A stretch of 64,000 nt of DNA from Clostridia bacterium (GCA_017502165.1 JAFVVO010000019.1:62001-126000); one strand, 5' to 3'. Shown: positions 1-64,000, numbered from the stretch's first letter. The notes: a model not told the origin generated them from the letters alone. Translations and numbers: made by a program.

Positions 1-2254
1 CGTTAGAGCCGTTTTTGCGCCATTCAAAAGTTTTCTGACCTTTTCGTGCGCGAAGACCTAACTCATAATCAACTGCAAGAGCGCGTTTTGCGTAGCCCTT
101 TTCGCTGAAGACTACAATTTCGCCTTCATCGGAAATCTGTTTAGCAAACACTACAGAATCGTTTTCGTCAATGGAAATACCCTTAACACCTGCAGTAACT
201 CTGCCGGTAAGAGAAATTTCCGACATATCCATATTAAGACTCATACCGCTTGCGGTTATAAAGAGCATACTTGCGTCTTGCTGCTTAAGCTCGACGTTAA
301 CGAGAACGTCCTCATTTTTAAGGGAGATAGAGTTAAACTTATTCTTTTTAACGGCATATTCACTTAAATCAGACATCTTAATCATACCGTTTTTAGTGGT
401 AAATACAACGTTTGCTTCAGGAAGAACGTTCTTATAGCAAATTGCAAGAAGTATTTGTTCGCCCGTTTCAAAACCGGGACAAAGCCTTCCTAAAGCACAG
501 CCTTTATCACGCCACTTGTAATCGGGAATATCTTCTATCTTAATATTGTAGCAGAAGCCAAGTGACGAGAACAGAAGCAAAGACATATCTGTTTGTGCCT
601 GAGTTATATAGGTAAGTGCATCAGACGCTTCCGTAGGCGCATCTTTGTTAGAAAGGTTGTAATTTTTAATGTTTGCACGGCGAATATAACCTGCGCGGTC
701 AATGGAAATTGCCACGTCTTCAACTACCTTGAAGGTTTCCTTTGTAACCTCTTCTTCCTTGTGACCGTAAACAATCTGAGTCTTTCTGGGAGACTTATAT
801 TTGCGCTTAATGTCTAAAAGACTCTTCTTAATAACGGCATTAAGCTTTGCTTTGCTTGCTAAAATGCTTTCAAGCTCTGTGATTAGCTCGCGAACTTGAG
901 CAAGGTCCTTCTCTAAGGTTTCGATTTCAAGGCCCGTCAAGCGCTGAAGTCGCATCTCAAGAATTGCCGTTGCCTGACGTTCTGTCAATTCAAACGCTTC
1001 GCGAAGACGCTCTTTAGCGGTGCGTACGTTGGGAGAAGAACGGATAATCTTGATAACCTTATCGATATTCTTAATGGCTATCATTAAGCCGGAAAGGATT
1101 TCTTCCTTCTGTCTTGCGGCATCAAGGTCGTGGCGAACACGCTTACGCTCAACGTTCTTCTGATATTCGATATAATATTTTGTTATTTCAAGTAAGCCCA
1201 TTTGCTTCGGCTTGCCGTCAGCAATAGCAACCATATTTACGCCAAAGGTCTTTTGCATATTGCTGTATTTGTAAAGATAAGAAAGAATCTTATCAACGTC
1301 AGCATCCTTTTTAACCTCAATAACGGCTCTGAGACCTTCGCGGTCAGATTCGTCACGGATATCGCTGATTTGCGTCAAGGGACCCTTTTTCTCGTTAACC
1401 ATTTTCATAATTTCAACGAGCATAGCCGCCTTGTTAACCTGGTAGGGCACCTGATTGATTACAATAAGCTTTTTGCCGTTTTGCGCATTTTCAATAGAAA
1501 CGTTTGCGCGCATAATAAGCTTTCCGCCGCCCGTTGCGTAAGCGTCACGAATAGCCTCACCGTTGGTAATTAAGCCGCCGGTGGGGAAGTCGGGACCCTT
1601 AATATATTTCATCATTTCGTCAAGTGAAATACGGGGGTTATCAATCTGTGCAATAATACCATCAATAACTTCACCAAGGTTATGGGTAGGAATATTTGTG
1701 GCAAGACCTACCGCAATACCCGTTGCACCGTTAACCAAAAGGTTAGGAAATCTGCCCGGAAGAATATCGGGCTCTTTCCTTGTATCGTCAAAGTTAAGTG
1801 ACCAGCTTACCGTGTCCTTTTCAATGTCACGAAGAAGCTCAAGGGCAAGGGGAGCCATTCTGGCCTCTGTGTAACGGAAAGCGGCGGCAGAGTCACCGTC
1901 AATGGAGCCAAAGTTGCCGTGACCGTCAACCAAGGGTGCGCGCATAACGAAATCCTGCGCCATACGAACCATGGTTTCGTAAATTGAAGAGTCACCGTGG
2001 GGGTGGTATTTTGCCATGGTTTCGCCTACGATATTTGCCGATTTCTTAAAGGGCTTATCGGGGGTAAGACCCTGCTCGTACATAACGTAAAGCACACGGC
2101 GCTGAACGGGCTTTAAGCCGTCTTCAACACGGGGCAGAGCACGCTCTAAAATTACGTGTTCGGAATAGGGAATCATGGAATTGTGCATAACGCTTTCCAT
2201 GGTTTGAGTAAGAATTATACTGTTATCAACTATAACGTCGTTTTTCTTTGCCAT
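1..2254 (-). CDS. parC: DNA topoisomerase IV subunit A (partial, C-terminus off the window)
   Basis: Breakage-reunion subunit of a type IIA topoisomerase, which decatenates or relaxes DNA together with the upstream B subunit. I read about 751 codons from the ATG at 2254; the 3' end lies beyond position 1. Visible are the QRR box near residue 51, the quinolone-determining segment HPHGDSS with Ser89 and Glu93, and the active-site tyrosine Y128 in FRYTEARM. Glu rather than Asp at position 93 resembles ParC more than GyrA, but a GyrA-like second paralogue is not excluded. The start ATG shares one base with the parE stop (TAATG), so the two subunits are translationally coupled. Confidence 0.9.
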   Translation of the reverse strand, partial: MAKKNDVIVDNSIILTQTMESVMHNSMIPYSEHVILERALPRVEDGLKPVQRRVLYVMYEQGLTPDKPFKKSANIVGETMAKYHPHGDSSIYETMVRMAQDFVMRAPLVDGHGNFGSIDGDSAAAFRYTEARMAPLALELLRDIEKDTVSWSLNFDDTRKEPDILPGRFPNLLVNGATGIAVGLATNIPTHNLGEVIDGIIAQIDNPRISLDEMMKYIKGPDFPTGGLITNGEAIRDAYATGGGKLIMRANVSIENAQNGKKLIVINQVPYQVNKAAMLVEIMKMVNEKKGPLTQISDIRDESDREGLRAVIEVKKDADVDKILSYLYKYSNMQKTFGVNMVAIADGKPKQMGLLEITKYYIEYQKNVERKRVRHDLDAARQKEEILSGLMIAIKNIDKVIKIIRSSPNVRTAKERLREAFELTERQATAILEMRLQRLTGLEIETLEKDLAQVRELITELESILASKAKLNAVIKKSLLDIKRKYKSPRKTQIVYGHKEEEVTKETFKVVEDVAISIDRAGYIRRANIKNYNLSNKDAPTEASDALTYITQAQTDMSLLLFSSLGFCYNIKIEDIPDYKWRDKGCALGRLCPGFETGEQILLAICYKNVLPEANVVFTTKNGMIKMSDLSEYAVKKNKFNSISLKNEDVLVNVELKQQDASMLFITASGMSLNMDMSEISLTGRVTAGVKGISIDENDSVVFAKQISDEGEIVVFSEKGYAKRALAVDYELGLRARKGQKTFEWRKNGSN

Positions 2255-4215
2255 TATTTCAATGCCCCCGTATCCTTTGCAAATTCGTCAACCTTGTTAA
2301 AGTTGGCGTTTTCGATAATGTACTGTCTGCGAACATCAACCTTGTCGCCCATCAAAACGGTAACTAAACGCTCTGCCTCGGTAGCGTCCTGAATGGTAAC
2401 CTGCACCAAGGTGCGCTTTTCGGGATTCAAGGTAGTTTCCCAAAGCTGCTCGGGGTCCATTTCACCAAGACCCTTATAACGCTGAATAACGTAGCCTCTG
2501 CCCATTTTTTCTGCGGCGGCAATACGTTCTTCGTCAGAATAGCAATAAACTAATTCCTTTGTGGAATTTTTCTCTAATCTATAAAGAGGGGGAGTGCCAA
2601 TATAAACGTGACCTTCGGTTATTAACGGTTTCATATAACGGTAGAAGAAGGTCAGAAGCAGTGAACGGATATGTCCGCCGTCCTGGTCGGCATCGGCAAG
2701 AATGATAATCTTGTGGTATTTGAGAAGCGAAATATCAAAATCGTCGTCAATACCTGTGCCCAGTGCGGTAATAAGAGAACAATATTCTTCGTTGCCGAGA
2801 ATTTGCTCAATACGGCGCTTTTCACTGTTTGCAGGCTTTCCGCGAAGAGGAAGAATTGCCTGGAAACGACGGTCTCTGCCTTGCTTTGCGCTACCGCCTG
2901 CAGAGTCACCCTCAACGATAATAAGCTCGTTTTGCTCAGGACGGCGTCCTGTGCAGGAGGCAAGCTTGCCGACAAGTGCGGTTACGTCAAGACTGTTTTT
3001 CTTTCTTGCAATATCCTTTGCCTTTTTAGCGGCTTCGCGGACCTTTGCGGCGGCAACTGCCTTGGCTAAAATAAGTGAGCCGATAGCCTGATTTTTAGGA
3101 TCGTCCAAGAACTTTTCAAGCTGCTCGGAAATAATTGCTTCAACTGCAGGGCGTGCTTCAACGGAGCCAAGCTTTGACTTGGTCTGACCTTCAAACTGAA
3201 TATTCTGCATTTTAATAGCGATAATAGCCGTCATACCTTCACGGAAATCCTCACCCGTAAAGTTAGGGTCTTTTTCCTTTAATACTTCGGTGCGACGGGC
3301 ATAGTCGTTAAGTACCTTTGTAACGGCACTTCTGAAGCCCGTCTCGTGAGTACCGCCCTCCTTTGTGGGAATGTTGTTTACAAAGGATACGATATTTTCG
3401 TTGTAGGAATCGGTGTACTGAATAGCGGCTTCCGCGCGGATTCCGTTATATTCACCCTTAAAGAAGATAGGCTCGTCAAAAACGGGGGTTTTGCCTTCGT
3501 TGGAGTACTTAACAAAGTCACGAAGTCCTCCCTGATAGCAGTAATGCTTTTCGTTTTCCTTGCCTTCGCGAGTGTCAATCAGATTGATTTTAATACCTGC
3601 ATTTAAGAAGGCAAGCTCCTTTAATCTGCGTGCGATAGTTTCAAAATTAAAGGTTACCGTGCCGAAAACCAGCTTGTCGGGCTTAAAGGAAACCAATGAG
3701 CCGTGCTTGGCGCAGGTACCAACCTTAGCAAGATGGGATTTTGTAGCGCCTGAGATAATGCTTTTTTTATCTTCTGTGTACTGACGCTCAAATTCTGCAC
3801 GGTAGGTTTTATAATCCTTATAAACCTCAACGGTGGTCCACTCAGAAAGAGCGTTAACTACCGATGCGCCTACACCGTGAAGTCCTCCGCTGTATTCGTA
3901 TTGGGCATTATCGAATTTTCCGCCTGCGTGAAGCTGTGTAAAAATAACTTCAACACCTGAAATTCCTTTCTGAGGGTGAATGTCAACGGGCATACCGCGT
4001 CCGTTATCCTCAACCGACGCAACGTTGTCAGAAGAAAGAGTAACGGTAATTTCATCGGCAAAGCCGTTAGCAGCTTCGTCAATTGCGTTGTCAACGATTT
4101 CCCAAAGAAGATGGTGCATACCGTCAGGTCCGGTAGTGCCGATATACATACCGGGACGCATACGAACTGCGTCCAAGCCCTCAAGAATTTTTATATCTTT
4201 TGCATTATAAGCCAT
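2254..4215 (-). CDS. parE: DNA topoisomerase IV subunit B (GyrB/ParE family)
   Basis: ATPase subunit of the type IIA topoisomerase. The 653-residue protein opens with the GHKL ATPase fold (EIVDNAIDEA near residue 39, GGLHGVGASVVNAL further on), then the transducer domain, then the TOPRIM domain with EGDSAGG near residue 432 and DADQDGG near 505. The length is normal for ParE or for GyrB without the proteobacterial insert. A strong ribosome site, GGAGG, precedes the ATG. It sits 15 bases after plsY and overlaps parC by one base. The paralogue assignment rests on pairing with the ParC-like neighbour; GyrB remains the alternative. Confidence 0.9.
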   Translation of the reverse strand: MAYNAKDIKILEGLDAVRMRPGMYIGTTGPDGMHHLLWEIVDNAIDEAANGFADEITVTLSSDNVASVEDNGRGMPVDIHPQKGISGVEVIFTQLHAGGKFDNAQYEYSGGLHGVGASVVNALSEWTTVEVYKDYKTYRAEFERQYTEDKKSIISGATKSHLAKVGTCAKHGSLVSFKPDKLVFGTVTFNFETIARRLKELAFLNAGIKINLIDTREGKENEKHYCYQGGLRDFVKYSNEGKTPVFDEPIFFKGEYNGIRAEAAIQYTDSYNENIVSFVNNIPTKEGGTHETGFRSAVTKVLNDYARRTEVLKEKDPNFTGEDFREGMTAIIAIKMQNIQFEGQTKSKLGSVEARPAVEAIISEQLEKFLDDPKNQAIGSLILAKAVAAAKVREAAKKAKDIARKKNSLDVTALVGKLASCTGRRPEQNELIIVEGDSAGGSAKQGRDRRFQAILPLRGKPANSEKRRIEQILGNEEYCSLITALGTGIDDDFDISLLKYHKIIILADADQDGGHIRSLLLTFFYRYMKPLITEGHVYIGTPPLYRLEKNSTKELVYCYSDEERIAAAEKMGRGYVIQRYKGLGEMDPEQLWETTLNPEKRTLVQVTIQDATEAERLVTVLMGDKVDVRRQYIIENANFNKVDEFAKDTGALK

Positions 4216-4230
4216 CAGATAACCTCCGAA

Positions 4231-4869
4231 TTATTTGAATATATCAACTTTCTTTTCTTCGCCTTTAATTAAACGCACAAGGTTTTGTCTGTGCATAAAT
4301 ACCATAAGAACGAATAAGAACCACAAAACACATATTTCGATTATATCGCCCTGAGCGTCAAAAATGGTGTACGCCGTTGCCGATAAAAACATAATCGACA
4401 TTGAAACAACCGAGTAAAGACGGATATAAATATTTGAAATTGCCGCAATGGCAATAAAAATAACGCCTAAAATAGGATTCATAACCGCTAAAAGACCAAG
4501 AGAGCTTGAAACCCCCTTGCCGCCCTTAAAGCCCATCGTAACGGGGAAATTGTGGCCAAGAATGGAAGCGACGCCGCCAACGAAGATTTCAGGGGAAGTA
4601 AAACCGTAGAAAATGTTGAAATCTTCAAAGGTCTTACCTAAAATAACGTAGCCTAAAATTGCCGCTATAACGGTTTTAAGTGCGTCACCCAAGAAAACGG
4701 GTACTGCGTACTTTAAGCCGAAATTGCGCAAAATGTTAGTTGCTCCCGCATTACCGCTGCCAAGAGTGCGGATGTCCTTATTGGCAAGCTTTTTTGCCAT
4801 TAAGTTTGAGCAGGAAATGTTTCCTAAAAAGTAACCGATTAAAATAGCAAGAATATACCGAAAAACCAT
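4231..4869 (-). CDS. plsY: Glycerol-3-phosphate acyltransferase PlsY
   Basis: Membrane enzyme that transfers the acyl group of acyl-phosphate to glycerol 3-phosphate, giving lysophosphatidic acid for phospholipid synthesis. The 212-residue protein is mostly hydrophobic helices. It carries the family motifs GSGNAGATN near residue 37, and GHNFPV followed by FKGGKGVSSSLG in the middle. The length is typical. The start ATG overlaps the last base of der, so the two are translated together; der-plsY is a common pair in Firmicutes. Confidence 0.95.
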   Translation of the reverse strand: MVFRYILAILIGYFLGNISCSNLMAKKLANKDIRTLGSGNAGATNILRNFGLKYAVPVFLGDALKTVIAAILGYVILGKTFEDFNIFYGFTSPEIFVGGVASILGHNFPVTMGFKGGKGVSSSLGLLAVMNPILGVIFIAIAAISNIYIRLYSVVSMSIMFLSATAYTIFDAQGDIIEICVLWFLFVLMVFMHRQNLVRLIKGEEKKVDIFK

Positions 4870-6191
4870 TAATCTTCTTTCTCCTTTTCTCTCAATATCA
4901 GGTTAATGGGTGTGCCTCTGAAGCCAAAAGCTTCGCGGAAGCTGTTTTCAAGATATCTTTTGTATGAAAAGTGCATTAAGTTTGCGTCATTTACAAATAA
5001 AATAAACGTTGGGGGCTTAATTGCAACCTGGGCCGCATATTTGATTTTAAGCCGTCTGCCGTTTTTGGTGGGCGGCTCGTTTAACATTAAAGCGTCGGAA
5101 AGGGTATCGTTAAGTACGCCCGTTGAAATGCGCTTTGAAGCAGATTCGTTGATCTCATCTACCATAGACAAAATCTTGTGGGTGCGCTGTCCCGTCTGGG
5201 CAGAAATGAAAATGTAGTCAACGTAATCCATAAACGCTAAATCTGCGCGCATTTTCTTTTTGAATTTTTCGCTTGTATTTGTATCCTTTTCAATCAAATC
5301 CCATTTGTTAACCACTATAAGCGCCGCCTTGCCCTGCTCCTTTACGAAGCCTGCAATCTTAACGTCCTGCTCGGTCATACCTGCGCTTGCGTCAAGCACG
5401 ATTAAAGCTACGTCGCAACGGCGGATAGCGTCAAGTGAACGGATAACGCTGTAGCGTTCTATGGTACCGTCGTCAACGGACTTCTTTCTGCGGATACCTG
5501 CGGTATCAATCAAAACGTACTTTTTGCCGTCCTTTTCAAAGGGAGTGTCGATAGCATCTCGGGTAGTGCCGGGAATATTACTTACTATTGAACGGTTCTG
5601 ACCTAAAAGCTTGTTAACAAGCGAGGATTTTCCTGCGTTAGGCTTGCCCACTACGGCAATTTTGATTGTGTCGTCGTTTGCCTCTTCCTCCAGGTTGTGG
5701 GGGAAGTTTTCAACGATTCTGTCAAGCAAATCACCAATTCCCAGCATATTAAGTGCGGAAATGGCGCAAGGCTCGCCTAAACCGAGGGAATAGAAATCGT
5801 AAACGTTGTCGTCCTGAGTAGGACCGTCAACCTTGTTAACAACTAAAATGATGTTATCGTGCTTCTTGCGAAGAAAATCGGCAACGTCGCTGTCGGCTGA
5901 AAGCATACCCTGACGGGCATCGGTAAAAAACAGAATAACGTCAGCCGTTTCAACGGCAATTTCTGCCTGCTTCAGCATTTCGGAATAGAAAACGTCGTCG
6001 CTTTTCAGCTCAATACCGCCCGTATCAACTAAAGTGAAGGTGTAGTCCAGCCAAGTAACGTCGGTGTAGATTCTGTCTCTCGTTACGCCGGGAGTATCTT
6101 CTACTATGGACAGGCGCTTGCCTGACATTTTATTAAAGAACGTGGATTTTCCCACGTTAGGTCTGCCAACTATGGCAACAAGTGGCTTCAT
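4869..6191 (-). CDS. der: Ribosome biogenesis GTPase Der (EngA)
   Basis: Tandem GTPase needed for maturation of the 50S ribosomal subunit. The 440-residue protein has two complete G domains. The first has GRPNVGKST at residues 8-16, DTPGVT and NKVDG. The second has GKPNAGKSS near residue 183, DTAGIRRK and NKWD. A KH-like domain closes the protein. Both GTP-binding sites look intact. It lies between the DUF512 gene (41 bases upstream) and plsY (1-base overlap). Confidence 0.97.
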   Translation of the reverse strand: MKPLVAIVGRPNVGKSTFFNKMSGKRLSIVEDTPGVTRDRIYTDVTWLDYTFTLVDTGGIELKSDDVFYSEMLKQAEIAVETADVILFFTDARQGMLSADSDVADFLRKKHDNIILVVNKVDGPTQDDNVYDFYSLGLGEPCAISALNMLGIGDLLDRIVENFPHNLEEEANDDTIKIAVVGKPNAGKSSLVNKLLGQNRSIVSNIPGTTRDAIDTPFEKDGKKYVLIDTAGIRRKKSVDDGTIERYSVIRSLDAIRRCDVALIVLDASAGMTEQDVKIAGFVKEQGKAALIVVNKWDLIEKDTNTSEKFKKKMRADLAFMDYVDYIFISAQTGQRTHKILSMVDEINESASKRISTGVLNDTLSDALMLNEPPTKNGRRLKIKYAAQVAIKPPTFILFVNDANLMHFSYKRYLENSFREAFGFRGTPINLILREKEKED

Positions 6192-6232
6192 TTTGTTTCT
6201 CCTTAATTGTTCGCCTAAAAAATTATCTGAAA

Positions 6233-7537
6233 TTACTGAACGCCTAAAATAGCCTTTACAAAGGCAGCGCCGTTGTTTTCAACGGGAGTAATTTTCTTGT
6301 TTATCCAGTTTTCAACGTCCTTAACGGTTAAATCGTCAAGGAATTTGTTGTCCTGCCGAAGCATAACGTCGCAGATAAAGGTTTCCGAGCCCGTATCCTT
6401 GCCGTCAAGCTGAACGGCAATATCTCTGCCGGTAAGCAAGCCCGTAACGGTAACGGATTCTCCAAAGAAAAAGTTAGTTATGGGGAAAATGTTAACCGTA
6501 AGATTGGGGAAATGCTCGTTCAATATGTCACAAATCTCTCTCATAAAGCCTGCGGCGGAAACGCCCGTTGCAATGGAAACCTTTCTGTCGGGTATCCAGG
6601 GAGGCATTTCGGGAATAAAATCCAAAACCTCCTGCCTGAACTTCGCTAAAAGTCCCACGCCGTTTTCAATCTGCACGAAATCCTCGTATTCACTTGCCTG
6701 GGGCACGGGAATACCTGCTAAAACGTAAAATTCATCTGATGGGAAAATGAAACGGGTACCCTTAAATTCAAGGCAGCTTTCCTGCCATTTTGTTATTTCT
6801 TCTACAATGTGCTTAGCGTCGGCACTTGTAAAGCGCTTAAGCTTTGATAATTTCTTTCTGTGATACGTCAGCCCCACGGGAACTATCGCCAAGGATTCGC
6901 AATAGGGGTGAAGAGTATATAAATCCTCAAAGGTCTGGCGAAGGTGGAAGCCGTCGTTAATTTCGGGACAAAGCACCACTTGTGTGTGGAAATGAATGCC
7001 CGCATCGGCAAAACGGCGCAAAATTGCCATAATATCCTGAGCCTTAGGGTTACCAAGCATAAATCTTCTCAGCTCTAAGTCCGTTGCGTGCACGGAAATA
7101 TAAAGGGGAGAAATATGCTGGTCGATAATACGCTGAATTTCCGCTTCGGAAACGTTGGTTAAGGTTACGAAGTTTCCGAACAAAACGCTCATACGCCAAT
7201 CGTCGTCCTTAACGTAGAGGGTAGAACGCATATTGGGAGGAAGCTGGTCAACAAAGCAGAAAATACACTTGTTACAGCAATTACGCATAGTTAATAGATC
7301 GTTTTCAAAGCTTAAGCCCAAATGCTCGTGGTCGTATTTCTCAATATCGTAAATCACCGCTTCCTGAGTTTCACCGTCAATAACGGTTATAGACAACTCA
7401 TTCATAGAGTCATAATACTGATAATCCAACAAATCGCGAACGGGTTGTTCGTTCATGGCAACTAAAAAGTCACCCGCCTTTATGCCAAGCTCCTGGCAAA
7501 CAGAATTTTCATCAACGCCGATAATTTTATGACGCAT
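6233..7537 (-). CDS. DUF512 protein: PDZ-like domain plus radical SAM domain
   Basis: Member of the DUF512 family, which in Clostridia usually sits next to der; its reaction is not established. The 434-residue protein starts with a PDZ-like segment (residues 1-70). Then comes a radical SAM cluster motif of the CX3CX2C form within NCCNKCIFCFVDQLP near residue 88, a TIM-barrel-like region with LYISVHATD, and the DUF512 C-terminal part. The intact cysteine motif implies a 4Fe-4S cluster and S-adenosylmethionine chemistry. The order DUF512-der-plsY is conserved, which hints at a role linked to ribosomes or RNA; that last step is inference. Confidence 0.88.
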   Translation of the reverse strand: MRHKIIGVDENSVCQELGIKAGDFLVAMNEQPVRDLLDYQYYDSMNELSITVIDGETQEAVIYDIEKYDHEHLGLSFENDLLTMRNCCNKCIFCFVDQLPPNMRSTLYVKDDDWRMSVLFGNFVTLTNVSEAEIQRIIDQHISPLYISVHATDLELRRFMLGNPKAQDIMAILRRFADAGIHFHTQVVLCPEINDGFHLRQTFEDLYTLHPYCESLAIVPVGLTYHRKKLSKLKRFTSADAKHIVEEITKWQESCLEFKGTRFIFPSDEFYVLAGIPVPQASEYEDFVQIENGVGLLAKFRQEVLDFIPEMPPWIPDRKVSIATGVSAAGFMREICDILNEHFPNLTVNIFPITNFFFGESVTVTGLLTGRDIAVQLDGKDTGSETFICDVMLRQDNKFLDDLTVKDVENWINKKITPVENNGAAFVKAILGVQ

Positions 7538-7572
7538 AAAAATCTCCTTAAATCAAAAATAATCAAAGTGGC

Positions 7573-8394
7573 TTAATCTCTTAAAATAGGAAGCACCGTT
7601 TCAAAATCAACTCCGTACCAAACGGAATCGGGGTTGTTTACGGAAGCCATCATAGCTTCAAACGTGAAGTTTACTGCCGTTTCCAGCGCTTTTTCAAGAG
7701 GCTTTTCATTAACAATGCAGGAAAATAAAACCGACGCAAAAACGTCACCCGTGCCGTGAAAAACTCTGTCTATCTTCTGCTTAAGACAGCAATAAAACTC
7801 GTTTGTGCGTGCATTAAAGGCAACGGCACCGCTTTTACCGCTCAGCTCTACTCCCGTAAGTACGCAAACGGGGCAGTATGCGTCAGTTAATTTCATAAGC
7901 ACGGTTTTAACGTCTTCAAGGGAAGAATATTCAAGGCTTCCGTCTTTGCCTAACAAAAAGCTTGCTTCCGTTACGTTGGGAACGATTATATCTGCCTTTA
8001 AGCAAAGCTCCTTGATTTTTTCGGGCAGGTCAGCGCCAATGCCGGAATAAAGCCTGCCGTTATCACCCATAACGGGATCAACAAGTACGGGAGAGTTGCT
8101 TCTGCGGAAGCGGTCAATGAAATTTGATGCCACGTTAACCTGGTCAACCGAGCCTAAATAACCGGTATATATTCCGTCAAAGGTAAAATCGTGCTTAATA
8201 AACTGCTCAATGATTTTAACTGAGTTATCCGTTAAATCAAAGGATTCAAAGGAATCAAAGGCAGTGTGGTTAGAAAGCAGGGTAGTGGGAATGGGGCAAG
8301 CTTCAATTCCGCAGGCGGAAATAATGGGCAGGGCAACCGTAAGGGCACATTTGCCAACGCAGGAAATATCCTGCAAAGTTACTATACGCTTCAT
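7573..8394 (-). CDS. Pyridoxal/pyridoxamine kinase (PdxY/PdxK type)
   Basis: ATP-dependent kinase of the ribokinase superfamily for B6 vitamer salvage (pyridoxal, pyridoxine or pyridoxamine to the 5'-phosphate). I place the start at 8394, where MKRIVTLQDISCVGKC matches the usual family N-terminus; 43 further in-frame codons upstream overlap the Dabb gene and look like read-through. Supporting motifs are VLVDPVMGDNG in the middle and the anion-hole/catalytic GTGDVFAS near the C-terminus. At 273 residues the length is normal. It follows the Dabb gene with a one-base gap. Confidence 0.9.
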   Translation of the reverse strand: MKRIVTLQDISCVGKCALTVALPIISACGIEACPIPTTLLSNHTAFDSFESFDLTDNSVKIIEQFIKHDFTFDGIYTGYLGSVDQVNVASNFIDRFRRSNSPVLVDPVMGDNGRLYSGIGADLPEKIKELCLKADIIVPNVTEASFLLGKDGSLEYSSLEDVKTVLMKLTDAYCPVCVLTGVELSGKSGAVAFNARTNEFYCCLKQKIDRVFHGTGDVFASVLFSCIVNEKPLEKALETAVNFTFEAMMASVNNPDSVWYGVDFETVLPILRD

Positions 8395-8395
8395 T

Positions 8396-8698
8396 TTACT
8401 CCTCAAAATCAAAAAGGAAACGCTCGCAAGCAAAGGGGCGAATAAACTTGTCGGCAACTTCCACGTGGTCGGGATGTACTTGATAGGCTTTAAGGGCATC
8501 AACCGACGTAAAGGTGCTGTCAAGCATCATTTCCGCATTTGAAGGCGCCATTGGTGAAATATTAAGCTTGATCTCGGTTAATCCGTCAATTTTGCCTAAA
8601 AGACCTTCAAGCGCAGCCTTGGCGTTTAGCTTGATTTGGTGCTTTTCTTCAGGAGAAAATTCGTCCTTTAGCTTCCACAGAATAACGTGCTTAACCAT
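8396..8698 (-). CDS. Dabb family (stress-responsive alpha/beta barrel) protein
   Basis: Small 100-residue protein of the Dabb family, ferredoxin-like barrels that usually dimerise. It opens with MVKHVILWKLKDEFSPEE, has the typical FTSVDALKAYQVHPDHVEV segment in the middle and ends FLFDFEE. The function is unknown: family members include polyketide cyclase-like enzymes and proteins with no known reaction. It is first in a minus-strand run leading into the pyridoxal kinase, and a promoter lies directly upstream. Confidence 0.85.
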   Translation of the reverse strand: MVKHVILWKLKDEFSPEEKHQIKLNAKAALEGLLGKIDGLTEIKLNISPMAPSNAEMMLDSTFTSVDALKAYQVHPDHVEVADKFIRPFACERFLFDFEE

Positions 8699-8740
8699 AA
8701 TACTACCTCGCTATAATATATAATAAGACATATTGAATAT

Positions 8741-8768
8741 ATTATAACAGAAAATTCCTAATTGTTAA
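8741..8768 (-). promoter_or_regulatory. Promoter for the Dabb-pyridoxal kinase unit
   Basis: On the minus strand TTAACA (8763-8768) and TATAAT (8741-8746) are 16 bases apart, about 45 bases before the Dabb ATG. Good -10 box, moderate -35 box. Confidence 0.55.
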
Positions 8769-8791
8769 AGCACTTTTTTTCAAAAAGCGAA

Positions 8792-8820
8792 TTTACATTA
8801 AATAAAATCTGTGATAAAAT
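8792..8820 (+). promoter_or_regulatory. Promoter for the first ABC exporter pair
   Basis: TTTACA (8792-8797), a 17-base spacer and TAAAAT (8815-8820), 60 bases before the ATG of the exporter gene. It diverges from the Dabb promoter. Confidence 0.55.
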
Positions 8821-8880
8821 AATAAAAAGCCTTGCGACAGAACGAAATCGAGAGACAAACGGTGTTTCAGAGGAATTGAA

Positions 8881-10599
8881 ATGTTAAAATTACTGAAATT
8901 TCTAAAATACTATAAAAAGGAAACGGTGCTTGGTCCGTTGCTCAAGCTTGCGGAAGCTCTTTTGGAGCTTTTTGTACCGCTTGTTATTTCCGCCTTGATT
9001 GACGTGGGCATTAACGGCGAAGCAGGGCAGGGGTACATAATTAAAATGTGCCTTATTTTAGTTGCCTTCGGTGCCTTCGGTCTTGCCTTCAGCGTTACGG
9101 CGCAGTTTTTTGCCGCAAAAGCGGCGGTAGGCTTTACAAGAAGAATACGCGAAAAGCTTTTTGCGCATATTCAGAGGCTGGGCTATCCTGAACTTGATGC
9201 TCTGGGCACCTCCACTATGGTAACCCGCCTTACAAGTGATATGAATCAGATTCAAAACGGTGTTAACCTCTCATTGCGTCTGTTGCTTCGTTCACCCTTT
9301 GTGGTCTTCGGCGCAATGATTATGGCGTTTTTTGTTGACGTTCAGCTTGCACTTATTTTCGTTGTAGTAATTCCCGTTTTAGCAATCGTAGTTTTTTCAA
9401 TAATGCTTGCATCCATTCCCCTTTATAAGAAGGTACAACAGAAGTTGGACTCTGTTTTGGCAAGCGTTCGCGAAAATTTAACGGGAGTTCGAGTTGTCCG
9501 CGCCTTCTGCAAGGAGGAGGATGAGCAACAAAACTTCAACGATAAAAACAGAGAGCTTGTTTCAAAACAAGTGACTGTTGGCCGAATATCTGCACTTATG
9601 AACCCATTAACATACGTTATAATAAATCTTGCTATTGCGTATCTTATTTACTCCGGCGCCATAAGTGTTGAGGCAGGGGTAATTTCTCAAGGGGCATTGG
9701 TAGCGCTTTATAACTATATGTCGCAGATTCTCGTTGAGCTCATTAAGCTTGCAAGCCTTATTATCACCATAACCCGCTCCTTTGCCTGCGGAAACAGAGT
9801 GCAGGCGGTGCTTGAAATTGAGCCAAGCCAGAAAAACGGAAGCAATAGGGAATTTGATTTTTCCGCTGATGCGGTGGAATTTGAAAACGTTTCCTTAGTT
9901 TACGGCACCGACCGCGAGCCAAGCATTGAAAACGTTACCTTTTCCGCGTCAGCAGGGCAGGTTATTGGCATTATCGGCGGTACCGGCTCAGGCAAAACAA
10001 GTGTGGTAAATTTAATACCGCGCTTTTATGACGCCACAAGCGGTACTGTCAAGGTGTTCGGTAAGGACGTAAAGGACTGTGATACGGATGCTCTCCGCGC
10101 CTTAATAGGTGTTGTTCCGCAGAAAAATGAATTGTTTAAGGGCACCATAAGAGAGAATCTTCTTTGGGGCAACGAAAACGCAACCGAGCAGGAGCTTGAA
10201 CGCGCCATCTTGTTGGCGCAAGCCCAGGACGTTGTTGCAAGCAAGGAGGGCGGACTCGATTCTATAATTGAGCAACGGGGCAGAAACCTCTCGGGAGGTC
10301 AACGTCAGCGCCTTACCATTGCGAGAGCGCTTGTTAAGAATCCCAAAATTCTCATTTTAGACGATAGCGCCTCCGCCCTTGACTACGCCACCGACGCCCG
10401 TCTTCGCAAGGCAATAAAGGAACTTGACGCAACGGTATTCGTGGTTTCACAGAGAACCTCGTCCATTCGCAATGCAGACAAGATCATCGTTCTTGATGAC
10501 GGTGCGGTTTTAGGTCAGGGAACTCACGAGGAGCTCCTTGCAACCTGCCCGATCTATAGTGAAATACACTTTTCTCAGACAAAGGAGGAAAGAGTATGA
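8881..10599 (+). CDS. Heterodimeric ABC exporter subunit with degenerate ATPase site
   Basis: Fused permease-ATPase half-transporter of the multidrug exporter type (572 residues). The N-terminal half holds six membrane helices; the ATPase domain starts near residue 330. Walker A is GGTGSGKT at 366-373 and the signature LSGGQ starts near 470. In Walker B the catalytic glutamate is replaced by aspartate (LDDS, D495). This substitution is the hallmark of the non-hydrolysing subunit in pairs such as BmrC/BmrD or TM287/TM288. Its stop overlaps the next gene's start by four bases (ATGA), fitting 1:1 synthesis with its partner. The substrate cannot be read from the sequence. Confidence 0.93.
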   Translation: MLKLLKFLKYYKKETVLGPLLKLAEALLELFVPLVISALIDVGINGEAGQGYIIKMCLILVAFGAFGLAFSVTAQFFAAKAAVGFTRRIREKLFAHIQRLGYPELDALGTSTMVTRLTSDMNQIQNGVNLSLRLLLRSPFVVFGAMIMAFFVDVQLALIFVVVIPVLAIVVFSIMLASIPLYKKVQQKLDSVLASVRENLTGVRVVRAFCKEEDEQQNFNDKNRELVSKQVTVGRISALMNPLTYVIINLAIAYLIYSGAISVEAGVISQGALVALYNYMSQILVELIKLASLIITITRSFACGNRVQAVLEIEPSQKNGSNREFDFSADAVEFENVSLVYGTDREPSIENVTFSASAGQVIGIIGGTGSGKTSVVNLIPRFYDATSGTVKVFGKDVKDCDTDALRALIGVVPQKNELFKGTIRENLLWGNENATEQELERAILLAQAQDVVASKEGGLDSIIEQRGRNLSGGQRQRLTIARALVKNPKILILDDSASALDYATDARLRKAIKELDATVFVVSQRTSSIRNADKIIVLDDGAVLGQGTHEELLATCPIYSEIHFSQTKEERV

Positions 10600-12329
10600 G
10601 CCTTCAGACGTTAAAAAAAGTTCTTAAATATTTAGGAAAATACAAGATATTACTGTTCATTTCCGTGTTGCTTTCTGCAGTGTGGGTAATTTTAACTCAG
10701 TACGTTCCAATTTTGGTAGGAAAAGCCATTGACAAGGTCGTTGGCATCGGCAACGTTGACCTTGCAGGTGTGGTTACCGTTTTAATTGAAGCGGTTATCA
10801 TTACGGGAATAGTTGCCCTCCTTCAATGGATTACGGGCACGCTTAACAACAAAATAACCTTCGGTGTTGTTAAGGATATCCGCACCTCCGCCTTTAACAA
10901 AATTCAACAGCTTCCCATTAAGTATATTGATTCCCATCCCGGCGGTGAAATTGTAAGCAGAATCATTTCCGATACGGAACAGTTTGCCGACGGCTTGTTG
11001 CTGGGCTTTACCCAACTGTTCACGGGAGTTGTAACCATTATAACCACCTTGGTTTTCTTGTTTACGCTTTCCTGGCAAACGGCAGTTGCGGTAATGCTTT
11101 TAACTCCATTATCGCTTTTCGTAGCTAACTTTATAGCAAAGCGCACCTATTCGATGTTTAAGCGTCAGTCGGAAACGAGAGGTGAGCAAACGGCTTTAAT
11201 TGACGAAATGATTTCGGGAGCAAAAACCGTTAAAGCTTTTTCGCGGGAAAAGCACGTTGAAGAAAAATTCAACGAAATTAACGCCCGCTTAGAAGAAGAG
11301 TCACTTAAGGCAACCTTCTTTTCCTCTCTTACGAATCCTTCAACACGCTTTATTAACAGCGTGGTTTACGCCTGCGTAGCGCTTTTAGGAGGCTTGATGG
11401 CAATTTTCGGCGGAGGAATGACCGTTGGCGGACTTTCCTGCTGTCTTAATTATGCAAACCAATACACCAAGCCCTTTAACGAAATTTCCTCGGTTATAAC
11501 GGAAATTCAAAACGCATTTGCCTGCGCTTCAAGAGTGTTTGAGCTTATTGAGGAGCCTCCCAGAAGCAAGGACGGTGACGAGGAGTTAACTGACGTTGAG
11601 GGCGTAATAGAGCTTGAAAACGTTTCCTTTGCCTATAGCAAGGAAAGACCGCTAATACAAAATCTCAATTTATCCGTTGCAAGCGGAAAGCGTGTTGCAA
11701 TCGTCGGTCCTACGGGATGCGGAAAAACCACCCTTATAAACCTTTTGATGAGGTTTTACGACGTTGACGAGGGCGCAATTTCCGTTGACGGCAAAAATAT
11801 AAATCAGGTAACAAGAAAGAGTCTTCGCACCAGCTACGGTATGGTTTTGCAGGAAACGTGGCTTAAATCGGGCACCATAAAGGAAAATATTGCCTTTGGT
11901 AAGGAAGACGCTACGGACGAAGAAATCATTGCCGCCGCAAAAGCCGCCCATGCACATACCTTTATTAAGAGAATGCCCAATGGATACGATACCGTCATCG
12001 GTGAGGACGGCGGAAGCTTATCTCAGGGCCAAAAACAGCTTTTATGTATTGCACGAATTATGCTTTCACTTCCGCCAATGCTTATTTTGGACGAAGCCAC
12101 CTCAAGCATTGATACGAGAACAGAGCAGAAAATTCAGTCTGCCTTCCAAAAAATGATGCAGGGCAGAACAAGCTTTATAGTTGCTCACCGCCTTTCGACC
12201 ATTGAAAGCGCTGACGTTATCTTGGTTATGAAGGACGGTAACGTTATCGAGCAGGGCACTCACAAGGAGCTGCTTGATAAAAAAGGCTTCTATTTTGAAC
12301 TTTATAACAGTCAGTTTGAGCAAGCGTAA
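10596..12329 (+). CDS. Heterodimeric ABC exporter subunit with competent ATPase site
   Basis: Partner half-transporter (577 residues) of the preceding gene. Six N-terminal membrane helices are followed by the ATPase domain with Walker A GPTGCGKT at 371-378, a deviant signature LSQGQKQ near 475 and an intact Walker B glutamate, LDEATSSID, E500. The deviant signature would face the degenerate Walker B of the partner, so the pair shows exactly the one good, one poor site arrangement of heterodimeric exporters. It is the last gene of the unit; a terminator follows. Confidence 0.93.
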   Translation: MSLQTLKKVLKYLGKYKILLFISVLLSAVWVILTQYVPILVGKAIDKVVGIGNVDLAGVVTVLIEAVIITGIVALLQWITGTLNNKITFGVVKDIRTSAFNKIQQLPIKYIDSHPGGEIVSRIISDTEQFADGLLLGFTQLFTGVVTIITTLVFLFTLSWQTAVAVMLLTPLSLFVANFIAKRTYSMFKRQSETRGEQTALIDEMISGAKTVKAFSREKHVEEKFNEINARLEEESLKATFFSSLTNPSTRFINSVVYACVALLGGLMAIFGGGMTVGGLSCCLNYANQYTKPFNEISSVITEIQNAFACASRVFELIEEPPRSKDGDEELTDVEGVIELENVSFAYSKERPLIQNLNLSVASGKRVAIVGPTGCGKTTLINLLMRFYDVDEGAISVDGKNINQVTRKSLRTSYGMVLQETWLKSGTIKENIAFGKEDATDEEIIAAAKAAHAHTFIKRMPNGYDTVIGEDGGSLSQGQKQLLCIARIMLSLPPMLILDEATSSIDTRTEQKIQSAFQKMMQGRTSFIVAHRLSTIESADVILVMKDGNVIEQGTHKELLDKKGFYFELYNSQFEQA

Positions 12330-12343
12330 ATAAATCACAAAAA

Positions 12344-12384
12344 AACACCTATGAAGCAAGTTAGCTCATAGGTGTTATTTTTTG
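12344..12384. terminator. Intrinsic terminator after the exporter pair
   Basis: A perfect 11-bp stem, AACACCTATGA (12344-12354) with TCATAGGTGTT (12366-12376), is followed by ATTTTTTG on the plus strand. The A-run on the other side could also serve rpiB coming from the right. Confidence 0.8.
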
Positions 12385-12432
12385 CAGTTAAATTATTTTG
12401 CAGTTAAATTATTTTTTCAGTTAAATTATTTT
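12385..12432. repeat. Triple short tandem repeat between convergent genes
   Basis: Three copies of CAGTTAAATTATTTT start at 12385, 12401 and 12418. The third copy contains the rpiB stop codon and last codon, so the array looks like slippage duplication of the rpiB 3' end into the spacer next to the terminator. Confidence 0.8.
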
Positions 12433-12863
12433 TGCTCGTAGGCTTTGATTTTTTCCAATCTCTGCTTGTGATGGGCACCCACAAAGGCAGCGCCAAGCCA
12501 AGCGTCAACAATATCAAGGGCCAGGTTTACGCCCGTAACTCTTGCACCCAGGGCAAGCACGTTACTGTCGTTATGTTCTCTTGTTGTGTGGGCAGAATAG
12601 GTGTCCGAGCAAAGCGAGCAACGGATTCCCTTAACCTTGTTTGCGGCAATGCTCATTCCAATGCCCGTTCCGCAAATTAAAATACCCTTTTCAAATTCGC
12701 CCTTAGCAACACTTTCAGCTAAAGGAAAGGCAATATCGGGATAGTCAACCGCATCAGCAGAGGGGCAACCGAAATCAACGCATTCAATACCCTTCTTTTT
12801 CAGGTGCTTAATAATTTCAAGCTTTAATTTATATCCGCCATGGTCACAACCGATAGCAATCAT
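12426..12863 (-). CDS. rpiB: Ribose-5-phosphate isomerase B
   Basis: Interconverts ribose 5-phosphate and ribulose 5-phosphate in the pentose phosphate pathway (LacAB/RpiB family). The 145-residue protein has the N-terminal GCDHGGYKLK, the active-site cysteine segment ILICGTGIGMSIAANKV near residue 65, and the HNDSNVLALGARV segment. Length and motifs are complete. Its ATG overlaps the stop of the DUF1858 gene by four bases, so both are read from the upstream consensus promoter. Confidence 0.95.
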   Translation of the reverse strand: MIAIGCDHGGYKLKLEIIKHLKKKGIECVDFGCPSADAVDYPDIAFPLAESVAKGEFEKGILICGTGIGMSIAANKVKGIRCSLCSDTYSAHTTREHNDSNVLALGARVTGVNLALDIVDAWLGAAFVGAHHKQRLEKIKAYEQK

Positions 12864-13084
12864 TGTTCTTCCTCCTGAACCTCGTCAGCGGCAAGGAATT
12901 TATTTATAAGGTCTAACAGAGAATCACAGTCAACGTTGTGCACCATACAAGCCTCCTCCAGAGTTTCCATCTGGGCGCTGGGGCAAGCAATGCAGAACAT
13001 ACCGTGGCCTAAGAAAAGGGCGGCAAGCTCCGAATTCATCTCCATAATTTCACCGATAGTATTTTGTTTTGTAGCCTGTTTCAT
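12860..13084 (-). CDS. DUF1858 / redox-disulfide (TIGR03980-type) small protein
   Basis: Small protein of 74 residues, start placed at 13084 because AAGGAG lies just upstream. It matches the DUF1858 family, whose members carry a CxxC-type pair and are sometimes found near hybrid-cluster proteins. Here the pair appears as CIACPSAQMETLEEAC. The N-terminal part (IGEIMEMNSELAALFLGHGMFC) is the typical helical region. The tail is acidic. Biochemical function is unknown. It overlaps rpiB by four bases. Confidence 0.85.
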   Translation of the reverse strand: MKQATKQNTIGEIMEMNSELAALFLGHGMFCIACPSAQMETLEEACMVHNVDCDSLLDLINKFLAADEVQEEEQ

Positions 13085-13121
13085 TCTAAAATCTCCTTTG
13101 GCTTTTATCATTACAAGAAAT

Positions 13122-13150
13122 ATTATACCTTCAAACGTTATTTTTGTCAA
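13122..13150 (-). promoter_or_regulatory. Consensus promoter for DUF1858-rpiB
   Basis: On the minus strand TTGACA (13145-13150), a 17-base spacer and TATAAT (13122-13127) match the sigma-A consensus perfectly, 38 bases before the ATG. Confidence 0.85.
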
Positions 13151-13280
13151 TTTTCATAAGAATTTTTTGTATTGTTTTTTCTTGTTTTGTAATAAGCACC
13201 TTTTCGACAAAAGCTTCTCTTTCAAAAACGGAGCAAACAAGGTAACATAATGCTGAAAATAAATTTTAAGGGGTGCTTTT

Positions 13281-14075
13281 ATGGGAAGAGTAATAGTGGT
13301 AACCTCCGGAAAGGGAGGTGTGGGCAAAACAACCGCGTGCGCCAACGTAGGCTTTGCCTTGGCAAAGGCAGGCAAGGAAGTTTTGCTTATTGATACTGAT
13401 TTAGGCTTAAGAAATTTAGATACGGTTTTAGGTCTTGAAAACAGAATAGTCTTCGACATCGTTGACGTTGTAGAAAACAAGTGCCGAATTAAGCAGGCAA
13501 TAATTCGGGACAAGCGTACGGAGCATTTGAATTTAATGCCTGCCAGCCAGACGAGAGATAAAAACGCAATTACAGAAAAACAGATGATAGATTTGCTTTC
13601 TGAGCTGAAAAATCAATATGATTTTATTCTGCTTGATTGCCCCGCAGGAATTGAACAGGGCTTCAAAAACGCCATAGCAGGAGCCGACGAGGCCATTGTA
13701 ATCTGCACGCCCGAGGTTTCCTCCGTTCGTGATGCCGACAGAGTTATCGGGCTTATGGCGTCAAGCGAAATTGCTCACATTTCCTTGGTGGTAAACAGAA
13801 TTAAGCCTGAGCTTGTGCGGTCAGGGGATATGCTTTCTCTTGAAGATGTAGAAGACATTTTAGGACAAAAAGCCATTGGTGCGGTGTATGATGATGCAAG
13901 TATTGTCCGTGCAACCAATTTAGGTGAAGCGGCGGTAAATATTCCTAACAGCAAGGCGGGCAGAGAATATGAAAACATAGCAAAGCGTCTGCTTGGTGAA
14001 AATATCCCCATAACCAATTCAAATGCCTTCGGGGCGTTTATTGACAAGCTTTTCGGCAAAAAAGCGGTTGGCTAA
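13281..14075 (+). CDS. minD: Septum site-determining ATPase MinD
   Basis: Deviant-Walker ATPase that binds the membrane with ATP and positions the division site. The 264-residue protein opens VIVVTSGKGGVGKTT, with the deviant Walker A at residues 10-18. It has DTDLGLRNLD, and ends in an amphipathic helix AFIDKLFGKK that serves as the membrane-targeting sequence. It lies 12 bases before minE. No minC lies upstream: the 130 bases before the gene are non-coding and the next gene faces the other way. A ribosome site AAGGGGTG precedes the ATG. Confidence 0.95.
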   Translation: MGRVIVVTSGKGGVGKTTACANVGFALAKAGKEVLLIDTDLGLRNLDTVLGLENRIVFDIVDVVENKCRIKQAIIRDKRTEHLNLMPASQTRDKNAITEKQMIDLLSELKNQYDFILLDCPAGIEQGFKNAIAGADEAIVICTPEVSSVRDADRVIGLMASSEIAHISLVVNRIKPELVRSGDMLSLEDVEDILGQKAIGAVYDDASIVRATNLGEAAVNIPNSKAGREYENIAKRLLGENIPITNSNAFGAFIDKLFGKKAVG

Positions 14076-14087
14076 GGGGGAAAAACA

Positions 14088-14345
14088 ATGTTTGGATTTT
14101 TCAGAAAAAGAAAAGGAACTAGCAAAAATACGGCAAAGCAACGGCTTACTGCCGTAATTTCCCGCGACAGAGCAAACGTTTCGGCAGAGTTTTTACTTAA
14201 AATGACCGCGGACATAATCTCCGCCGCAGTAAAATACATCGAACCTGATTTTGACGCGGTAAGCGTGCGAATCGAGCGCACCGGCACCGGCGCCTGCCTT
14301 TGCGCAAAGTTACCAGTTGTTGCGTATAAACAGTTGGGGGGATAA
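14088..14345 (+). CDS. minE: Cell division topological specificity factor MinE
   Basis: Partner of MinD that stimulates its ATPase and drives Min dynamics. The 85-residue protein has the N-terminal amphipathic segment MFGFFRKRK, the MinD-contact helix in the first third and a C-terminal dimerisation domain containing DFDAVSVRIERTG. Length is typical. It follows minD by 12 bases. In related genomes rodA would come next; here an opposite-strand nuclease gene intervenes. Confidence 0.92.
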   Translation: MFGFFRKRKGTSKNTAKQRLTAVISRDRANVSAEFLLKMTADIISAAVKYIEPDFDAVSVRIERTGTGACLCAKLPVVAYKQLGG

Positions 14346-14347
14346 AA

Positions 14348-14376
14348 AAGGGGCGAATAGTAAATAATTCACCCTT
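14348..14376 (-). terminator. Terminator-like hairpin for the GIY-YIG gene
   Basis: On the minus strand an imperfect stem formed by AAGGGTGAAT and ATTCGCCCCTT is followed by TTTTT, 27 bases after the GIY-YIG stop. It borders the minE stop. Confidence 0.55.
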
Positions 14377-14402
14377 ATGAATTGCGTTATGCTTTATGTT
14401 AA

Positions 14403-15236
14403 TTACTTAAGATAGAATTTATAATCTTTATTTACTAAAGTGTAATCACTTATTTGTATGGAAGAAAGATTTCCATTGTTAATAAAAAATCTTGCAAAAT
14501 TCATTATGGAATGATATTCAATTTCGCGTAGCATGCTATGATATTTGGGATGAATGATTTCATATCTAAATTTGTTCCAACCAGGGATTTCGCTTCTGTT
14601 TGGCTTTACGCGATCCCCTAATCGCATAGCACTTCCAATGTATATTTGCTTGTGTGTTTCGTCAATAAGGTAATAAACAACAAAATTCACATTCTCATGC
14701 TTATATAAATCAGAGATGTCTATCCATTTTGTTGATTTTGTTATGAAACTGTTTTCAAAAGTTGTGTTGCTTAACCAGCCGAATACATTTTCTTCAACAA
14801 GTTTTTTGAAAATATTATCGTAGGGGGTTTCAATCTTAATAAAAGTTTCTAAAAGGATGTGATCTTTATCTTGAGGCTTGAGAATCACTACTTCTTGTGA
14901 GCCACCTAATAAGTGGGTAATATAATACTCTTGTTTTTCTTTTGCATCAAAATTTTGACTTTCTATTGCAAAGTATGATTGTATAAACTCTTGCTTTAAT
15001 GAGGCAAGTAAACTGTCGCTCTTATCCCATCGAAGTTGATATACAGCGGTTGCACCTTTCCGATTCACATGGGATAATCTCGCAGGATATTCTTTCTTTT
15101 TCCAAAGAATAGTTACATCTCGGCTTGCGCCCAATCCCACGGGAGAATCAAAAATAAAATCGGCTACATAGTTATTCGGAATAGTTAAACCATATTTAAA
15201 AAATGATTTATCAATTTTCTTATAGTATTCTCTCAT
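14403..15236 (-). CDS. GIY-YIG nuclease with an unassigned N-terminal domain
   Basis: Predicted DNA endonuclease of 277 residues. The C-terminal third has the GIY-YIG elements: VVYYLID at 187-193, IYIGSA at 198-203, a candidate catalytic arginine (R205 or R209), the metal-binding glutamate in REIEYH (E238 or E240) and an asparagine at 253-254. The N-terminal 130 residues include TIPNNY and KKKEYPARLSHVNRKG; I do not recognise them securely, but they look like a DNA-recognition module of restriction-type enzymes. The gene has its own promoter and terminator, is visibly richer in A+T than its neighbours and splits the min-rodA locus, which suggests horizontal acquisition. No methylase gene is adjacent, so a solitary restriction or homing-like nuclease are both possible. 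Confidence 0.75.
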   Translation of the reverse strand: MREYYKKIDKSFFKYGLTIPNNYVADFIFDSPVGLGASRDVTILWKKKEYPARLSHVNRKGATAVYQLRWDKSDSLLASLKQEFIQSYFAIESQNFDAKEKQEYYITHLLGGSQEVVILKPQDKDHILLETFIKIETPYDNIFKKLVEENVFGWLSNTTFENSFITKSTKWIDISDLYKHENVNFVVYYLIDETHKQIYIGSAMRLGDRVKPNRSEIPGWNKFRYEIIHPKYHSMLREIEYHSIMNFARFFINNGNLSSIQISDYTLVNKDYKFYLK

Positions 15237-15272
15237 AACGGAACATCCTTTTGGTATATAAAGTTTATAAGT

Positions 15273-15301
15273 ATTATATCACAGAATTTTCTACAAATCA
15301 A
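15273..15301 (-). promoter_or_regulatory. Promoter of the GIY-YIG gene
   Basis: On the minus strand TTGATT (15296-15301), 17 bases, TATAAT (15273-15278). The gene start is 37 bases downstream behind AAAGGATG. Confidence 0.7.
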
Positions 15302-15360
15302 GATTTGGTGGTTGTAAAAAAAGCGGTTTTTCAATTAAAAAATAACTTTCACATAATAAG

Positions 15361-15389
15361 TTGAAAAATTTTTCTCTATATGTTATAAT
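15361..15389 (+). promoter_or_regulatory. Promoter of rodA
   Basis: TTGAAA (15361-15366), a 17-base spacer and TATAAT (15384-15389), 39 bases before the rodA ATG. It gives rodA transcription independent of minDE. Confidence 0.75.
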
Positions 15390-15427
15390 ATTAAAAACTA
15401 ACCTCAAAATTCAGCGGAGAGAAGTAT

Positions 15428-16573
15428 ATGTGGCTTTTTGATAAGAGAAAACTGCATAATATCGAGTACGTGTTGCTCATTATAGTCGGGGCGCTTTGTC
15501 TGTTTGGCCTTATTGCCATTATTGCCGCATTGGCGGACGCGTCACCAAGCGGCGAGGAAACAACTCTGCTTGAAAAGCTTTCGCGTCTTAATTTCGTTAC
15601 GGCACGAAAACATTTGATTTGGATTGCTATAAGTACGGTGGTAATGGCATGTATTGCAATGCTTGATTATCACATTTATTCAAAAATATGGGCGTTCGTT
15701 TTAATCGTGTGCTTAGGCTTAATAGTGCTTACGTCGTTTTTCGGCGTTGTCCGTGGCGGAACACGAGGCTGGATAGCAATTACCGAAGATTTCTACTTTC
15801 AGCCAACGGAAGTTGGTAAGCTTGCGCTTATTCTGATTTTAGCAAAAACCATTTCGCAAAAGGAAAGCCTTGATAAATTCCGTGATTTGTGGACTACAAT
15901 CGGCGCAATGGGCTTGTTTGTTGCCGCATTATTGACACAAATGGACGTAGGAACATCACTTGTATATGTGTTCATATTTGCAGTAATGCTGTTTATAGGC
16001 GGAATGAGATGGAAGCACATACTTATTATGGTAGGCGTATGCATTGCTTGTTGTGTTGCGATATGGTTTATTTTAGGTGAGGCGCAACAGAGCCGAATCA
16101 TCAATTTCTTAAGCGGCGAAGACGTTGGTCAGCTTAAATATTCGAAAATTGCAATAGGCTCAGGCGGATTTTTCGGTAAAGGAATTTTAGGTCTTGATTC
16201 CATAAGCCAGTCGGGAGACATTCCTGCAATCCACACCGACTTTATCTTCTCAGCCATCGGCGAATCCATGGGCTTTATTGGGGGAATCCTCTTAATCGGT
16301 CTTTATACGGCAATGGAAATAAGAATGTGGTATCTTATTCAGCATAAGGCACACGACCGTTACGGCAAAATGATTATTGTTGGCGTTATGGCAATGTTTA
16401 TGTTCCACATTTTTGAAAATATCGGTATGGTTATGGGTATTATGCCCATTACGGGAATCCCCTTGCCGTTCGTTTCCTACGGCGGCTCAAGTATGCTTAC
16501 CAATATGATTGGTATCGGCCTCGTTGAAAGCGTTTGTATGAATAGACCCATTGAGCCCTTTACAAGTGAATAA
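15428..16573 (+). CDS. rodA: Rod shape-determining protein RodA (SEDS glycosyltransferase)
   Basis: SEDS-family peptidoglycan polymerase that acts with a class B PBP in cell elongation. The 381-residue polytopic protein has about ten membrane helices and the family motifs GTRGWI near residue 115, FQPTEVGKLALIL near 125-137, the aspartate-rich loop MDVGTSL near 175 and the C-terminal GIPLPFVSYGGSSML. Position after minDE and before the spoIVF genes favours RodA over FtsW or SpoVE. A terminator follows. Confidence 0.9.
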   Translation: MWLFDKRKLHNIEYVLLIIVGALCLFGLIAIIAALADASPSGEETTLLEKLSRLNFVTARKHLIWIAISTVVMACIAMLDYHIYSKIWAFVLIVCLGLIVLTSFFGVVRGGTRGWIAITEDFYFQPTEVGKLALILILAKTISQKESLDKFRDLWTTIGAMGLFVAALLTQMDVGTSLVYVFIFAVMLFIGGMRWKHILIMVGVCIACCVAIWFILGEAQQSRIINFLSGEDVGQLKYSKIAIGSGGFFGKGILGLDSISQSGDIPAIHTDFIFSAIGESMGFIGGILLIGLYTAMEIRMWYLIQHKAHDRYGKMIIVGVMAMFMFHIFENIGMVMGIMPITGIPLPFVSYGGSSMLTNMIGIGLVESVCMNRPIEPFTSE

Positions 16574-16608
16574 TTCTGCTTCAAGGCAATTAAAAGAATA
16601 AAATTTGT

Positions 16609-16643
16609 CCCCCGCACATAAGGTTGTGTGGGGGTGTTTTTTT
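16609..16643 (+). terminator. Terminator after rodA, touching the spoIVFA start
   Basis: Stem CCCCCGCACA (16609-16618) with TGTGTGGGGG (16625-16634, one G-U pair), then TGTTTTTTT. The 3' arm GGGGG also lies at ribosome-site distance from the TTG at 16642. Confidence 0.8.
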
Positions 16644-17181
16644 GTTTAATCAGCATAAGCAAATCATATCAATCGCTCTGGTGCTTTTAACGGCTTTTAT
16701 CGGCTTGTACGTTGCTTTCGGCTCGGGGGAGTTTGCTCAGAACGTAAAATACGCGGTGGAAATGAGCTTGGAGGAGGACTTCAAAATCAAGGAGAGCCTG
16801 GGGCAAGTGTTTTTAGCGCAAAAAAATCAAGACAGTCAGCAGGTTTCGGGGTCTGCTACGGTGTTAACCCTTAAGCGCCCCATGGAAATAGAGCCTGAGC
16901 TGATCGATTACCTTGGAGATAAGGCACTAAAATTTAATTGCGAAAAATATGCCGCCGTTTCGTCAAGCGGTGCAGGAAAAATTGAAACCGTTGAAAACAA
17001 CAGAATAACCGTCCGCCATTATGACGGTAAATTAAGTATTTACTCAAACGTTGGAAGCTTGGTCAGAGCAGGTGACACGGTTGAGCAGGGGGAATGTATC
17101 GGATTTGCTAAGGAAGACGTCATATTCCGCCTAAGTGAAAATTGCGTGTTCCTCAATCCTTTAGATTATTTCGTTGCGTAA
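16642..17181 (+). CDS. spoIVFA: SpoIVFA-like protein: membrane anchor plus degenerate M23/LytM domain
   Basis: About 179 residues. One membrane helix (IISIALVLLTAFIGLYVAF) is followed by a linker and a C-terminal LytM-like fold (VSSSGAGKIETVENNRITV, then RAGDTVEQGECIGFA). The zinc-ligand histidines of active M23 peptidases are missing, as expected for SpoIVFA, the scaffold that holds and inhibits the SpoIVFB protease. The following gene is the SpoIVFB homologue and overlaps it. The start is uncertain: the open frame extends to a TTG at 16624 inside the terminator loop; TTG at 16642 or GTG at 16681 are the realistic choices, and no ATG exists. I use 16642 because GGGGG lies 8 bases upstream. 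Confidence 0.75.
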   Translation: MFNQHKQIISIALVLLTAFIGLYVAFGSGEFAQNVKYAVEMSLEEDFKIKESLGQVFLAQKNQDSQQVSGSATVLTLKRPMEIEPELIDYLGDKALKFNCEKYAAVSSSGAGKIETVENNRITVRHYDGKLSIYSNVGSLVRAGDTVEQGECIGFAKEDVIFRLSENCVFLNPLDYFVA

Positions 17182-18013
17182 CGTGAGAATTTTCGGTATA
17201 AAAATAAAAATACATCCTTCAATGCTGGGATGTATTTTGCTTTGGATTCTTTCGGGAAATGCAAGTGCAGGGCTTACCCTTTTTCTTGTGTTACTTTTGC
17301 ACGAGCTTGCCCACGGAATCATAGCCAATCTTTTAGGAATGAAAACGGAAAGCATCACCTTTTATCTTTTTGGCGGTGAAGCGGAAATAAGGGGCATAGG
17401 GGATAATTTTGCCCAAGAGGGTATTGTTGCCGCAATAGGCCCTATCGCAAGCGTTTTAACGGGCTTTCTGTGGCAGAAAATGAGCCAAAGCGGCATAGCT
17501 CCTCCGTGGGAAGATTTTGTTCAGTATTCCTACGCAATCGGTGTCTTTAATTTACTTCCCGTGTATCCCCTTGACGGCGGAAGAATACTGTGCGCAGGAT
17601 TAAAGGGAGCCTTGGGAGAAAAACGCGGCAAAAAAATTTGCCTTTGGTTTGGGCTTGCTTGCTCAGCCTTGTTTTTTATTTTCAGCCTTTTTATATTGGT
17701 GAAATATAAAAAAAGTACAACAGTAGTAATGGCGGCATTTATGCTTACCGCTTCCGCCCAAGCAATGAAAATACCGAAGGTTATGCCAAGCAGGGAAAAG
17801 GTTTGGCGCAATAAAGACGTAAAAATTATTAAATTATCCTGCGATACGCCTTTAACTGACGCTTTTAACGAATTTGGCGGCGGAAAATTTTTTATCGTTC
17901 TGTTAGAAAATGAAAACGGCAGGATAGAGGGAGCCTTAACGGAAAAGGAGATTTTCAACGGTCTGCTTTTAGACAGCAGGCAAACTCTTAAACAATTAAA
18001 AAAGCATTTATGA
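17174..18013 (+). CDS. spoIVFB: SpoIVFB-like site-2 intramembrane metalloprotease (M50)
   Basis: Intramembrane zinc protease; SpoIVFB processes pro-sigma-K in the mother cell during sporulation. The 279-residue protein has HELAH at residues 43-47 in a membrane helix, the second ligand motif NLLPVYPLDGGRIL near 120-133, and a C-terminal CBS-like region ending TEKEIFNGLLLD. That CBS segment is where family members sense ATP. The start may be TTG 17174 (8-base overlap with spoIVFA) or GTG 17183; neither has a clear ribosome site, pointing to coupling. A two-way terminator overlaps its stop. Confidence 0.87.
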   Translation: MRNVRIFGIKIKIHPSMLGCILLWILSGNASAGLTLFLVLLLHELAHGIIANLLGMKTESITFYLFGGEAEIRGIGDNFAQEGIVAAIGPIASVLTGFLWQKMSQSGIAPPWEDFVQYSYAIGVFNLLPVYPLDGGRILCAGLKGALGEKRGKKICLWFGLACSALFFIFSLFILVKYKKSTTVVMAAFMLTASAQAMKIPKVMPSREKVWRNKDVKIIKLSCDTPLTDAFNEFGGGKFFIVLLENENGRIEGALTEKEIFNGLLLDSRQTLKQLKKHL

Positions 18014-18039
18014 TGCGCTAAACGTATCATAAATGCTTT
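18001..18039. terminator. Bidirectional terminator between spoIVFB and dusB
   Basis: Perfect 14-bp stem AAAGCATTTATGAT (18001-18014) with ATCATAAATGCTTT (18026-18039), extendable by three more pairs. It contains the spoIVFB stop and reaches the dusB stop, serving both convergent genes. Confidence 0.8.
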
Positions 18040-18986
18040 CAGTCAAGACTTCTGAGATATTCAATTAAAGAAATAAATTCTTCCTTCGTTTTAATATTCA
18101 TTATGCCGTTTCTGATTGAAGCGGCATTTTTCATTCCGTGGGTGTACCAGGCAATATGCTTTCTCATCTGAAGCATAGCCGTATGCTCACCCTTTGCGTC
18201 GATCAGGTCAAGCCCGTGCTTAAGGGCAACGTCAAGCTTTTCCTGATGGGAAAGAGAAAATGACTCACATTGCAAAAAGGCAAGAATTTCTGCAAAAATC
18301 CAAGGTCTTCCCTGGGCGGCACGGCCTATCATAACTGCGTCACAGCCGGTAAAGGAAAGCATTTTTTCGCAGGAAACACCTCCGGAAACGTCACCGTTAC
18401 CGATAACGGGAATCGAAACGTTTTCTTTTACCGCTTTAATTACGTCAAGGCTTGCTTTTCCGCTATAGCCCTGGGTAGTAGTTCTGCCGTGAACAGTAAT
18501 TGCGCTTGCGCCCGCTTCCTCTAAGCCAAAGGCAAATTTATCGGCGTAAACCGAATCCCAGCCTGCACGTATCTTAACGGTAACGGGCTTATCCGTGCTT
18601 TCAACGCAGGCGGAAACTATTTCCTTTGCCAAGGGCAGATCCTTCATTAATGCGCTGCCCTCGCCGTTGGAAATTATTTTTCTTGCAGGGCAACCCATAT
18701 TTATGTCTATTACGTCAAACGCGTCAAAAACGGGGTTTTTAAGCTGCTGCGCCATAGTTTCAGGGCAGGAACCGAAAATTTGTGCGGCTTCAGGGTGCGT
18801 GTTCGAAGGAGCAAGCAGTTCTGCCGTTGCGTTGCTGTCGTAAAACAGTCCCTTTGCGCTGACCATTTCAGTAACGGTAAAGGCGGCGCCAAAATCATAA
18901 CAGATTTTGCGGTAAACGCTATCCGTAACGCCTGCCATAGGCGCTAAAATCAATTTATTTTTAAGAAACACGTTTTTTATTTTCAT
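18039..18986 (-). CDS. dusB: tRNA-dihydrouridine synthase (DusB type)
   Basis: Flavin-dependent enzyme that reduces uridine to dihydrouridine in tRNA. The 315-residue protein has LAPMAGVTD near residue 14, the signature DINMGCPARKI with the catalytic cysteine near 99, VKIRAGWD, ITVHGRTTTQGYSG and IGNGDVSGG plus MIGRAAQGRPWIF for FMN binding. Length is typical. The ATG overlaps the upstream stop by four bases. It is the last gene of the DUF951-lepB operon. Confidence 0.93.
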   Translation of the reverse strand: MKIKNVFLKNKLILAPMAGVTDSVYRKICYDFGAAFTVTEMVSAKGLFYDSNATAELLAPSNTHPEAAQIFGSCPETMAQQLKNPVFDAFDVIDINMGCPARKIISNGEGSALMKDLPLAKEIVSACVESTDKPVTVKIRAGWDSVYADKFAFGLEEAGASAITVHGRTTTQGYSGKASLDVIKAVKENVSIPVIGNGDVSGGVSCEKMLSFTGCDAVMIGRAAQGRPWIFAEILAFLQCESFSLSHQEKLDVALKHGLDLIDAKGEHTAMLQMRKHIAWYTHGMKNAASIRNGIMNIKTKEEFISLIEYLRSLD

Positions 18987-19714
18987 ATTTTGTGCATCTC
19001 CGGAAGCTTGTTTCTGAAAACGGTGTAATATGAAAATCCGCAGCTTTCAAGCATCTGCTTTGCAAGGGCAAAATTGTTGCCTACAAATTTAGGATTGCTT
19101 GCATTTGAGCCAATCGTAACAATTTCACCGCCGAATTCACGGAAGCGTGCAAGAATGTTTTTATCAAACAGTGATTTTTCACCTAAGAGAGAGGCGTCAA
19201 GCTCCAGTCCCTTTCCGCAATAAGCCGTGCGCATTAAAATGCTGTCGAATAAATCGGGAAATTCTCTGTAGCACAAGGCGGGGGATGGGTAATAAGCGTA
19301 TTTTCCCGGGGCGGCTATTGAGCCTAAGCAAGAAAAATCAAAGGCGGCATCAAGAGAATCAAACACCTTCAGAAGATATTTTTCGTATGCCTCTGCTCTG
19401 GAACGGGCGGAATAATATTCAAGAGAGCGGATATCGTTTCCCTCAACGGTTAAAACGGAATTTACAACGTAGTCGTATGAGCGCGACAGAATTTCAAGAG
19501 CTAAACGGCTATGAGTTTCATATTCAAAGGGAACAATAGCGCCTGATAAAATTTCAAGACTTTTATGGGTCAATTTTCTGCATTTTTCGCTTTCAAGGGG
19601 AAAAACAACATGCTCAGTAAAGCACAGACCCGATAAATCTGTCTGCTTTGCCTGAGCATAGCAAAGGGATATGTAGTTCTTATCGTTGCTTGAGCAAACG
19701 TTACAATCAAACAT
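18983..19714 (-). CDS. PHP-domain phosphoesterase-like protein lacking its metal ligands
   Basis: Resembles histidinol-phosphatase-type PHP proteins over its 243 residues, but the metal centre is gone. The usual DxHxH at the N-terminus reads D3-C-N5-V-C7; TEH (33-35) is kept; the SVH motif reads SVL (86-88); the GH motif reads GS (131-132); GSDAH reads GSNAS (202-206). Catalysis is therefore unlikely; a binding or regulatory role is the inference. I use the ATG at 19714 because GAGG lies just upstream and the longer frame overlaps the preceding gene. It is coupled to dusB by a 4-base overlap. Confidence 0.7.
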   Translation of the reverse strand: MFDCNVCSSNDKNYISLCYAQAKQTDLSGLCFTEHVVFPLESEKCRKLTHKSLEILSGAIVPFEYETHSRLALEILSRSYDYVVNSVLTVEGNDIRSLEYYSARSRAEAYEKYLLKVFDSLDAAFDFSCLGSIAAPGKYAYYPSPALCYREFPDLFDSILMRTAYCGKGLELDASLLGEKSLFDKNILARFREFGGEIVTIGSNASNPKFVGNNFALAKQMLESCGFSYYTVFRNKLPEMHKI

Positions 19715-19722
19715 AAAATACC

Positions 19723-20568
19723 TCAGTCGGCAGGCTTCCAGTTCCATTTTTTGCAGGCTTCAAGCCAAACACCGTCATCAAGCGGGTGGGTGGAAACGCC
19801 TTTAGCCTTTGCAAGATTAAATACGTACCTGGCAAAGCCGATTATATATTGCCTGCCCTTTGACATTTCCTTGTAAGCAATCTGTCCCCAGATAGAGCTA
19901 TCCCAAAGACCGCGGTCAACGTATTCCTGCTTAATCTTTTCACCGTCGTAATAAACGTGGTTAAGCTCAAAGGAGAACTGATTTTTTGAAACGTTCAAAA
20001 TGGCGTAGTCCGCCCTGAAGGCTTCACCCTTCTGGCTCAAGCCTACAGAGCCGGGGTTAAGCACAAGCTTATCGTTATGTAAATAAGAAAACTGATAATG
20101 GTTATGTCCGCACAGAAGAATGTTCTCGTCTATGCTTTCAAGGCATTCGTTCAGGCGGGCAGGCTCATTGTAATAAAGAAGCTCACGAACGTTGTCGGGA
20201 GAGCCGTGCACCAGACGGACGGATATGTCACCGTCCTTAACGGTTAACTGATTAGGCGCTTCCATAACGAATTTTTTAGCATCACCCTCAAGGAAAGCGA
20301 TGGAATCACGCATAAACTTCCATTGAAGTGCCGTTTGCGTTTCACCAAAGCCTAAAAAATGCTCTCTAGCTAATTCTTCTCGGTTTCCTGCAATCATAAC
20401 GGCATCTTTTTCTAAAAGCAAATTGATTACTTTGTCGGGGGAAGGGCCGTCGCCAACGTTGTCTCCAAGAACAAGAATCTTGTCGTATCTTGATGCGGGA
20501 ACTTTATTCAGTATGGCTTCGAGGGCAACTATATTGCCGTGTATATCAGATAAAACAAGATACTTCAC
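19723..20568 (-). CDS. Metallophosphoesterase (YfcE-like/calcineurin-like)
   Basis: Predicted cytoplasmic phosphodiesterase or phosphatase of 281 residues. Motifs in order: SDIHGN at 7-12, GDNVGDGP at 35-42, GNREE at 61-65 in place of the more usual GNHD/E, VHGSP, CGHNHYQF and NPGSVGLSQ. The metal-binding Asp/His set is otherwise complete. The last 80 residues form an extra helical tail ending WNWKPAD. The substrate is unknown. It lies two bases after lepB and eight before the PHP-like gene. Confidence 0.85.
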   Translation of the reverse strand: MKYLVLSDIHGNIVALEAILNKVPASRYDKILVLGDNVGDGPSPDKVINLLLEKDAVMIAGNREELAREHFLGFGETQTALQWKFMRDSIAFLEGDAKKFVMEAPNQLTVKDGDISVRLVHGSPDNVRELLYYNEPARLNECLESIDENILLCGHNHYQFSYLHNDKLVLNPGSVGLSQKGEAFRADYAILNVSKNQFSFELNHVYYDGEKIKQEYVDRGLWDSSIWGQIAYKEMSKGRQYIIGFARYVFNLAKAKGVSTHPLDDGVWLEACKKWNWKPAD

Positions 20569-20570
20569 AA

Positions 20571-22046
20571 TCAGCCCTCCAAATTGGTGAAGGGACTGAG
20601 TCTGAAAATAACCTTACCGATAACGTAATCCTTGCTGATAGGACCAAGCTCCTCGCTGTCGGTGGAGTTTCTTCTGTTGTCGCCTAAAACGTAAATGCAA
20701 TCAACGGGAACGATATATTCCTCAATATCATTTCCGGGGGCCTTGATGTAATCTTCTTCAACAACCACGTCGTTAACGTAAAGAACGCCCTCGGTCACGC
20801 GGATTCTGTCACCGCCTAAGCCGATTACACGCTTAACGTACATATCGTTGTAGCCGGCGGTGTTGTATTCGCAGATTATAATGTCACCCCGTTCAACCTC
20901 GGAGAAATAATATGCGCATTTTGAAACAAAAAGCTTTTCACCCGTTGAAAGGGTGGGCATCATGCTGGGACCGTCAACCGTTGCAATTACGAAAACAAAC
21001 ATACGCAAGAAAATTGCAATGGCTACCGCAAGAGTAATGGTTAACATCCAGCTTAAAACAGCTTTAACGGTGCGCGCTTTTTTAGGATTGCGGTTTGAGG
21101 GAAGCGAAAGTCTGTATCTGATGTGAGGACCGTTTTTGCCGGTAAACACGTAGGGAGTTTCAAAGGAAGCTAAAACGGGAGTATTCTTTATGTCCTCAAA
21201 TTTAGTTAAGCCCGCAAAAACATCGTCATCTGCCTTGGAAACGGTAAATTCCGCTTCCTGATCAAGAATATTGTCCTCCAAGGCTTTCGTTGCCATTTCA
21301 ACGTCGCTTTCGTCGGCAACCACTTCTTCAACAAAGAATTCCTCAATAACGGGCTCTGTATCCTCGATGATTTCATCGTCGCCAGGCTCCTTGAGGGTTT
21401 CGTCTTCAATAGTTTCCTCAACGAATTCGTCCTCGATAACTTCCTCAACAGTTTCGTTTTCGATTTCCTCTTCAATAGCGTCTTCGATGATTTCCTCTTC
21501 AACAGCGTCTTCAACGGTTTTGTTTTCGATAGCGTCTTCAACGATTTCCTCTTCAATAGCTTCTTCAACAGTTTTGTTTTTGATAGCGTCTTCGATGATT
21601 TCCTCTTCAACAGTTTCCTCGATGATTTTGTCTTCGGTTGCTTCCGAAATAAGCTCTTCAGGAATGGGCTCTGTAATTTCCTCCTGCTCGGTTTCGGAGG
21701 GGACATATACGGTGTCCTCGTTTAAGTCCTTATGCAAATCGGGAGAAGTATCCTTTTCTGCTTTCTTTTGCTCTTCGGCTAATGCCGCCGTGGCTTCAAC
21801 AAAGAATTCGTCGGAGGCTTCGTTGGCAAACAAAGAAAGCTGAGCACCCGAGAAGGACTCGTCCTCGTCAGCGTTTTTGTTCGAGGCTATAGCTACTGCT
21901 TCCTCCTGTGCAAAAACGTTAATGATAGAGAAATATTCTTCTTCCGAAGACGCCTCCTGGGCAACGCTTTCAGATAATTCGTCGCTATTTAAGCCTTGTT
22001 CACTTTCAAAATCAAACAAGTTGAAGGAATTGTTTTTCTTACCCAT
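20571..22046 (-). CDS. lepB: Signal peptidase I with a very long acidic N-terminal extension
   Basis: Membrane serine protease that removes signal peptides. The catalytic part is ordinary: one membrane helix (LSWMLTITLAVAIAIFLRMFV), Ser in DGPSMMPTL, Lys in YVKRVIGLGGD, and GDNRRNSTDSEELGPI. In front of it lie about 320 extra residues dominated by Glu, Asp, Ile and Val, with imperfect 18-residue repeats of the type VEEAIEEEIVEDAIENKT. Ordinary SipS-type enzymes have only a short N-terminal tail. The extension would sit in the cytoplasm. Start at 22046 (MGKKNNSFNLFDFE) fits the one-base gap to DUF951; 17 further codons upstream are possible. Confidence 0.88.
   Translation of the reverse strand: MGKKNNSFNLFDFESEQGLNSDELSESVAQEASSEEEYFSIINVFAQEEAVAIASNKNADEDESFSGAQLSLFANEASDEFFVEATAALAEEQKKAEKDTSPDLHKDLNEDTVYVPSETEQEEITEPIPEELISEATEDKIIEETVEEEIIEDAIKNKTVEEAIEEEIVEDAIENKTVEDAVEEEIIEDAIEEEIENETVEEVIEDEFVEETIEDETLKEPGDDEIIEDTEPVIEEFFVEEVVADESDVEMATKALEDNILDQEAEFTVSKADDDVFAGLTKFEDIKNTPVLASFETPYVFTGKNGPHIRYRLSLPSNRNPKKARTVKAVLSWMLTITLAVAIAIFLRMFVFVIATVDGPSMMPTLSTGEKLFVSKCAYYFSEVERGDIIICEYNTAGYNDMYVKRVIGLGGDRIRVTEGVLYVNDVVVEEDYIKAPGNDIEEYIVPVDCIYVLGDNRRNSTDSEELGPISKDYVIGKVIFRLSPFTNLEG
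21478..21639. repeat. Coding 54-bp tandem repeat in lepB
   Basis: Three adjoining 54-base units (21478-21531, 21532-21585, 21586-21639) encode the acidic repeats of the signal peptidase extension. The third unit diverges in its second half. Weaker copies continue on the left side. Confidence 0.75.
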
Positions 22047-22047
22047 T

Positions 22048-22236
22048 TTAATCTTCTGCCTTAATAATATTTTTTGTTCTTTTTTTGCATTCCTCACGGT
22101 CCAGCATAATCAAACGGCCGCAGCCTAAGCATTTGAGCTTTATGTCTGCTCCGGAACGAACACAGGACCATTCGTTACTTCCGCAAGGGTGAGGCTTGCG
22201 AGTTATAACCGTGTCACCTACGTTTATTTCAAACAT
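22048..22236 (-). CDS. DUF951 family protein
   Basis: Small 62-residue protein with the family layout: FEINVGDTVITRKPHPCGSN, a G-rich turn, then CLGCGRLIMLDREECKKR. The three cysteines suggest a zinc-binding or redox site. Function is unknown; the family is widespread in Firmicutes. It is first gene of the operon that continues through lepB, the metallophosphoesterase, the PHP-like gene and dusB. Confidence 0.9.
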   Translation of the reverse strand: MFEINVGDTVITRKPHPCGSNEWSCVRSGADIKLKCLGCGRLIMLDREECKKRTKNIIKAED

Positions 22237-22266
22237 ATTTCCACCAAAAATAAAATTTATTTATAT

Positions 22267-22295
22267 ATTATACTTTATAAAACGAAAAAGTTCAA
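22267..22295 (-). promoter_or_regulatory. Promoter of the DUF951-lepB-dusB operon
   Basis: On the minus strand TTGAAC (22290-22295), 17 bases, TATAAT (22267-22272), 31 bases before the DUF951 ATG. Confidence 0.75.
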
Positions 22296-22320
22296 TCAAA
22301 AAATACAAAATATCAAAACG

Positions 22321-24150
22321 CTACTGTAATTTTGCAAGACGCTCAATGGCGGCGGCAAACATTTTTGCGCTGATACGTAAATCCTCGATAAAAATGCTTT
22401 CGTTAGACTGATGCGCCATATGAGGACGGTCTAAAAATTGCACGCCGAAGGCAACCGCTTTTCCGGGGAAGGCTCTTGCGTACGTTCCGCCGCCGATAGC
22501 AAGGGGCTGATCGTCACGGTTTGTATATTCTCTGTAAACGTCCATAAGCGTGCTTACCAAGGGAGAATCTGCGTCAACGTGGTGGGGAGGCTGAGAATGT
22601 TCAACCTCAAAATCCCAGGAGTGAGGCAGGGCAGACTGCAAAAGTGCTGAAATATCGGCAAAGGAATAGGTAACGGGATAGCGGATATCAATAACGATTT
22701 TGCAATCATCGTCGTTCATTTCGGGGTAAAGCGGGTTTTTACCAATAAAGCACATACCGAGGTTCAAGGTCAAGGGACCTGAAATATCGTCGTAAAGCTT
22801 AAGGTTTGCGCCTTTTCCGTCGGTAGAATCAACAAAAATACTCATAACATCTTTAACGAATTTTCCCTGGCTGTCCTTTAAGTCTAAAGCGTCAAGCACC
22901 TTAAAAAGCTGGAAGAATGCGTTTACGCCCTCTTCGGGAGTTGAACCGTGGGCAGAAACACCAAGGGAAGTAAGTTCCAGAACGTTTCCGTTAATGGTAT
23001 AGGCAACGTTTCGCTCATCAAGGAAAAGGGAATCTAACTTGTCCGCAAATTTTTCAACATCACCGATAACGGTGGCAGTTGCTTTGTCGGGCACCATATT
23101 AGGTCGCATTCCGCCCTGAACGTAAAGCTGATATTCACCTTCTTCAAGGTTGGTATTAATTTCAAAGAAGCCCATACCCTTTTCGGTAATAATAACGGGA
23201 TATTCGCCGTCGGGAGTAAAAGCTAAATCGGGAGACTCCTCTGATTCAACGTATTTGTCCATACAAGCCCAGCCGCTCTCCTCGTCACAACCGAAAATAA
23301 GACGGATTCTGCAAGGGATTTCACCAAGAGATTCCTTAACTGCCGCAACCGAATAAATGGCGGCAACGCAGGGTCCCTTATCGTCAATGGCGCCTCGGCC
23401 GAAAATTTCTTCGTCGGTAATAACAGCAGTAAAGGGGTCAGTACTCCAACCGTCAGAGGCAGGAACAACGTCAAGATGGCAAAGAATACCGATAAGTTTT
23501 TCGCCTTCACCGATTTCAGCCCAACCGCAGTAATTATCAACATTTTTCGTTCTCATACCGAATCTTTCGCAAAGCTTTAAGGTTTCCTCAAGAGCCTTTG
23601 CGCAGGGCTCGCCAAAGGGCATATTATCCTTTGGCTCAGCTTTAACAGAAGGAATAGCAATAAGCTTCTGCAAATCAATCAGCATTGAGTCAAAATTGCT
23701 TTCAATAAAAGCATCGGTTTTGCGGGTGCATTTAAGATATGCCAGCATATTTTCGTTAAGAGCAAGGGAATATTTTTTACCGTTTGCAAAAACCGTACAG
23801 GCTTTTTGTCCATATGGATACAAGCGCTTGCCGCAGGCGGAAGCCTCGATTTTTTCTACCGAGCCCTTGTCGATTTTAATCTGTTTAATGCAACGGGAGC
23901 CTGATTTTTGTTCAATTGACAAAACGTCACCGTCAAAGGAATATTCGTAGGAGCAAAAAAGAGGCTTTAACACAAAATATCCGATTAAGAATAGTGCAAG
24001 GAAGCTTCCCGCAGTCCAAACGGTAGGATTGGAAAAGGATAAAAGAGTAAAGCCGATAAAAGCGCCCATAACGGCAACAATTAAAAGAATAATTAAAGCA
24101 AGCGCTTTAATAAAGCCTAAGGACTTTGGTTTGCAGGTTTGGTTAAGCAT
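22321..24150 (-). CDS. pepV: Membrane-fused PepV-type dipeptidase (M20)
   Basis: Zinc dipeptidase of the PepV/M20 family fused to an N-terminal membrane module. Residues 145-609 match PepV: HLDVVP with H225 and D227, GRGAIDDKGP, GCDEESG, FTPDGEYPV and the C-terminal PHHVDADSPL and MAHQSNE, so the active site looks complete. Residues 14-36 and 45-63 are two membrane helices, and 66-143 form a small beta-rich domain (SYEYSFDGDVLSIEQ). PepV is normally a free cytosolic enzyme of about 465 residues. The fused domain should keep the enzyme on the inner membrane face. It follows the 195-residue membrane protein by three bases. Confidence 0.85.
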   Translation of the reverse strand: MLNQTCKPKSLGFIKALALIILLIVAVMGAFIGFTLLSFSNPTVWTAGSFLALFLIGYFVLKPLFCSYEYSFDGDVLSIEQKSGSRCIKQIKIDKGSVEKIEASACGKRLYPYGQKACTVFANGKKYSLALNENMLAYLKCTRKTDAFIESNFDSMLIDLQKLIAIPSVKAEPKDNMPFGEPCAKALEETLKLCERFGMRTKNVDNYCGWAEIGEGEKLIGILCHLDVVPASDGWSTDPFTAVITDEEIFGRGAIDDKGPCVAAIYSVAAVKESLGEIPCRIRLIFGCDEESGWACMDKYVESEESPDLAFTPDGEYPVIITEKGMGFFEINTNLEEGEYQLYVQGGMRPNMVPDKATATVIGDVEKFADKLDSLFLDERNVAYTINGNVLELTSLGVSAHGSTPEEGVNAFFQLFKVLDALDLKDSQGKFVKDVMSIFVDSTDGKGANLKLYDDISGPLTLNLGMCFIGKNPLYPEMNDDDCKIVIDIRYPVTYSFADISALLQSALPHSWDFEVEHSQPPHHVDADSPLVSTLMDVYREYTNRDDQPLAIGGGTYARAFPGKAVAFGVQFLDRPHMAHQSNESIFIEDLRISAKMFAAAIERLAKLQ

Positions 24151-24153
24151 TTT

Positions 24154-24741
24154 TTATTCCTCCGTAATTAATGATTTCAAAAATTCTCGTGCTTCAGGGG
24201 TATGGTCACCCTGAGTCAGCACCGCATAAACGTCGCTTTGAAGGGATATAAGAGTTGCTCCCGTGTCTGTTACGGGAAGATTTTTAACCGGCAGCGCATA
24301 AAGAACGCCGTCTTTATAGCAGCACTCCTCAAATGTGCCTTCTATCTCCAGCGGAACGGCACTTTTAATTGAGTAAACGGTTTCGAGCAGATTTTTATTT
24401 ACGAAAACAATTTCGGTGTTTTTGCTTTGAACAAGGAACTGTACGTAGTCGGCAAAGGTGTAATTTTCAATGGTTTGAACAAACTCGGTGGCGTCGGCAT
24501 AATCAAGGGCGGAAATTCCCACGTGCTTAACTTGCGTAACGTTCTTAACGTGCTTTTCCATCTGAGGATTACTCTCCGACGAAAGCACCGAATCAATCAA
24601 AATGATTTCAATACCGTCCTTTGCGGAATTAAGCTGAGAAACCACGTCGTGCACGGTGGAGGACACCACGAAAACCGCAAAAATCAAAACTAATATTATG
24701 CTCCAGGAATGGTAGAGAGCGTATTTTAATTTTTCTATCAT
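24154..24741 (-). CDS. Membrane-anchored protein of unknown function
   Basis: 195 residues, not recognised. One N-terminal membrane helix (SIILVLIFAVFVVSSTVHDVV) is followed by an extracytoplasmic alpha/beta domain. The C-terminal half (FEECCYKDGVLYALPVKNLP, then TQGDHTPEAREFLKSLI) recalls fragments of bacterial solute-binding proteins. It overlaps the next upstream gene by four bases, and both share this layout, so they may work as a pair. Confidence 0.6.
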   Translation of the reverse strand: MIEKLKYALYHSWSIILVLIFAVFVVSSTVHDVVSQLNSAKDGIEIILIDSVLSSESNPQMEKHVKNVTQVKHVGISALDYADATEFVQTIENYTFADYVQFLVQSKNTEIVFVNKNLLETVYSIKSAVPLEIEGTFEECCYKDGVLYALPVKNLPVTDTGATLISLQSDVYAVLTQGDHTPEAREFLKSLITEE

Positions 24742-25403
24742 ATATTATCTCCAACGATTGCTTTCAATACTTGCTTTGAGTCTTCTATCCTTTTTGAGCC
24801 CTTGTAAATAACGGCAATAACCCGCGCATCAAGGGAAATTCCATCTAAAGCGAAGGTATCTTCTTCTGCAGGCATAATAGGCAAAGGCTGACCTAAGCCT
24901 ACAAATTCTGAGGTGCCTAAGTTAATAAGACCTTCTGTTTTACAGCTTGTTACGTCAATACCGTAGATGTTGCCGTCGGAGGCGCATATTCCTTCGGAAA
25001 ATGTGTCGTCAAGAGGCACAAGCATATTGTTTTTAAGAAGCACGGAATAAAATATTTCGTTATCTACCAGCAGAATATCACCTTGGGAAGCGCCAAGACG
25101 GGTGGCAATCTGTGACCAGCCGCTTTGTCCTTGGGTAATAGTAATCTGCTCGTTGCCCACCTGATTTGATAGATAAACGGACACCTCAAAATCGGGAACG
25201 GCGGGGAATTGTTTTTTTAATTCTTCCGCCCATTTTTCACCGTCGGCACCGGCAATATTAGTTTGGTACGCCAAAATAATCAGTCTGTCACGAAAGGCGT
25301 AAAGATAATTCTGCCTTAAAAAGAATATTCCCGTTGTAATGCAAACGGTAAGAATAAGGCAGATGGCAGTCACAAATATTCGTTTTTTAACGTTATTTTC
25401 CAT
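24738..25403 (-). CDS. Membrane-anchored solute-binding-like protein
   Basis: 221 residues with one N-terminal membrane helix (IFVTAICLILTVCITTGIFFL) and an external domain. The piece GDILLVDNEIFYSVLLKNNMLVPLDD looks like the hinge region of extracellular solute-binding proteins, but the protein is only half their length and has no lipobox. First gene of the unit leading to pepV; GGTG lies before its ATG. Function is unknown. Confidence 0.6.
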   Translation of the reverse strand: MENNVKKRIFVTAICLILTVCITTGIFFLRQNYLYAFRDRLIILAYQTNIAGADGEKWAEELKKQFPAVPDFEVSVYLSNQVGNEQITITQGQSGWSQIATRLGASQGDILLVDNEIFYSVLLKNNMLVPLDDTFSEGICASDGNIYGIDVTSCKTEGLINLGTSEFVGLGQPLPIMPAEEDTFALDGISLDARVIAVIYKGSKRIEDSKQVLKAIVGDNI

Positions 25404-25447
25404 ATTTCACACCTAAAAATATTCGGTATCAGACCGTACTAAATATA

Positions 25448-25476
25448 ATTATACTATATTATTTGATTTATGTACA
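25448..25476 (-). promoter_or_regulatory. Promoter of the pepV unit
   Basis: On the minus strand TGTACA (25471-25476), 17 bases, TATAAT (25448-25453), 45 bases before the ATG. Confidence 0.6.
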
Positions 25477-25526
25477 TAAAAATTTTAGTGAAATTCTGCA
25501 ATAACTTTCCCTGCTTGGAAAAACAA

Positions 25527-25559
25527 AAAGAACCTGCCGAAATTTTCAGCAGATTCTTT
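25527..25559 (-). terminator. Terminator after rmuC
   Basis: Stem of about 11 pairs, AAAGAACCTGC (25527-25537) with GCAGATTCTTT (25549-25559), followed on the minus strand by a T-rich run. Confidence 0.75.
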
Positions 25560-25573
25560 TTTACTTGTGATTA

Positions 25574-26836
25574 TCAGTCTTCCTCGGGAAGAAATACGAT
25601 TTCCTCGTCAGCAGGGGCCAGGGAGTCAGCCTTGCCTAAAAGGGTATCTATTCTGTAGCAACGCTTCGTAGCCTCTTCAATGTTGCTTGATGCGGAATCA
25701 AGCTTCTTTCTCGTCTGCTCCAAAAGCTCGGCAAACTTACCGAAATTCTTCTTAAAGCTCGCCAAAAGCTTGGTGATTTCGCTTGTTCTCTTTTGAATTG
25801 CCAGGGTCTTAAATCCAAGCTGAAGGCTGTTCAGGAACGCTCCTATGGTGGTAGGACCTGCAACCGTTACGCGCATTTCTCTTTGTAAAACTTCACAAAG
25901 ACCGCTTTTACGGGCAACTTCGGCATAAAGACCTTCGCTGGGAAGGTACATAATCGCAAAGTCGGTGGTGTGGGGAGGGTCAATGTATTTATCGCGAATA
26001 GTCTTTGCGCAAAGCTTAATGGTAGCCTCAAGGCTTTTGCTTGCGCTTTCAATTGCGGCGGTGTCACCTGCCTCCGAAGCATCGCAAAGGCGCTGATACT
26101 CTTCAATGGGAAATTTACAGTCAATGGGAAGATACACAATATCGTTGTTTTCGTTGTTAGGCAGGCAAATGCAAAACTCGACGATATTATTCTTTCTCGG
26201 GTTGGGCTTAACGTTGCGCTTGTACTGCTCCGGTGAAAGCACCTGAGAAAGCAGATTGTCAAGGGCAACTTCGCCCCAGGTACCGCGGACTTTAACGTTG
26301 GTAAGGGCACTTTTAAGGTCACCGACGCTTGAAGCAAGGGTCTGCATTTCACCAAGGCCTTTATAAACGCTTTCAAGCTGCTTGCCAACGGTTTCAAAGC
26401 TTTCGGTAAGACGCTTTTCCAAGGTAGAAGAAAGCTTTTCATCAACAGTTTCACGCATCTTTTCAAGTTTTTCGGCGTTATCGGTCTGAATAGAGCGAAG
26501 GTTATTCTCCATGCTTCTGCGCATCTCGTCAAGCTGACGGCGCTCCGCCTCGGCATTTTCGCGCATTGAAGCAGAAAACTCCTTCATTTGATTTTGAAGC
26601 TGAGTAATTTGCTGATTTACCGTAGTGTTTACTGCGGAATTATATGAGGCGAGAGTTGCGTTTATTTCCTTTCGAAGCTCGCTGTTTTGCTGAAGCAACA
26701 AATTTTTAAGTGCCTCGTTTTCTTTTCGCAGGTCCTCCTTTAATTCACCGCTGTCCTTGTTTTTGTTAAGAGCAACTAAAACAACTACTAAAAGTGCGGC
26801 TATAACGGCAATTCCTGCTAAAATTGCGTATTCCAT
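25574..26836 (-). CDS. rmuC: DNA recombination protein RmuC
   Basis: RmuC family protein, predicted nuclease-like factor that limits inversions at short repeats. The 420 residues comprise an N-terminal membrane helix (LAGIAVIAALLVVVLVAL), a long coiled coil from about 30 to 170 rich in Glu, Gln and Arg, and the RmuC core with VKVRGTWGEVALDNLLSQVL, VYLPIDCKFPIEEYQRL and AIMYLPSEGLYAEV. It follows the second exporter pair by nine bases. Confidence 0.92.
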   Translation of the reverse strand: MEYAILAGIAVIAALLVVVLVALNKNKDSGELKEDLRKENEALKNLLLQQNSELRKEINATLASYNSAVNTTVNQQITQLQNQMKEFSASMRENAEAERRQLDEMRRSMENNLRSIQTDNAEKLEKMRETVDEKLSSTLEKRLTESFETVGKQLESVYKGLGEMQTLASSVGDLKSALTNVKVRGTWGEVALDNLLSQVLSPEQYKRNVKPNPRKNNIVEFCICLPNNENNDIVYLPIDCKFPIEEYQRLCDASEAGDTAAIESASKSLEATIKLCAKTIRDKYIDPPHTTDFAIMYLPSEGLYAEVARKSGLCEVLQREMRVTVAGPTTIGAFLNSLQLGFKTLAIQKRTSEITKLLASFKKNFGKFAELLEQTRKKLDSASSNIEEATKRCYRIDTLLGKADSLAPADEEIVFLPEED

Positions 26837-26845
26837 AAATTCCTC

Positions 26846-28645
26846 CTATTTATTTGAAAGGGCGTTATACTGGCTCATATTAAGCTCGTAATAAATACCC
26901 TTTTTCTTCATAAGCTCTTCGTGGGTGCCCTCTTCAGCGATTCCTTTATTACAAATGCACATTATTTTGTCGGCGTTTTTGATTGTAGAAAGTCTATGGG
27001 CAATAACGAAGCTTGTTCTGCCCGAAAGCACTTCCTTCAACGCCTTTTGAACAAGCAGCTCGGTCTGAGTATCAATGTTACTGGTAGCTTCATCTAAAAT
27101 AAGTATTTTAGGATCTGTTAAAATTACGCGAGCAAATGAAAGCAACTGTCTTTCGCCGGAAGAAAGACTTGTCCCACGTTCATCAAGATGAGTGTAGTAG
27201 CCGTTGGGCAGTTTTTTGATAAAATCTGCAGCATAAACTTTTTCTGCGGCTAAGATACATTCTTCGTCCGTAGCCTCAGGCCTGCCGTAACGGATATTAT
27301 CAATAACGGTACCTGAGAAAATAAATGAATCCTGCATCATAACGCCAACCTGGGTGCGAAGCGATGAAAGCGTAACGTCCTTAACATTATGCCCGTCGAT
27401 TAAAACGCTTCCTGCTGAAACGTCATAAAACCTTGAAAGCAGGTTAACCACGGTGGTTTTTCCTGCACCCGTGGGACCTACAAAGGCGGCCATTTCACCG
27501 GGGGCAACGGAAAAGGAAACGTTTTCTAAGATATTTTCGCTTCCGTCGTAGGAGAATGTAACGTTTTTGTATTCCACGCACCCCGAAATCTGAGGCAGGG
27601 GATAGGCGTCGGGGGCATCCTTGATGTCTGCAGGAGTATCCATCGTTTCAAAAACCTTTTCAATATTGCCTGTTGCCTCACTGAATTGGTTAAATATAAG
27701 CATAAATGACGAAATAGGTTGCCAGAAACGAGTTAAATAGGCGCAAAATGCGGTTAAAGCTCCAAGAGTCATGGTGCCCTGCTCGATGTTTCCTATGGAA
27801 ACGTAATAAACTAAAATGATGCTGATGGCAGAGAAAATATCTACTGCGGGGATAATTGAGGTTGCGGAGAGATGCTGCTTGAAATAAACGTTGTTAACTT
27901 CGCCGTCAAGGCGGTCAAGCTCTGAAAGATTTTCATCCTTTCGGTTAAAGGCTTGAGTAATTGTAACGCCCATAATGTTTTCGTGAATGTAAGCGGTGCG
28001 GTTACTTGCCTTCGTGCGCAAAAGTCGGGCAAATTTAGCAATCAGCAGGCGCATAAACATAATGAAGATGATTAGCGGAAGTAACACTGAAAAGCTTAAT
28101 AAGAATAAGCGCCAGTTAAGTGAAACAAGAATTACGATTATACAAACGAGCGTAAAGAAATCAACAAACAACTGTATAAGAGAAGATGAAAGCAAGCCTG
28201 CAAGACCGTCAATATAGCTTGTAACACGTACTAAAATTTTTCCTGCAGGGCGGTCATCGAAGAATTTGAAGGAGAGAGTCTGCAGATGCGCGAAAATTTC
28301 GTTTCGTATGTCGTTAATTGAGTTGTGCCCTAATTTTGAAATGGTGCGAACTCGAAGGGAGGACAGAAAAACGTTCAAAATCAGCATTACACCTGCGGAA
28401 ATAACCACCGTAAGCATAACGGCAGTATTATTGTAAAAGCTACCCTCAGGTGCAAGAACATCGTCAATTATCCATTGAGTAATCAAGGGCCAAAGAAGAG
28501 AAATAAGTACGTTTACCACTAAAAGACAGATTCCCCCAAGGAAAAGCTTGTTGTAGGGAAGCATATACTTAAATAACCGCTTAAGCAGTGACGTGCTTAT
28601 TTTTACGGTATCCTTTTCGTCGTCAGAATATCTGTTGCGTGCCAT
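26846..28645 (-). CDS. Heterodimeric ABC exporter subunit with competent ATPase site
   Basis: Half-transporter of 599 residues: short acidic N-terminus, six membrane helices, then an ATPase domain with Walker A GPTGAGKTT, signature LSSGERQLLSF and intact Walker B LDEATSNID. The signature deviates from LSGGQ, as in the partner subunit of a heterodimeric exporter. The upstream gene carries the complementary defect. It is 15 bases from the upstream gene and 9 from rmuC. The substrate is unknown. Confidence 0.92.
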   Translation of the reverse strand: MARNRYSDDEKDTVKISTSLLKRLFKYMLPYNKLFLGGICLLVVNVLISLLWPLITQWIIDDVLAPEGSFYNNTAVMLTVVISAGVMLILNVFLSSLRVRTISKLGHNSINDIRNEIFAHLQTLSFKFFDDRPAGKILVRVTSYIDGLAGLLSSSLIQLFVDFFTLVCIIVILVSLNWRLFLLSFSVLLPLIIFIMFMRLLIAKFARLLRTKASNRTAYIHENIMGVTITQAFNRKDENLSELDRLDGEVNNVYFKQHLSATSIIPAVDIFSAISIILVYYVSIGNIEQGTMTLGALTAFCAYLTRFWQPISSFMLIFNQFSEATGNIEKVFETMDTPADIKDAPDAYPLPQISGCVEYKNVTFSYDGSENILENVSFSVAPGEMAAFVGPTGAGKTTVVNLLSRFYDVSAGSVLIDGHNVKDVTLSSLRTQVGVMMQDSFIFSGTVIDNIRYGRPEATDEECILAAEKVYAADFIKKLPNGYYTHLDERGTSLSSGERQLLSFARVILTDPKILILDEATSNIDTQTELLVQKALKEVLSGRTSFVIAHRLSTIKNADKIMCICNKGIAEEGTHEELMKKKGIYYELNMSQYNALSNK

Positions 28646-28660
28646 AAAATCACCCCCGCT

Positions 28661-30454
28661 CTAAATGGAGTTGAGAATATTGGAATATTGCTCTGAATAA
28701 ATCTCAAAATACTTCTGTTTCATAGCAACCAACTCCTCGTGAGTGCCACGCTCTACAATTTTGCCCCGGTCTAAAACTATAATTTCGTCACAGTTCATTA
28801 CCGAGGAAATTCTGTGGGCAATAATTATCTTCGTTTTGTTGGGGAAGCTTTCGTTTAAGGCGCTGTAGAGCCTTTTTTCAGTCTCCATATCAAGAGCGCT
28901 TGTAGCATCGTCGAAAATCATAACGGGAGAGTCAAACAATAAGGCTCTCGCAATGGAAATTCTCTGCTTTTGTCCTCCCGAAAGTCCCATTCCGCGCTCA
29001 CCAATAATTGTATCGTATCCATCAGGTGTATCCATTATAAAACTGTGTGCTTGCGCTATTTCTGCACACTTGCGCACATCATCAATCGTCGCGTTTGAAC
29101 GGCCGTACGCTATGTTTTTTGCTATTGTTTCGGAAAAGAGAAAAACGTCTTGGGGAACAAGGGCAAAGCAGGCGCGCAAATCGGGAAGATAAAGGTCCTG
29201 CACGTTGTTGGAATTAATATAAACACCGCCTGAGGTAACGTCGTAAAACCTTGTAATAAGGTTCGTTAAAAAGGATTTTCCGCTACCGGTTTTGCCGATT
29301 ATACCAAGGGATTTTCCCTGAGGAATATCAATGTTGATATTCTCTAATATGGGGGTTCCCGCAATGGAAATGCTTGCATCTTTAAGTTGAATATGTACGG
29401 AATCTTTTTTCACATTCTTAGCATTGGGCTTAGAGGATACGGTTGAGCCCATTTCCAAAAAGTGAAGCACCTTCTGGCTGCTTACAACGACCTGCTGAGC
29501 GGCGCTGACCCAGTTGGTCATTTGCTCAAAGGGCAGAAGAATGTAAGCAAGATATCCGCTGAAGGCAACGAATTCCGCAATAGTCATAACAAGAGAGGGA
29601 TTTTCCACACTTAAGTTCGCGTTTATAACGAAGATTGCGCCTATGGCGGTAAGCAGCACGTTGGGTAAAACGCTGATAATACCTACCGGAACGTAGTTCT
29701 TACTCCACAGCTTCATTGTATTTATGCCGTGAAGACGGTAATCGTTACTTTTTTGAGCAAATTTTTCAGTTTCTGCCTTTTCTTGTGCAAAGGATTTAAC
29801 AACGCGGATGCCGTTTATGTTTTCCTGAGCGAAGGAATTAAGGCTTGCGCTTGCTTCACGCACAAGACTGTACTGTCGGCGGAAGGAGGAGCCGCTTCGT
29901 TTTGTAAAAAACATAAGGGGAAGTGCGAAAATATAGGCGCCCAGCATCATAAAAGGGTTCATTTGCCAAATCATTACGCTTGCAAAAATGAAGCCTAACA
30001 GAGACTCAATAATAGAGGGGAGCGTTACGAAATAGAATTGCTTTATCATTTCGGTGTCGTGGTTGATAACGGTCAGAAAATTACCCGTATTTTCGCCGCG
30101 GATAAACTCCTGCGACTGTTTCAGGAAGCAATCGAAAACGTCTCTGCGTAATTTGCAGGCAATTTTTGCCGAAAAAACAGTCATCATATAAGAACGCCCG
30201 TAGGAAACTCCCTGCCGAATAAGCACTATCAAAAGCCAGGAGACCGCAAGAACAACAAAAAGCTGTTTTTTATCGGCGGGAATAAAACCCAAAAGTGAAA
30301 AAGGAGTATCGCCGATTACCGAAGCTGTTATGTGCTTGGTTATTTGAGGAAGCAACATAGCAAGGAGAACCGTAATGATTCCCATCAGCAGATACAGTAA
30401 CGTGACACCCATATAAGGCTTAAAATAGGGGAAAAGCTTTTTCAGTGTTGACAT
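28661..30454 (-). CDS. Heterodimeric ABC exporter subunit with degenerate ATPase site
   Basis: Half-transporter of 597 residues. I start at 30454 (MSTLKKLFPYFK) because GGGAGGTG lies upstream; 13 further codons are in frame. Six membrane helices precede an ATPase domain with Walker A GKTGSGKSF, canonical signature LSGGQKQR, and Walker B MIFDDATSALD in which Asp replaces the catalytic Glu. It pairs with the next gene in the same way as the 8881-12329 transporter, but the two systems are only distantly alike in sequence. Confidence 0.92.
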   Translation of the reverse strand: MSTLKKLFPYFKPYMGVTLLYLLMGIITVLLAMLLPQITKHITASVIGDTPFSLLGFIPADKKQLFVVLAVSWLLIVLIRQGVSYGRSYMMTVFSAKIACKLRRDVFDCFLKQSQEFIRGENTGNFLTVINHDTEMIKQFYFVTLPSIIESLLGFIFASVMIWQMNPFMMLGAYIFALPLMFFTKRSGSSFRRQYSLVREASASLNSFAQENINGIRVVKSFAQEKAETEKFAQKSNDYRLHGINTMKLWSKNYVPVGIISVLPNVLLTAIGAIFVINANLSVENPSLVMTIAEFVAFSGYLAYILLPFEQMTNWVSAAQQVVVSSQKVLHFLEMGSTVSSKPNAKNVKKDSVHIQLKDASISIAGTPILENINIDIPQGKSLGIIGKTGSGKSFLTNLITRFYDVTSGGVYINSNNVQDLYLPDLRACFALVPQDVFLFSETIAKNIAYGRSNATIDDVRKCAEIAQAHSFIMDTPDGYDTIIGERGMGLSGGQKQRISIARALLFDSPVMIFDDATSALDMETEKRLYSALNESFPNKTKIIIAHRISSVMNCDEIIVLDRGKIVERGTHEELVAMKQKYFEIYSEQYSNILNSI

Positions 30455-30928
30455 ATAAACACCTCCCACAAACCAAGGGGGAATTTTGAACAAGATTTGT
30501 TCTCGTTAATATTACAATAAACAAAATGGGATGTCAATACCCCAAAGAACAAAAAATTAAAAAAATTTCCGTTTTTATCAATAAAAAAGAAAAATGCAAA
30601 GGAAGGAAAAAGGACAGATAGAAAAGCGAATAAATAATGCTTTGCAAAAAAACGCGAAAAGGCGGAAAAAATGAAAAAATAAAATGTAAATATTTTTTTA
30701 ACGGATGCTAAATAAATAGTAAAAACCCCCGTAATTACTGGGGTTTTCGCGAAATAAAAAAATGATAAAAAACAAAAAAATTTCTTGTTGGATATTGACT
30801 TTGAGAGTCTTTAGTGGTATTATATGATAGATATTATGTATCAGTATGCTCGAAAAGTACTCCTTATTATTATATATTAGGGGATTTTTCTGCAAAACAG
30901 TTTATTTTTAGCATTCAGGAGGAACAAC
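30455..30928. other. A+T-rich divergent intergenic region with an isolated hairpin
   Basis: About 470 bases without a gene. Most is A-rich on the plus strand. One isolated G+C hairpin stands out: AAAACCCC (30722-30729) with GGGGTTTT (30740-30747), followed on the minus strand by a T-run. The right part holds the promoter of the solute-binding protein operon. I find no convincing coding frame; a 65-codon minus-strand frame at 30698-30895 is low-complexity. Confidence 0.6.
30795..30823 (+). promoter_or_regulatory. Promoter of the DUF5696 glycan-uptake operon
   Basis: TTGACT (30795-30800), 17 bases, TATTAT (30818-30823), about 105 bases before the ATG of the solute-binding protein. AGGAGG lies just before that ATG. 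Confidence 0.7.
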
Positions 30929-33900
30929 ATGAAGTCTTTGTTTAGCAAGATGCTCGTATTGGTTTTAGTGCTTGCAATGGCTGTATCGGTGTTCGCTATA
31001 GTTGCTCAGGCAACTCCCGCAGCCGATTCCGCTCAAAGCACACAGAATCAGACCGGCACTACGAATGAAGAAGGCGGAGCTGGGCTTACGGTAGAGGACC
31101 CGGAAGCTTTTTACAGCAAAATAGGTACTGAAGACGATTACGCCGCGTACCTTAAAGCTCACAGCGACGCTGCAAGACCTAACAAACAGATTTTATTAAA
31201 GGGAGAAAATGCCGTTCAGTTTAACGGTGAAACCGGTGAAATCATCGGCAAGCTTCCTATGATAAAGAGAGCATCACAGAATACACCCGCTGATCTTCGT
31301 GACGGCGCATTATTCTATGATGAAGGTATCTGCGGTTGGGTGGTTAACATCACCGAAGCAGGCTGGTACAACGTAACGTTGTCTTACCTTGCCTACGATG
31401 AGCTTACTTATACTGTTGACGGTGTTCAGTATACCGTTACCAGCAAGAGCTCTGACGTTCAGCGCAGATTCTATATCGACTATAAAATTCCTTTCTATGA
31501 AGCACGTCAGGTAAACTTTGAACGTGTTTGGAAGGATGCAAGCGTTTTGTTGGTTGACTCTCAGACCAATAACGAAAAGAGACCTTATCAGTCCGAAACT
31601 GAGCAGTGGCAAACTCTTTCTGTGCGCGACTATATGGGATATGAAAGCGAGCCCTTCAAGTTCTATCTTTCAGAAGGCACTCACACTATCGCATTCGGCG
31701 CAATCAAGGAAGGTATGCTTGTTGAATACGCAATGCTTCATCAGGTTGAGCAGGCTCCTACCTATGCTGAGTTAAAGGCTCAGTATGCTCAGGAGGGTAA
31801 AACCAAGGTTCAGGGCGTAAAGAATCTTTACGTTCAGGCTGAAGGCTTGCACAATCCCGAAACCTATCTTGGCGCACAGGCAGAGACCTTCCTTACTACT
31901 GACCTTGTAAACAAATACAACAATTACATCAATCCTCTTGATACTACAGCTTATGACGTAACAAAGGATCCTACCTTTGCAATACTTAAATCGTCACCCA
32001 CGCTTTACGGTATTACCGACAGATCCTCACCTGCAAGTGTGCCTTACAGCCACAGCAAGATCAGATATAATACCATCGGCGGTGACAAGTGGCAGAGCCC
32101 AAACCAGTGGATCGAGTGGTCGTTTGACGTTGAAAAAGCAGGCTTATACGCCATCAGCTTCAAGGCGCGTCAGAACATCCTTAACGGTATGCACACCACC
32201 CGTAAGCTTACCATTAACGGCGAAGTTCCTTGCCAGGAAGCATTGAATATTACCTTCCTCTACGGTAACTCCTTCAATATGTACACTCTTGGCGACGAGA
32301 ATGAAACCTTCTATTTCTACCTTGAAGAAGGAAAGAACTCCATTCGTCTTGAAACAACCCTTGGCGATTTGGGCGGAATGCTTGCAAAGGCAGAAGCAAG
32401 TCTTGCAAATCTTAATAAGGCTTACAGAAGAATCCTTATGATTACAAGTGCTTCTCCCGACCCCAACCGTAACTATCAGCTTAACGTAATGGTTCCCGAC
32501 GCTCTTCAGATCCTTAAGGATGAATATGTTGTTCTTTCAAACCTTGAAAAGGAATTTATTGAGGTGTTCGGCGCAGACGCAGGCGCTCAGCTCTCAACCA
32601 TTAAGTCAATGATGCTTCTGCTTGAGCAGATGAATGAGGACCATAACAAGATCGGTGAAATGTTCACGAGCCTTAAGGACTCCATTGCTTCAATGGGTAC
32701 ATGGCTTAACGATATGAGTGAAACTCCCTTGGAGCTTGACTATTTCGTTATTACCACCGAAGAAAATCTTGGCTACACCAGTGCAGATAATACTGTTGTT
32801 CCCGGTAAGGAAGAGCTTGTTTCACCGAAGTCAACCTTCTTTGCAAGCGTGCTTCACGAAATCCGTTCCTTCATCGCATCCTTCACCGAAGACTACGATA
32901 ACATCGGCGGAACAGTTGCTCAAGACGGTCAGCAGCCCGTTAAGGTTTGGCTTGAAACAGGCGCAGGTCTTACCGGCTCCCGTGATAACGCAACCATTCT
33001 TAAACAGCTTATCGACGATATGTTCACAAAGGATACGGGCATTATAGTAGAAACCCGTCTTGTTGCAGGCGGCTCACTTCTTCCCTCAGTCCTTTCAGGC
33101 ATCGGCCCCGAGATTTGCTTGTCCCGTAGCGCAGTTGACGCTGTTAACTATGCATTCCGCGGCGCAGTTATGAACCTTGCCAACGAAGAGCTGTTCCCCG
33201 ATTATAAAGACGTTCTTCTTAACGAAGAAAGATATGCTTACAGTGCTATCGAGCCCTTTAAGTTCGGCAAAGGCATTTACGCAGTTCCCGAAACTCAGGA
33301 CTTCTTTATGACCTTCTACCGTACCGACATTCTCGAGGAGCTTAACCTTACACCTCCTAAGACCTGGCAGGACGTATATAATATAATAGGTCATCTTCAG
33401 CATAAGCAAATGACCTTTGCTATGCCCGTTCCCGTAGTTGGCGCAGTAGGCTCAGGTAACCTTTCCTACGCTATGTTCCTTTATCAGAAGGGCGGCACCT
33501 ATTACAACGAAGATTACAGTGCAACAGCACTTACCACCGACGCAGCGCTTGACGCTTTCAAGGAATGGACCGGCTTCTATACTCAGCAGGACCTTCCCAA
33601 TACCTATGACTTTGCAAACCGTTTCAGAACCGGTGAAGTTCCCGTAGGTATCGCAAGCTACAGCCAGTATTCACAGCTTGCAGTTTTCGCACCTGAAATT
33701 CAGGGCTTGTGGGAGTTCTCATTAGTTCCCGGCACACCTCAGGTTGACGAAAACGGCGCACCCGTGCTTGACGAGAACGGTCAGCAGATTATTGACCGCT
33801 CCTGCGCAAGTAACACATCAGGCTGCGTAATGCTTTCAATCGACACCACCAATGAAGAGGGCGTAAAGAGAGCACAGCGTGCTTGGAAGTTTATGACCTG

Positions 33901-34252
33901 GTGGACAGGTGAAGAAGCTCAGTATCGCTTCGGTACTGAAATCGAAAGCTTGCTTGGCGCAGCAGCCCGTTATCAGACTGCAAACCTTAAGGCTATGAAG
34001 CGTCTTCCCTGGGATAAGGCTTCAATGGATATGATTCAGGAGCAGTGGTCACACACCAAAGGCATTCCTCAGGTACCCGGCGGCTACTACACCGCACGTA
34101 ACATTGAGTTTGCCTGGAAGGAAGTTATTAACAACGCTGCTGCAGAAGCAAACACCACCTTCGTTGAATACGTTGGTAAGATTGACGATGAAATCACACG
34201 TAAGCGTGAAGAATTCAAAGACAAGATTGCAGAAATGTTAGGAAAGGAGTAA
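30929..34252 (+). CDS. Giant extracellular solute-binding protein with carbohydrate-binding-like modules
   Basis: 1107 residues. A signal peptide (VLVLVLAMAVSVFAIVAQA) has no lipobox cysteine. Two beta-sandwich modules follow, near 90-275 (VVNITEAGWYNVTLSYLA) and 300-490 (WSFDVEKAGLYAISFKAR), resembling family 6/35 carbohydrate-binding domains. A helical linker leads to a family 1 solute-binding fold from about 670 to 1080, with FYRTDILEELNLTPPKTWQDV and WKFMTWWTGEEAQYRFG. Ordinary proteins of this class have about 430 residues and are lipoproteins. The permeases follow eight bases downstream. The natural ligand is probably an oligosaccharide; that is inference from family and context. Confidence 0.85.
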   Translation: MKSLFSKMLVLVLVLAMAVSVFAIVAQATPAADSAQSTQNQTGTTNEEGGAGLTVEDPEAFYSKIGTEDDYAAYLKAHSDAARPNKQILLKGENAVQFNGETGEIIGKLPMIKRASQNTPADLRDGALFYDEGICGWVVNITEAGWYNVTLSYLAYDELTYTVDGVQYTVTSKSSDVQRRFYIDYKIPFYEARQVNFERVWKDASVLLVDSQTNNEKRPYQSETEQWQTLSVRDYMGYESEPFKFYLSEGTHTIAFGAIKEGMLVEYAMLHQVEQAPTYAELKAQYAQEGKTKVQGVKNLYVQAEGLHNPETYLGAQAETFLTTDLVNKYNNYINPLDTTAYDVTKDPTFAILKSSPTLYGITDRSSPASVPYSHSKIRYNTIGGDKWQSPNQWIEWSFDVEKAGLYAISFKARQNILNGMHTTRKLTINGEVPCQEALNITFLYGNSFNMYTLGDENETFYFYLEEGKNSIRLETTLGDLGGMLAKAEASLANLNKAYRRILMITSASPDPNRNYQLNVMVPDALQILKDEYVVLSNLEKEFIEVFGADAGAQLSTIKSMMLLLEQMNEDHNKIGEMFTSLKDSIASMGTWLNDMSETPLELDYFVITTEENLGYTSADNTVVPGKEELVSPKSTFFASVLHEIRSFIASFTEDYDNIGGTVAQDGQQPVKVWLETGAGLTGSRDNATILKQLIDDMFTKDTGIIVETRLVAGGSLLPSVLSGIGPEICLSRSAVDAVNYAFRGAVMNLANEELFPDYKDVLLNEERYAYSAIEPFKFGKGIYAVPETQDFFMTFYRTDILEELNLTPPKTWQDVYNIIGHLQHKQMTFAMPVPVVGAVGSGNLSYAMFLYQKGGTYYNEDYSATALTTDAALDAFKEWTGFYTQQDLPNTYDFANRFRTGEVPVGIASYSQYSQLAVFAPEIQGLWEFSLVPGTPQVDENGAPVLDENGQQIIDRSCASNTSGCVMLSIDTTNEEGVKRAQRAWKFMTWWTGEEAQYRFGTEIESLLGAAARYQTANLKAMKRLPWDKASMDMIQEQWSHTKGIPQVPGGYYTARNIEFAWKEVINNAAAEANTTFVEYVGKIDDEITRKREEFKDKIAEMLGKE

Positions 34253-34259
34253 GAAAAGA

Positions 34260-35204
34260 ATGGCTGTCTCAAAAGAAGCAAAAGCTAAAAACAAAGCGTT
34301 CTTCTCTGACTGGTTAAAATATCAGTTCAAGGAAATGCGCAAAAACGGTGGCTTGTATCTTTTCATGCTCCCGTACCTGCTTATATTTGTAACCTTTACA
34401 GTTTTACCCGTTATCGTTGCAATTTACTTCAGCTTTACCTACTTTAACGTTCTTGAGCCTCCCCAGTGGACCGGTTTTGAGAACTATATCAGGCTGTTTA
34501 CTGCTGATGACTTGTTTATGACCGCATTTAAGAACACAATGTTCTTTGCAGTTATTATCGGTCCCGGCGGATATCTTCTTTCACTGTTCTTTGCATGGCT
34601 TATTAACGAACTCAGCAGAAGAGCCAGAGTTATTATGACTATCTTCTACTATGCTCCTTCTCTTGCCAGTGCATTGCCCATCTGGAAGATTATATTCTCC
34701 TCCGACCAATACGGCTTACTTAACGGCTTCTTGATGAATACCGGTATTACATACACCAACATCAAGTGGCTTGAAGACGTAAACTACATCGTGCCCTGCT
34801 GCTTATTCGTTATTTTGTGGGGCTCACTGGGAACCAGCTTCCTTACGTTCATTGCAGGTTTGCAGAACGTTGACAGAACTCTTTACGAGGCAGGCGCCAT
34901 CGACGGCGTTAAAAACCGTTGGCAAGAGCTTTGGTACATTACCTTACCTTATATGAAGCCTCAGCTTATGTTCGGTGCGGTTATGAGTATTACCGGCGCT
35001 TTCTCAGTAGGTGGTGCAATTACCAACCTGGTAGGTTATCCCTCTCAGGACTACGTAGCCCACACACTTATTCACCACATGGAAGACTATGCAAACCAAC
35101 GAATGGAATTAGGTTATGCTTGTGCCATTACGGTGCTCTTGTTCTTGTTACAGCTTGTAACTAACAAGATAATTAAAAGATTACTTTCGAAGGTGGGTGA
35201 GTAA
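34260..35204 (+). CDS. ABC sugar permease, MalF/LplB type (pair 1)
   Basis: Inner-membrane permease of 314 residues with six helices. The cytoplasmic EAA loop, EAGAIDGVKNRWQELWYITLP, docks the ATPase. It belongs to the binding-protein-dependent carbohydrate permeases and pairs with the next gene (three-base spacer). No ATPase gene is present in the operon, so a shared MsmK/MalK-type ATPase encoded elsewhere is expected. Confidence 0.9.
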   Translation: MAVSKEAKAKNKAFFSDWLKYQFKEMRKNGGLYLFMLPYLLIFVTFTVLPVIVAIYFSFTYFNVLEPPQWTGFENYIRLFTADDLFMTAFKNTMFFAVIIGPGGYLLSLFFAWLINELSRRARVIMTIFYYAPSLASALPIWKIIFSSDQYGLLNGFLMNTGITYTNIKWLEDVNYIVPCCLFVILWGSLGTSFLTFIAGLQNVDRTLYEAGAIDGVKNRWQELWYITLPYMKPQLMFGAVMSITGAFSVGGAITNLVGYPSQDYVAHTLIHHMEDYANQRMELGYACAITVLLFLLQLVTNKIIKRLLSKVGE

Positions 35205-35207
35205 GAT

Positions 35208-36053
35208 ATGGCAAAAAAACTTAGCCGCTCAGGAGCGGGTAACTTCCTCGGAATTGCTTTCCTGTGTGTAATAGCAGTTCTGATGGTTCTTCCTATGGTT
35301 TATGCCGTTGGTAACTCATTCAAGCCTATGGACGAATTATTCAAATTCCCTCCCACCATTCTTCCAAGAAGATGGGTTACAACAAACTATACTGACTTGT
35401 TTGTTTTAATGGGTAACTCTTGGGTACCTTTCTCAAGATACTTCTTTAACACCATATTTATTACGTCAGTCGGCACCTTCGGTCAGATCGTTTGCTGCTC
35501 ACTTTGCGCATATCCCTTGGCTATGTACAATTTCCCCGGCAGAAAAATGATTTCCGGCATGATTGTTACCGCACTTATGTTCAACGGTACAGTTCTTTGG
35601 CTTCCCTTGTTTATGATTAAGGCAGGCCTTGGTATGATTGATACCTACTGGGCAATTATAATTCCCACGTTTGGTTCGTCAATGGGTATGTACCTTATGC
35701 AACAGTTTATGTCGCAGATACCCAAATCACTTGTTGAGGCAGCTCGTATCGACGGTGCAGGAAGCTTCAAAATTTTCTGGACAATCGTTCTTCCTCAGGT
35801 TAAATCAGCTTGGCTTACGCTTATGATTTTCTCCGTTCAGGGCCTTTGGAACACCGGTGCTTCAGTATTTATTCAAAGTGAATCACTCAAAACACTGCCT
35901 TACGCTCTTTCACAGATCGTTTCAACCGGTATTGCACGTCAGGGTGTTGCTAACGCAATTTCGGTTATTATGATGGCAGTTCCCATTACAACATTTATTA
36001 TTTCACAGAGTAACATTATTGAAACAATGGCTACTTCCGGTATGAAGGATTAA
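35208..36053 (+). CDS. ABC sugar permease, MalG/UgpE type (pair 1)
   Basis: Second permease of the pair, 281 residues. An N-terminal helix is followed by the FKPMDELFKFPPTILP loop typical of MalG-type proteins, five further helices and the EAA loop EAARIDGAGSFKIFWTIVLPQ. The C-terminal segment is SQSNIIETMATSGMKD. It lies between its partner and the NHL protein, each with short spacers. Confidence 0.9.
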   Translation: MAKKLSRSGAGNFLGIAFLCVIAVLMVLPMVYAVGNSFKPMDELFKFPPTILPRRWVTTNYTDLFVLMGNSWVPFSRYFFNTIFITSVGTFGQIVCCSLCAYPLAMYNFPGRKMISGMIVTALMFNGTVLWLPLFMIKAGLGMIDTYWAIIIPTFGSSMGMYLMQQFMSQIPKSLVEAARIDGAGSFKIFWTIVLPQVKSAWLTLMIFSVQGLWNTGASVFIQSESLKTLPYALSQIVSTGIARQGVANAISVIMMAVPITTFIISQSNIIETMATSGMKD

Positions 36054-36067
36054 GGAGGGTACAGATA

Positions 36068-37951
36068 ATGAAATTAAAGAAAATTGCATTTCTGATGCTT
36101 TCCGCTATGCTTACGCTCGCTCTTTCAATAAGCGCGTTTGCAGCTCCGTATCAGAACTACACCATTACAGAATCGGGTGTTTATCCCGAGCCCCAGGCTT
36201 ACGTGCCTGACGCGGTTATTAACAGCGGCGTTATCGGCCTTGAAAATCTTGAAGGCGTTGCAATCAAAACACCTCAGGATATGACCTTGTTTAAGGCAAA
36301 CGGCTTCATCCTTATTTCAGATACGGGAAACAAGAGAGTTATCGTTCTTGATAAGGATATGCGTACTGTTAAACAGATTATTTCCACTTGGACAAAGGAC
36401 GGGGTGGAGGATACGTTCCTTAATCCCAACGGTCTCTTTATTCACGAGGAAAAACAGCTTCTCTTCGTTTGTGATACCGACAACAAGCGTATCGTAAGCT
36501 TTGCGTTTGATGCGGAAACCGAGCTTTTCTCCTTCGTAAGAACTTACGACGATCCCGATATTTCAAAGTATTTCTCCGAGGATTATCAGGAGGGCGACGT
36601 TGTTGTAACAGAAACTCCCGCACCTACCCCCGAAGCAACTCCCGACCAGGAGGCTGAAGGCGATGGGGCAGAGGGAGAAACCGACGGCGAAACCGATGGC
36701 GAAAATACTGACGGTGAAGCCACTGACGGCGAAAATGCCGATACTCCCGGTGATGACGAAATCGAAATTGACAACAGCTCCGGTTCATCATCTTCTTCAA
36801 GCGCACAGGTAACCTACAAACCCTTAAAGGTTGTAGTTGACGGCGCTATGCGTATGTTCGTAGTTTCCAAGGATTGCTATCAGGGCCTTGTTGAGCTTAA
36901 CGACAACGGTGAATTTACAAAGTTCTACGGTGCAACAAGAACAAAGCAGTCACTTTCCGCATTGCTTAACCGCTTGTTCTCTGCCGAAGCAAAGGCAAAG
37001 CGTCAGCAGAACCTTTCAACAGAATACAGCAACATCACCATGGATGATAACGGATTTATTTACGGTACCATCTCACAGCTTAAGCTTACTGACCTTACCG
37101 ATCATTTTACTTCAAAGGCTGAAATCGGTGCGGCATTGAGAAAGCTTAACGCTGCCGGCTCCGACGTTCTTAAGCGTACCGGCATCATTCCTCCCTCGGG
37201 AGATAAGGGTGACGAAAAGAACAGATCAACCTATTCTTATCTGTGCGACGTTACCGTTTCCAAAAACGGATTAACCAGCGTGCTTGACTCACAAAAGGGC
37301 AGAGTATTTACCTACACCAATACCGGTGAGCTGCTTTACGTTTTCGGCGCGTTAGGACAGAAAATCACTCAGGTAGGTGAGGATAAGGGCTCATCAAGAG
37401 AAGAGCAGATAGGTTACACAAAGGGTACCAACCTTACACCCACCGCAATTCAGCTGCTTAACGATGATGAAACAATCGTTATTCTTGACTCTCAGGGCGC
37501 ACAGCTTACCACCTATAAGCCCACCGAATACGGCTTAATTCTTCGCGAAGCAATTAACAGCCACGAGGAACGCCGTTATGACGATGCAGTTGCGGCTTGG
37601 AACAAGGTTTTAGGTATGTCTTCAAACTCTGCATTAGCTTACAGAGGCGTAGGTAAGATTTCATATCTTAACGCTTCCAAATATAATGTAGAAGATGAAA
37701 CGGTTGAGGATCTTCGTGAAGCACAGCGTACCGAAAAACAAAGACTGTATCTTGAAGCAGCCGATTACTTTATGAAAGGCTACTCTCAGGAGGAATACGG
37801 TAAAGCATTCTATAAATACAGAGACCTTGTTTTAGAAGGTATTATGCCTTACTTAATGTGGGCAATCATTATAGTGGCAGTAGGAACACTCCTGCTTGGC
37901 TGGTATAAGAAATTCAAGAGATTTGTTGAGACAGGAGGTAAAAATCAGTAA
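36068..37951 (+). CDS. Secreted NHL-repeat/TPR protein with C-terminal membrane anchor
   Basis: 627 residues: signal peptide ending SAFAAPYQ, then NHL-type beta-propeller blades (FILISDTGNKRVIVLD, LFVCDTDNKRIVSF). A low-complexity acidic, Thr/Ser-rich insert interrupts the propeller at about 178-245. More blades follow, then a TPR-like helical stretch (RRYDDAVAAWNKVLGMS) and one membrane helix near 598-618 with a basic tail. Members of this group sit beside YIP1, DUF5696 and sugar permease genes in other Firmicutes, as far as I recall. An external scaffold or glycan-contact role is inference. The stop overlaps the next ATG by one base. Confidence 0.75.
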   Translation: MKLKKIAFLMLSAMLTLALSISAFAAPYQNYTITESGVYPEPQAYVPDAVINSGVIGLENLEGVAIKTPQDMTLFKANGFILISDTGNKRVIVLDKDMRTVKQIISTWTKDGVEDTFLNPNGLFIHEEKQLLFVCDTDNKRIVSFAFDAETELFSFVRTYDDPDISKYFSEDYQEGDVVVTETPAPTPEATPDQEAEGDGAEGETDGETDGENTDGEATDGENADTPGDDEIEIDNSSGSSSSSSAQVTYKPLKVVVDGAMRMFVVSKDCYQGLVELNDNGEFTKFYGATRTKQSLSALLNRLFSAEAKAKRQQNLSTEYSNITMDDNGFIYGTISQLKLTDLTDHFTSKAEIGAALRKLNAAGSDVLKRTGIIPPSGDKGDEKNRSTYSYLCDVTVSKNGLTSVLDSQKGRVFTYTNTGELLYVFGALGQKITQVGEDKGSSREEQIGYTKGTNLTPTAIQLLNDDETIVILDSQGAQLTTYKPTEYGLILREAINSHEERRYDDAVAAWNKVLGMSSNSALAYRGVGKISYLNASKYNVEDETVEDLREAQRTEKQRLYLEAADYFMKGYSQEEYGKAFYKYRDLVLEGIMPYLMWAIIIVAVGTLLLGWYKKFKRFVETGGKNQ

Positions 37952-38592
37952 TGGAAAAGCTTAAAAACTTTGGCACAGACCTTAAATATGCTTTCCACGT
38001 GATAACCCATCCTCTCGACGGTTTCTGGGATTTGAAGCATGAAAAACGCGGCAGATCGTATATCGCACTTATTTTCCTGGTGTTATACGTAATTACCGAC
38101 ATTTTGAACAAACAGTTCAACAATTACACCTTTAATGAATTAAAGGTTGCACCGCAGGATATTGATTTAATCGGAACCTTCTTCTCAGTGGCATTGATCG
38201 TAGGCATTTGGGTTGCTGCCAACTGGGGTCTCACAACCTTGTTTGACGGCGAAGGAAGTATGAAAGACATTTTCATTTACACCGGCTATTCAATGTTACC
38301 TTTGGTGCTTTCACAGATAATACTTATTCCCTTAACAAACGTTCTTACTGTAAATGAAGCAACTATCGTTTCGCTCATTACCGTTTTAGGTATTGGTTGG
38401 ACGGCAATATTGCTCTATACGGGAACAATGACCACCCACCAGTATTCAGGCGGTAAAACCTTTATCATTCTTTTAGCGGTTTTACTTGGTATGGTTATTA
38501 TCGTTTTCGTAGGCGTGTTGTTCTTCTTCCTCGTGCAGGAAATCTGGAACTTCGGCTTCACTATATACAGAGAATTAGAACTCAGAAGGTAA
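37951..38592 (+). CDS. YIP1 family membrane protein
   Basis: 213 residues with a cytoplasmic N-terminus (YAFHVITHPLDGFWDLKHEKRG, the usual YIP1-family opening in these loci) and five membrane helices. Function is unknown; eukaryotic Yip1 works in membrane traffic, but that says little here. It is translationally coupled to the NHL protein gene (TAATG), which suggests the two form a complex. Confidence 0.8.
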   Translation: MEKLKNFGTDLKYAFHVITHPLDGFWDLKHEKRGRSYIALIFLVLYVITDILNKQFNNYTFNELKVAPQDIDLIGTFFSVALIVGIWVAANWGLTTLFDGEGSMKDIFIYTGYSMLPLVLSQIILIPLTNVLTVNEATIVSLITVLGIGWTAILLYTGTMTTHQYSGGKTFIILLAVLLGMVIIVFVGVLFFFLVQEIWNFGFTIYRELELRR

Positions 38593-38603
38593 CGGAGGTA
38601 GAG

Positions 38604-41315
38604 ATGAAAATGAATAAAAAGATTATTTCTGCCTTACTTATCGCATTACTCATTCTTCCTACACTCCTGTTTACAGGCTGTACGGTTGAAGAGTCGGAAG
38701 GCTATCTTACGCCTGAAAATAAGGAACCCTTATACGAATTTGCTAATGATGCAAAAACCTTTGTTCGTGAGGATTCCGATGGCGACACAACGTTTACCTT
38801 AGTTGAAGAGAATGAAAAATACGAATTCTACTTCAGCGCTGACATTCTTGAAATTGCCTTAAAGAGCAAAACAACGGGTGAAATTTGGTATTCCAACCCT
38901 GCGCCCTCTGCAAGAAACGAAGGCATCAAGAGTGAAATGAGCAGCCAGGTTGCGCTGTTCTACCTTAATAAAAAGGACGGCAGTCAGAATACCCTTGAGA
39001 GCTATCTTGACTGTGTTCTTAACTACGATGAGGAAACCGGCATCAACCAGTTTTACGTAGTTAACCATAACGGAAATCTCCGTGTTGTTTACATCTTAGG
39101 TCAGATCAAGCCCGATTATATTGTTCCTACCTGCTTAGAGGGCTCCATTGCCGAAGAGTATATTGAAAAGCTTAAGGCAAGCTCAAACAATGACCATCGC
39201 AGTCAGGCAAGACTTATCAGCGGCGGTAGTATGTACGCAAAGGTTACCCCTGCAGTTTGGGATACCTACACCGTTGATATCCAGAATGAATACCTTGCCA
39301 TTGTACCTAATATGGGCACAATGATTAAGGAAGGCAAAACCGTTTACATCATCAAGGATCAGACTAAGCTTTATAATACCGAGCGTATGAAGAAGCTTCA
39401 GGCAGCTTTCGTAGAAGAGCTTGGAATGACTCTTGAAAAGCGTGACGAAATGAACGCAGAGTTCGGCGTAGTTATCGAGCCTGCCAAGACCTTCTGGATT
39501 CCCGTTGATTACGACTTAACCGAAACCGGACTTAAGGTTACTATTCCTAATGAAGAAATTCATTACGATACTAACGCTTTTGCCATTGCTTCCATCGACC
39601 TTCTGCAGTACTTCGGTTCTGCATCAAAGCAGGAAGAGGGTTATATGTTCGTTCCTGACGGCTCAGGCGCAATCGTTAACTTCAACAACGGCAAAACAAA
39701 CATTACCAGAGAAATCCGTGTTCAGCTTTACGGCCTTGACGACGGACGTGAATATACCACCAAGCCCTTCTCCAATGAGGGTGCGTATCTTCCCGTATTT
39801 GGTATTAAAAAGGCAAACAGTGCGTTGTTTGGCATTATCGAAAGCGGTGATACCAATGCAACGGTTATTGCCGATATCGCAGGCAAAAACGTTTCAGCAG
39901 TTGACCGCAACAGATGCTACACCAGCTTCAGAATGTCAGAATATGAGGAACTGCAGTTTAAGAGCGCAGGCAAAACCTCAAGAATTTATCAGTATAAGAT
40001 GAACTCAGCTGATATTACCGTTAGCTATTCAATTTTAGATAACGAAAAAGCTGATTACAACGGTATGGCGGAATTCTACCGCAATTATCTTGTGGATAAG
40101 GGAGCATTAAAGCAGAAGGATTACACAAACGTTCCCTTCAACATCGAGCTTATCGGTGCTTATGACCACAAGACCGCTTTCCTTGGCGTAGGCTATACGG
40201 AAATGCGCGCAATTACCACCTTCCAGCAGTGCAAGGAGCTTATTAAGAAGCTCAGCGACAACGGCATTAAAAACGTATCCATCAACTACAGAGGTTGGGC
40301 AAACGACGGCTTAAGAAACAGCGTATTCAATAAGGTTAAGGTTGTTAAGAGCCTTGGCGGAGAAGAAGCGCTTAAGGATATGTTGGCTTATGCTGAAGGC
40401 TTAGGCGTTAAGGTTTACCTTGAAACCGAGCTTGCTTTGGTATTTAAGGAAAAGTCATTCAGCGGCTACAACACCTTTACTCAGGCATCACGTCTCGTTA
40501 CCCGTGACGTTGCACATCATTATCAGTACGTAAACGACTGGAACACTCAGTCAAAAACTAACGTGGCAACAATTGTTTCACCTTCCGTTATTTACAATAT
40601 TGATAGTGAAGACAATACAAAGAGCTTTGCTTCCAAGCTTCTTGAGGATATGAACAAGATTGATATCAAGTCAGTAAGCCTTGGCAGTATGGGAACTAAC
40701 CTTCCCGGTAACTATAACATTAAAGATTTCTATGATAGAGAAAAGACCGCTAAAACCTATGCAGCAGTTGCTCAGAAGTATAGCGAGACAATGAACGTAA
40801 TGAGCAAGGGCACCAACAAGTATATGCTTCCTTACGTTGACTCCATCTTTGAAATCAGTAACACAAGCAGTAACTTTAACCTTGCTGATCAGTCAGTACC
40901 CTTCTATCAGATGGTAATTCACGGATATATCGAATATTCCGGTGAACCTATTAACCTTAACGGTGACACTCGCAGAACCTTCCTTCAGGCAGTTGAAGCA
41001 GGTGCAGGCTTGTATTACCGCTGGTGCTACGTAACAAACGACGCAGTTCAGGAGCTTTGGTTTGACGGTATGTACTCATTAAGCTATGAGTCCTGGTTCG
41101 ATGAGGCAGTTGAATTATACAAGGAGTATAACGATATGCTTGCTTCAACCGCAGGTGCTCAGATGATCAGACATGAGGCTGTTGCTGAAAACGTTAACAA
41201 AATTACTTACAGCAACGGCGTTGAAGTTTACGTAAACTATAATGACTATGCTTATACTGCTGCAGACGGCACAGTTGTTGAGGCAGAATCTTTTGCAAAA
41301 GGAGGTAATAACTGA
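38604..41315 (+). CDS. DUF5696 lipoprotein, glycosidase-like
   Basis: 903 residues. The lipobox LLFTGC gives a lipid-anchored external protein. Residues about 60-500 are beta-rich and look like the N-terminal sandwich domains of glycoside hydrolases. Residues about 505-880 read as a TIM barrel: FNIELIGAYD, GIKNVSINYRGWANDG, GVKVYLETELALV, SVSLGSMGTNL, YMLPYVDSIFEIS. Several Asp and Glu at strand ends could be catalytic (for instance in the VYLETE and YVDSIFE segments), but I cannot name them. This assignment is by pattern, not by alignment. GGAGG precedes the first ATG. The stop overlaps the next gene by one base. Confidence 0.78.
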   Translation: MKMNKKIISALLIALLILPTLLFTGCTVEESEGYLTPENKEPLYEFANDAKTFVREDSDGDTTFTLVEENEKYEFYFSADILEIALKSKTTGEIWYSNPAPSARNEGIKSEMSSQVALFYLNKKDGSQNTLESYLDCVLNYDEETGINQFYVVNHNGNLRVVYILGQIKPDYIVPTCLEGSIAEEYIEKLKASSNNDHRSQARLISGGSMYAKVTPAVWDTYTVDIQNEYLAIVPNMGTMIKEGKTVYIIKDQTKLYNTERMKKLQAAFVEELGMTLEKRDEMNAEFGVVIEPAKTFWIPVDYDLTETGLKVTIPNEEIHYDTNAFAIASIDLLQYFGSASKQEEGYMFVPDGSGAIVNFNNGKTNITREIRVQLYGLDDGREYTTKPFSNEGAYLPVFGIKKANSALFGIIESGDTNATVIADIAGKNVSAVDRNRCYTSFRMSEYEELQFKSAGKTSRIYQYKMNSADITVSYSILDNEKADYNGMAEFYRNYLVDKGALKQKDYTNVPFNIELIGAYDHKTAFLGVGYTEMRAITTFQQCKELIKKLSDNGIKNVSINYRGWANDGLRNSVFNKVKVVKSLGGEEALKDMLAYAEGLGVKVYLETELALVFKEKSFSGYNTFTQASRLVTRDVAHHYQYVNDWNTQSKTNVATIVSPSVIYNIDSEDNTKSFASKLLEDMNKIDIKSVSLGSMGTNLPGNYNIKDFYDREKTAKTYAAVAQKYSETMNVMSKGTNKYMLPYVDSIFEISNTSSNFNLADQSVPFYQMVIHGYIEYSGEPINLNGDTRRTFLQAVEAGAGLYYRWCYVTNDAVQELWFDGMYSLSYESWFDEAVELYKEYNDMLASTAGAQMIRHEAVAENVNKITYSNGVEVYVNYNDYAYTAADGTVVEAESFAKGGNN

Positions 41316-42229
41316 TGAAAAAACCAAGGTCTTATAAATTAGGCTTAATGACAAGACGTTCTTTGTCAGGCTGGCTCTTCGTATTACCCTTCCTTATCGG
41401 TTTGATATTCTTCGTATTATCACCCCTTTATACTGCATTGGTTCTTTCCTTTAACTCACAGTCCTTTAACGACGTTACGGGAATTACAAGCCTTGTACCG
41501 TTGGGACGTCACGGCTTTGAAGCATATTTTAATGCACTTCAGTCACAGGGCGATTTCATTACTCATCTGTTAGAATCTCTTTCAGAAATGATAATTATGG
41601 TTCCCACGACGCTTATCTTCAGCTTCCTTATGGCTAACGTTCTTAACCAGAACTTCTTTGGAAGAACCTTCTTCCGTGCAGTATTGTTCATGCCTGTTAT
41701 TACTTCAGCAGGTGTTGCGGCTTCAATGCTTGCCGGTGAAACCGGTGTTGACTCCGGACAGATGTCTTCAGTTGGCTCTCAGGCTATGAACTTAGCGGGA
41801 AGTATTCAGGATTCCATCGGCGGCACCTTTGGTAACTTTATCGGAACTGCTTTTGATAAGCTTACGGTAATTATTAACGGTGCAGGTGTTCCGACACTTA
41901 TTTTCCTTGCTGGCTTACAGACCATTTCACCCTCAATCTTTGAATCTTCAAAGGTTGAAGGTGCAACCGGTTGGGAAAACTTCTGGAAGATTACTTTCCC
42001 CATGATTAGTCCTATGATTCTCGTTAATACGGTATATATCTTAATTGATAACCTTTGCGGAATGACCAATCCTATGCTTGCATATTTGTTTGACCAGCAA
42101 GGAAAGGGAGCTACCGGTGTAGCGCAGTATGACCTTATGGCTATGAGCTGGATGTATTTCTTGGTTACTGCAGTTATTATCGGCGCAGTTTCAGCGGTTA
42201 TTTCGAAACTCGTTTATTATGAGAACTAA
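41315..42229 (+). CDS. ABC sugar permease, MalF type (pair 2), with an internal insert
   Basis: 304 residues, six helices. The EAA-type loop ESSKVEGATGWENFWKITFP is present with Ser and Glu at usually Ala/Asp positions. Between helices 3 and 4 there is an extra stretch of about 45 residues (GETGVDSGQMSSVGSQAMN and onward) not seen in pair 1. It would face outwards. It overlaps DUF5696 by one base and precedes its MalG-type partner by 13 bases. Confidence 0.87.
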   Translation: MKKPRSYKLGLMTRRSLSGWLFVLPFLIGLIFFVLSPLYTALVLSFNSQSFNDVTGITSLVPLGRHGFEAYFNALQSQGDFITHLLESLSEMIIMVPTTLIFSFLMANVLNQNFFGRTFFRAVLFMPVITSAGVAASMLAGETGVDSGQMSSVGSQAMNLAGSIQDSIGGTFGNFIGTAFDKLTVIINGAGVPTLIFLAGLQTISPSIFESSKVEGATGWENFWKITFPMISPMILVNTVYILIDNLCGMTNPMLAYLFDQQGKGATGVAQYDLMAMSWMYFLVTAVIIGAVSAVISKLVYYEN

Positions 42230-42242
42230 GGGGGTGTAGAGA

Positions 42243-43280
42243 ATGGAAAAGACAGAAAACGTAAAACGCACTAACGAAGTTGGCGCTGAAGAGGTTGATA
42301 ACTTCGTGATACCTACACTCACTACTTGGCAGAAAATAAAGAGATTTATTTTAGGCAAAAGAGTGCTTGGCTTCGGCTGGGGCATTATTCGTACGATACT
42401 TTTATTAGGTATTGCTTACCTTATCATTTATCCCTTGCTTATTACCTTAATAACGTCATTTATGTCTTCTGCAGACGTTTATGACCCCACGGTAATTCTT
42501 ATCCCCACTTCAATTAACATAAATACGTATGTTGCTATGTGGAGATATGCTGAAATTCCTACACTTTATCTTAATTCCTTTGTTTCGTCCATTAGCTTGG
42601 CAGTGCTTCAGATGTGCTCCTGTATGTTGGTTGCTTATGGATTAGCAAGATTTAAGTTTAAGGGAAATAACTTTATTTTCCTTATGTGTATCTTTACACT
42701 TATGGTACCCATTCAGATGCTTACCACCTCAATGTATTTCAGATATAAGACCTTTAACCCCTTATATATGTTCTCATTCGGTGAGCAGCTTTCAATGGTT
42801 CCCAATATCGACCTTACTCGCGGTTGGACGGCTATCGGATTGCTTTCAGCAACTGCAACGATGTACAGAAACGGCTTGTTCGTGTTCTTGCTTCGTCAGT
42901 ATTTCGTTAACCAGCCTAAAGAGCTTGAGGAGGCTGCATATATCGACGGCGCAGGTCCTTTCAGAACCTTCGTTCAGGTTATGCTTCCCAGTGCAACGCC
43001 TATGCTTGTAACTGTTTTCCTGTTCGCTCTCGTTTGGCAGTACAATGATATTTACTATATCACAATGCTGAATCCCACTGCAGAGGTTATGGCAACACGA
43101 ATTTCAAGTATGGGTTCAAGCTTCGTAAGTTCAGTTCTTCACATTTCAGGTGACCAAGTTCTGAACTCCTTGTATCAATCGGCTTGTACGGTTATGCACG
43201 TAGCGCCCATCGTAGTTATTTATTGCTTTGGCCAGAAATTCTTCGTTCAAAGTATTGAACGCTCAGGTATGGTTGGCTAA
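42243..43280 (+). CDS. ABC sugar permease, MalG type (pair 2)
   Basis: 345 residues with a hydrophilic N-terminal extension of about 50 residues before the first helix. The EAA loop is EEAAYIDGAGPFRTFVQVMLPS. Last gene of the operon; a strong terminator follows. As a second permease pair in one operon with one visible binding protein, it may use the same binding protein, a second one elsewhere, or the DUF5696 lipoprotein. Confidence 0.88.
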   Translation: MEKTENVKRTNEVGAEEVDNFVIPTLTTWQKIKRFILGKRVLGFGWGIIRTILLLGIAYLIIYPLLITLITSFMSSADVYDPTVILIPTSININTYVAMWRYAEIPTLYLNSFVSSISLAVLQMCSCMLVAYGLARFKFKGNNFIFLMCIFTLMVPIQMLTTSMYFRYKTFNPLYMFSFGEQLSMVPNIDLTRGWTAIGLLSATATMYRNGLFVFLLRQYFVNQPKELEEAAYIDGAGPFRTFVQVMLPSATPMLVTVFLFALVWQYNDIYYITMLNPTAEVMATRISSMGSSFVSSVLHISGDQVLNSLYQSACTVMHVAPIVVIYCFGQKFFVQSIERSGMVG

Positions 43281-43289
43281 TAAAAAAAT

Positions 43290-43325
43290 AAGGCATATTG
43301 CTAATGCAGTATGCCTTTTTTTGTT
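43290..43325. terminator. Terminator between the glycan-uptake operon and gin
   Basis: Stem AAGGCATATTGC (43290-43301) with GCAGTATGCCTT (43306-43317), loop TAAT, then TTTTTTGTT. An A-run on the left side makes it usable from the minus strand too. Confidence 0.85.
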
Positions 43326-43329
43326 AATT

Positions 43330-43488
43330 TTATTCAAATATTTTTTTTAGCTTGCTTACGCACTTATTATAGCCTGATGAATGTACCTGGGCGGTGAGAA
43401 TTTTCCATTCGCAGTCAGAACAGATGTACTTGCCCAAAATTTTAAGATTATCGTTTTTTTCCTTTTCGCAGATGCAGCACTTGCTCAT
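43330..43488 (-). CDS. Gin (CsfB)-like anti-sigma-G factor
   Basis: A 52-codon gene. The protein has the Gin pattern: CCICEKEKND at the N-terminus, then YICSDCEWKIL with a second cysteine pair, and a basic tail KCVSKLKKIFE. Gin of Bacillus is a zinc-binding inhibitor that keeps sigma-G silent until the right stage of sporulation. The two cysteine pairs fit zinc binding. GAGGTGAT stands before the ATG. Gene and terminator converge on the glycan-uptake operon. Assignment is from motif spacing only. Confidence 0.72.
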   Translation of the reverse strand: MSKCCICEKEKNDNLKILGKYICSDCEWKILTAQVHSSGYNKCVSKLKKIFE

Positions 43489-43560
43489 TTTATCACCTCA
43501 AAATAATTATGAATAACTTTTTTGTATTATATTCAATAAGATGATAAAAGGTTAAAAATA

Positions 43561-43585
43561 CCCCCGACAGAGCTTTTGTCGGGGG
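43561..43585 (-). terminator. Terminator after the HPr-kinase-like gene
   Basis: Nine-pair stem CCCCCGACA (43561-43569) with TGTCGGGGG (43577-43585); on the minus strand it is followed by TATTTTTAA. Confidence 0.85.
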
Positions 43586-43590
43586 CGTCT

Positions 43591-44295
43591 TTATTCGGAT
43601 TCTGACATTACCTTATATGCAAGGCGGGCGGCATTCTCATCGGGCAGGCAACGAAGCCTGTAAAAAGGAACCGTTGCAATTAACTTATCCAATAGCGTAA
43701 GCAAGGCACCGGTTTTATCAGAGCCTGCTCTGCGAAGGGTTTGGGAAAGGATTAACTGCAAAATTTCTATTGGAGACGTAATTCGCTCAATAGAATTTTC
43801 CTTTGCGCGCTCAATAAAGCAAATAGCCTTAAGGGGAACCTTGTGGTCTACGTTAAGATCCGTTTTACCGCTCCAGGGAGTACCGTAGGCGTAAAACTTA
43901 CCGTTCTCAAGGCGAAGGGCAGGCTTATCGTCATTAAGGATAACAGCACCCTCAAAAGCTTTCAACCAAAGACTCGTGTGGGTGGATTTTCCCGTGCCCG
44001 AGTCAGCTGAAAACAAGTAAGCGTTACCGTTATACTCTACGGCTGAAGCGTGCAAAACCAAACTGTTTCTCAAAAGAAGCTGTGAAGCAAAATCCTTGCC
44101 TAAGGTTACGTAAACAAGGCTTTCCCAATTACCATCGGGGTGAGAAGCAAGAAATTTGTCGATGCGTTCCTGAGGGAAGCTTAAGGTAAAATCAGGAGAA
44201 TCAGACGGGGAAGCTAAATACTTCTCCGCCTTCTTAAGCAGCTTTCCTCTGCAAAGCATATTTACCGTAAAATCGGCAATTTTATACGTTTTCAT
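43591..44295 (-). CDS. HPr-kinase-like (lasso-kinase-type) P-loop protein
   Basis: 234 residues of the HPrK/PEPCK-like fold found beside PqqD genes in peptide-modification loci. LVLHASAVEYNGNAYLFSA at 79-97 leads into the P-loop SGTGKST at 99-105; NDDKPAL at 121-127 provides the acidic Mg site; YGTPWSGK follows at 137-144. True HPr kinases carry an extra N-terminal domain, which is absent. Characterised relatives in paeninodin-type lasso pathways phosphorylate the C-terminal serine of a precursor peptide. Its ATG overlaps the rfbA stop by one base. A kinase for a small molecule or sugar remains possible. Confidence 0.72.
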   Translation of the reverse strand: MKTYKIADFTVNMLCRGKLLKKAEKYLASPSDSPDFTLSFPQERIDKFLASHPDGNWESLVYVTLGKDFASQLLLRNSLVLHASAVEYNGNAYLFSADSGTGKSTHTSLWLKAFEGAVILNDDKPALRLENGKFYAYGTPWSGKTDLNVDHKVPLKAICFIERAKENSIERITSPIEILQLILSQTLRRAGSDKTGALLTLLDKLIATVPFYRLRCLPDENAARLAYKVMSESE

Positions 44296-45188
44296 TAAAA
44301 CTTTTTATTTCTTTCAGCAAGATTAAGAATATATTTACCGTAATCACTGGTCTTGGTTTCTTCACCTAAAGCCTTTAACTGCTCGGTTGTGATAAAGCCT
44401 CTGCGCCAAGCAATTTCCTCAATACAGGAAATGTAGAAGCCCTGAAGGGACTGAACTGCCTGAACGTAGGAGGAGGCGGTAAGCATACCTTCGGGAGTGC
44501 CGGTGTCAAGCCAAGCCATACCTCTGCCCATTAAAATAACGTTCAACTCACGGCTCTCAAGGTAAGCGTTGTTAACTGCGGTGATTTCGATTTCGCCGCG
44601 GGCGGAGGGTTTAACGTTTTTAGCAATTTCAATTACGCGGTTATCGTAGAAATAAAGACCGGGAACAGCAAAGTTGCTTTTGGGGAATTCGGGCTTTTCT
44701 TCAATGGAAATAACCTTGTGGTTTTCGTCAAACTCTACTACACCGAAAGCGCGGGGATCAGATACGGGATAACCAAAGATGGTTGCACCGGTTTCAAGAG
44801 TTTTCGCGCGGAACAGAAGCTGTGAGAAGTTTTGACCGTAGAATACGTTGTCACCTAAGATAAGGCAAACATTGTCCTCGCCAATAAACTCTTCACCGAT
44901 AATAAATGCGTCAGCAAGGCCTCTGGGGGAGTCCTGAACGGCATAGGTGATAGAAATGCCTAAGCGTGAACCGTCACCTAAAAGACGGCGGTAAAGGGGA
45001 GTGTCTTCCGGAGTGGAAATAATAAGAATCTCATCAATTCCCGCAAGAAGTAAAACCGAAAGGGGATAATAGATAAGAGGTTTGTCGTAAATGGGTAATA
45101 ACTGCTTTGAGATAACCTTTGTCATGGGATAAAGGCGAGTGCCCTTACCGCCAGCAAGAATAATACCTTTTGTTTTTTTATTAGTCAT
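44295..45188 (-). CDS. rfbA: Glucose-1-phosphate thymidylyltransferase
   Basis: Makes dTDP-glucose, first step to dTDP-rhamnose and other deoxysugars of the cell surface. 297 residues with the nucleotide-binding [16 protein letters not shown] near residue 8, [27 protein letters not shown], and [20 protein letters not shown]. Complete and typical (RmlA/RfbA). No other rml genes are near. It is read from its own promoter and translationally coupled to the kinase-like gene, which is odd for a sugar gene. Confidence 0.95.
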
Positions 45189-45295
45189 TATGTTTTCCTC
45201 CGAGTTGAATGTGTTTTTTTATGCCTTTGCACAAAAATACGGGCTATAGGATCATCACCAAGAATTAAACCCGTCTGATTAAATTCTGTACAATA

Positions 45296-45324
45296 ATTAT
45301 ATCACTTAATGCCCGTTTTTGCAA
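45296..45324 (-). promoter_or_regulatory. Promoter of rfbA and the kinase-like gene
   Basis: On the minus strand TTGCAA (45319-45324), 17 bases, TATAAT (45296-45301). It leaves a leader of roughly 100 bases before the rfbA ATG. Confidence 0.6.
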
Positions 45325-45328
45325 TACG

Positions 45329-45589
45329 TTATTCAAAAATGTCCAATTCTTTTAATTTTGAAATAAAAGCGTCCGTGTCCTTTTTAGCAGTTTCAGCGTC
45401 AATATCATACTCGTGGGTCAACGCTTCTGCCACCGCATCTTTGTCTGCTCCGTCGGTGAGCAGGCTCCACATAAAAACACCGGTGTCGTTCAGCGTAAGC
45501 ATTCCTTCAAAGCTTGAGGAAGCGCTTGATGAAATAATAACGTTGACGCCTGCAACCCGGCGCAAAACAAAGCTGTTCTTAATTTTCAT
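45329..45589 (-). CDS. PqqD-family peptide-recognition (RRE-like) protein
   Basis: 86 residues, start at 45589 behind GGGAG. The fold pattern is that of PqqD: three-strand N-terminus (FVLRRVAGVNVII), MLTLNDTGVFMWSLL, then helices DAVAEALTHEYDID and DAFISKLKELDIF. PqqD-like domains bind the leader of ribosomally made peptides and hand it to a modifying enzyme. It is divergent to a 38-codon peptide gene with a leader-like N-terminus and lies upstream of rfbA and the kinase-like gene. Confidence 0.82.
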   Translation of the reverse strand: MKIKNSFVLRRVAGVNVIISSSASSSFEGMLTLNDTGVFMWSLLTDGADKDAVAEALTHEYDIDAETAKKDTDAFISKLKELDIFE

Positions 45590-45643
45590 AAAAACTCCCG
45601 CAAAGTTAAAAATATATTGTGTTAAAAGTTTTTTAACAAGCAT

Positions 45644-45673
45644 ATTATACAGTATGCGCAATAGCTGTGTCAA
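45644..45673 (-). promoter_or_regulatory. Promoter of the PqqD-like gene
   Basis: On the minus strand TTGACA (45668-45673), 18 bases, TATAAT (45644-45649), both perfect matches; the ATG lies 54 bases downstream. Confidence 0.75.
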
Positions 45674-45742
45674 GTCTAAAAGCCGTTTTGATATCTTGTG
45701 AATTTTATATAAAAAATAAAAGATAAAAAATAAAAAAAACGA

Positions 45743-45771
45743 TTGACATACCATTTATGCCGTGCTATAAT
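45743..45771 (+). promoter_or_regulatory. Perfect consensus promoter of the small peptide gene
   Basis: TTGACA (45743-45748), exactly 17 bases, TATAAT (45766-45771). It diverges from the PqqD promoter, the -35 boxes being about 70 bases apart. High constitutive expression is expected. Confidence 0.9.
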
Positions 45772-45837
45772 ACGGGTGTATAAAAATAATGCTCTATTTA
45801 TGTGCTTGAATAAAATAGGAATAGGAGATTGATTACA

Positions 45838-45954
45838 ATGAAAAAGCAGTATACATCACCTGAAGTTGAAGTTTTAGAACTCAAGAATGCCAGCATTTTA
45901 ACAGAAGTACTTGAAGAAGGCGGCTTTGACGACGTAACACCCGAAGAATCCTGA
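45838..45954 (+). CDS. Putative modified-peptide precursor (38 codons)
   Basis: Small gene behind AGGAG. The N-terminus KKQYTSPEVEVLEL matches the YxxP leader pattern that PqqD-type domains bind in paeninodin-like lasso precursors. A Leu-Thr (ILT) follows at residues 20-22, then an acidic C-terminal part that includes GGFDD and ends PEES with a C-terminal serine. The serine end fits the known target of the HPrK-like peptide kinases. Perfect promoter, good ribosome site and terminator argue for a real gene. No cyclase, second protease or lantibiotic-type enzyme is nearby, and the residue after the likely leader is not a usual lasso ring start, so the final product is unknown. Confidence 0.7.
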   Translation: MKKQYTSPEVEVLELKNASILTEVLEEGGFDDVTPEES

Positions 45955-46000
45955 TAGGTCTATTTTAATATAGGCTTGATTTTCTATGCATTTAATTATT

Positions 46001-46030
46001 AAAATGAGCCGATAGGCTCATTTTGCATTT
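46001..46030 (+). terminator. Terminator after the peptide gene
   Basis: Ten-pair stem AAAATGAGCC (46001-46010) with GGCTCATTTT (46015-46024), loop GATA, then GCATTTTT. Confidence 0.8.
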
Positions 46031-46072
46031 TTGGCAGATTTTATCAAATAATATCAAAATATATCAAAAAAA

Positions 46073-46091
46073 CAGATGCAAAGTGCATCTG
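46073..46091 (-). terminator. Terminator after the pseudouridine synthase gene
   Basis: Stem CAGATGCA (46073-46080) with TGCATCTG (46084-46091); on the minus strand a T-run follows, on the plus strand CTTTTTG, so it can work both ways. Confidence 0.75.
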
Positions 46092-46099
46092 CTTTTTGT

Positions 46100-46792
46100 T
46101 TATTCAATATTCAGCTTAAATAACGTCCAAGGGGCAATTTCGGGGGGATAGCAAATAAATTGCATGGATTCCTTCTTAGTCGGATGAATAAGCGCAAGCT
46201 TTACGGAATAAAGGGCAAGCTGTTGACCTTTTTTGTTGATTCCGAAGCCGTAACGCTGGTCACCCCAAAGGGGACAGCCAATATGCGCCATCTGAACGCG
46301 AATCTGGTGTGAACGGCCCGTTTCAAGCTTAACCTGAAGAAGTGAAAGAGTGCCCTCGGGCGTTTCTGCCTTTTGTAAAAGCTTATAATTAAGAATTGCC
46401 TTTTTAGCGCCTTCAACGGACTGCGGAACAACCTCAACCGTGTTGGTGCGCTCGTTCTTTTTAAGGTAGTTAACAAGTCTGCCTGCAGTTTCTCTCGGAA
46501 CACCGCGAACAACGCAATAATAGGTGCGCTTGAGCTCGTTTTCCTTTAACTGTTCAGCTAAACGGGAAGCGGCTTTTGATGTACGGGCAAAAACTGCCAA
46601 GCCGCCTGCAGGACGGTCTAAACGGTGAACAAGACCTAAATACGCTTCACCGGGCTTGTTGTATTTAACGCGTACGTATTCCTTAAGTGCGGCGTGCATT
46701 GATTCGTCACCGGTGGCGTCACCTGCAATAATCATATTTTGAGGCTTTTCAGCAACTATTATGTGATTGTCTTCGTATAAAATCTCAAACAT
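46100..46792 (-). CDS. RluA-family pseudouridine synthase
   Basis: Converts uridine to pseudouridine in rRNA or tRNA. 230 residues from the ATG at 46792, which has GGAAAGGT upstream; six more codons are in frame. The catalytic motif GLVHRLDRPAGGLAVFART contains the active-site aspartate. Then come YYCVVRGVP, LETGRSHQIRVQMAHIGCPLWGD and RYG. No S4 domain is visible, so it is the short RluA form; target site is unknown. It follows the methyltransferase by five bases. Confidence 0.9.
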   Translation of the reverse strand: MFEILYEDNHIIVAEKPQNMIIAGDATGDESMHAALKEYVRVKYNKPGEAYLGLVHRLDRPAGGLAVFARTSKAASRLAEQLKENELKRTYYCVVRGVPRETAGRLVNYLKKNERTNTVEVVPQSVEGAKKAILNYKLLQKAETPEGTLSLLQVKLETGRSHQIRVQMAHIGCPLWGDQRYGFGINKKGQQLALYSVKLALIHPTKKESMQFICYPPEIAPWTLFKLNIE

Positions 46793-46797
46793 ATTTT

Positions 46798-47658
46798 TTA
46801 CCTTTCCCATCTTCCTGAAGCACCGCAGGGAAGAATAATATTGCCGTGCTTTGCCTTTAAGCCAATTTCCTGCGCGTCAACCTTGCCGCCGAAACGGGAG
46901 CAAATGGTCTTTTCGATAACGTTGCGAAGAACTAACGGCTGAAGTCCTGTAGTGTAGCTGTTTAACAGTAAGAATAAGGGCTCGTCAGAAAGAATTTGCG
47001 CGCAGCTTTCCATAAAGGGATAGAGCATTTCTTCAAGATGCCACAATTCTCCGCCGGGACCTCTGCCATAGCTTGGGGGGTCAAGAATAATACCGTCGTA
47101 CTTGTTGCCGCGTCGAATCTCACGCTGAACGAACTTAAGACAGTCGTCGGTTATCCAACGCACAGGAGCGTCGGAAAGACCTGATGCCGCAAGGTTTTCC
47201 TTGCCGATGGCAATCATGTTTTTTGCCGCATCAACGTGGCAAACCCGTGCACCTGCAGAAGCGCAGGCAACGGTTGCTCCGCCGGTATAACCAAAGAGGT
47301 TAAGCACGTTAATGGGACGGTTGGCGTTTTTAATTAATCCGCGCATCCAATCCCAGTTAACCGCTTGCTCGGGGAAAAGTCCCGTATGCTTAAAGCCCAT
47401 GGGGCGAACGGTAAAGGTTAAGTCTCGCCAGGAAACGTTCCAGGAATCAGGAACTTTTTTCAGAAAATCCCACCCGCCGCCGCCTAAGGAGGAGCGCTTA
47501 TAAATGGCGTGAATATTCTTTTTGTTTAATTGTTCGGAGTATGGCCAGATAACCTGAGGGTCGGGGCGAAGGAGAACAACGTTCTTCCAACGCTCCAGCT
47601 TCATACCGTCACCGGTATCAAGCAACTCATAATCCTGCCAGGAATCAGTTACTAACAT
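46798..47658 (-). CDS. Class I SAM-dependent methyltransferase (RlmI/RlmK-like)
   Basis: 286 residues from the ATG at 47658, which overlaps the ileS stop (TGATG); the frame extends nine codons further. The SAM pocket is NLFGYTGGATVACASAGA near residue 120, followed by VCHVDAAK and the catalytic-type loop DPPSYGRGPGG near 195. These are features of 23S rRNA 5-methylcytosine methyltransferases, though the PUA domain is missing. The substrate is unproven. It sits in the ileS-methyltransferase-pseudouridine synthase unit. Confidence 0.85.
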   Translation of the reverse strand: MLVTDSWQDYELLDTGDGMKLERWKNVVLLRPDPQVIWPYSEQLNKKNIHAIYKRSSLGGGGWDFLKKVPDSWNVSWRDLTFTVRPMGFKHTGLFPEQAVNWDWMRGLIKNANRPINVLNLFGYTGGATVACASAGARVCHVDAAKNMIAIGKENLAASGLSDAPVRWITDDCLKFVQREIRRGNKYDGIILDPPSYGRGPGGELWHLEEMLYPFMESCAQILSDEPLFLLLNSYTTGLQPLVLRNVIEKTICSRFGGKVDAQEIGLKAKHGNIILPCGASGRWER

Positions 47659-50600
47659 CAGATTTTTTCCATAGATATAACGCACTTAAGGTCGTTAATA
47701 TCCCATTCTTTATTATTTTCAAGGGGCTCGCCAACTGAAACGGAATCAGCAAGGCAATCGTCTGCGATTGAAGCGGCGTAAGCTTCAACAACCTCTTTAA
47801 TCTTACCGTCAGCGGTGATTACAAGGTTAATGTGGTCTGTAACTTCATAGCCCGTTTCCTTACGCATGGTCTGAATCTTGGAAACAAGCTCACGCATATA
47901 ACCTTCGGAAATAAGCTCGTCGGTAAGGTTGTTGTCGAGAACTACCGTGATTTCAGAATCGCTCTGAGCGGTAAAGCCTGATTTGTTTGCAGGAGTAATA
48001 AGTAAATCCTCCTGAGTAAGAATAACCTCGTTTGAGTCAATATCAAGCTTGATACTGCCTTCTGCGTTAAGCTGACGCATTAAAGCGGAGCCGTCTGCAG
48101 TAGCAAGCGTTTTGCCGATAAGACCAACTAATTTGCCATACTTAGGACCTACGGTGCGAAGCTGTGGCTTAAAGGTATAGGTGATGAAATCACTTGAATC
48201 GTCGGTAAACTTAACTTCCTTAACATTTAACTCGTCTTCAATTTCCTTGCAGAACATTTCGGGAAGCACCTTGGCGCCGCTGATGAAAAGGGTCTGAAGG
48301 GGCTGACGGTTTTTAATGTTTGCGTCGTTTCTGCAAGCACGGCCGAGAGCAACTGCCTTAAGAAGATAATCCATATTATCTTCAAGCTCTTTGTCAATCC
48401 AAGCGGTGTTAGAGGCGGGGAATGAACAAAGATGAACGCTTTCGGGTGCAGTAGAGTCAACAGAGCAAACAATGTTGCGGTAAATTTCTTCAGCAACGAA
48501 AGGAGTATAAGGAGCGGTGATCTTTGTTAAGGTTTCTAAAACGGTGTAAAGAGTCATATAAGCGTTAATCTTATCCTGAGTCATTTCCTTGCCCCAGTAA
48601 CGCTCACGGCCTCTGCGGATATACCAGTTAGAAAGTTCGTCAACAAAATCGTTCATAGCTCTTGCGGTTTCGGTTATGCGATAGTTTTCAAGTCCTTCGT
48701 CAACAAAAGCAATAAGGCTCTGAAGACGGGAGAGAATCCACTTATCCATAACGGAAAGCTTGTCGTATTCTAAGGTGTATTTAGTTGGATCAAACTTATC
48801 GATATTTGCATACATAACGTAGAAAGCGTAGGTGTTCCACAAAGTACCCATATACTTTCTCTGTGCTTCGCTTACGGCTTCACCGTAGAAACGGGAGGGA
48901 AGCCAGGGAGAAGAGCCTGTGTAGAAATACCAACGAACTGCGTCAGCACCCTGCTTATCAAGAATGCTCCAGGGGTCAACAACGTTGCCCTTGTGCTTGC
49001 TCATCTTGATGCCGTCCTTGTCGTTAACGTGACCTAAAACGATGCAGTTTCTGAAAGGTGCCTTGTCAAAGAGCAAGGTTGAAATTGCCAAAAGTGTATA
49101 GAACCAACCGCGAGTCTGGTCGATTGCCTCACTTATGAAATCAGCGGGGAAGAGCTTATCGAAAAGCTCCTTGTTTTCAAAGGGGTAGTGTAACTGCGCA
49201 AAGGGCATGGAACCGCTATCAAACCAGCAGTCAATAACCTCAGGTGCACGGTGCATTTCGCGTCCGCACTTTTCGCACTTGATGGTAAGAGGATCAAGGA
49301 AAGGTTTATGAAGCTCAATATCCTTGTCACAGCCCGTTAATTTAACAAGCTCTTCTCTTGAGCCTACGGTGTGGAAGTGGCCGCACTCACATTCCCAAAC
49401 GGGAAGAGGAGTACCCCAATAACGCTCACGGGAAAGACCCCAGTCAATAACGTTTTCAAGGAAGTTGCCCATTCTGCCGTCCTTAATGCTTTCGGGAATC
49501 CAGTTAACAGAACGGTTGTTGCGGATAAGCTGTTCTTTAACGGCAGTCATCTTAATAAACCAAGTGCTGCGTGCGTAGTAAATAAGAGGAGTATCGCATC
49601 TCCAGCAGAAAGGATAGCTGTGAGTAAATTCAACTGCGCGAACAAGCTTGCCCTGCTCTTCCAGGTCTTTGATAATAACCTTGTCAGCATCTTTAATGAA
49701 CATTCCTGCATAGGGAGTAGCTTCATCAACAAAGCAGCCCTGAGCATTGATAAGCTGAACGAAGGGAAGATCGTTTTCTCTTCCAACACGCGCGTCGTCC
49801 TCACCGAATGCGGGAGCAATGTGTACGATACCTGAGCCTGCATCAAGTGTAACGTAATCGTCGGCAACAACGTACCAGGCGCGTTTGTTGGTTTTTGCAA
49901 AGTCGAATAAGGGCTCGTAGTCCAAGCCGCAAAGGTCAGCACCAAGAAGAGTCTTTGTTACTGTTGCGCCTTCACCTAAAGCGCTTTCAAGCAATGCCTT
50001 TGCGCAAATATAGGTTTTGCCCTCAAAATCAGCATAAACGTATTCTTCTTTTGCGTTAACGCAAAGTGCAACGTTAGAGGGAAGCGTCCAGGGAGTTGTG
50101 GTCCAGGCAAGAAGGAAGGTGTTATCCTCGCCCTTAACCTTAAATGCAACGAAAACGCTGGTTTCCTTAACGTCTTTATAACCTTGGGCAACCTCGTGAG
50201 AAGAAAGGGCAGTGCCGCAACGGGGACAATAGGGAACAACCTTGTGTCCTTTATATAAAAGTCCCTTGTCGGCAATAGTTTTAAGTGCCCACCATTCGCT
50301 TTCAATGTAATCGTCCTCATAGGTTACGTAGGGATGCTCCATATCAACCCAGTAACCTACACGGTCACTCATTTTCTCCCATTCGCCCTGATATTTCCAA
50401 ACGCTTTCCTTGCAACGCTCAATAAAGGGCTCGATACCAAAATCTTCGATCTGAGGCTTGCCGCTGATGCCAAGCTGCTTTTCAACCTCAAGCTCAACGG
50501 GAAGACCGTGAGTATCCCAACCTGCCTTACGAAGAATGTGGTAACCCTTCATAGTGCGGTATCTGGGAATAATATCCTTAATAACACGGGTAAGAATGTG

Positions 50601-50771
50601 ACCGATATGGGGCTTTCCGTTGGCGGTGGGAGGACCGTCATAGAAAGTAAACTCTTCATTACCCTCGTTTTTTTCTGTGCTGCGCTGGAAGACGTTATTT
50701 TCCTTCCAGAATTCAAGAATTTCTTTTTCCCTGTCAACAAAATTAAGACCGGAATCAACTTTTTTGTACAT
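47658..50771 (-). CDS. ileS: Isoleucine-tRNA ligase (long, type 2 form)
   Basis: Charges tRNA-Ile. 1037 residues from the ATG at 50771 with GGAGG upstream; the 36 upstream in-frame codons belong to the T-box leader. HIGH lies at 55-58 within PPTANGKPHIGHIL, and the KMSKS motif appears as KMSKH near 587. Zinc-type cysteine pairs are visible in PYCPRCGT and CEKCGRE. The PPTANGKPHIGH form and the total length are those of the eukaryote-like type 2 enzymes, which are known to tolerate mupirocin. The editing domain lies between about 200 and 390. Confidence 0.95.
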   Translation of the reverse strand: MYKKVDSGLNFVDREKEILEFWKENNVFQRSTEKNEGNEEFTFYDGPPTANGKPHIGHILTRVIKDIIPRYRTMKGYHILRKAGWDTHGLPVELEVEKQLGISGKPQIEDFGIEPFIERCKESVWKYQGEWEKMSDRVGYWVDMEHPYVTYEDDYIESEWWALKTIADKGLLYKGHKVVPYCPRCGTALSSHEVAQGYKDVKETSVFVAFKVKGEDNTFLLAWTTTPWTLPSNVALCVNAKEEYVYADFEGKTYICAKALLESALGEGATVTKTLLGADLCGLDYEPLFDFAKTNKRAWYVVADDYVTLDAGSGIVHIAPAFGEDDARVGRENDLPFVQLINAQGCFVDEATPYAGMFIKDADKVIIKDLEEQGKLVRAVEFTHSYPFCWRCDTPLIYYARSTWFIKMTAVKEQLIRNNRSVNWIPESIKDGRMGNFLENVIDWGLSRERYWGTPLPVWECECGHFHTVGSREELVKLTGCDKDIELHKPFLDPLTIKCEKCGREMHRAPEVIDCWFDSGSMPFAQLHYPFENKELFDKLFPADFISEAIDQTRGWFYTLLAISTLLFDKAPFRNCIVLGHVNDKDGIKMSKHKGNVVDPWSILDKQGADAVRWYFYTGSSPWLPSRFYGEAVSEAQRKYMGTLWNTYAFYVMYANIDKFDPTKYTLEYDKLSVMDKWILSRLQSLIAFVDEGLENYRITETARAMNDFVDELSNWYIRRGRERYWGKEMTQDKINAYMTLYTVLETLTKITAPYTPFVAEEIYRNIVCSVDSTAPESVHLCSFPASNTAWIDKELEDNMDYLLKAVALGRACRNDANIKNRQPLQTLFISGAKVLPEMFCKEIEDELNVKEVKFTDDSSDFITYTFKPQLRTVGPKYGKLVGLIGKTLATADGSALMRQLNAEGSIKLDIDSNEVILTQEDLLITPANKSGFTAQSDSEITVVLDNNLTDELISEGYMRELVSKIQTMRKETGYEVTDHINLVITADGKIKEVVEAYAASIADDCLADSVSVGEPLENNKEWDINDLKCVISMEKI

Positions 50772-50784
50772 ATTTACCTCCAAA

Positions 50785-51000
50785 GAAAAAATAAGCCTTG
50801 TGCGTTTGGAAACGGCACAAGACAAACCACCAAAATCGCGCGTACTAACATACGGTGTTGCGTAATGTGCAACTGACATCGGCAGCTACTTGATTCGCCA
50901 CCGCCTCTGGCAAGTGATACCTTAAAAACACCGCTGCGTATTCGCACCAACCATACGCTCTCTGAAAGCTTTTTGTTATTAAGACGCGTCTTGATAAATG
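50785..51000 (-). promoter_or_regulatory. T-box riboswitch controlling ileS
   Basis: The minus-strand leader carries the stem I landmarks AGAGAGCG (50956-50963) and GGTTGGTGCGAA (50941-50952), flanked by complementary CGTAT and ATACG. A specifier candidate ATC (isoleucine) lies at 50916-50918. Then comes a GGTGG box (near 50827-50832) and an intrinsic terminator, CTTGTGC/GCACAAG at 50797-50821, with a T-run at 50781-50794. The order stem I, T-box sequence, terminator, ribosome site is classic. Uncharged tRNA-Ile should favour read-through into ileS. The exact antiterminator was not folded. Confidence 0.85.
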
Positions 51001-51024
51001 AGTTTATATATTTAATACATTCAT

Positions 51025-51053
51025 ATTATATATAATAACCGCTTTTTTGTAAA
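51025..51053 (-). promoter_or_regulatory. Promoter of the T-box/ileS transcript
   Basis: On the minus strand TTTACA (51048-51053), 17 bases, TATAAT (51025-51030). Transcription would start near 51017, giving a leader of about 245 bases. Confidence 0.7.
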
Positions 51054-51086
51054 GTAAAAGTTTCACAATTTTAATTGGTATAATGT

Positions 51087-51116
51087 TTGACAACTACGAG
51101 GCGAAAATGATATAAT
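51087..51116 (+). promoter_or_regulatory. Promoter of the MecA-like PBP unit
   Basis: TTGACA (51087-51092), 18 bases, TATAAT (51111-51116), 60 bases before the ATG at 51176; divergent to ileS. Confidence 0.75.
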
Positions 51117-51175
51117 AACGTTACATATTACTTTAGAAAAAGTAACGGAAATAAATGAATCGGGGAGCGAGCTTT

Positions 51176-51775
51176 ATGGAACAAAAAGAAGAAAATATTC
51201 AAAGAGTGGATAATAAGCCTGCTTCCATATATTCTATTTTTGTTTTTGCACTGGTTTTTTTATTCGTTTATATCTTTTACCCGCAGATTTCTATGGTTAT
51301 TCCGTTTTTAGGCCAAAACGTTACAATAGAAACCAACTATTCCTCGCTTTCGCAAAACGATATTGCCGGAGCGGAATATGTCGTCATTGCAACTGCCAAG
51401 GAAAAAGGGTCGATTATAACCGACCGTATAGCCGGTGATATTGACGTTTATGCTTTGGTGGACGTTGAATGCGTTGAGGTTCTTAAGGGCGAGGCTAAAG
51501 CGGGAGACAAGCTTCAGGTGGCGCAATTAGGCGGAAGTACCTTAATAAAAAATCCCAAATCAAACATTAAAACCAAGTATAACGTAAGGTATGCAGATTG
51601 CGCAAATATTGAAGTAGGAAATACGTACCTGCTCTTTATTGACGGCGGCTGCAACGTTATTCAGGGAGCATACGGTTGCTTCAGGCAAACGGAAAACGGC
51701 TCCTTTGCCGATAATAAAGGACGGGTTTATACAAAAGAGGCTATACTGAATATGGTTTCGGAGGCAACGCAGTGA
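51176..51775 (+). CDS. Single-span membrane protein of unknown function
   Basis: 199 residues from the ATG at 51176, chosen because GGGGAG lies upstream; seven more codons are in frame. One helix (SIFVFALVFLFVYIFYP) anchors an external beta-rich domain with ADIAGAEYVVIATAKE-like and VDVECVEVLKGEAKAGDKL segments, the latter a common pattern in small OB-like or NTF2-adjacent extracellular domains. I do not recognise a family with confidence. It overlaps the PBP gene by four bases. Confidence 0.65.
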   Translation: MEQKEENIQRVDNKPASIYSIFVFALVFLFVYIFYPQISMVIPFLGQNVTIETNYSSLSQNDIAGAEYVVIATAKEKGSIITDRIAGDIDVYALVDVECVEVLKGEAKAGDKLQVAQLGGSTLIKNPKSNIKTKYNVRYADCANIEVGNTYLLFIDGGCNVIQGAYGCFRQTENGSFADNKGRVYTKEAILNMVSEATQ

Positions 51776-53856
51776 AAAGATTTTTATTAAAACTTGTTGT
51801 GTTAACGGTATCCGTTACGGCGTTGCTTTTAATATGCACCTCCTGCGTAGGATATTCCTATGACGGTGTTGCAACGGCATATCTTAATGCCTTTACGCGC
51901 TTCGATTACGAAAAGATGTACGATATGCTTACTCCCGGCTCTCAAGGCAGAGTTGATTACGAAGAGTTCGTTGAATATCACAAAAAGGTTTACGATACTC
52001 TTAAAATCCAATCCGTTTCCGTTCAGCGCGGAGAATCGGTAGATAACGGCATATCAAAATCTTACGATTACACCGCTACCTTCAAGTCTGCAGAATACGG
52101 TGAATTTACCTTTGATATGCAGCTTGAGGTTTATAAAAAGGCAAAGTTCTATTTAGTTGCCTGGACGCCTGCCAACGTGGTTTCCTCAATGAATTGGAAC
52201 GATAGAATTTTTCTTTCCGAAACCTTAGGAAAGCGTGGAGAAATATTTGACCGTGACGGCAGAGTAATAGTTAAAAACGATTATGCAATAACCGTTTATG
52301 CCGATAAAAGCAAAATTGAAGGCAGAGAAGATTCGGTTTGCGCTCAGGTAGCCAATATCCTTAAGCTTGAGAGTGATGCGGTAAAGAAAAGCCTGAGCAA
52401 ATCCTACGGTACAACGGGCATTCTTGCAACCTTGTTCAAGGGTGAGCTTACTGCAGAGCAGGAGACGGCTCTGCTGGAAATTGAAAGCGTTAAAATCGAC
52501 AGGGATTCCATTACTCCCATCAGATATTATCCCTACGGAGAGGCTCTTGCACAAACCTTAGGGTATGCCACACCGGTCACGGAAACTGATCGGGAAAAGG
52601 AAGAATATAAGTTCCTCGATGAAGGCGTCAGAGTAGGAAGAAGCGGTCTTGAAGCGGCGTTTGACAGTTACCTTCAAGGTAAAAAGGGAATGCAGATATA
52701 TCTGCTTTCCGATGACAGTAAGCGGAAAACCGTTTTATACGAAAAGCCTGCCCAGGACGGATATGATCTTAAGCTTACGGTAGACATTCTTTTGCAGAAA
52801 TCCGTAACCGATTATATGAACGAGCATTATAAAAGCTCTTCAGGTACCGCAACGGTTATTGAGCCTACCACGGGCGCGGTTATAACTATGGTAAGCTATC
52901 CAAGCTATAATGCCAACGTTTACGCCTTTGATAAGGCAACAAATTACGGCGATTTGTTCCAGAACAAGCAAACACCTCTGCTTAACAGAAACATTCAAGG
53001 CACCTATCCGCCGGGCTCGATATTTAAGTCGGTTATGGCGTGCATAGGTCTTGATACGAATACTGTTGCAACCTCAACCATTTTCCCTTACGAAAATGAA
53101 ATTCAGTATTATACTGCGGAAAAGGAGCGTTGGCGTCCTGCAGGCAGTAATTGGTCAAATTATATTATCCGTCAGTCCTTCCCCAATGCAGGATATAAGG
53201 GCAGACTTGATATGAACAGAGGCCTTATCTGGTCGGATAATATTTACTTCGGTTGGCTCGCCATGAAGGTGGGCAAGACCAATATGATAAATTATGCTAC
53301 AAAGATAGGCATTGGGGAACAGCTTCCCTTTGAACTTAACGTGAAAAAGGCCCAGCTTGCCAACGATTTCAAGACTCTTAACAGTCAGAAATTGCTTGCA
53401 GATACGGGCTTTGGGCAGGGAGAAATGCTCTTTACACCCCTGCAATTATGCTCTACCTTTTCTATGTTTGGAAATTCAGGTACTATAATGCAACCATATA
53501 TTGTGCAAAGTATTTGCACCACCAATGAATTTGGTGAACTTGAAGAAATTAACGTCACCGAGCCAAAGGTCTTCAAGAAGGCTTTCGGTGAAACCGTAAC
53601 TTCTGCTGTGCGCGCTATACTTGAAAAAACAGCAACGCAGGGTACCGGTAAAAGCGGTGTTCGAGGACTTAGCTCCATGCGAATTGCCGCCAAAACAGGT
53701 ACTGCTCAAACAAGCGCGAACTCCACGGGTGAGGTTGGCTGGTACGCCGGCATTGTTATTGAAGGCGGAGAAAAATCCGCCGTGCTTGTAAGCGCCGATG
53801 AAGGCGACTTAAAGTTTGCTTGCGTAAATCATATTTTCAGTCAACTGAAAAACTAA
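51772..53856 (+). CDS. Class B penicillin-binding protein with MecA-type N-terminal domain
   Basis: Transpeptidase of 694 residues, GTG start overlapping the previous stop. Leader peptide ends ICTSC, a slightly unusual lipobox. Residues about 28-130 resemble the NTF2-like MecA_N domain (ATAYLNAFTRFDYEKMYDML), then comes the dimerisation domain (GKRGEIFDRDG), then the catalytic domain with S416-IF-K419, SDN at 488-490 and KTGTAQ from K641. All three active-site motifs are intact. MecA_N-bearing PBPs include low-affinity beta-lactam-tolerant enzymes such as PBP2a, but many are ordinary; resistance cannot be read here. Confidence 0.9.
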   Translation: MKRFLLKLVVLTVSVTALLLICTSCVGYSYDGVATAYLNAFTRFDYEKMYDMLTPGSQGRVDYEEFVEYHKKVYDTLKIQSVSVQRGESVDNGISKSYDYTATFKSAEYGEFTFDMQLEVYKKAKFYLVAWTPANVVSSMNWNDRIFLSETLGKRGEIFDRDGRVIVKNDYAITVYADKSKIEGREDSVCAQVANILKLESDAVKKSLSKSYGTTGILATLFKGELTAEQETALLEIESVKIDRDSITPIRYYPYGEALAQTLGYATPVTETDREKEEYKFLDEGVRVGRSGLEAAFDSYLQGKKGMQIYLLSDDSKRKTVLYEKPAQDGYDLKLTVDILLQKSVTDYMNEHYKSSSGTATVIEPTTGAVITMVSYPSYNANVYAFDKATNYGDLFQNKQTPLLNRNIQGTYPPGSIFKSVMACIGLDTNTVATSTIFPYENEIQYYTAEKERWRPAGSNWSNYIIRQSFPNAGYKGRLDMNRGLIWSDNIYFGWLAMKVGKTNMINYATKIGIGEQLPFELNVKKAQLANDFKTLNSQKLLADTGFGQGEMLFTPLQLCSTFSMFGNSGTIMQPYIVQSICTTNEFGELEEINVTEPKVFKKAFGETVTSAVRAILEKTATQGTGKSGVRGLSSMRIAAKTGTAQTSANSTGEVGWYAGIVIEGGEKSAVLVSADEGDLKFACVNHIFSQLKN

Positions 53857-53869
53857 GGAGGTCTCTATT

Positions 53870-54925
53870 ATGGGAAAAAAAGAAGGTAACGTTATTACTC
53901 GCCTTTTGCGCAGATGGTTTTTAGATGCATTCAGCGCAATGGCACTTGGCGTATTTGCTACGCTTTTGATGGGAACGATCATCGGGCAGATAGGCGCATG
54001 GACAAAGCTTGACATGCTTATTAAGCTCGGCACCTTTGCCAAAAACGGCTTTGTAGTAGGTGCGGCGATCGGTGTTGCAGTTGCCAACGGCTTGAAGGTT
54101 AAGCCCTTGGTAATGTTCTCCGCGGCGGTTTGCGGCGCGGTAGGCTATTCTGACGGAGGTCCGTTGGGCGCTTATGTTGCCGCTTTAATCGGAAGCGAGC
54201 TTGCAAATCTCGTTGCAGGTAAAACTCATTTCGACATTATTTTAGTTCCTGCAGTAAGCATTTTAACCGGCGGCACAGTAGGCTTGTTTACAGGTCCCTA
54301 CATTGATGCCTTCTGCGATTGGATAGGCTTACAGATCAAGCTTTCTATGGAACTGCAGCCTATTTTAATGGGAATGATAGTTTCCTGCGTAATGGGGCTT
54401 GCTTTAACTGCGCCCATTTCAAGCGCGGCTATTTCAACGGTAGTTTTCACTCAAGGACTTTATGCAGGAAATGAGCGGGCAATTGCCTTGGCGGCAGGTG
54501 CGGCAACGGTGGGTTGCTGCTGTCAGATGGTAGGCTTTGCGGTTTCCTCTTACCGTGAAAACGGCTTCAGCGGCCTTCTTGCTCAAGGCTTGGGCACTTC
54601 AATGCTTCAGGTGCCTAACATTATGAAGCATCCCTTAATACTTATTCCCCCAACCTTAACTTCAATAATTCTCGGCGCAGTTTCAGCCCTTGACTTTGTT
54701 GGTATGGCAAACGGCCCCGGAGTTTACGGCGGTATGGGAACCTGCGGCTTAGTAGGCCCTGCGGGCATGTGGGGATATATGATGCCAAACGGCTTCGATT
54801 GGCTTATTTTCGTTAAAATCGTGCTTATGTGCGTTATCTTGCCTGCTGTTTTATCCTTTGCTATTTCAGAGGCTATGCGTAAATTAGGCTGGATTAAAAG
54901 CGGAGATATGAAGCTGGACTTATAA
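53870..54925 (+). CDS. PTS_EIIC_2-type membrane transporter
   Basis: 351 residues with about nine membrane helices; matches the group of solitary IIC-like PTS proteins (GLTAPISSAAI-type motif GLALTAPISSAAISTVVF, GPGVYGGMGTCGLVGPAGM). Solitary members lack IIA and IIB partners, as here. The solute is unknown and PTS coupling is doubtful. It follows the PBP by 13 bases and a terminator closes the unit. Confidence 0.82.
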   Translation: MGKKEGNVITRLLRRWFLDAFSAMALGVFATLLMGTIIGQIGAWTKLDMLIKLGTFAKNGFVVGAAIGVAVANGLKVKPLVMFSAAVCGAVGYSDGGPLGAYVAALIGSELANLVAGKTHFDIILVPAVSILTGGTVGLFTGPYIDAFCDWIGLQIKLSMELQPILMGMIVSCVMGLALTAPISSAAISTVVFTQGLYAGNERAIALAAGAATVGCCCQMVGFAVSSYRENGFSGLLAQGLGTSMLQVPNIMKHPLILIPPTLTSIILGAVSALDFVGMANGPGVYGGMGTCGLVGPAGMWGYMMPNGFDWLIFVKIVLMCVILPAVLSFAISEAMRKLGWIKSGDMKLDL

Positions 54926-54935
54926 TTATCAAAAG

Positions 54936-54964
54936 TACCCGAACAAAACCGTTCGGGTATTTTT
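54936..54964 (+). terminator. Terminator after the PTS_EIIC_2 gene
   Basis: Nine-pair stem TACCCGAAC (54936-54944) with GTTCGGGTA (54951-54959), then TTTTTAT. Confidence 0.88.
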
Positions 54965-54976
54965 ATAAAATAGTGC

Positions 54977-55005
54977 TTTATTTTAGCGTAAAAATGTAGT
55001 ATAAT
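54977..55005 (+). promoter_or_regulatory. Promoter of the lipoprotein unit
   Basis: TTTATT (54977-54982), 17 bases, TATAAT (55000-55005), 35 bases before the ATG; weak -35 box. Confidence 0.55.
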
Positions 55006-55040
55006 GTAAATATCAATTTTAATCGTTAACAGAGGTAAAT

Positions 55041-55643
55041 ATGAAAAAATGTTTATTGGCAGCTGTTCTTGCTGTTGTGTTTGTTTTATCAGGTTGTGCT
55101 GCAGGTGTAGAGCCTATGGAATTTCGTGGCATTTACGATAAGGAAATAGTGCTTAACCGTATTGAAATTCTCAACCAAAAAGAAAGAACCGAAATTGATC
55201 TTGATAAGGTGACCGTTGCGCCCAACAAGGAAGCAACTGAAATCTGGGAGCTTGAAACGGAATACGTTTTCCTTCGTTATATGTTTGACGGCTCTCAGGT
55301 AGAGGGCTTCTTTGAAGACGTTGATGCAACTGCCGAAAAGAAGGCCACGGAAATGCTCGGTGATATGCTGAAGATATTTTCTGATAAGTATCACGATAAA
55401 AGCTTTGAAAATAATGCCTTAAGCTCCCTTGTTCCCGCCGAGGAGCTGAGTGATTACACTGTTGACAGACTTGATGAAAATCCTCAGAGGGTTATTAATC
55501 TTATAGGCGACGGCGAATGTAAATTGTACGCCAAGACCTTTTCTGCACAGGGCTACAACGTTATTTTTGAAAAGCGTGTACGCACCTACGCGGACGGCAC
55601 GCAGAAAATCGATTTATATTTTTTAGGTGATAAAAATGGATAA
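55041..55643 (+). CDS. Lipoprotein of unknown function
   Basis: 200 residues. Signal peptide with lipobox VLSGC puts it on the outer face of the membrane. The rest is a mixed alpha/beta domain with many charged residues (RIEILNQKERTEIDL, NNALSSLVPAEELSDY) and a beta-rich C-terminus (KRVRTYADGTQKIDLYFL). No family recognised. It overlaps the TIGR01440 gene by eight bases. Confidence 0.7.
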   Translation: MKKCLLAAVLAVVFVLSGCAAGVEPMEFRGIYDKEIVLNRIEILNQKERTEIDLDKVTVAPNKEATEIWELETEYVFLRYMFDGSQVEGFFEDVDATAEKKATEMLGDMLKIFSDKYHDKSFENNALSSLVPAEELSDYTVDRLDENPQRVINLIGDGECKLYAKTFSAQGYNVIFEKRVRTYADGTQKIDLYFLGDKNG

Positions 55644-56172
55644 TTTGAAAAATCAGGCATCTCAGGCAATTAAAGAAATTCTTGCTCAGGCAAACGTTAA
55701 GGCAGGCGGACTGTTTGTGGTAGGCTGCTCCTCAAGTGAAATCGTAGGCGGAAAAATAGGCAAGGACTCAAGCATTGACGCGGCAAAAGAGGTCTTTGAG
55801 GGCATTTATTCCGTACTGCAGGAGCAGGGAATTTTCCTTGCGGCACAGTGTTGTGAGCATTTGAACCGCGCTATTATTTTGGAGAGGGAAGCGGCTGAAA
55901 AATTCGGTTACGAAATAGTAAGCGTAGTACCTCAGCCTAAGGCAGGCGGCTCCTTCGCCACAACGGCCTACAACAGATTTACCGATCCCGTAGCCGTTGA
56001 ATTCGTCAAGGCGGACGCAGGTGCAGATATTGGCGGCACCTTAATAGGAATGCACTTAAAGCACGTTGCGGTGCCGGTCAGAATTTCCTTTGATAAAATA
56101 GGTCAGGCACAGCTGCTTGCGGCAAGAACAAGACCTAAGTTTATCGGCGGTGAAAGAGCAAAATATAACTGA
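55636..56172 (+). CDS. TIGR01440 (DUF436) family protein
   Basis: 178 residues from the ATG at 55636, which has AGGTGAT upstream. Family features: GGLFVVGCSSSEIVGG near the N-terminus, QCCEHLNRA, VPQPKAGGSFATTAY, ADAGADIGGTLIGMHLKHVAVPVR. Conserved cysteines (VGCSSSE, QCCEH) suggest a metal or redox site. Function is unknown although the family is common in Firmicutes. Confidence 0.9.
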   Translation: MDNLKNQASQAIKEILAQANVKAGGLFVVGCSSSEIVGGKIGKDSSIDAAKEVFEGIYSVLQEQGIFLAAQCCEHLNRAIILEREAAEKFGYEIVSVVPQPKAGGSFATTAYNRFTDPVAVEFVKADAGADIGGTLIGMHLKHVAVPVRISFDKIGQAQLLAARTRPKFIGGERAKYN

Positions 56173-56205
56173 TACAATTTTTAATTCGAGTTTCAGGAGA
56201 AATTT

Positions 56206-58119
56206 ATGCAACACGGATTTGGGTTTGGACCTTCTAACAGGCAGATAAACGATAAAAACAGAATACCGAAGCCGAAAAGTGTAAAAGAAATTCCGTCGTA
56301 CCTTAGAAAGCTTACGACCACCTTCTTTACCAGGCTGTTCTATATTTTCGGTCTGGTCTGGGAAACGAAGCCCTTAATACTTGTTTTAATGGTTTTAATT
56401 GCCCTGATAAATGGTATTTTACCCGTTGTCGGCGCATATATTACTGCACAGATAATCAACAGATTAGCGGAGTCAATACAAGGCGTTCCCGTTGAATTAA
56501 GTGCCTTAGGTGCGCTTTTTATCGGTCAGTTTGCGTACTTGTTTTTCAGCAGAGTTACCACGGAAATCAACAGAATACTGTCTAATCTTTCGGGCGAAAT
56601 GGTTACTAATCACATTCGCCGAAAAATTATGCGCAAGGCAAAGGAAATTGACGTTGCCTGCTTTGATTTGCCCGATTTTTACGAAAGACTTGAAAATGCC
56701 AACAGAGAAGCAGGGATGCGTCCCATACAGATACTTAACGCCAGCCTTAACATTATAAGCACCACCGTTAGCATGATAAGCTTTATTATCATACTTATAA
56801 ATGTAAGCTTTTGGACGCCGTTTCTTGTGGGAATCCTTGCATTGCCCTCTGCAATAGTTAATTTTATTTTCCGCAAGAAAACAGTCAACTATATGCGCAG
56901 ACGGTCTAAGGCAAGACGACAGATGAATTACTATTCCTCGTCGGTGGTAAACAAGGATATGGTTAAGGAAATGCGTCTGCTCGGCTTGAACGATGAGTTT
57001 GAAAAGCGTTACGATTCCGTTTTTGCCGATTATTTTTCAGGATTAAAGAGAATAATACTGTCCGAGGGAATATGGAACGTTGGATTTACTCTGTTGCGCA
57101 TACTTGTTTCCTGCAGTTTGTTCTTCTTTATTGCTATGCTCGTTCTCGATAAGCAAATTCAGATTGGTGATTATTCCTATTATACCGGCGCTCTGTCGTC
57201 CATTGCTACGGGAGTAAGCACATTTATTTCGGGAACCTCTACGGTGTACGAGGGTACGCTTTTTATTGAAAATCTTATAACCTTTATGAAGCAAAAGCCG
57301 TCGGTGGTGCCATTGGGCGAAGGAATTATGCCCGAGACCGGCGTAGGCCACACCATTGAGTTTGTTGACGTTACCTTTAAGTATCCGGGAAGTGACAAGG
57401 CGGTTTTAGAGCATTTTAATTTCAAGCTTGAAAAGGGTGAAACCGTAGCGCTGGTGGGACTTAACGGCGCAGGCAAAACAACTATCATTAAGCTTCTTAC
57501 AAGGCTTTACGACGTAACTGACGGCGTAATTCTTCTTGACGGAAGAGACATAAGAGAATATAACGTTAAAGCACTTTACGATCTGTTCGGCATAGTTTTC
57601 CAGGATTTTGGAAAGTACGCCTTTACCGTTGAAGAAAACATTCGCTTCGGCAAAATAAATAAAAATGCGGATTTTTCTCAGGTGGAAAACGCATCCGTTC
57701 AAAGTGATGCCAAGGACTATATTGATTCGTTGCCCTTTGGATTTGATACTCCGCTTACAAGATTTTTTGAGGACGAGGGAACTGAGCTTTCAATGGGGCA
57801 ATGGCAGAAGCTTGCGGTGGCAAGAGCCTTTTATTCGGATTCGGACATAATTATTCTCGATGAGCCAACTGCATCTTTAGATGCTTTGGCAGAGCAGGAG
57901 ATTTTCCGCCAGTTTGATGTTTTGAGAAAAGACAAAACTACCTTGTTCGTTTCACACCGACTTTCCAGCGCAGTTGACGCGGACAGAATAGTGGTTGTTA
58001 AGGGTGGAAAAATCATTGAAGACGGCAATCACAGTCGCTTAATGGAGCAAAATGGGGAATATGCACGAATGTTTGAAGCACAGGCAAAAAAATATAGAGC
58101 AAAAGTAACAAAAATATGA
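56206..58119 (+). CDS. ABC exporter of LanT-like/peptide type
   Basis: 637-residue half-transporter. A polar N-terminus of about 60 residues precedes six helices; the ATPase has Walker A GLNGAGKTT, Q-loop VFQDFGKYAFTVEEN, signature LSMGQWQK and Walker B IIILDEPTASLD. The GQWQ form of the signature and the FQDF loop are typical of bacteriocin and lantibiotic exporters. No N-terminal C39 protease domain is present. No peptide gene is adjacent, and the 38-codon peptide gene is 10 kb away, so the substrate is open. It is probably a homodimer. Confidence 0.85.
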   Translation: MQHGFGFGPSNRQINDKNRIPKPKSVKEIPSYLRKLTTTFFTRLFYIFGLVWETKPLILVLMVLIALINGILPVVGAYITAQIINRLAESIQGVPVELSALGALFIGQFAYLFFSRVTTEINRILSNLSGEMVTNHIRRKIMRKAKEIDVACFDLPDFYERLENANREAGMRPIQILNASLNIISTTVSMISFIIILINVSFWTPFLVGILALPSAIVNFIFRKKTVNYMRRRSKARRQMNYYSSSVVNKDMVKEMRLLGLNDEFEKRYDSVFADYFSGLKRIILSEGIWNVGFTLLRILVSCSLFFFIAMLVLDKQIQIGDYSYYTGALSSIATGVSTFISGTSTVYEGTLFIENLITFMKQKPSVVPLGEGIMPETGVGHTIEFVDVTFKYPGSDKAVLEHFNFKLEKGETVALVGLNGAGKTTIIKLLTRLYDVTDGVILLDGRDIREYNVKALYDLFGIVFQDFGKYAFTVEENIRFGKINKNADFSQVENASVQSDAKDYIDSLPFGFDTPLTRFFEDEGTELSMGQWQKLAVARAFYSDSDIIILDEPTASLDALAEQEIFRQFDVLRKDKTTLFVSHRLSSAVDADRIVVVKGGKIIEDGNHSRLMEQNGEYARMFEAQAKKYRAKVTKI

Positions 58120-58127
58120 AAAAACGG

Positions 58128-58156
58128 TTGACAATGAAAATGCTTTGTGCTATCAT
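58128..58156 (+). promoter_or_regulatory. Promoter of the anchored-protein/sortase unit
   Basis: TTGACA (58128-58133), 17 bases, TATCAT (58151-58156), 41 bases before the ATG. Confidence 0.7.
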
Positions 58157-58197
58157 AAATTCAAAGTAATGTTTAATTAAGAAAGGAATAGATAATT

Positions 58198-58734
58198 ATG
58201 AAAAAATTAATCGTTATTCTTGCTATTATCTCATTAGTTGTATGCAGCATGTTTACCGTTTCTGCAGCAACCGAGGATGATTTAATTGCAAAGCTTAAAG
58301 AAATTCCTGCTGCAAATAACGAACAGTTCCTTAACGGCGCAATTAAGCTTATTAAGGAAGAAAAGTTCACTGAAGAAGAAATCAACAAACTTATCCCCTT
58401 GTTAGAAGAAGCTAAAACCGTTCTTCCCGAGGATAAGGGTACTGCTGCAAGAGATTACACCGATGCTCAGGTTGATAAGGTTTTCGAACTTCTTGATGAA
58501 GCTTGCGAAATCACCGGCTGCTCATACGAAACCACAATTGATAAGAACAATGACTACGGTATTGTTCTTTACGGTTCCGACAATGAAGTTAAGCTTGAGT
58601 ACACCGACGGTAAAGTAAACGCTACCGGTGTTGAAAGTGCAAACAATGCTTCCGTAATTTATCTTGTTGCCGGCGTACTTGTACTTGCTGCTGCTGGTGC
58701 TGTAATCGTTATGCGCAAGAGAGAGAATGCATAA
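58198..58734 (+). CDS. Secreted protein with C-terminal membrane segment and basic tail
   Basis: 178 residues. A signal peptide ends near FTVSAAT. The central part is a helical acidic domain (TEEEINKLIPLLEEAKTVLP) followed by a beta-like part (YGIVLYGSDNEVKLEY). The C-terminus is a 22-residue hydrophobic segment (VIYLVAGVLVLAAAGAVIV) plus MRKREN, the layout of a sortase substrate. LPxTG itself is missing; NATG occurs 12 residues before the hydrophobic segment. A sortase gene follows 18 bases downstream. It may equally be simply membrane-anchored. Confidence 0.68.
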   Translation: MKKLIVILAIISLVVCSMFTVSAATEDDLIAKLKEIPAANNEQFLNGAIKLIKEEKFTEEEINKLIPLLEEAKTVLPEDKGTAARDYTDAQVDKVFELLDEACEITGCSYETTIDKNNDYGIVLYGSDNEVKLEYTDGKVNATGVESANNASVIYLVAGVLVLAAAGAVIVMRKRENA

Positions 58735-58752
58735 TTAAGGATTGATTATTTT

Positions 58753-59439
58753 ATGAAGAATAACGGCGTTGCAAGGCATATAATTATGCTTTGTGCGCCT
58801 TTTCTTTTATATGCGGTATCAGTGGTTTTGATTTCTTTATTTGTGTTTACTGCATTTATTGAGCCTTCGTCAATTTGGGGCGCGGTAATGTCAGGCGGAA
58901 ATAAGATAGAATCAAACGATCAGGGCGTCGACCATAACATTGATTACGTTAAACCGTCACCTATAGTGCAAGAAGAAAAGGCGTATTACAATTTAGAAGA
59001 ATTTCCCATAATTAAATGGGGCAAAAAATGGGCAACCATAAGCGTACCGTATCTTGGCGCAAAGGATATCGGTGTATATGAAGGCGACTCCTTGAGAATG
59101 CTCAATTACGGCATAGTGCATTATTATTTTTCAAAAATGCCCGGGCAAGGCGGCAACTGCGTGCTGTCCTTCCACGTTAACAGACAGAAGGAGCTGTATT
59201 ACCTGGAGGATCTACCCATAGGTGAGCTTATAGAAATAAATGCTTCTTACGGCAAATACGTTTACAAGGTTACGTCCAAGGACGTTTTTGCATCTAACGA
59301 TTCCACACTTATTACAAGGGACGAAGGGGAAATGCTCACTATCTATACCTGTTATCCTAAGCAGGGACCCTACCGTAAGAAACGAATTGCTATTACCGGT
59401 CTGCTTGTTGAAGAGCTGAGCGACCCGACCTGGAGGTAA
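58753..59439 (+). CDS. Sortase
   Basis: 228-residue transpeptidase with one N-terminal membrane helix (residues 12-35). The sortase core has the catalytic histidine H141 in LSFHVNRQ, cysteine C200 in LTIYTCYP and a basic pair RKKR at 208-211 supplying the arginine. The 59-residue His-to-Cys distance and TCYP are typical of sortase folds; the usual GH is FH here. Class cannot be assigned safely (D or B-like). The likely substrate is encoded just upstream. Confidence 0.78.
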   Translation: MKNNGVARHIIMLCAPFLLYAVSVVLISLFVFTAFIEPSSIWGAVMSGGNKIESNDQGVDHNIDYVKPSPIVQEEKAYYNLEEFPIIKWGKKWATISVPYLGAKDIGVYEGDSLRMLNYGIVHYYFSKMPGQGGNCVLSFHVNRQKELYYLEDLPIGELIEINASYGKYVYKVTSKDVFASNDSTLITRDEGEMLTIYTCYPKQGPYRKKRIAITGLLVEELSDPTWR

Positions 59440-59441
59440 GT

Positions 59442-60383
59442 ATGCGGAAAACAGAATATGCACGTCCGCGTACGTGGAAAAAAATTATACGCTTTTCTCT
59501 TGACGTTTTAGCGGCAATTCTTATTTTGTGCGCTGTGCTTTGCACCTTCTCATCAAGGTTTTTGCTGAACACAGAGGCGTATAAAAGCGTTGTAATAACC
59601 GAGGAATTTGATTCTGCGGTGATTAAAAGCATCGAAGAAAGCATTGAAGCATCAAGCTCCATAGTAGAAATACCTTCCGAGGTCGTGCTTGAAGCAGTTG
59701 ACAGAAATAGGCTAATAGCATACTGCCACGAGTATACCTTATCGTTTATTGATGCGGCTATAGAAAATAAGGAGTTTGCTCCTGAGCCGTTCCAAAGTGA
59801 CAAGCTTAAGGATGCCATTTTTAAGCAGATGGAAGAGTACAGTGAGGTAGCAGTTGTAACCGAAGAGGAAGCCAACGCGGTTTATGAATATACTCTTGAA
59901 AATATTCAGCAAACACTTACGTATATTCCCAAGCTGATATTAAATGCAATGCCCTCAGCAGCAAGAATTCTTTCTGCCTTAGCAATTACGCAGAAGTTGG
60001 AAGCGGTTTTCTATGCTCTGGCGGCAGTGGTAATAGTAAGTAATTTTTTGTTTGGCAAAAACGGACATTTGCTTGACGTTTTCTTTGGAACAAGTGCGGC
60101 AGTATGGGTTGCTCTTTGTACGGTGGAAATCCCTCTTTTAATGGTAACTCTGTACAATATTCCCTCAAGGCTTGCTTTAAGCAAAACTACCTTCTATTAC
60201 CTTGTTAAAGGCGTTTTTGATATGCTTTTTGCCCGCTCGGCATTAGTCTTTGGTATTGCGCTGGCAATAGCTACAGCGGCTCTTGTTATTGCGGTAATTC
60301 TCATTACAAAAAAGAGAAAACAACAAACGAGAGAGGATAAAACAGAGCGGTTTTATCGGGTACACTTTGAAAAAGAAGAATAA
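59442..60383 (+). CDS. Polytopic membrane protein of unknown function
   Basis: 313 residues. One helix at 20-42, a large external domain to about 160 (VVITEEFDSAVIKSIEESIEASS, rich in Glu), then three further helices (LEAVFYALAAVVIVSNFLF, FFGTSAAVWVALCTVEIPLLM, LVFGIALAIATAALVIAVIL) and a basic tail. I do not recognise it. It starts two bases after the sortase stop, so both are translated together; the protein could work with the sortase. Confidence 0.65.
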   Translation: MRKTEYARPRTWKKIIRFSLDVLAAILILCAVLCTFSSRFLLNTEAYKSVVITEEFDSAVIKSIEESIEASSSIVEIPSEVVLEAVDRNRLIAYCHEYTLSFIDAAIENKEFAPEPFQSDKLKDAIFKQMEEYSEVAVVTEEEANAVYEYTLENIQQTLTYIPKLILNAMPSAARILSALAITQKLEAVFYALAAVVIVSNFLFGKNGHLLDVFFGTSAAVWVALCTVEIPLLMVTLYNIPSRLALSKTTFYYLVKGVFDMLFARSALVFGIALAIATAALVIAVILITKKRKQQTREDKTERFYRVHFEKEE

Positions 60384-60406
60384 TTTCAAAAAACAATAAA
60401 AAACAG

Positions 60407-60435
60407 TTGACAAAAAACCATAAAAGTAGTAACAT
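60407..60435 (+). promoter_or_regulatory. Promoter of the infC operon
   Basis: TTGACA (60407-60412), 17 bases, TAACAT (60430-60435). It leaves a leader of about 125 bases before the AUU start of infC. Confidence 0.75.
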
Positions 60436-60440
60436 AACTA

Positions 60441-60555
60441 AGCAAAGTAGAAGCCGCCCGCTTCTCACCTGTCAGCAAATGCGCTGCACACGGTTACTTA
60501 ATGGCATTTTTGTTATTGTATGCGGGTAGCTTGTGCTATCCGCATTATTTATTTT
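60441..60555 (+). promoter_or_regulatory. infC-rpmI-rplT attenuator leader (L20-leader-like)
   Basis: The leader holds a 5' hairpin AGAAGC/GCTTCT (60449-60465) with CCGCCCGC in its loop, and a terminator-like hairpin ATGCGGGTAGC (60520-60530) with GCTATCCGCAT (60535-60545) followed by TATTTATTTT. CCCGC (60457-60461) can pair with GCGGG (60522-60526), which would open the terminator. Autogenous control by L20 on infC-rpmI-rplT leaders is established in Firmicutes; that this leader works the same way is inference. Confidence 0.7.
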
Positions 60556-60568
60556 GGAGGTGTTCAAC

Positions 60569-61072
60569 ATTACTGAATTAGCGATAAATGATGAAATAAG
60601 AGAAAAAGAAGTTCGTCTTATCGGGACTGATGGTGCTCAGTTGGGTATCGTTTCTATTGAGCAGGCTATGCGTATGGCTGAACAGGAGGAATTAGACCTT
60701 TGTTTGATTTCGCCTAAGGCAGTACCGCCCGTTTGCAAAATTATGGATTACGGCAAATACCGTTTCGAAGCACAAAAGAGGGAAAAGGAAAACCGTAAAA
60801 ATCAAAAGGTTATTGCCTTACACGAAATTCAGCTTTCCGCAACAATCGAAAAGCATGATATGGAGACAAAGGCAAAGAAGGCAAGAGAATTTATTAAAGC
60901 CGGCGATAAGGTTAAGGTTTCAATCAGATTCCGTGCCCGTCAGATAACTCACCCCGAAATCGGTCATCAAATTATGTCGCTCTTTTGCGAAATGTTGGAA
61001 GACGTTGCCAAGGTAGAGAAGAAGCCCGCGTTAGAGGGCAGAAATCTCATAATGATAATGTCTGCATTATAA
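60569..61072 (+). CDS. infC: Translation initiation factor IF-3, AUU start
   Basis: Binds the 30S subunit and checks the start codon. Begins at ATT (60569), giving 167 residues, the normal length. GGAGG lies at 60556-60560 with an 8-base spacer, and no ATG, GTG or TTG exists between it and the coding region; the only upstream start is a TTG inside the leader hairpin. Motifs: TELAINDEIREKEVRLIG, CLISPKAVPPVCKIMDYGKYRFE, then the C-terminal domain with HDMETKAKKAREFIKAGDKVKVSIRFRGR-like and HPEIGHQIM. AUU starts let IF-3 repress itself. Confidence 0.93.
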   Translation: MTELAINDEIREKEVRLIGTDGAQLGIVSIEQAMRMAEQEELDLCLISPKAVPPVCKIMDYGKYRFEAQKREKENRKNQKVIALHEIQLSATIEKHDMETKAKKAREFIKAGDKVKVSIRFRARQITHPEIGHQIMSLFCEMLEDVAKVEKKPALEGRNLIMIMSAL

Positions 61073-61094
61073 AACTTTTAGGAGGTAAAATACT

Positions 61095-61295
61095 ATGCCA
61101 AAAATGAAAACTCACAGAGGTGCGGCTAAAAGATTTTCACTTACCGCTACCGGAAAAGTAAAGAGAGGTAAGGCTTACAGAAGCCATATCTTAACCAAGA
61201 AGTCAACCAAGAGAAAGAGAAATTTACGTCAGGGTGGCTATATTGCAGCTTGTGAAGCAGCAAATATCCGCAGCCTTATCCCTTATAAAAAGTAA
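61095..61295 (+). CDS. rpmI: 50S ribosomal protein L35
   Basis: 66 residues, very basic: [24 protein letters not shown], then [12 protein letters not shown], ending RSLIPYKK. Complete and typical. AGGAGG precedes the ATG. It lies between infC and rplT in the standard order. Confidence 0.98.
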
Positions 61296-61314
61296 GTTTT
61301 AGGAGGAAAGAAAA

Positions 61315-61665
61315 ATGAGAATTAAAAGAGCAGTAAACACTAAAAAGAATCATAAAAAGGTCCTGAAACTTGCTAAAGGCTACTTTGGTGCTAAGAGCAG
61401 ACAGTTCCGTGTAGCAAATCAGGCTGTTATGAAGTCACAGGCTTATGCATACGTAGGCCGTAAGTTAAAGAAGAGAGATTTCCGTGCTCTCTGGATCACC
61501 CGTATCAATGCTGCTGCAAGAATGAACGGTCTTAACTACAGCAAGCTTATCAATGGTCTTAAGAAGGCCGGTATTGAAATCAACCGTAAGATGCTTGCAG
61601 AATTGGCTGTTTATAACGCTGAAGCATTTGCACAGCTTGCAGAAATTGCAAAGAAGAGCCTTTAA
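61315..61665 (+). CDS. rplT: 50S ribosomal protein L20
   Basis: 116 residues: [45 protein letters not shown], ending [18 protein letters not shown]. Complete. It is the last gene of the operon and the expected regulator acting on the upstream leader. AGGAGG precedes the ATG. Confidence 0.98.
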
Positions 61666-61673
61666 TAAAAGTT

Positions 61674-61707
61674 GTGCGCAATGTTATTAACGTTGCGCAC
61701 TTTTTTT
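61674..61707 (+). terminator. Terminator after rplT
   Basis: Stem GTGCGCAA (61674-61681) with TTGCGCAC (61693-61700), extendable inside by GTT/AAC, followed by TTTTTTT. Confidence 0.9.
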
Positions 61708-61716
61708 AGGTGTAAT

Positions 61717-62478
61717 ATGCAAAAAATAACGAGTACGTCAAACGAAAAAATAAAGTTCTTAAAAACCTTAAAAAGTAAAAAGGGCAGAGAAGAATCGGGC
61801 ACTTATTTACTTGAAGGCAAGAGATCGGTGCTTGATGCTGTTAAGCACAACGTAAAATTTGCACGTATACTTATTCAGGAGGGCTATGAGCTTGACTTTG
61901 AGCCTGACTGTGAGGTGCTTGAGGTTTCACGCCACGTGCTTGAAGCACTTTCAGAGGTTTCTGCACCGGAGGGTATTATTGCTCAGGCTGTTATGCAGGA
62001 CCTTACCTTTGATGCAAGCAAAATTGAAGGCCTTGTGGTTTTTCTCGATAGGTTGCAGGACGCAGGCAATGTAGGTACAATTATCCGCACCTGCGATGCG
62101 GCAGGCGTTGGCGCGGTGGTGCTTTCACAAAACTGTGTTGAGGTGTTTAACCCCAAAACTATTCGGGCAACTATGAGCTCTATCTTCAACGTTCCCGTAA
62201 TGGTGGCAGAAGATAGCATCAAGGCACTTGAAAGTCTTAAAGACTCAGGCTACACCGTATATTCTGCGGCGCTTGGGGGAGAGAACTTTTATTCGGTTGA
62301 TAAAATAGATAAAAATAAAAGCTGTATTGTAATAGGCAACGAGGGCAACGACATTTGTGATGAGATTTTAGAAATTTCTGATAAAATCATTGAGTTACCC
62401 ATGCGTGGCGGAGCAGAATCACTTAATGCCGCCATTGCTTTAGGCGTGCTTGTTTACGGCTTTATGTTCCGTAATTAA
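61717..62478 (+). CDS. TrmH/SpoU-family RNA 2'-O-methyltransferase
   Basis: 253 residues from the ATG at 61717 with AGGTG upstream (the frame runs 15 codons further back through the terminator). An N-terminal substrate-binding domain (EKIKFLKTLKSKKGR) is followed by the SPOUT fold: LQDAGNVGTIIRTCDAAGVGAVVL, IVIGNEGNDICDEI and LPMRGGAESLNAAIALGVLVYG. These are the three SpoU motifs of the knotted SAM site. The RNA target is unknown. yebC follows 12 bases later. Confidence 0.9.
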   Translation: MQKITSTSNEKIKFLKTLKSKKGREESGTYLLEGKRSVLDAVKHNVKFARILIQEGYELDFEPDCEVLEVSRHVLEALSEVSAPEGIIAQAVMQDLTFDASKIEGLVVFLDRLQDAGNVGTIIRTCDAAGVGAVVLSQNCVEVFNPKTIRATMSSIFNVPVMVAEDSIKALESLKDSGYTVYSAALGGENFYSVDKIDKNKSCIVIGNEGNDICDEILEISDKIIELPMRGGAESLNAAIALGVLVYGFMFRN

Positions 62479-62490
62479 GGAGGAAATAAA

Positions 62491-63237
62491 ATGTCAGGAC
62501 ATTCCAAATGGGCTAATATTAAAAATAAAAAGGCTAAAACCGACGCTCAGAAGGGTAAAATCTTCACCAAAATAGGCAGAGAGCTGGCAGTTGCAGTTAA
62601 GGCAGGCGGTCCCGATCCCTCGGTTAACTCAAAGCTTGCTGACGTTATTGCAAAGGCAAAGGCAAACAACATGCCTAATGACACCATTTCTCGTAGTATT
62701 AAGAAGGCTGCAGGTGAAGGTGACGGCGCGAACTATGAAGAGCTTGTTTACGAAGGCTACGGTCCTGCAGGCGTTGCCGTTATCGTTGAGCTTCTTACTG
62801 ATAACCGTAACCGTACCGCAGGTGAAATCCGTCATATTTTCGATAAGGCAGGCGGCTCCATGGGCGCAACCGGTTGCGTTAGCTGGATGTTTGATAAAAA
62901 GGGCATCATTGTAGTTGCAAAGAGTGATTCCGTTGATGAAGAAGAGCTTATGATGAGCGCGCTTGACGTGGGCGCAGAGGATTTTGTTCCTCAGGATGAG
63001 TCCTATGAAATCTATACTAAGCCCGAAGATTTTTCTTACGTTCGTCAGGCTCTTGAAGAAGAGGGATATGAATTCCTTGAAGCACAGACCGATATGGTTC
63101 CCCAGAATACTGTTGCTGTTTCGGGAGACGACGTGCTTAAGAAGATTTACTGGATGCTTGATCAATTCGACGATCACGACGACGTTCAGAACGTTTATCA
63201 TAACGCAGAGCTTCCTGAAGAAGAGGAAGAAGAGTAA
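62491..63237 (+). CDS. yebC: YebC/PmpR family protein
   Basis: 248 residues: [24 protein letters not shown] at the start, [40 protein letters not shown], and [16 protein letters not shown]-like C-terminus ([19 protein letters not shown]). Widely conserved, linked to transcription control and, more recently, to translation of difficult peptide stretches. Complete; AGGAGG before the ATG. A terminator follows. Confidence 0.95.
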
Positions 63238-63247
63238 TTTAGTTTTT

Positions 63248-63275
63248 AAGGACCGAGAAAAATCGGTCCTTTATC
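63248..63275 (+). terminator. Terminator after yebC
   Basis: Stem AAGGACCGA (63248-63256) with TCGGTCCTT (63263-63271), loop GAAAAA; only a short T-run follows. Confidence 0.7.
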
Positions 63276-63355
63276 ACATTTATTGTAGGGCAAGAGCTCT
63301 AATTTTCTTTAATTATTCTGAAGTGTTTATTTGAAAGCTTTGCCATCGAGGAAAA

Positions 63356-64000
63356 ATGTTTATTATCTATTTTTTTATTGCAATACTTTTAATATTTATA
63401 TCGGTACTTTTATATATCTATAATCTTGCATTTTATAATCCCCCAAGCAAGAGAATTAAAAAGCATTTCCGAGCCAGAGGGGAGCAATATGATGCAGTAC
63501 GGGAAAAATTAGATGCTACCACCAAGACCGTAAGCGAGGCCGAGTTTCAACCGGTTGAGATTATTGCACAGGACGGTGTAAAGCTTCGGGGAAAGTATTA
63601 TCATTACGCTGACGGCGCTCCAATGGACATAATTTTTCACGGCTACCGCAGCAGAGCAAACCACGATTGCGGCGGCGGATATTTGCTTGCAAGGGATTTG
63701 GGGCATAACGTGATTTTGCCCGACCAGAGAGCCCACGGTGAAAGCGGAAGCAATACCATCACCTTCGGCATCAAGGAAAGATACGATTGTCTTGAATGGA
63801 TAAAGTTTGCTTGCACCATGCAGCCCGACGTTAAGATTGTAATTTCAGGCGTTTCAATGGGAGCTGCAACGGTGCTTATGGCAAGTGAATTGGATTTACC
63901 CGAAAACGTTAAGGGAATTATAGCCGACTGCGCCTTTTCTTCACCTATTGAAATTATTTTGATGGAAAGCGAAAAAATGGGTATTCCCAAACAGCTTGCA
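63356..64000 (+). CDS. Alpha/beta hydrolase with N-terminal membrane helix (partial)
   Basis: The first 215 codons of a serine hydrolase-type protein; the 3' end is beyond the window. An N-terminal helix (FIIYFFIAILLIFISVLLYIY) anchors it. Then EIIAQDGVKLRGKYYHYA, the oxyanion region IIFHGYRSRANHDCG, DQRAHGESGS, and the nucleophile elbow ISGVSMGAATVLM with the serine in GVSMG. Acid and histidine of the triad would lie downstream. GAGG lies close before the ATG. Related Firmicutes proteins are annotated as alpha/beta hydrolases or extracellular BEM46-like; substrate unknown. Confidence 0.88.
   Translation, partial: MFIIYFFIAILLIFISVLLYIYNLAFYNPPSKRIKKHFRARGEQYDAVREKLDATTKTVSEAEFQPVEIIAQDGVKLRGKYYHYADGAPMDIIFHGYRSRANHDCGGGYLLARDLGHNVILPDQRAHGESGSNTITFGIKERYDCLEWIKFACTMQPDVKIVISGVSMGAATVLMASELDLPENVKGIIADCAFSSPIEIILMESEKMGIPKQLA

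Follow-up and report, generated by a model that had tools for sequence, protein, structure and literature searches.

We analyzed a 64,000-nt stretch of DNA from a Clostridia bacterium (GCA_017502165.1 JAFVVO010000019.1:62001-126000; hereafter, the window), in which an operon of eight genes at positions 30929–43280 of the plus strand encodes a giant solute-binding protein (SBP), the permeases permA and permB, an NHL-TPR protein, a YIP1 protein, a DUF5696 protein and the permeases permC and permD, in that order (Table 1). All eight open reading frames (ORFs) lie where the first-pass annotation had placed them, with Pfam assigning the same names, and each is preceded by a Shine-Dalgarno-like sequence. 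The successive intergenic gaps are 7, 3, 14, −1, 11, −1 and 13 bases, the negative values corresponding to one-base overlaps at 37951 (NHL/YIP1) and 41315 (DUF5696/permC), where three such overlaps had originally been counted. This tight spacing, which had been read as a sign of a stoichiometric complex, shows co-expression only. As had been stated, the eight ORFs include no ATPase or regulator; nor, besides the DUF5696 gene with its glycosidase fold, is there any further glycosidase among them.

A consensus scan finds a terminator-like stem 3′ of permD, and promoter-like sites at a frequency not above that in shuffled sequence. An Rfam search gave no match inside the operon; a ribosomal protein L20 leader (RF00558) is located elsewhere in the window, at 60439–60557 on the plus strand. 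On either side, the nearest genes lie on the opposite strand, with two ABC-exporter-like genes upstream, and an uncharacterized gene and RmlA downstream. The uncharacterized gene (43591–44295, minus strand) encodes a 234-aa product with weak HprK-related/ScmC similarity, and overlaps RmlA by one base. The neighbors of the operon in the window are housekeeping genes and the RmlA gene, with no CAZyme or regulator adjoining.

Table 1. Positions in the window of the operon genes and of the domains, residues and signals discussed in the text.
Feature	Position	Strand	Basis or remark
Giant SBP, 1107 aa	30929..34252	+	Pfam SBP_bac_8, E 8e-15; AF2 pLDDT 84.2; Foldseek
SBP β-sandwich module 1, aa 88–303	31190..31837	+	Weakly GH115_C/CBM35-like
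SBP β-sandwich module 2, aa 350–477	31976..32359	+	CBM35/CBM6-like; profile matches to CBM-bearing structures
permA, ABC importer permease	34260..35204	+	BPD_transp_1; EAA loop YEAGAIDG...ITLP
permB, ABC importer permease	35208..36053	+	BPD_transp_1; EAA loop VEAARIDG...IVLP
NHL-repeat/TPR protein	36068..37951	+	Pfam NHL; PDB profile matches to NHL propellers and TPR proteins
YIP1 membrane protein	37951..38592	+	Pfam Yip1, E 1.9e-20
DUF5696 protein, GH129 fold	38604..41315	+	Pfam, E 2.7e-177; AF2; Foldseek; hhalign
DUF5696 residues 694–695 (Gly-Ser), nucleophile-site region, end of barrel strand 4	40683..40688	+	Residue alignment
DUF5696 Asn703, possible counterpart of DagB Asp486	40710..40712	+	Acid there in 75/92 relatives
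DUF5696 Asn738, GH129 acid/base site, end of barrel strand 5	40815..40817	+	Asn in 88/92
permC, ABC importer permease	41315..42229	+	BPD_transp_1 barely above cut-off; slightly degenerate EAA loop FESSKVEG
permD, ABC importer permease	42243..43280	+	BPD_transp_1; EAA loop EEAAYIDG
Terminator-like 12-pair stem and T run, 3′ of permD	43290..43317	+	Consensus scan only

Conservation of the Gene Cluster across Bacillota

Among the genomes available, DUF5696 passes the family cut-off in all five from the taxonomic family, in 20 of 151 from the order and in 26 of 299 from the phylum. Querying species genomes with an alignment brought up at least 551 relatives, 80 of which were retained for analysis. 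The retained relatives come mostly from Paenibacillus, and also from Cohnella, Caldicoprobacter, Mahella, Gracilibacillus, Lachnospiraceae and rumen/hindgut Clostridia. Single-protein scans of viral and genome contig collections with the window DUF5696 returned zero relatives, whereas the alignment query succeeded; from an alignment comprising 29 divergent members, no patterns could be reliably read.

According to the gene maps, the order SBP, permA, permB, NHL, YIP1, DUF5696, permC, permD recurs in most of approximately 118 Bacillota loci, and is exact in 50 of these under automatic ORF calling, with many of the non-exact loci showing an NHL-YIP1 fusion, contig ends, or ORFs that were probably missed by the crude caller. 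Its recurrence throughout the phylum makes this arrangement more than chance, and the eight-gene cluster is a conserved module. Pairwise distances between seven of the module genes across 52 loci correlate at 0.84–0.97; these are raw distances with no control gene, to which the species tree contributes, and they derive from a strict choice of genes, as the picking of second copies probably lowers the values for the SBP and permA. In four pairs of modules that each share a single genome, the divergence is likewise broadly in step. Divergence is slowest for permA and permB and fastest for DUF5696 (mean distance 0.61), a pattern that exposure of this protein to a variable ligand would be expected to produce.

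Solute Binding, Permeases, and the Missing ATPase

The AF2 model of the giant SBP comprises an N-terminal hydrophobic segment, two β-sandwich modules, a helical segment and an SBP domain, and the structures nearest to the last of these by Foldseek are SBPs that bind β-1,2-glucooligosaccharides (sophoro-), cello- and maltooligosaccharides. The profile of module 2 matches CBM-bearing structures in the PDB with a best E of 1.2e-6, and CITase with an E of 3.2e-5. In Pfam searches, GH115_C and DUF5077 remain below cut-off for the window SBP, and weak matches to CBM_35, CBM_6 or Golvesin_C occur in a few relatives. Judged on these profile and model comparisons, the earlier wording of "carbohydrate-binding-like modules" appears fair, applying to module 2 and, more weakly, to module 1.

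The operon thus presents sugar-type permeases and an SBP with no ATPase gene of their own, and all four permeases carry EAA-type coupling loops. An OB_MalK search of the window genome gave two ATPases, one of which (contig 42) is a solitary UgpC/MsmX-type gene among unrelated genes (NF008653 score 477.8 bits, cut-off 432; MsmX, 6yir, as the second-best match in the PDB), and the other of which (contig 1) lies next to permeases and an SBP of its own. Contig 12 carries a PotA-type ATPase, likewise with its own system. Since the other ATPases have systems of their own, the contig 42 ATPase is, by elimination, the most likely to drive the window permeases, and the ATPase lacking from the operon is probably this orphan MsmX-type gene. 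In two relatives from the order (L077 and L078), a 377-aa MsmX-type ATPase that is 62% identical to the orphan is found near the module.

The powering of several importers by MsmX is established in Bacillus subtilis,(PMC5730181) where the MsmX-dependent importers AraNPQ, GanSPQ and YtcQP-YteP share with our operon the absence of an ATPase gene, the EAA loops, and an orphan MsmX-type ATPase encoded elsewhere.(PMC5730181) As a transporter, the operon is therefore a variant of these importers, with uptake predicted from sequence to depend on MsmX; it differs from them in adding a second permease pair, an SBP of 1107 aa with extra modules, and the NHL, YIP1 and DUF5696 proteins.

NHL-TPR and YIP1 as a Probable Membrane Unit

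The NHL-TPR protein has a signal sequence and one C-terminal transmembrane helix (a hydrophobic helix at residues 592–610), and YIP1 has five predicted hydrophobic helices. In 33 loci, the two are fused as a single ORF with DUF5696 directly after, which is strong evidence that NHL and YIP1 act together. Of the joint complex at one membrane site that had been proposed for the products of the operon, the sequence evidence points to physical association for the NHL-YIP1 pair only.

These data bear on the alternative of two ABC sugar importers of the ordinary kind in one operon, whose accessory proteins would have a purely regulatory role, with no joint complex beyond each transporter. In 88 loci, the module comes with a second SBP of approximately 470 aa, which in most relatives lies ahead of the giant SBP or behind permD, and which is absent at the window locus and in its family. 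Two SBPs with two permease pairs are what separate importers would have, and co-expression, which is all that the spacing shows, is in line with such an arrangement. However, NHL, YIP1 and DUF5696 sit between the two permease pairs in nearly all loci, and both the NHL-YIP1 fusion and the co-divergence suggest coupling, such that we consider independent importers to be rather unlikely.

DUF5696 Has a GH129 Fold with Altered Catalytic Positions

The window DUF5696 protein is a probable lipoprotein that matches PF18952 at 591 bits (cut-off 25.6), with residues 281–897 aligned to profile positions 5–612 of 612. Using its AF2 model (pLDDT 89.4, pTM 0.87) as a Foldseek query, GH129 structures were the best matches (5opq, E 1.6e-31; 5wzn, E 6.8e-23), followed by GH101. 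A PDB search with the single window protein gave no match, and one with the DUF5696 family profile found GH129 structures. Comparison by hhalign with eight GH129-like proteins of the same order, gathered by protein search as Pfam PF11308 matched nothing (controls included), gave a probability of 100% over residues 324–886. The first-pass reading of this protein as a TIM-barrel glycosidase is thus supported at the level of the fold, the likeness to GH129 (NagBb, 5wzn; GH129-like DagB/ZGAL_3152, 5opq) extending over an N-terminal β-sandwich, the TIM barrel and a C-terminal β domain. Membership of GH13, GH31 or GH36 was also considered and rejected, as Foldseek places GH129 and GH101 above GH31 and GH36; a gene of the same genome with a weak match to a glycosidase family, examined in this context, has GlgX as its best model. 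We note that a same-genus genome (G001) encodes a GH129-like protein outside the module (L007:1093–2790) with intact YIDV and SSE motifs, for which a search of the window genome gave no match.

The nucleophile Asp is kept in all eight GH129-like proteins of the order, as is the SSE/QSE glutamate wherever it is readable (one is masked). We take the SSE glutamate to be the second catalytic residue of NagBb, in line with the present alignment. In DagB, Asp486 is the counterpart of the nucleophile Asp (NagBb Asp435), and this GH129-like enzyme is active without the second catalytic residue of NagBb, needing Glu517, Glu531 and Asp202 instead;(PMC5698469) loss of the SSE glutamate alone therefore does not prove inactivity.

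In the window DUF5696, residues 688–707 contain no Asp or Glu, in an alignment to GH129 that is uncertain by about one residue. Of 92 relatives, 60 have an acid at 694/695. There is none in the window genus, where strand 4 reads SLGS(M/L)G, as opposed to SLRDLG (Asp at 695) in most Paenibacillus. At the second site, an acid is found at 736–738 in only 5/92, the GH129 SSE motif being usually replaced by GGN, and by KGTN in the window protein. Conserved acids occur elsewhere, at position 607 (76/92), D762 and E798, and the conserved Trp565, Asn738, Tyr740 and Asn784 suggest that a ligand pocket has been kept.

With these acids jointly absent, the window protein is unlikely to hydrolyze a glycan in the manner of GH129. 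The proposal that the operon would also trim its glycan is consequently doubtful, since this protein has no acid at either GH129 catalytic position and nearly the whole family is without the acid/base one. DUF5696 appears homologous to GH129, but on the sites compared it is not to be classed as a GH129 enzyme, from which it also differs in being membrane-anchored and encoded within an ABC importer operon. It may nevertheless act by another mechanism via the acid at 607, D762 or E798, and in a second alternative it would be an active exo-glycosidase with shifted catalytic residues, the module then binding, trimming and importing its substrate. The GH129 fold, the acids and pocket residues conserved elsewhere, the Asp at 695 in most Paenibacillus and the precedent of DagB would all fit such an enzyme; with DagB active without the NagBb-type glutamate, and with most relatives keeping an acid near the nucleophile site, a loss of activity is only probable. 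Such an enzyme is hard to reconcile with a window protein and genus that lack an acid at 694/695, 703 and 736–738 alike, and with the retention of both residues by the GH129-like proteins of the same order, and we regard it as unlikely.

Glycan Genes Beside the Module and the Class of Substrate

Beside the module in relatives are genes for GH26, GH10, GH43, GH3, GH42, GH35, GH38, GH2 and GH95 enzymes (as raw co-occurrence, with no background rate), as well as GDSL esterases, lectin-domain proteins, CBM proteins, and LacI or AraC regulators. None of these CAZyme, regulator or second-SBP neighbors is found at the window locus. The window genome has a GH3 gene and no GH43 that we could find, from which we infer that the organism may scavenge oligosaccharides freed by others. 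In family relatives, the gene directly 3′ of permD encodes a protein of 664–674 aa (L103:15253–17247, also L064 and L065) that is absent from this position in the window; the 664-aa protein gave no Pfam, NCBIfam or PDB match.

Taken with the SBP fold, the CBM35/CBM6-like module, the EAA loops and the orphan ATPase, the CAZymes of the relatives lend support, from sequence and models, to the glycan binding and import that had been proposed. A host glycan as substrate is not indicated, the neighbors in relatives pointing mainly to plant polysaccharides. Conversely, the housekeeping genes and RmlA around the operon, the lack of a regulator within it and of GH43 in the genome would be compatible with a module handling a cell-envelope polymer or turnover products, and not an external nutrient glycan. 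We consider this improbable, given the enzymes for plant polysaccharides and the LacI regulators that adjoin the module in relatives, and a patchy distribution (20/151 order genomes above cut-off) of the kind that a nutrient system would show.

A Model for Glycan Capture and Import

Taking these alternatives into account, our preferred reading, to which we assign a probability of roughly 55%, is that of a membrane-anchored module for glycan capture and import, with a shared MsmX-type ATPase, an NHL-YIP1 scaffold and a GH129-fold receptor. Using its SBP domain together with the CBM-like modules, the giant SBP would grip an oligo- or polysaccharide and hand it over to permA/permB, permC/permD would form a second import channel, and one MsmX-type ATPase encoded elsewhere would energize both pairs. 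DUF5696, having probably lost hydrolysis in the window lineage, would serve as a glycan receptor, holding the glycan outside the membrane together with the SBP. The connection to YIP1 and the permeases would be made by the NHL propeller and TPR, with NHL-TPR and YIP1 constituting a single scaffold unit. Against this capture-and-import reading stand the absence of a CAZyme or regulator beside the window operon, and the supply of permC/permD, which is left without a second SBP in the window lineage.

The Sus-type systems of Bacteroidota gather a glycan at a single point of import by means of several surface proteins. Only tentatively, and with the odds against it, might the module be viewed as a Gram-positive counterpart of this concept that forms a single membrane complex, with an NHL-TPR/YIP1 scaffold holding the giant SBP, a nonhydrolytic GH129-fold receptor and two permease pairs that share MsmX. 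The likeness is one of concept only, as the operon is ABC-driven, has no SusC/SusD homologue among its eight genes, and is not a member of the Sus systems.

In the literature searched, outside of which most subscription papers fall, we found no paper on DUF5696 or on the eight-gene combination, and the description of the operon as undescribed is thus provisional. Within that literature, this is a widespread and strictly ordered Bacillota module without a described function, and one that is directly testable in culturable Paenibacillus. If its products form a single complex, this would explain how long or branched glycans are docked at the importer in some Gram-positive cells, and would provide roles for bacterial YIP1, for NHL-TPR and for DUF5696, the last as a glycosidase fold turned receptor.
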